Assembly: GCA_902778985.1 (NCBI GenBank)
Contig: CACYZS010000135.1
Span: 1 to 11,642 of the forward strand
Length of the DNA: 11,642 nt
DNA from: an uncultured Ruminococcus sp.
GTDB taxonomy: Bacteria; Bacillota; Clostridia; Oscillospirales; CAG-272
Direction: 5' to 3'
Shown: positions 1 to 11,642 of the stretch, one piece after another
Numbering within the stretch: position 1 is the stretch's first letter
Layout: each line of letters opens with the position of its first letter
Notes under the pieces: generated by a model
What the model saw: only the letters and a program-made list of their open reading frames with translations
What the model was told of the DNA's origin: nothing
Databases searched by the model: none
Position numbers and translations under genes: made by a program

Positions 1-1389
1 TTTCTTGTACTGTTTCTGGTTCTTTCCGTACTGTTCGCCGGAGTTTTCGCAGCAAACGCTCAGGATGAAGCGCCTGCGGAAATCGTAGTGCCTGAAGGCC
101 GTGTCCTCGTGAAGTATTGGAGCCCCTACGGCTCCGGTTCCAGCGCCTGGATCGATGAAAACGCGATCAACGTTTTCAACGCCGCACAGGATAAATATTT
201 CGTTGTTCGTGAATATAACGGCGGTTACTATGATCAGATCGCGAAACTGATGGCGACCGAACAGAAAGATCTGCCGGCGTTCTGCAACAGCTCTTCCGAA
301 ACTGTCGGTTCCTATCTGCACTCCGGGATCATTATTCCGATCCAGGAATTCATCGATGCAGATCCGACCTATGAAGATCCGCACCTCTACGGGAACATCG
401 TTGCGACCTATGGGTATAACGGCAAGATGGTCGGTTATCCGGTAGCGCTGTCCCTGTCCGGTTTCTGGTACAACAAAGCTGTCTTCGAAGCCGCGGGCAT
501 CGATCCTTATTCCCTGACCTCCTTTGACCGCGTGTATAATGCCGCGATCGCCATTTGCGAAGGCGGATTCGCGAAATACGGCGTCGGTGAAGAGCACTCC
601 GGTATTTGGGCAAACTATGCCTTCGCCCGTGAAGGTTTCGACACGGTCGATAACGCCAACGGTCTGGACGGCCTCCCGACCAAATGTCTGTATGATGACA
701 ACAGCAACGGCTTCGCCGATATCGTCACCAACTACTACAGCGAATGGGCTGACCTGGCCAACAAGGGCTTTGTCTATCCGATCGGCGCAAAGATCAAGGA
801 TGAAATGATCCCGGCTCTGGCTTCCGGCGACCTGGCAATGCTTATCACCACCAACTCTTATCTTGCCAACATTCTGGATGCATTCGGTGAAGATTCCGAT
901 AACTTCGCTTTCGTCCCGATGTTCTCCGCGACCGACAACGGCGCGCAGACCAGCTACTGCTCCTCCGGCAACGGCTTCTTCATCGTCGACAACGGTGATC
1001 CGGAAGCCCAGCAGGGTGCATGGGAATACATCAAGTTCTGGAATTCTCCTGAGATCCAGACCGCCTGGAATATGCACACCGGCTATCTGCCGACTTATCC
1101 GGCGCTGAATGATGTTGAAGGTTATTCCGAATTCCTTGAAAAGTATCCGTTTGTCAAGTACGCGATCGATGCGATGGCGAACTCCGGCACGGATGCCCAC
1201 TATGCCTTCACCGCGACCTACGCTGCGGATGACGGATACACTCTGCCTGCCAACATCACGGTTGCCGTCGGCGGCAACACGCTGACTGCCGGCACCGACT
1301 ACACTTGGACGCAGGGAACCGGCGTGCTTGTTATCAACTCGACCGCCATCACCGGAAACGTCACGATTACCGTTACGGGTGCCAACTAA
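1..1389 (+). CDS. Extracellular solute-binding protein (ABC importer, sugar type), 5' partial
   Basis: Likely captures a sugar or similar solute outside the membrane and passes it to an ABC permease. The frame is open from base 1, and the first 20 residues are a hydrophobic signal peptide with a likely signal peptidase I site after ANA (before QDE), so only a few N-terminal residues are missing. A GTG at 88 is internal to this frame, not the start. There is no lipobox cysteine, which is unusual for a binding protein of a Gram-positive. Family 1 features seen: KYWSPYG early strand, a YDQIAKLMA helix, GYPVALSLSGFWYNKAVFEAAGID, then SGDLAMLITTNSYL and GAWEYIKFWNSPEIQ near the C-terminus of the fold. 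The last ~65 residues (about 396-460 of the in-window protein) do not look like the usual C-terminal helices but like a beta-rich surface module (GYTLPANITVAVGG, GTDYTW, ITGNVTITVTG). No permease gene is in the window; it may lie upstream. The family is confident, the substrate unknown. Confidence 0.85.
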   Translation, partial: FLVLFLVLSVLFAGVFAANAQDEAPAEIVVPEGRVLVKYWSPYGSGSSAWIDENAINVFNAAQDKYFVVREYNGGYYDQIAKLMATEQKDLPAFCNSSSETVGSYLHSGIIIPIQEFIDADPTYEDPHLYGNIVATYGYNGKMVGYPVALSLSGFWYNKAVFEAAGIDPYSLTSFDRVYNAAIAICEGGFAKYGVGEEHSGIWANYAFAREGFDTVDNANGLDGLPTKCLYDDNSNGFADIVTNYYSEWADLANKGFVYPIGAKIKDEMIPALASGDLAMLITTNSYLANILDAFGEDSDNFAFVPMFSATDNGAQTSYCSSGNGFFIVDNGDPEAQQGAWEYIKFWNSPEIQTAWNMHTGYLPTYPALNDVEGYSEFLEKYPFVKYAIDAMANSGTDAHYAFTATYAADDGYTLPANITVAVGGNTLTAGTDYTWTQGTGVLVINSTAITGNVTITVTGAN

Positions 1390-1431
1390 CATTATTTGAA
1401 AACCCGGCTAAGCAAAACCGGAAAAACCGCC

Positions 1432-1463
1432 GCTCCCCGGGGCAACCCGGGGGGCATTTTTTA
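1432..1463 (+). terminator. Rho-independent terminator of the solute-binding protein gene
   Basis: Bases 1432-1441 pair with 1446-1455 (10 bp including one G-T wobble, core CCCCGGG/CCCGGGG) around a GCAA tetraloop, followed directly by ATTTTTT. It lies 43 bases after the stop codon and should end transcription before the signal peptidase gene. Confidence 0.92.
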
Positions 1464-1590
1464 ATGCCGGAGGATCCAGGCTTCGGTTTCACCCTCCGAA
1501 AAAAGAGGGGGGTGCATTGAACTTTTTCACGATTTTCGGGGAAAAAACAAATGTTTTTTGCGTCCTTTTCCGACTTTTTTTGAATAACGC
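1464..1590. other. Intergenic stretch with no gene
   Basis: Part of the 326-base gap between the binding protein and the signal peptidase gene. I see no coding pattern. It contains A/T tracts, including a small perfect hairpin (AAAAAAC 1542-1548 with GTTTTTT 1553-1559, loop AAAT) and T-runs up to the -35 box, which may act as an UP-like element. No riboswitch fold is recognised. Confidence 0.5.
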
Positions 1591-1619
1591 TTGACTTTCC
1601 GCTATTCGTTCGTTATAAT
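1591..1619 (+). promoter_or_regulatory. Sigma-A type promoter for the signal peptidase gene
   Basis: TTGACT (1591-1596), a 17-base spacer, then TATAAT (1614-1619): five of six and six of six matches to the vegetative consensus. The upstream DNA is rich in T-tracts. Expected transcription start is around 1626, giving a leader of about 90 bases before the ATG at 1716. Confidence 0.9.
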
Positions 1620-1715
1620 AATAGAGAATAGGGAACTATCCGCATTTGTCGGGCGCGCGTGGAAAACGTCGCTGCATAAACAGAATTCAATCGGGAAAGG
1701 AACGGTAACTCATCT

Positions 1716-2498
1716 ATGGAGGCAACCAAAAAATCCCCTTCGGTGAAGAAGATCCTGTCGATCGTCGGTAATACGATCCTCTGGCTCTTCGTGGCGTTTG
1801 CGATCGTCATTACGGTCATCGTTTTCGCCAGCACCAGCAAGAGCGGTGACGACTCTTTGCCGACCATCGGCGGGCTTGCATTTGTTTCGATCAAGTCGGA
1901 TTCGATGGCGGGCAAGGACGGCTTCAAAAAAGGCACGCTGATTTTTGTCAACAGCCTGACTGACGCTGAGAAAAAAGACCTGAAGGTTGGCGACGTCATC
2001 ACCTTTACGTTTCTCAAGGACGGCACCAAGGACCTGAATACGCACCGTATTGTCGAAGTTCACGAGGACGGCGGCACGACCTATTACGTAACCAAGGGCG
2101 ATAACAATCCTGTCGCCGACGGTGTTTATAGCGCAGGTTCCGACGGACATAGTTCCAGCGGATACGTTGTTCCCGAAGTTGAAGTTCACGGCAAATGGAA
2201 CGGGCACAAGATTGCCGGCTTTGGCAGTATTCTGCTTTATCTGCAGACCCGCACCGGCTTCTTCGTCGTGATCATTCTGCCGCTGATCGCGTTCTTCCTC
2301 TACGAGTTGGTTCGTTTCATTATGGTCGTTATGTCCCTGAAAGGGAAGAAGACCGAAGACGAGATCCGTCAGCGCGTGATGGAGGAACTTCTGCGCGCGC
2401 AACAAGCGGCGCAGACCGACGCGCCCGCCGCAGCATCCGAACCCGCGGCGCCGGCAGAGGAACCCAAACCCGAAGAAGGATCGGAAAACAAAGAGTAA
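1716..2498 (+). CDS. sipW: Signal peptidase I, ER/SipW type, with charged C-terminal tail
   Basis: Membrane protease of family S26 that removes signal peptides from exported proteins on the outer face of the membrane. Order: cytoplasmic N-terminus; membrane helix ~9-37; catalytic SDSM with Ser63; THRIVEV with His110; TKGDNN with Asp129; second membrane helix ~181-208 (GFFVVIILPLIAFFLY); then a cytoplasmic helix EDEIRQRVMEELLRAQQ and an Ala/Pro/Glu-rich tail to residue 260. A His-Asp pair instead of the bacterial Lys marks the ER/archaeal-like subtype seen in Bacillota (SipW), which often serves a few special substrates such as matrix or surface proteins; substrates here are unknown. AAAGGA at 1696-1701 lies 14 bases from the ATG, a rather long spacing. 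The gene sits alone between its own promoter and a terminator. Its C-terminal helix closely matches that of the damaged copy at 6909-7438, so the two are paralogues. Confidence 0.9.
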   Translation: MEATKKSPSVKKILSIVGNTILWLFVAFAIVITVIVFASTSKSGDDSLPTIGGLAFVSIKSDSMAGKDGFKKGTLIFVNSLTDAEKKDLKVGDVITFTFLKDGTKDLNTHRIVEVHEDGGTTYYVTKGDNNPVADGVYSAGSDGHSSSGYVVPEVEVHGKWNGHKIAGFGSILLYLQTRTGFFVVIILPLIAFFLYELVRFIMVVMSLKGKKTEDEIRQRVMEELLRAQQAAQTDAPAAASEPAAPAEEPKPEEGSENKE

Positions 2499-2514
2499 CG
2501 ACGTTTCGCATCTA

Positions 2515-2536
2515 CCCGCGGGCACACGCCCGCGGG
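2515..2536 (+). other. GC-rich hairpin after the signal peptidase gene
   Basis: CCCGCGGGC (2515-2523) pairs perfectly with GCCCGCGGG (2528-2536) around an ACAC loop, 16 bases after the stop. There is no U-run behind it, so it may protect the 3' end of the message or cause pausing rather than terminate alone. Confidence 0.6.
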
Positions 2537-2570
2537 GGTGCGTTCACACGGGAATTTGTTCCGCGTATGC

Positions 2571-2615
2571 CTGTTTTTGCCCTCACTGGGTGAAAACAGT
2601 CAGATTTTTTCTTTT
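2571..2615 (+). terminator. Rho-independent terminator of the signal peptidase gene
   Basis: CTGTTTTTGCCC (2571-2582) pairs with GGGTGAAAACAG (2588-2599) over 12 positions including two wobbles, loop TCACT. It is followed by TCAGATTTTTTCTTTT. This separates the signal peptidase gene from the operon that begins at 2699. Confidence 0.8.
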
Positions 2616-2638
2616 GCGCGCGGGCGCGCGATCACGCG

Positions 2639-2652
2639 TATTATATTATAAA
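2639..2652 (+). promoter_or_regulatory. Candidate -10 region for the AAA/DUF2357-like operon
   Basis: An A/T-only island (TATTATATTATAAA) in otherwise very GC-rich DNA, placed between the upstream terminator and the ATG at 2699. Possible -10 boxes are TATTAT (2639-2644), TATATT (2642-2647) and TATAAA (2647-2652). A convincing -35 is not seen; TTGCGC at 2614-2619 is the best but spaced 19 bases. A promoter is expected here because a terminator precedes it. Confidence 0.4.
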
Positions 2653-2660
2653 CTATATGA

Positions 2661-2678
2661 TCCGGCGTTTCCGCCGGA
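2661..2678 (+). promoter_or_regulatory. Leader hairpin before the operon's first gene
   Basis: TCCGGCG (2661-2667) pairs perfectly with CGCCGGA (2672-2678), loop TTTC. It lies 9 bases before the ribosome binding site AGGGGAG (2688-2694), so it could stabilise the 5' end or tune translation. No U-run follows. Confidence 0.45.
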
Positions 2679-2698
2679 AGACTTAAAAGGGGAGTATC

Positions 2699-3286
2699 AT
2701 GGGCGCATTTCTCGACTGGTTCTTTGAATTCATGACGACCATGCTCAAAGACGGCGTTTTGAGGATCTTTACGGGCATCTTCTGGGGTGTCGTGCAGATC
2801 TTCAACATCCCCGCCTATATTTCGATCTTTAACTCCCACAGCAGCGGGTTCTCCGCGATCGAGTGGGTGTTGTCGATCTTTGCGATGATCGTCATCTTCC
2901 TGATCTGGGCGCTGTTGATCACGCTCGCCGTGTTCGGTCTCCGCAAGTATTTCCGCTTCCGCCGTTCGATCGTCGGGAACGAAGATCTGCTTGAGGAACT
3001 TGCCGATATGCACCGCGACGTACTCCGGCTCACCAAGGAGAAAGAGCGGATCATGGCGCTCAAGATCGGTCAGACCTCGATCTCGGTCGACGAACTGAAC
3101 GCGATCCTGAACCCCGACGAGGAGGGCAACGCCTCGATCGAAGAGGCGCAGGCGGCGGGTATGGCGCGCCAGGCGGTCGCCTCCGGCGGGGAAGGCTCCG
3201 GCGGCTTTCCGAGATCTGCGACGACTTCCGCAATTTCGCGTGCAGTAAGATGCACCTGTACTACGAGATCCGCACCATCCGGCTGA
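2699..3286 (+). CDS. Membrane-anchored N-terminal part of the McrB-like AAA+ protein (frameshifted)
   Basis: As read, 195 residues. A hydrophobic stretch at ~20-42 and a clear membrane helix at ~57-82 (WVLSIFAMIVIFLIWALL) are followed by RKYFRFRR and a short coiled coil at ~98-122. A Gly/Ser-rich linker (SGGEGSGG) ends the convincing coding sequence near residue 169. The remaining ~26 residues (rich in Ser, Thr, Arg and Cys) do not look like protein. From about 3205 the next-frame sequence continues smoothly (LSEICDDFRNF...) into the AAA+ domain. Restoring one base, for instance a third C-like position in GGCGGC-CTTTCC, would give a single protein of about 501 residues (2699-4203). So I read this as the anchor half of one gene, not an independent gene. 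The ATG has a strong AGGGGAG site four bases upstream. No named family is recognised for the anchor itself. Confidence 0.7.
   Translation: MGAFLDWFFEFMTTMLKDGVLRIFTGIFWGVVQIFNIPAYISIFNSHSSGFSAIEWVLSIFAMIVIFLIWALLITLAVFGLRKYFRFRRSIVGNEDLLEELADMHRDVLRLTKEKERIMALKIGQTSISVDELNAILNPDEEGNASIEEAQAAGMARQAVASGGEGSGGFPRSATTSAISRAVRCTCTTRSAPSG
3195..3212 (+). other. Frameshift point inside the AAA+ gene
   Basis: Coding quality passes from the frame of the ATG at 2699 to the frame one base back within this stretch. The upstream frame gives a natural Gly/Ser linker; the downstream frame gives LSEICDDFRNFACSKMHLYYE leading into Walker A. The local sequence GGCTTTCC does not form a canonical slippery heptamer, so loss of one base in a C/T run (mutation or sequencing error) is more likely than programmed frameshifting. 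Confidence 0.7.
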
Positions 3287-4203
3287 TGTTCGCGGGACTT
3301 GCCTCGACCAAAATGATCCTTCTGCAGGGTATTTCGGGTACCGGTAAGACCTCGCTGCCGTATTCGATGGGTAAGTATTTCAAGAACGACGCCACCATCG
3401 CGTCGGTGCAGCCGTCCTGGCGTGACCGTACCGAACTTTTCGGCTACTTCAACGAGTTTACCAAGAAGTTCAACGAGACCGAATTCCTGCGCCGTATCTA
3501 CGAGGCGTCCTATAACGACGACATCAACGTCATCGTCCTCGACGAGATGAACATCGCGCGTGTCGAGTACTACTTCGCCGAGATGCTTTCGGTTCTGGAA
3601 ATGCCCGACCCGAACGAGTGGAAACTCGAACTCGTCCCGGCGTCCTGGCCCGACGACCCGGTCCACCTGAAGGACGGCAAACTCCAGATCCCGCAGAACG
3701 TTTGGTACGTCGGAACGGCGAACAACGACGACTCGACCTTCGCCGTGTCGGATAAGGTGTACGACCGTGCGCTGGTCATCAACCTCGACAGTAAGGGCGT
3801 GCCCTTCGAGGCGCCTGAGACCGAGGCGAAGCGCATTTCCTACAAGTATATCGAGAGCCTGTATCAAAAAGCGTTCAAGGACCACCCGGTCAGCCAGAAA
3901 GTGCTGGACGATATCTCGAAACTCGACCTGTACGTGATCGAGCACTTCCGGGTTGCGTTCGGTAACCGTATCATGAAGCAGATGCTGCTCTTCGTTCCCG
4001 CCTACGTCGCCTGCGGCGGCACCGAACTCGACGGGATCGACTACGTTCTTGCGACCAAGGTCTTCCGGAAATTCGAGGGCTTGAACCTCTCCCTGATCCG
4101 CGACGAGATCCGCGGACTGATCGCGTATCTGGACGCCGTGTTCGGACGCGGACAGATGAAGGAGTGTATCTCCTACCTCGAACGTCTGCAGAAGATGTTC
4201 TAA
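3250..4203 (+). CDS. McrB-like AAA+ ATPase domain (C-terminal part of the frameshifted gene)
   Basis: ATP-driven ring motor of the McrB branch of AAA+. Numbering from the ATG at 3250: Walker A GISGTGKTS (27-35), Walker B VIVLDEMNIARVEYY with Asp98-Glu99, sensor-1 region GTANNDD (155-161, the place of McrB's GTMNTAD) and a DRA element with Arg173 that could be the arginine finger. A helical lid follows (about 200-317). The DEMN Walker B and the GT-NN sensor favour McrB/dynein-like AAA+ over ClpX or FtsH types; I cannot tell ATP from GTP. The ATG at 3250 has no ribosome binding site and lies inside a frame that already reads as protein from about 3205, so it is probably not a true start; the natural protein begins at 2699. 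In McrBC-type pairs the neighbour downstream is the McrC-like partner, which fits the gene at 4254. Confidence 0.85.
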   Translation: MHLYYEIRTIRLMFAGLASTKMILLQGISGTGKTSLPYSMGKYFKNDATIASVQPSWRDRTELFGYFNEFTKKFNETEFLRRIYEASYNDDINVIVLDEMNIARVEYYFAEMLSVLEMPDPNEWKLELVPASWPDDPVHLKDGKLQIPQNVWYVGTANNDDSTFAVSDKVYDRALVINLDSKGVPFEAPETEAKRISYKYIESLYQKAFKDHPVSQKVLDDISKLDLYVIEHFRVAFGNRIMKQMLLFVPAYVACGGTELDGIDYVLATKVFRKFEGLNLSLIRDEIRGLIAYLDAVFGRGQMKECISYLERLQKMF

Positions 4204-4225
4204 AACCGGGGAATACCCGAAAACA

Positions 4226-4249
4226 GGCGGCGTGACCGCCGGAAAGGAG
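4226..4249 (+). promoter_or_regulatory. Small hairpin and ribosome binding site before the DUF2357-like gene
   Basis: GGCGG (4226-4230) pairs with CCGCC (4236-4240), loop CGTGA, immediately before a near-perfect AAAGGAG (4243-4249) placed four bases from the ATG at 4254. The strong site supports this start. The hairpin could shield the intercistronic junction; no U-run follows, so it is not a terminator. Confidence 0.5.
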
Positions 4250-4253
4250 CGTT

Positions 4254-6887
4254 ATGGACGAAGAGCGAAAAGTGCGCGGGACGTCGGATGACGCTCCTGT
4301 TGTTTCGGATATTGATTCGATCTCCGAGGCGCACGAGGATAGTTACGTTGCCCCCCGCTACACCTTCGTAGCCGAAAAAGAGGATCCGACCACCCGCGAC
4401 AAGTACGGGTTGGTCTACGACGGGATGAACCAACTCTCGGCGGACATCCGCCGGGACGTCGACGTCTTCGCCGCGGTCGAGGATATGATCCGCCGCGGAT
4501 CGGGCGAGATCGCCCTGAAGCGCCAGATGATGCGCAAAACGCTGGACGCCACGTGGATCAAGGTCATCGAGGACTGCATCATTCCGCTCGACAACGTGAT
4601 CCGCAAACCGCGCCGTTTCATTGAGGAAAACGAGGCGGTCCTTCCGATCGAACTGTCCCGCAACATCACCAGCCGTTCGATGCGGCACCTTGCCCAGCAC
4701 ACCGACTATATCAGCAAGATCGAGGGCGACACCATCACGCCGTCCAAGATCCTGAACGTCTTCCGTGACGAGACGGTGCAGACCTACGAGAACCGCTTCG
4801 TCAATACGCTGATCAACCGGCTGTATATCTTCGTTTCGCGCCGCTACGACGCGATCCGCGAGAACGGGCGCGCTTCGGCGACCTCGGTCCTCTCCTACGA
4901 GAGCAAATTCGAGACCGCGTCGGTGCGCGGGAAGATCAGTCTGAATATGGAGATCTCCGCGTCCTCCGAGGTCGAAGGCGCGCGGAAAGAGACCCACGAA
5001 GAGGCGGAACTCTGGGAGCGGCTCGAACACCTGAAACAGGTCGTTTCGGCGTACGCCACCTCTCCCTTCGTGCAGATGATGGGGAAGAACTACGTGCGTC
5101 CCCCGATCATGCACACCAACGCGATCAACAAGAACCGCGACCTGCGCCAGTGCGTCGCGCTCTGGGAGTTTATCGAGAGTTACGAGGGCGCGGGTTACGA
5201 ACTGTCGGTCAAGGATACCGCCGAAAAGATGGACGACGCCTACCTCGACGAGATGCTTTCGGCTCTCGCCGTGCAGTACTGCGTCTTCCGCTACAATATG
5301 TCGGCGGAGATCACCGACGAGATGATCCTTTCCGAGACCGAGGACGGCGAACCCTTCGTGCCGAAATTCCTCGATAATCTCGAGGAATACGAGAGCGACG
5401 ATTTCAACGTCCACGATACTTCGTACAAGAAGTATATGGCGATCAACCAACTCAACCCGAAGCGGAAACTGACCGTCGGGGAGTGGCGGATCCGCCGCGC
5501 GATCGACGTCGCCCTGAAAGCCGACCGTATCCTGGAACTGAAACGCATCTCCGACGAGATCGAGCGCCGTCGCCTCGAAGAAGAAGAGGCCGCCCGCGCC
5601 AAGATGGAGAAGGAAGAGGCGGCGCGTCTCGAGCGCGAAGCCGAAGAAGCGCGCGAAAGACAGCAGAGAGAGGCGGAGTCCGAGGCGATTGAAGAGATGA
5701 ACGCCAAGTCCGACGCCGAAGAAGCGCTGCGTAAAACCGCCGAAGCAGAGGCGGAGAGCGCCGAACGCGAAGCCGAGCGCGACCGCGAGATCGAGGAGAC
5801 CGAAGAGGAAAGATACGCCCGGCAACTCGAAGAGGAACGCCTGCGTGCAGAAGAGGTCGACCGCCGCCGCATGGAAGCGGAGAGCGGCGTGACCGAAGGG
5901 ACGCCGACCGAACTGTCCGCCGGGGAGATCGCCGCCATGCGCGACGAGGACGCCGAGCAGGAGAAGATCGAAGAGATGCGCGACCGCCAAGAGGCGATCG
6001 AGCGCGAAAAACGCGAGGCAGAGGAAGCCGCCGCACGCGAGAACTATCTTGCCGAAGAGGCGAAGAGAGAAGGGCTGCGTGAGGAGACCGACCTTGCCGA
6101 TCGCGAGTTGACCGAACAGGAACTCGAGGAAGCCGCCGCGCTCCGCGAAAAGGAAGCCGAAGAGGCGCGCCTCCACGAAGAGGAAGAGCGTCTTGCCCGC
6201 GAGAGGGAGGAAGAGGAACGCCTTGCCCGCGAGGAAGCCGAACGGCTCGCCCGCGAAATGGAAGAGGACGAAGCCGAGCGCTATATCCGCGAGGAAGAGG
6301 AAGAGGCGCAGAGAAGAGAACGCGAACGGGCGGAACTTGAGGCACAGGAAGAGGCGGAGGCCCGTCGCCGCGAGGAAGAGGAAGCCCTCCGCAAGGAAGA
6401 GGCGGAACTCGTCGCCGCAGCCACGGAAGAAGTCGACGAAGAAGAATCCGCGCCGCCCGCCGAACCCGAAGAAACGCAGGAAGAGACAGCCGAAGAAACG
6501 GTCGAAGAGACCGCGGAAGAGACCGCGGAAGAGACCGTCGAAGAAACGGCGGAACAACCGGAAGAACCGGTCGTGGAAGCAGTCGAAGAAACGACCGAAG
6601 AAACGACCGAAGAAACGACCGAAGAAACGGTTGCGGAACCTGCCGAAGAAGCGGAAGAAACGGTCGAGGAAACGCCGGAACCCGAAGAAGAACCTGCGGG
6701 ATCCGACATCCCCGAACCCGCTCTGCAGAACAAGAAACCGACGGTGAAACCCGGTCGCAAGACCGGCGCGAATCCCAACACCAGAAAGAAGACCAGAATG
6801 AGACCCGGCGCGAAGAAGACCGGGCAGAAGAAGGTCAAACCCGGCGAACAAAGAGTCTCGCCGAGAAAGAAGAACCGAAAGAAATAA
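4254..6887 (+). CDS. DUF2357/McrC-like protein with long charged helix and basic tail
   Basis: 877 residues; probable partner of the AAA+ protein. The folded N-terminal half (~1-420) carries motifs resembling DUF2357 (McrC-associated) proteins: LSRNITSRSMRHLAQHT, TYENRFVNTLINRLYIFV at ~177-194, and a later YVRPPIMHTNAINKN...CVALWEFI block with Trp304. I see no clear PD-(D/E)xK nuclease after it. Instead, residues ~422-720 are almost entirely Glu, Arg, Ala and Lys in alternating charge blocks, typical of a coiled coil or a single alpha helix. Residues ~735-825 are an acidic EET repeat (EETA, EETV, EETT), encoded in part by perfect 12-base repeats. The last ~52 residues are strongly basic (22 Lys/Arg) with three [K/R]PG motifs. 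No signal peptide or membrane helix. It follows the AAA+ gene by 50 bases. The DUF2357 assignment is by motif resemblance and needs a profile search; the function is unknown. Confidence 0.75.
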   Translation: MDEERKVRGTSDDAPVVSDIDSISEAHEDSYVAPRYTFVAEKEDPTTRDKYGLVYDGMNQLSADIRRDVDVFAAVEDMIRRGSGEIALKRQMMRKTLDATWIKVIEDCIIPLDNVIRKPRRFIEENEAVLPIELSRNITSRSMRHLAQHTDYISKIEGDTITPSKILNVFRDETVQTYENRFVNTLINRLYIFVSRRYDAIRENGRASATSVLSYESKFETASVRGKISLNMEISASSEVEGARKETHEEAELWERLEHLKQVVSAYATSPFVQMMGKNYVRPPIMHTNAINKNRDLRQCVALWEFIESYEGAGYELSVKDTAEKMDDAYLDEMLSALAVQYCVFRYNMSAEITDEMILSETEDGEPFVPKFLDNLEEYESDDFNVHDTSYKKYMAINQLNPKRKLTVGEWRIRRAIDVALKADRILELKRISDEIERRRLEEEEAARAKMEKEEAARLEREAEEARERQQREAESEAIEEMNAKSDAEEALRKTAEAEAESAEREAERDREIEETEEERYARQLEEERLRAEEVDRRRMEAESGVTEGTPTELSAGEIAAMRDEDAEQEKIEEMRDRQEAIEREKREAEEAAARENYLAEEAKREGLREETDLADRELTEQELEEAAALREKEAEEARLHEEEERLAREREEEERLAREEAERLAREMEEDEAERYIREEEEEAQRRERERAELEAQEEAEARRREEEEALRKEEAELVAAATEEVDEEESAPPAEPEETQEETAEETVEETAEETAEETVEETAEQPEEPVVEAVEETTEETTEETTEETVAEPAEEAEETVEETPEPEEEPAGSDIPEPALQNKKPTVKPGRKTGANPNTRKKTRMRPGAKKTGQKKVKPGEQRVSPRKKNRKK
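6585..6629 (+). repeat. Tandem 12-base repeat coding Glu-Glu-Thr-Thr
   Basis: Three perfect copies of GAAGAAACGACC (6585-6596, 6597-6608, 6609-6620) and a partial fourth copy to 6629, within a longer degenerate Glu-Thr-rich stretch (about 6460-6690). The unit is a multiple of three, so copy changes keep the frame and would only alter the length of the acidic region. Confidence 0.9.
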
Positions 6888-6908
6888 AGACGGAGGAGAG
6901 GGAGACCG

Positions 6909-7250
6909 ATGGCAAAGCCGGCGGGGAAGACCGAAGCAAAACTGAAACTGACCCCCGGTAAGATCGCGTACGCGGTCCTGATCCTCCTTCTCGTGATCCT
7001 GGTCTTCTATCTTGTGATCGTCCGGATCGCGGGCGGGGTCCCGTCGCTCTTCGGGTATTCGGTGGTGCGCATCGTCACCCCGTCGATGGATCCGAAGATC
7101 CCGGTCGGTTCGTTCGTCCTGATCAAAAAGGCGTCGCCCGAAGAGATCCGAGTGGGGGACATCATCACCTTTTATACCGACGATCCCGATCCCGCCGTCG
7201 CGGGAAAGACCATCACCCACCGCGTCTTTTCCGTACGCACCTGCCCGTAG
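6909..7250 (+). CDS. Second ER/SipW-type signal peptidase, N-terminal fragment
   Basis: 113 residues before a stop at 7248-7250. Membrane helix ~17-41 (IAYAVLILLLVILVFYLVIV), then TPSM with the catalytic Ser59, PVGSFVLIKKAS, RVGDIITFY and ITHRVFS with His104. The protein then departs into a short unrelated end (VRTCP). Compared with the copy at 1716, the whole block after the His motif is missing, including the GDNN Asp region and the strands leading to the second membrane helix, so this product lacks a complete Ser-His-Asp set and is probably inactive. The ATG has GGAGGAGAGGG 6-16 bases upstream, only 21 bases after the DUF2357-like gene, so it belongs to the same operon. See the remnant that follows. 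Confidence 0.75.
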   Translation: MAKPAGKTEAKLKLTPGKIAYAVLILLLVILVFYLVIVRIAGGVPSLFGYSVVRIVTPSMDPKIPVGSFVLIKKASPEEIRVGDIITFYTDDPDPAVAGKTITHRVFSVRTCP

Positions 7251-7438
7251 CGATCCTCGTCACGGTTCTGATCCCGACGATCATCTTGACGCAGAGCGCG
7301 ATCCGAAAGAGAATGAAGGCGATCCCCGCAGAGCGCGAAGACCTGATCCGCCGCCGTGTGGAGGAGGAACTCGCCCGGCTGAAACAGACGCAAAACAAGG
7401 ACGACGACCGCCCCGGGACCGGGACGGGAGAGCAATAA
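7232..7438 (+). pseudogene. C-terminal remnant of the second signal peptidase, out of frame
   Basis: In a different frame from the fragment before it, this stretch reads as a membrane helix (LPVAILVTVLIPTIILT), a basic cytoplasmic edge, then EDLIRRRVEEELARLKQTQ and a polar tail ending at a TAA at 7436-7438. It matches the end of the intact signal peptidase at 1716 (membrane helix with LPLIAF, then EDEIRQRVMEELLRAQQ). By comparison with that copy about 60 residues and a non-multiple of three bases are missing between THRVFS and this helix. There is no start codon with a ribosome binding site, so it is a remnant of the gene starting at 6909: an internal deletion with frameshift, or an assembly collapse. 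Confidence 0.75.
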
Positions 7439-7448
7439 TCCGACAGTG

Positions 7449-7454
7449 AAAGGA
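7449..7454 (+). promoter_or_regulatory. Ribosome binding site that fixes the start of the small helical gene
   Basis: AAAGGA lies nine bases before the ATG at 7464. A GTG at 7446, in the same frame, would overlap this site and has no site of its own, so the ATG is preferred. Confidence 0.75.
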
Positions 7455-7463
7455 ACGATCTCC

Positions 7464-7706
7464 ATGTTTGAAAAGTTCAAAATCAGGAAACAGATAAAGG
7501 TCATTCGTCAGAGGATCAGTTTCTTGGAACAGAAGCGCGCGAGAAGCCAGGCGGCGTTGGTCGACGCCATTCTCCGCAAAGTGGATCCGGCGGACGAGGA
7601 CGTGGAATATTTCAACCAGTTTACCGGCGAGATCGACCGTCTCCGTACCGAGATGCACGAACTCGAAAACCAACTTTTGAAGGATAAAAAAACGGGTAAA
7701 GTATGA
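7464..7706 (+). CDS. Small helical (coiled-coil) protein of unknown function
   Basis: 80 residues from the ATG at 7464. Two predicted helices, residues ~1-38 (basic, FKIRKQIKVIRQRISFLEQKR) and ~54-76 (FTGEIDRLRTEMHELENQLL), are joined by an acidic linker (DPADEDVEYF). The heptad-like spacing of Leu, Ile and Met suggests a coiled coil, perhaps a dimer or a helical hairpin. No cysteines, no signal peptide, no membrane helix. Its stop codon overlaps the start of the phosphodiesterase gene by ATGA (7703-7706), so the two are translationally coupled and probably made in a fixed ratio; a role as partner of that enzyme is an inference. I do not recognise a named family. Confidence 0.7.
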   Translation: MFEKFKIRKQIKVIRQRISFLEQKRARSQAALVDAILRKVDPADEDVEYFNQFTGEIDRLRTEMHELENQLLKDKKTGKV

Positions 7707-10123
7707 AGAATCAGAAGATCAAAAAGATCCTCTATACGGCGGCCCTGATCGGGACGGCGATTCTTCTTATTGTCTCCGTGATCTATTTCCTTTCGGTCAT
7801 CATCCATTTCCGCGCCGACCTGCAGGAGACGACCGAGTCGCTTTCTCTGCAGATGGCGACCGACGCCGCGAACGAGATCAACGTCGTTCTGGATACCGAG
7901 TTCGCGAACTGCGACGCGATGGCGGAGTACATCAGATACGCCGGAGACGAATGGGACGACGAAGCGCAGAACACCGTTCACGGACTGCTCCGGGATTATA
8001 AGAACAACCGCGAACACATCACCTACGTCGCCGAGGTCCGCTACTACCGCGGGGGCGTCGAGTACGACTACGACGGAAACCCGATCGCCCTGACCGAGAG
8101 CAAGAGCGCCGACATCCGGGATTGCCTTGCCTACGACACCCCTGTTTTCTCGGGCATTTTTGAGGGAAACTACGATCACGGGAATTACCGCGCCATCGTT
8201 CTCTGGTACCCCTTTACCGAGGAAGACGAGGCGTGTATCGACGGCTTCATGATCTACTACCTCTCCGACAACTTCTTCTCCCGTACGTCGTTCTATTCGG
8301 TGCGCGTCGCGGAAGAGGCGCCGGCGCAAGAGGAGTCCGAGAACGCCGACGATAACAAGCGGAAAGAGGCGTTTACCAACTCCGCCGCCTTCTCCTGTAT
8401 CGTTTCGCGCGAGGAGTCCCGCGTCCCCAACTGCTGGTCGATCGACCTGATCGGTAAGAACTCGACCAACGCTCTGGCGATCGATTCGCACGCCAATATC
8501 TTCGAGCAACTGAACCCCATGACGACCTACGCCGAGGGGATCAAGTATCTGCAGAGCGGCATGGAGCAGCGCGAAGCGCGCGTGACGACCGTCTCGATCT
8601 CCTCGACCAAGTATGCGATCGCGATCGCGCCCGTTCCGATGACGGGCGGCGAACTGATGGTCGTCGAGATCTACGATCCCGCGGTCATCTACCGGACCAG
8701 TTACAGTTTCATGGGACAGATGGAAGGGGCGCTGATCTTCCTCGGCGTTATCTTCGTCTCCATTCTGTTCTACTTGAACTATCAGCGGACGCACCTGCGC
8801 GAGAAAAAGGAACTGGAAGAGCAGATCGACTCGGTTTCCGGGTGTCTCACCTACCGTTACTTCTTGAACCACGCCGACGAACTGGTCGACAAGAACCCCG
8901 CCAACCGCTACGCCGTCGCGATGCTGCGCGTCAACTATCTGCAATACCTCGGGCAACTCTACGGCGACGAGATCTTTTTGAAGGTCATTCGGTTCGTCGG
9001 GGAAGTGTTCGAGAAACTGCTCGACCACACCGAGACCTACGGTTATATTTCGGACAGTAACTTCTCGGTCCTTCTGCACTACAAGGAAGAGGTCGAACTG
9101 ATGAACCGGCTGCGGATGATCCACGCGATCATCTACAACTTCCCGGAACTCAAAACCAAGAACAACCACGTCAAGGTCACTTTCGGTATCTACCTCGTCC
9201 GGCCGGGCGAGACCTTCTCGACGCTCCAATGCCTTGAAAAAGCGGGTATGGCGCTCCGTTCGACCTCCTTCTCGGTCGACTCGCTCTTCCGCTTCTACAA
9301 CGACGAACTGGGCGCCGACTCCAACCGGCAGGCGGAGATCGAACTCAAGATGGAGACCTCGCTGCAGAACGACGAGTTCAAGGTCTTCTATCAGCCGAAA
9401 TACAACCTGAAAAAAGAGACGATCGACTCGGCGGAAGCCCTGGTGCGCTGGTACGATCCCGAACTGCACCGCTACTACCCGCCCGCCGACTTTATCCCGC
9501 TCTTTGAGGAAAACGGGTTCATCGTCAAACTTGACCACTACGTGTTCGAGGCGGTCTGCCGCTTCGCCGCCGACCGTATCAAGAACGGGAAGCCGCTCGC
9601 GCCGATCTCGATCAACGCCTCGCGCGTGACGGCGGGCGAACCCGACTTCGTGCGCTACTATCTGGCGCTCAAGCGGAAATACGACATTCCGAACAACCTT
9701 TTGACCATCGAGTTTACCGAGTCTACCGCGATGGACAACTACGAATCGCTGCGCAAGATCGTCGCCGATCTGAAGGCGGGCGGCATCGGGAGTTCGGTCG
9801 ACGACTTCGGGTCCGGCTTCTCGTCCTACAGTATCCTGAAAGAGTTGAAGATGGACGAACTGAAACTCGACCGCTTCTTCATCACCGCCGGTATCGACGC
9901 CGAACGCGACGACGCGCTGCTGAACTCGGTCATCAAACTCGGTCAGAAACTGGGTATGAAGGTGACGCAGGAAGGCGTGGAGTCGGTCGAAATGATGGAC
10001 CGTCTGCGCCGCGCGGGCTGCAATACCGTGCAAGGGTACTACTATTCGCGTCCGATCACGCAGGACGATTTCGCCGCCTTCCTCGACAAGGAACTTGCGC
10101 CGAAGGGGACGGAAGAGACCTGA
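7703..10123 (+). CDS. Membrane c-di-GMP phosphodiesterase: sensor, degenerate GGDEF, EAL
   Basis: 806 residues. Membrane helix ~9-34, an extracytoplasmic region of ~300 residues (probably a Cache-like sensor, unproven), second membrane helix ~339-361, a GGDEF-fold domain ~375-535, then an EAL domain ~543-800. The GGDEF signature is replaced by ISDSN (449-453), so no cyclase activity is expected; it may still bind nucleotide or regulate. The EAL domain keeps the metal and catalytic set: EAL Glu578, Asn638 (SINAS), Glu670 (IEFTES), Asp700-Asp701 (DDFGSGFSS), Lys721 (LKLDR), Glu757 (QEGVE) and the QGYYYSRP end. It should therefore hydrolyse c-di-GMP to pGpG in the cytoplasm in response to an outside signal. 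It is the last gene of the tightly packed run and overlaps the small helical gene by four bases. c-di-GMP often controls surface attachment and motility, which fits the envelope theme of the neighbours, but the link is inference. Confidence 0.92.
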   Translation: MKNQKIKKILYTAALIGTAILLIVSVIYFLSVIIHFRADLQETTESLSLQMATDAANEINVVLDTEFANCDAMAEYIRYAGDEWDDEAQNTVHGLLRDYKNNREHITYVAEVRYYRGGVEYDYDGNPIALTESKSADIRDCLAYDTPVFSGIFEGNYDHGNYRAIVLWYPFTEEDEACIDGFMIYYLSDNFFSRTSFYSVRVAEEAPAQEESENADDNKRKEAFTNSAAFSCIVSREESRVPNCWSIDLIGKNSTNALAIDSHANIFEQLNPMTTYAEGIKYLQSGMEQREARVTTVSISSTKYAIAIAPVPMTGGELMVVEIYDPAVIYRTSYSFMGQMEGALIFLGVIFVSILFYLNYQRTHLREKKELEEQIDSVSGCLTYRYFLNHADELVDKNPANRYAVAMLRVNYLQYLGQLYGDEIFLKVIRFVGEVFEKLLDHTETYGYISDSNFSVLLHYKEEVELMNRLRMIHAIIYNFPELKTKNNHVKVTFGIYLVRPGETFSTLQCLEKAGMALRSTSFSVDSLFRFYNDELGADSNRQAEIELKMETSLQNDEFKVFYQPKYNLKKETIDSAEALVRWYDPELHRYYPPADFIPLFEENGFIVKLDHYVFEAVCRFAADRIKNGKPLAPISINASRVTAGEPDFVRYYLALKRKYDIPNNLLTIEFTESTAMDNYESLRKIVADLKAGGIGSSVDDFGSGFSSYSILKELKMDELKLDRFFITAGIDAERDDALLNSVIKLGQKLGMKVTQEGVESVEMMDRLRRAGCNTVQGYYYSRPITQDDFAAFLDKELAPKGTEET

Positions 10124-10141
10124 TAAGGGCGCTTCAACCGA

Positions 10142-10171
10142 GAGCCGCCGGGAGCGTTTTCCCGGCGGCTC
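10142..10171 (+). other. Perfect 12-bp hairpin between the phosphodiesterase and aminopeptidase genes
   Basis: GAGCCGCCGGGA (10142-10153) pairs with TCCCGGCGGCTC (10160-10171), loop GCGTTT, starting 18 bases after the phosphodiesterase stop. It is not followed by a U-run, so it may be an inefficient terminator, a pause site or a 3'-end protecting structure that lowers expression of the next gene. Confidence 0.7.
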
Positions 10172-10197
10172 GCAGTACGAAAAGAAGGGGATAGAAC

Positions 10198-11475
10198 ATG
10201 AAAAAACAGGAAGATCCGATCAACGGTCTTCTCGACTTCCTTTCGGAGGGCAAGACGCCCTTCCACGCCGTCGCCGCCTGCGAAAAGCGGCTGACCGACG
10301 CGGGGTTTAGCCAAGCGGGGAAAGGGTACTACGTCACGCGCAACCGTTCCTCGATCCTTGCTTTCCGGATGCCTGCGGGCGAGATCCGGGGTTTTATGAT
10401 CGCGGCGTCGCATACCGACTCCCCGACCTTCCGGATCAAACACGAACCCACGTCCGCTACCCAAGGCGGACTGCTCCGGCTGAACGTCGAGGGGTACGGC
10501 GGAATGCTCTACTCGACCTGGTTCGACCGTCCGCTCTCGGTTGCCGGTCGCCTGACCGTGAAAGAGGGCGGCGCGATCGTGACCAAACTCGTTTCGGTCG
10601 ACCGCGATCTGCTTGTGATCCCGAGCGTCGCGATCCACCTGAACCGAAAGGCGAACGAGGGGATCGCGTACAATCCCGCGACCGATCTGCAGCCGCTTGT
10701 CGGTTCTGACGGCGGGGACCTGCTCGCCGTCGTCGCGGACGCAGCCGGGGTAAAACGCGAGGAGATCCTTTCGTTCGATCTTTCGCTCTACGACCGCACG
10801 CCGGGGAGCACGTTCGGACTTGCAAACGAGTTCGTTTCGTCCCCGCGTCTCGACGATCTCGAGTGCGTGTCGGGCACGCTTGCGGGCTTCCTCGCGGCGA
10901 AGACGCCGAAAGCCGGGACGGTCCCGCTCTTCTGCGCCTTCGATAACGAGGAGACCGGGAGCCGGACGCGGCAGGGCGCCGATTCGGACTTCCTTGCGTC
11001 GGCGATCGCCCGGATCGCGCGGGCGGCGGGGGAGGACCCCGAAACGCTCTACCCCTCGTCCTTTCTCGCGTCGGCGGACAACGCCCACGCGCGGCACCCC
11101 AATCACCCCGAACTCTCGGACGGCGAAAACGCCCCCGATCTCAACCGCGGGATCGTGATCAAGCACGCCGCCTCGCAGAAATACGCGACCGACGCGATAT
11201 CAGGTGCGATCTTTTCGGAGATCTGCCGGCTCGCCGACGTTCCGGTGCAGCATTTCCACAATCGCAGCGATATCCCCGGCGGATCGACGCTCGGGAATAT
11301 CTCGGCGGCGCATCTTCCGGTCAATTCGGTCGATATCGGGCTTCCGCAACTCGCGATGCACTCGGCGTACGAGACCGCGGGCGTCCGCGACTACGAGGCG
11401 CTCCTCGTCTCTATGACGCGCTTCTTCTCGTCGAAGGTCGTCTGCGACGCCGACGGGACCTACCGCGTCGAATAA
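10198..11475 (+). CDS. apeB: M18 family metalloaminopeptidase (aspartyl aminopeptidase type)
   Basis: Cytoplasmic dinuclear-zinc exopeptidase that removes N-terminal residues, typically acidic ones, from peptides; works as a large oligomer in the known family. 425 residues, the usual length. Metal and catalytic residues are all seen: SHTDSP with His72 and Asp74, PRLDDLE with Asp219, DNEETGS with Glu251-Glu252, SADNAHA with Asp294 and His297, and LAMHSAYETAG with His388. The start ATG has AAGGGG about eight bases upstream. It lies 74 bases after the phosphodiesterase gene, with a strong hairpin between, and so may be separately expressed. A housekeeping peptide-recycling role is the simple reading; no functional tie to the upstream cluster is seen. 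Substrate preference is inferred from the family. Confidence 0.95.
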   Translation: MKKQEDPINGLLDFLSEGKTPFHAVAACEKRLTDAGFSQAGKGYYVTRNRSSILAFRMPAGEIRGFMIAASHTDSPTFRIKHEPTSATQGGLLRLNVEGYGGMLYSTWFDRPLSVAGRLTVKEGGAIVTKLVSVDRDLLVIPSVAIHLNRKANEGIAYNPATDLQPLVGSDGGDLLAVVADAAGVKREEILSFDLSLYDRTPGSTFGLANEFVSSPRLDDLECVSGTLAGFLAAKTPKAGTVPLFCAFDNEETGSRTRQGADSDFLASAIARIARAAGEDPETLYPSSFLASADNAHARHPNHPELSDGENAPDLNRGIVIKHAASQKYATDAISGAIFSEICRLADVPVQHFHNRSDIPGGSTLGNISAAHLPVNSVDIGLPQLAMHSAYETAGVRDYEALLVSMTRFFSSKVVCDADGTYRVE

Positions 11476-11519
11476 ACCGCAAATACTTCGTTTTTACGGA
11501 AAAGAGGTCTTCTTTCGCT

Positions 11520-11642
11520 ATGCAATTCTTCATTTCGCTTTCGATCGCCATGCTCGCGGGGCTGCTTGTCTCGCGTCTTGCCAAACTGCTGAAACTTCCC
11601 GCCGTGACGGCGTATCTGGTCGCGGGGATCCTGGTCGGACCG
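11520..11642 (+). CDS. Kef-type cation:proton antiporter, N-terminal part, cut by window end
   Basis: Integral membrane exchanger of the CPA2 group, which moves K+ or Na+ against protons. Only 41 residues are present. They form the first membrane segment (FISLSIAMLAGLLVSRLAKLL) and the family's typical KLPAVTAYLVAGILVGP turn into the second helix. The ATG lies 44 bases after the aminopeptidase stop with an AGAGG site upstream. No terminator is seen between them, so they may be co-transcribed. Whether it carries a C-terminal TrkA-N/RCK regulatory domain cannot be seen. Confidence 0.85.
   Translation, partial: MQFFISLSIAMLAGLLVSRLAKLLKLPAVTAYLVAGILVGP

Follow-up and report, generated by a model that had tools for sequence, protein, structure and literature searches.

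Gene content of the locus

The window, the whole stretch of 11,642 nucleotides that was analysed, is contig C135 of an uncultured Ruminococcus sp. assembly that consists of 250 contigs and is 85.9% complete. It carries a compact module at positions 1716-7438 in which all genes lie on one strand with short gaps between them, confirming the order signal peptidase, AAA+ protein, DUF2357-like protein, signal peptidase that the original prediction had claimed. The series runs from a first signal peptidase (SPase 1) through the AAA+ gene (2699-4203), the DUF2357 gene and a second signal peptidase (SPase 2) to an 86-residue protein and a GGDEF-EAL protein, and is flanked by a solute-binding protein on the SPase 1 side and an M18 peptidase after the GGDEF-EAL gene. 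The small, helical-looking 86-residue protein (7446-7706, plus strand) belongs to a gene cluster (C5) represented at 15 loci; many relatives encode it at the same place, after SPase 2 and before the EAL gene. Rfam and tRNA scans of the window gave no matches. A minus-strand ORF of 1006 residues at 4200-7220, antisense to the DUF2357 gene, is probably a by-product of the composition of that gene and not a gene itself.

Both signal peptidases are of the ER/SipW type, in line with what had been proposed. SPase 1 (1716-2498, plus strand) is a protein of 260 residues with hydrophobic segments, a charged C-terminal tail and the residue pair Ser63-His110, and scores above the cut-off of TIGR02228, the NCBIfam model for archaeal/ER-type signal peptidase I (E = 3.8e-21). 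The SPase 2 gene (6909-7438, plus strand) is interrupted; its first 113 residues pass the same cut-off (E = 6.4e-17), and its frame is shifted, with 148-154 bases fewer at position 7226 than in three relatives. Residues S63, M64 and H110 are invariant across 17 aligned peptidases, and the Ser-His dyad is thus present. Many of the module peptidases in the alignment, including SPase 1, have a charged C-terminal tail past the last hydrophobic segment, and this tail could act as a docking site on the GTPase.

The AAA+ gene of the window is split over two reading frames instead of forming a single open frame. Its 5′ part (2699-3286, plus strand) encodes a hydrophobic N-terminal segment and a coil-like linker and is out of frame past approximately position 3200, where a frame-breaking gap (3197-3204, plus strand) is evident from comparison with four relatives that have 109-121 more bases. 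The 3′ part (3250-4203, plus strand) encodes the McrB-like ATPase/GTPase domain, with the Walker A motif GISGTGKT at 3328-3351 and the NxD signature Asn-Asn-Asp-Asp at 3721-3732 (plus strand), of which N379, D381 and D382 are invariant in alignment A1. The NxD motif is present in 52 of 52 AAA ORFs longer than 380 residues that have a Walker A motif, the other 12 members of the 64-ORF set lying outside this count. Eight homologues share 92-98% identity with the ATPase part: six of 526-544 residues, two of which were inspected at the level of individual letters, and two shorter ones of 334 and 317 residues. An intact homologue, P0003, has 538 residues. Programmed frameshifting within the AAA+ gene was considered and rejected, as the 109-121 extra bases of the four relatives lie within a single open frame. 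Because relatives carry extra in-frame bases, a deletion or assembly fault is the simpler explanation for this gene and likewise for SPase 2, and the two frame breaks are either true deletions or assembly faults. The identities originally assigned to the AAA+ and SPase 2 genes stand, with the amendment that both are broken in the window copy and have intact homologues in relatives.

At E ≤ 0.01, the PDB entries recovered by the AAA+ family profile are all E. coli McrB (three distinct sequences), in support of the suggested McrB-like protein with a hydrophobic N-terminal segment. For 19 members of the AAA+ family, no FtsB/DivIC match was found among the Pfam families listed (25 of 28), and Pfam identified no DNA-recognition domain on the two window AAA+ pieces or on 19 family members.

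The 877-residue DUF2357 (McrC N-terminal-like) protein is encoded at 4254-6887 (plus strand) and scores above the Pfam cut-off for PF09823. McrC provides the top four PDB matches to a structure model of its N-terminal portion, which reaches no further than residue 450; the predicted fold that matches McrC comprises model residues 94-315 (4533-5198, plus strand). The assignment of this gene to the DUF2357/McrC families is thereby upheld. The rest of the protein contains a long Glu/Arg-rich, coil-like part with the appearance of a charged coil past residue 400, its C-terminal half matches coiled coils, and its C-terminus is basic. A sequence search of the PDB with the DUF2357 profile recovered mostly coiled or helical proteins and did not match McrC. 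Family searches of the 877-residue protein, the folded model of which ends by residue 450, gave no nuclease family, and at E ≤ 0.1 none of the module genes of the window matched a nuclease, HEPN or methyltransferase family. The earlier description of the module as membrane-tethered with no evident nuclease holds as far as it is tested by these searches and by the hydrophobic N-terminal segment of the AAA+ protein.

Conservation of the module in relatives

Loci for comparison were collected from the order of the window, in which 33 of 295 genomes have a match, and from named genome records, which contributed 31 loci including Clostridia, Bacillales, Izemoplasmatales and Acholeplasmatales. At the level of the class, any AAA+ match is found in 29 of 291 genomes. 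The set with a close AAA+ relative comprises 55 loci (L034-L057 and L065-L095), and the whole series L034-L095 is drawn from two species-representative collections and possibly includes near relatives; the 64 AAA+ sequences contain no identical pair over the last 250 residues. A gene-order survey had been set beforehand as a refutation test of the module idea, and the idea stands: where the flank is sufficient, an upstream peptidase is found at 47 of 49 loci (at a distance of 0-994 bases, with L084 and L090 left uncounted), DUF2357 is the downstream partner gene at 48 of 48, and 36 of 38 have another peptidase farther downstream, a count that took in non-adjacent peptidases and ORFs of the merged cluster C0. 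A second, class-level set consists of 11 loci with the AAA+ gene and at least one peptidase. The upstream peptidase adjoins the AAA+ gene in seven of these, is 1.9-2.7 kb away in three and was not found in one, while DUF2357 and a downstream peptidase are each present in 10 of 10 loci where the contig continues. The gene order of the module is therefore conserved beyond chance.

Loci with more distant AAA+ genes from the same searches (L058-L064 and L167-L174) are without the module arrangement. At four of these (L058, L059, L061 and L167) an AAA-DUF2357-AAA tandem stands with neither peptidases nor '-AWF' neighbours (see below), and in L058 and L059 it is followed by a 1292-residue protein with hydrophobic segments. 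The tandem loci are a branch apart from the peptidase-associated module.

Secreted proteins and EAL genes near the module

Clustering of the genes at the collected loci revealed many secreted neighbours with a hydrophobic signal that ends approximately in Ser/Thr-x-Tyr/Phe-Ala-Trp-Phe ('-AWF'); they fall outside the window and so are not visible from its letters. In the 55 module loci there are 71 '-AWF' starts in 704,515 bases, distributed over 36 loci and including 27 of the 32 loci of at least 12 kb. The 20 control stretches, 266,808 bases in all, contain none (0 of the 14 that reach 12 kb); each is the opening part, up to 18 kb, of contig C1 from a genome that also yielded order-level loci, and the 31 named records contributed no control. 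The number is also zero at seven loci of other AAA genes. Since the '-AWF' rule was written after the sequences had been seen, class-level loci fetched later were scored with the rule unchanged, and matches were obtained at 6 of 11 loci with a peptidase versus 0 of 8 other AAA loci. Loci without an '-AWF' match number 19 of 55 (5 of the 32 long ones) in the first set and 5 of 11 in the second.

The candidate substrates also co-occur with the AAA+ gene. Among the 291 genomes at class level, profile A7, the alignment for which was obtained by a search that started from module neighbours, was matched in 11 of 15 genomes with the AAA+ gene versus 3 of 276 others (Fisher P = 1.8e-14), AAA+ presence being defined as E ≤ 1e-80 and 14 weaker matches (E = 8.8e-27 to 8.2e-4) being scored as absent. 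Two of the three exceptions match the start of the model only; the third, G332, matches 133 positions and shares genus g186 with three positive genomes. Co-occurrence within the order was set aside as circular because the query alignment was built from those same genomes, both at E ≤ 0.001 (26 of 30 genomes with the AAA+ gene versus 33 of 265 without) and at E ≤ 1e-10 (22 of 30 versus 0 of 265). Searches of the assembly to which the window belongs (250 contigs, 85.9% completeness) recovered no substrate gene.

None of nine '-AWF' proteins tested received a Pfam or NCBIfam name above cut-off. A further NCBIfam search likewise named no substrate and gave one member an E-value of 0.006 to an unrelated family. 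Family models of the 'cognate SipW' kind exist. The substrate profile found no match in a sequence search of the PDB. One substrate, modelled at pLDDT 90, is predicted to form a beta-sandwich, for which the best Foldseek match is an archaeal thread filament (E = 3.1e-3) and the VIA-align list contains many FimA-type pilins and places the TasA fibre 8aur at rank 11; the modelled sandwich weakly resembles pilins and TasA.

Other gene clusters are found near the substrates and peptidases. Cluster C6 comprises proteins of 1280-1990 residues encoded upstream of SPase 1 in L036, L038, L040, L041, L044, L070, L073 and L089, and the six with a complete start have a signal of the '-AW' or '-GW' type. 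Cluster C4, found at 22 loci (e.g., L042:11943-12671 and L037:3485-4219), is a membrane protein with a C-terminal 'WLEGxDxxC' stretch that resembles that of the '-AWF' proteins and without an AW signal; its genes are often placed between the EAL gene and the substrates. The apparent conservation of cluster C7 was discounted, as it is an antisense reading over substrate genes in L067, L081 and L083.

The GGDEF-EAL gene of the window (7703-10123, plus strand) overlaps the gene for the 86-residue protein by four bases and encodes a protein with N-terminal hydrophobic segments that matches PF00563 (E = 6.8e-57) and PF00990 (E = 1.7e-8). The GGDEF part reads YGDEI, which we take to be a degenerate motif, and the EAL-type motifs are retained. 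Because the GGDEF domain looks degenerate while the EAL-type motifs are kept, the protein may, judging from these motifs, break down c-di-GMP. EAL-like genes occur at 27 of the 32 module loci of at least 12 kb versus 0 of 14 controls, and in the second set at 6 of 10 module loci versus 0 of 8 others, as counted with a model built from module loci. When five of the EAL-like proteins were checked against Pfam, four scored above the EAL cut-off and the fifth was an HD_5-EAL protein with HD_5 alone above cut-off.

Proposed function and alternative explanations

The simplest joint reading of these data is a surface-fibre maturation system to which an McrBC-derived GTPase pair has been added as an energy-using part. 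That the module is an McrBC-derived envelope machine of the CoCoPALM kind, which matures or assembles surface-fibre subunits and has no recognisable nuclease, is the explanation we favour, and we hold it to be reasonably likely. As the modules of relatives adjoin genes for secreted, fibre-like proteins, the module probably helps to make surface structures instead of fighting viruses. The original prediction had offered both a membrane-bound defence relative and an envelope-protein handling machine with a dedicated signal peptidase; the genomic context supports the second and not the first. In the proposed sequence of events, '-AWF' subunits would enter the membrane via Sec and remain anchored by an uncut signal until the paired Ser-His peptidases cut beside aromatic residues that P-type peptidases handle poorly. 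A putative membrane-anchored ring of the NxD GTPase, with the DUF2357 protein taking over the activating role of McrC, would couple nucleotide hydrolysis to a step in which cut subunits are released, passed on or polymerised to form a surface fibre or matrix, and the EAL-domain protein would tie subunit processing to c-di-GMP. Gene order, domain types, the McrC-like fold, the enrichment of neighbours and their co-occurrence with the AAA+ gene are observed; which peptidase acts on which substrate, the membrane topology, the ring, the polymerisation of subunits and the task of the GTPase are inferred from them.

A more far-reaching version of this explanation is rather more doubtful: that across Clostridia and Bacilli a restriction-enzyme motor pair has been converted to drive a dedicated pathway of export and fibre assembly linked to c-di-GMP, in which two ER-type signal peptidases serve a large unnamed family of '-AWF' subunits and a cytoplasmic McrB-type GTPase powers a surface organelle. 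If the surface-fibre explanation is true, a motor of type IV restriction has been turned to the building of surface structures, gut and rumen Clostridia have an unrecognised route to surface fibres, and the PADLOC 'defence candidate' label PDC-M26A misleads for this branch of the module.

A role in membrane quality control, in which the AAA+ protein would extract cut signal peptides or stalled preproteins from the membrane for the cell in general, with no special part in fibre building, is unlikely. It accounts for the AAA+ gene having a signal peptidase nearby (47 of 49 loci) and for the secreted neighbours in clusters C6 and C8, which at some loci are very large or diverse and therefore point to the existence of several client types. 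However, a general service would be expected to be widespread, yet any AAA+ match is found in approximately a tenth of the genomes, and the likely clients cluster at the locus and have one signal type in common.

Less likely still is a membrane-bound anti-phage system, with the McrB-like motor as infection sensor, a defence effector processed by the peptidases, and membrane damage or cell death brought about by the module. The AAA+ protein matches PADLOC model PDC-M26A at E = 8.7e-38, but only with its ATPase domain, over positions 313-431 and 520-660 of the 724 in the model. Homologues of McrB and McrC form type IV restriction enzymes, and PMC11090510 predicts a defence role for the related CoCoNuTs; the occurrence of the module is patchy, as would suit defence, in the 33 of 295 order and 29 of 291 class genomes noted above. 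Against this explanation stand the lack of nuclease, HEPN and methyltransferase families at the threshold applied to the module genes of the window, the two partial relatives in a phage collection, and the 261 matching plasmid records, none of which covers 80% of the query. Defence-type matches in the flanks were few: among 68 of 93 listed flanking genes, 25 having been left out by eye beforehand, 11 PADLOC families were matched at E ≤ 1e-10 with one to three members each (best match mad3, E = 2.3e-39), as raw counts uncorrected for background. A defence function would also leave the '-AWF' and EAL neighbours unexplained. The weakest alternative, that peptidase, substrate and EAL genes form a fibre operon in which the AAA+/DUF2357 pair is a passenger, inserted or regulating only, draws on the description of Bacillus SipW-TasA filament systems without such a pair (ATPase and GTPase are words absent from the main text of PMC13082335) and is very improbable, given that the pair sits between the peptidases in most loci and that substrate homologues are rare in genomes without it.

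Relation to known systems

The module shares with McrBC type IV restriction systems of E. coli and Thermococcus gammatolerans an McrB-related AAA+ protein and a DUF2357 protein with the McrC N-terminal fold. It differs from them in having NxD for NxxD, a hydrophobic N-terminal segment and signal peptidase neighbours, and in that family searches found no DNA-binding or nuclease domain in the module. With the SipW-TasA/CalY systems of Bacillus it has in common a Ser-His signal peptidase and secreted proteins with aromatic residues past the cut site, and the '-AWF' beta-sandwich has weak similarity to the TasA fibre. SipW is presented in parts of PMC10269814 as the dedicated ER-type peptidase for TasA in Bacillus, with the Ser-His dyad as the defining feature of SipW/ER-type signal peptidases, and the ordinary peptidase LepB of E. 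coli is described there as handling aromatic P2′ residues poorly. Sections of PMC13082335 describe TasA, CalY and CapP of B. cereus as SipW-processed proteins that form or control filaments. The Ser-His peptidases of the module and the aromatic residues after the signal of the '-AWF' proteins, which have a similar site, fit the SipW/TasA case. Unlike the Bacillus systems, the module has two peptidases and the GTPase/DUF2357 pair, and its substrates are without a Pfam or NCBIfam name in the nine proteins tested.

The closest counterpart is the CoCoPALM class, which the portions of Bell et al. 2024 that introduce it describe as a large clade with an NxD GTPase, an FtsB-like membrane and coil domain, an McrC homologue and signal peptidase-family genes, and predict to be tied to pilus assembly (PMC11090510). 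Its treatment is deferred to a forthcoming publication, and SipW is absent from the main text (PMC11090510). No functional study of CoCoPALM was recognised in a literature search by title listings, and literature listings likewise yielded none that connects McrB with a signal peptidase, SipW or filaments. Like CoCoPALM, the module of the window combines an NxD McrB-like GTPase with a coil-bearing McrC-like partner and associated signal peptidase-family genes. The GTPase also has a hydrophobic N-terminal segment and a coil-like linker, which may correspond to the membrane and coil domain of CoCoPALM, and the window appears to be a damaged member of this named but unstudied class. The '-AWF' secreted neighbours and EAL genes of the present loci go beyond the CoCoPALM description. 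The class itself had thus already been named; new in the present work are the client '-AWF' proteins and the c-di-GMP link, and with likely clients and this link the function of CoCoPALM becomes testable.
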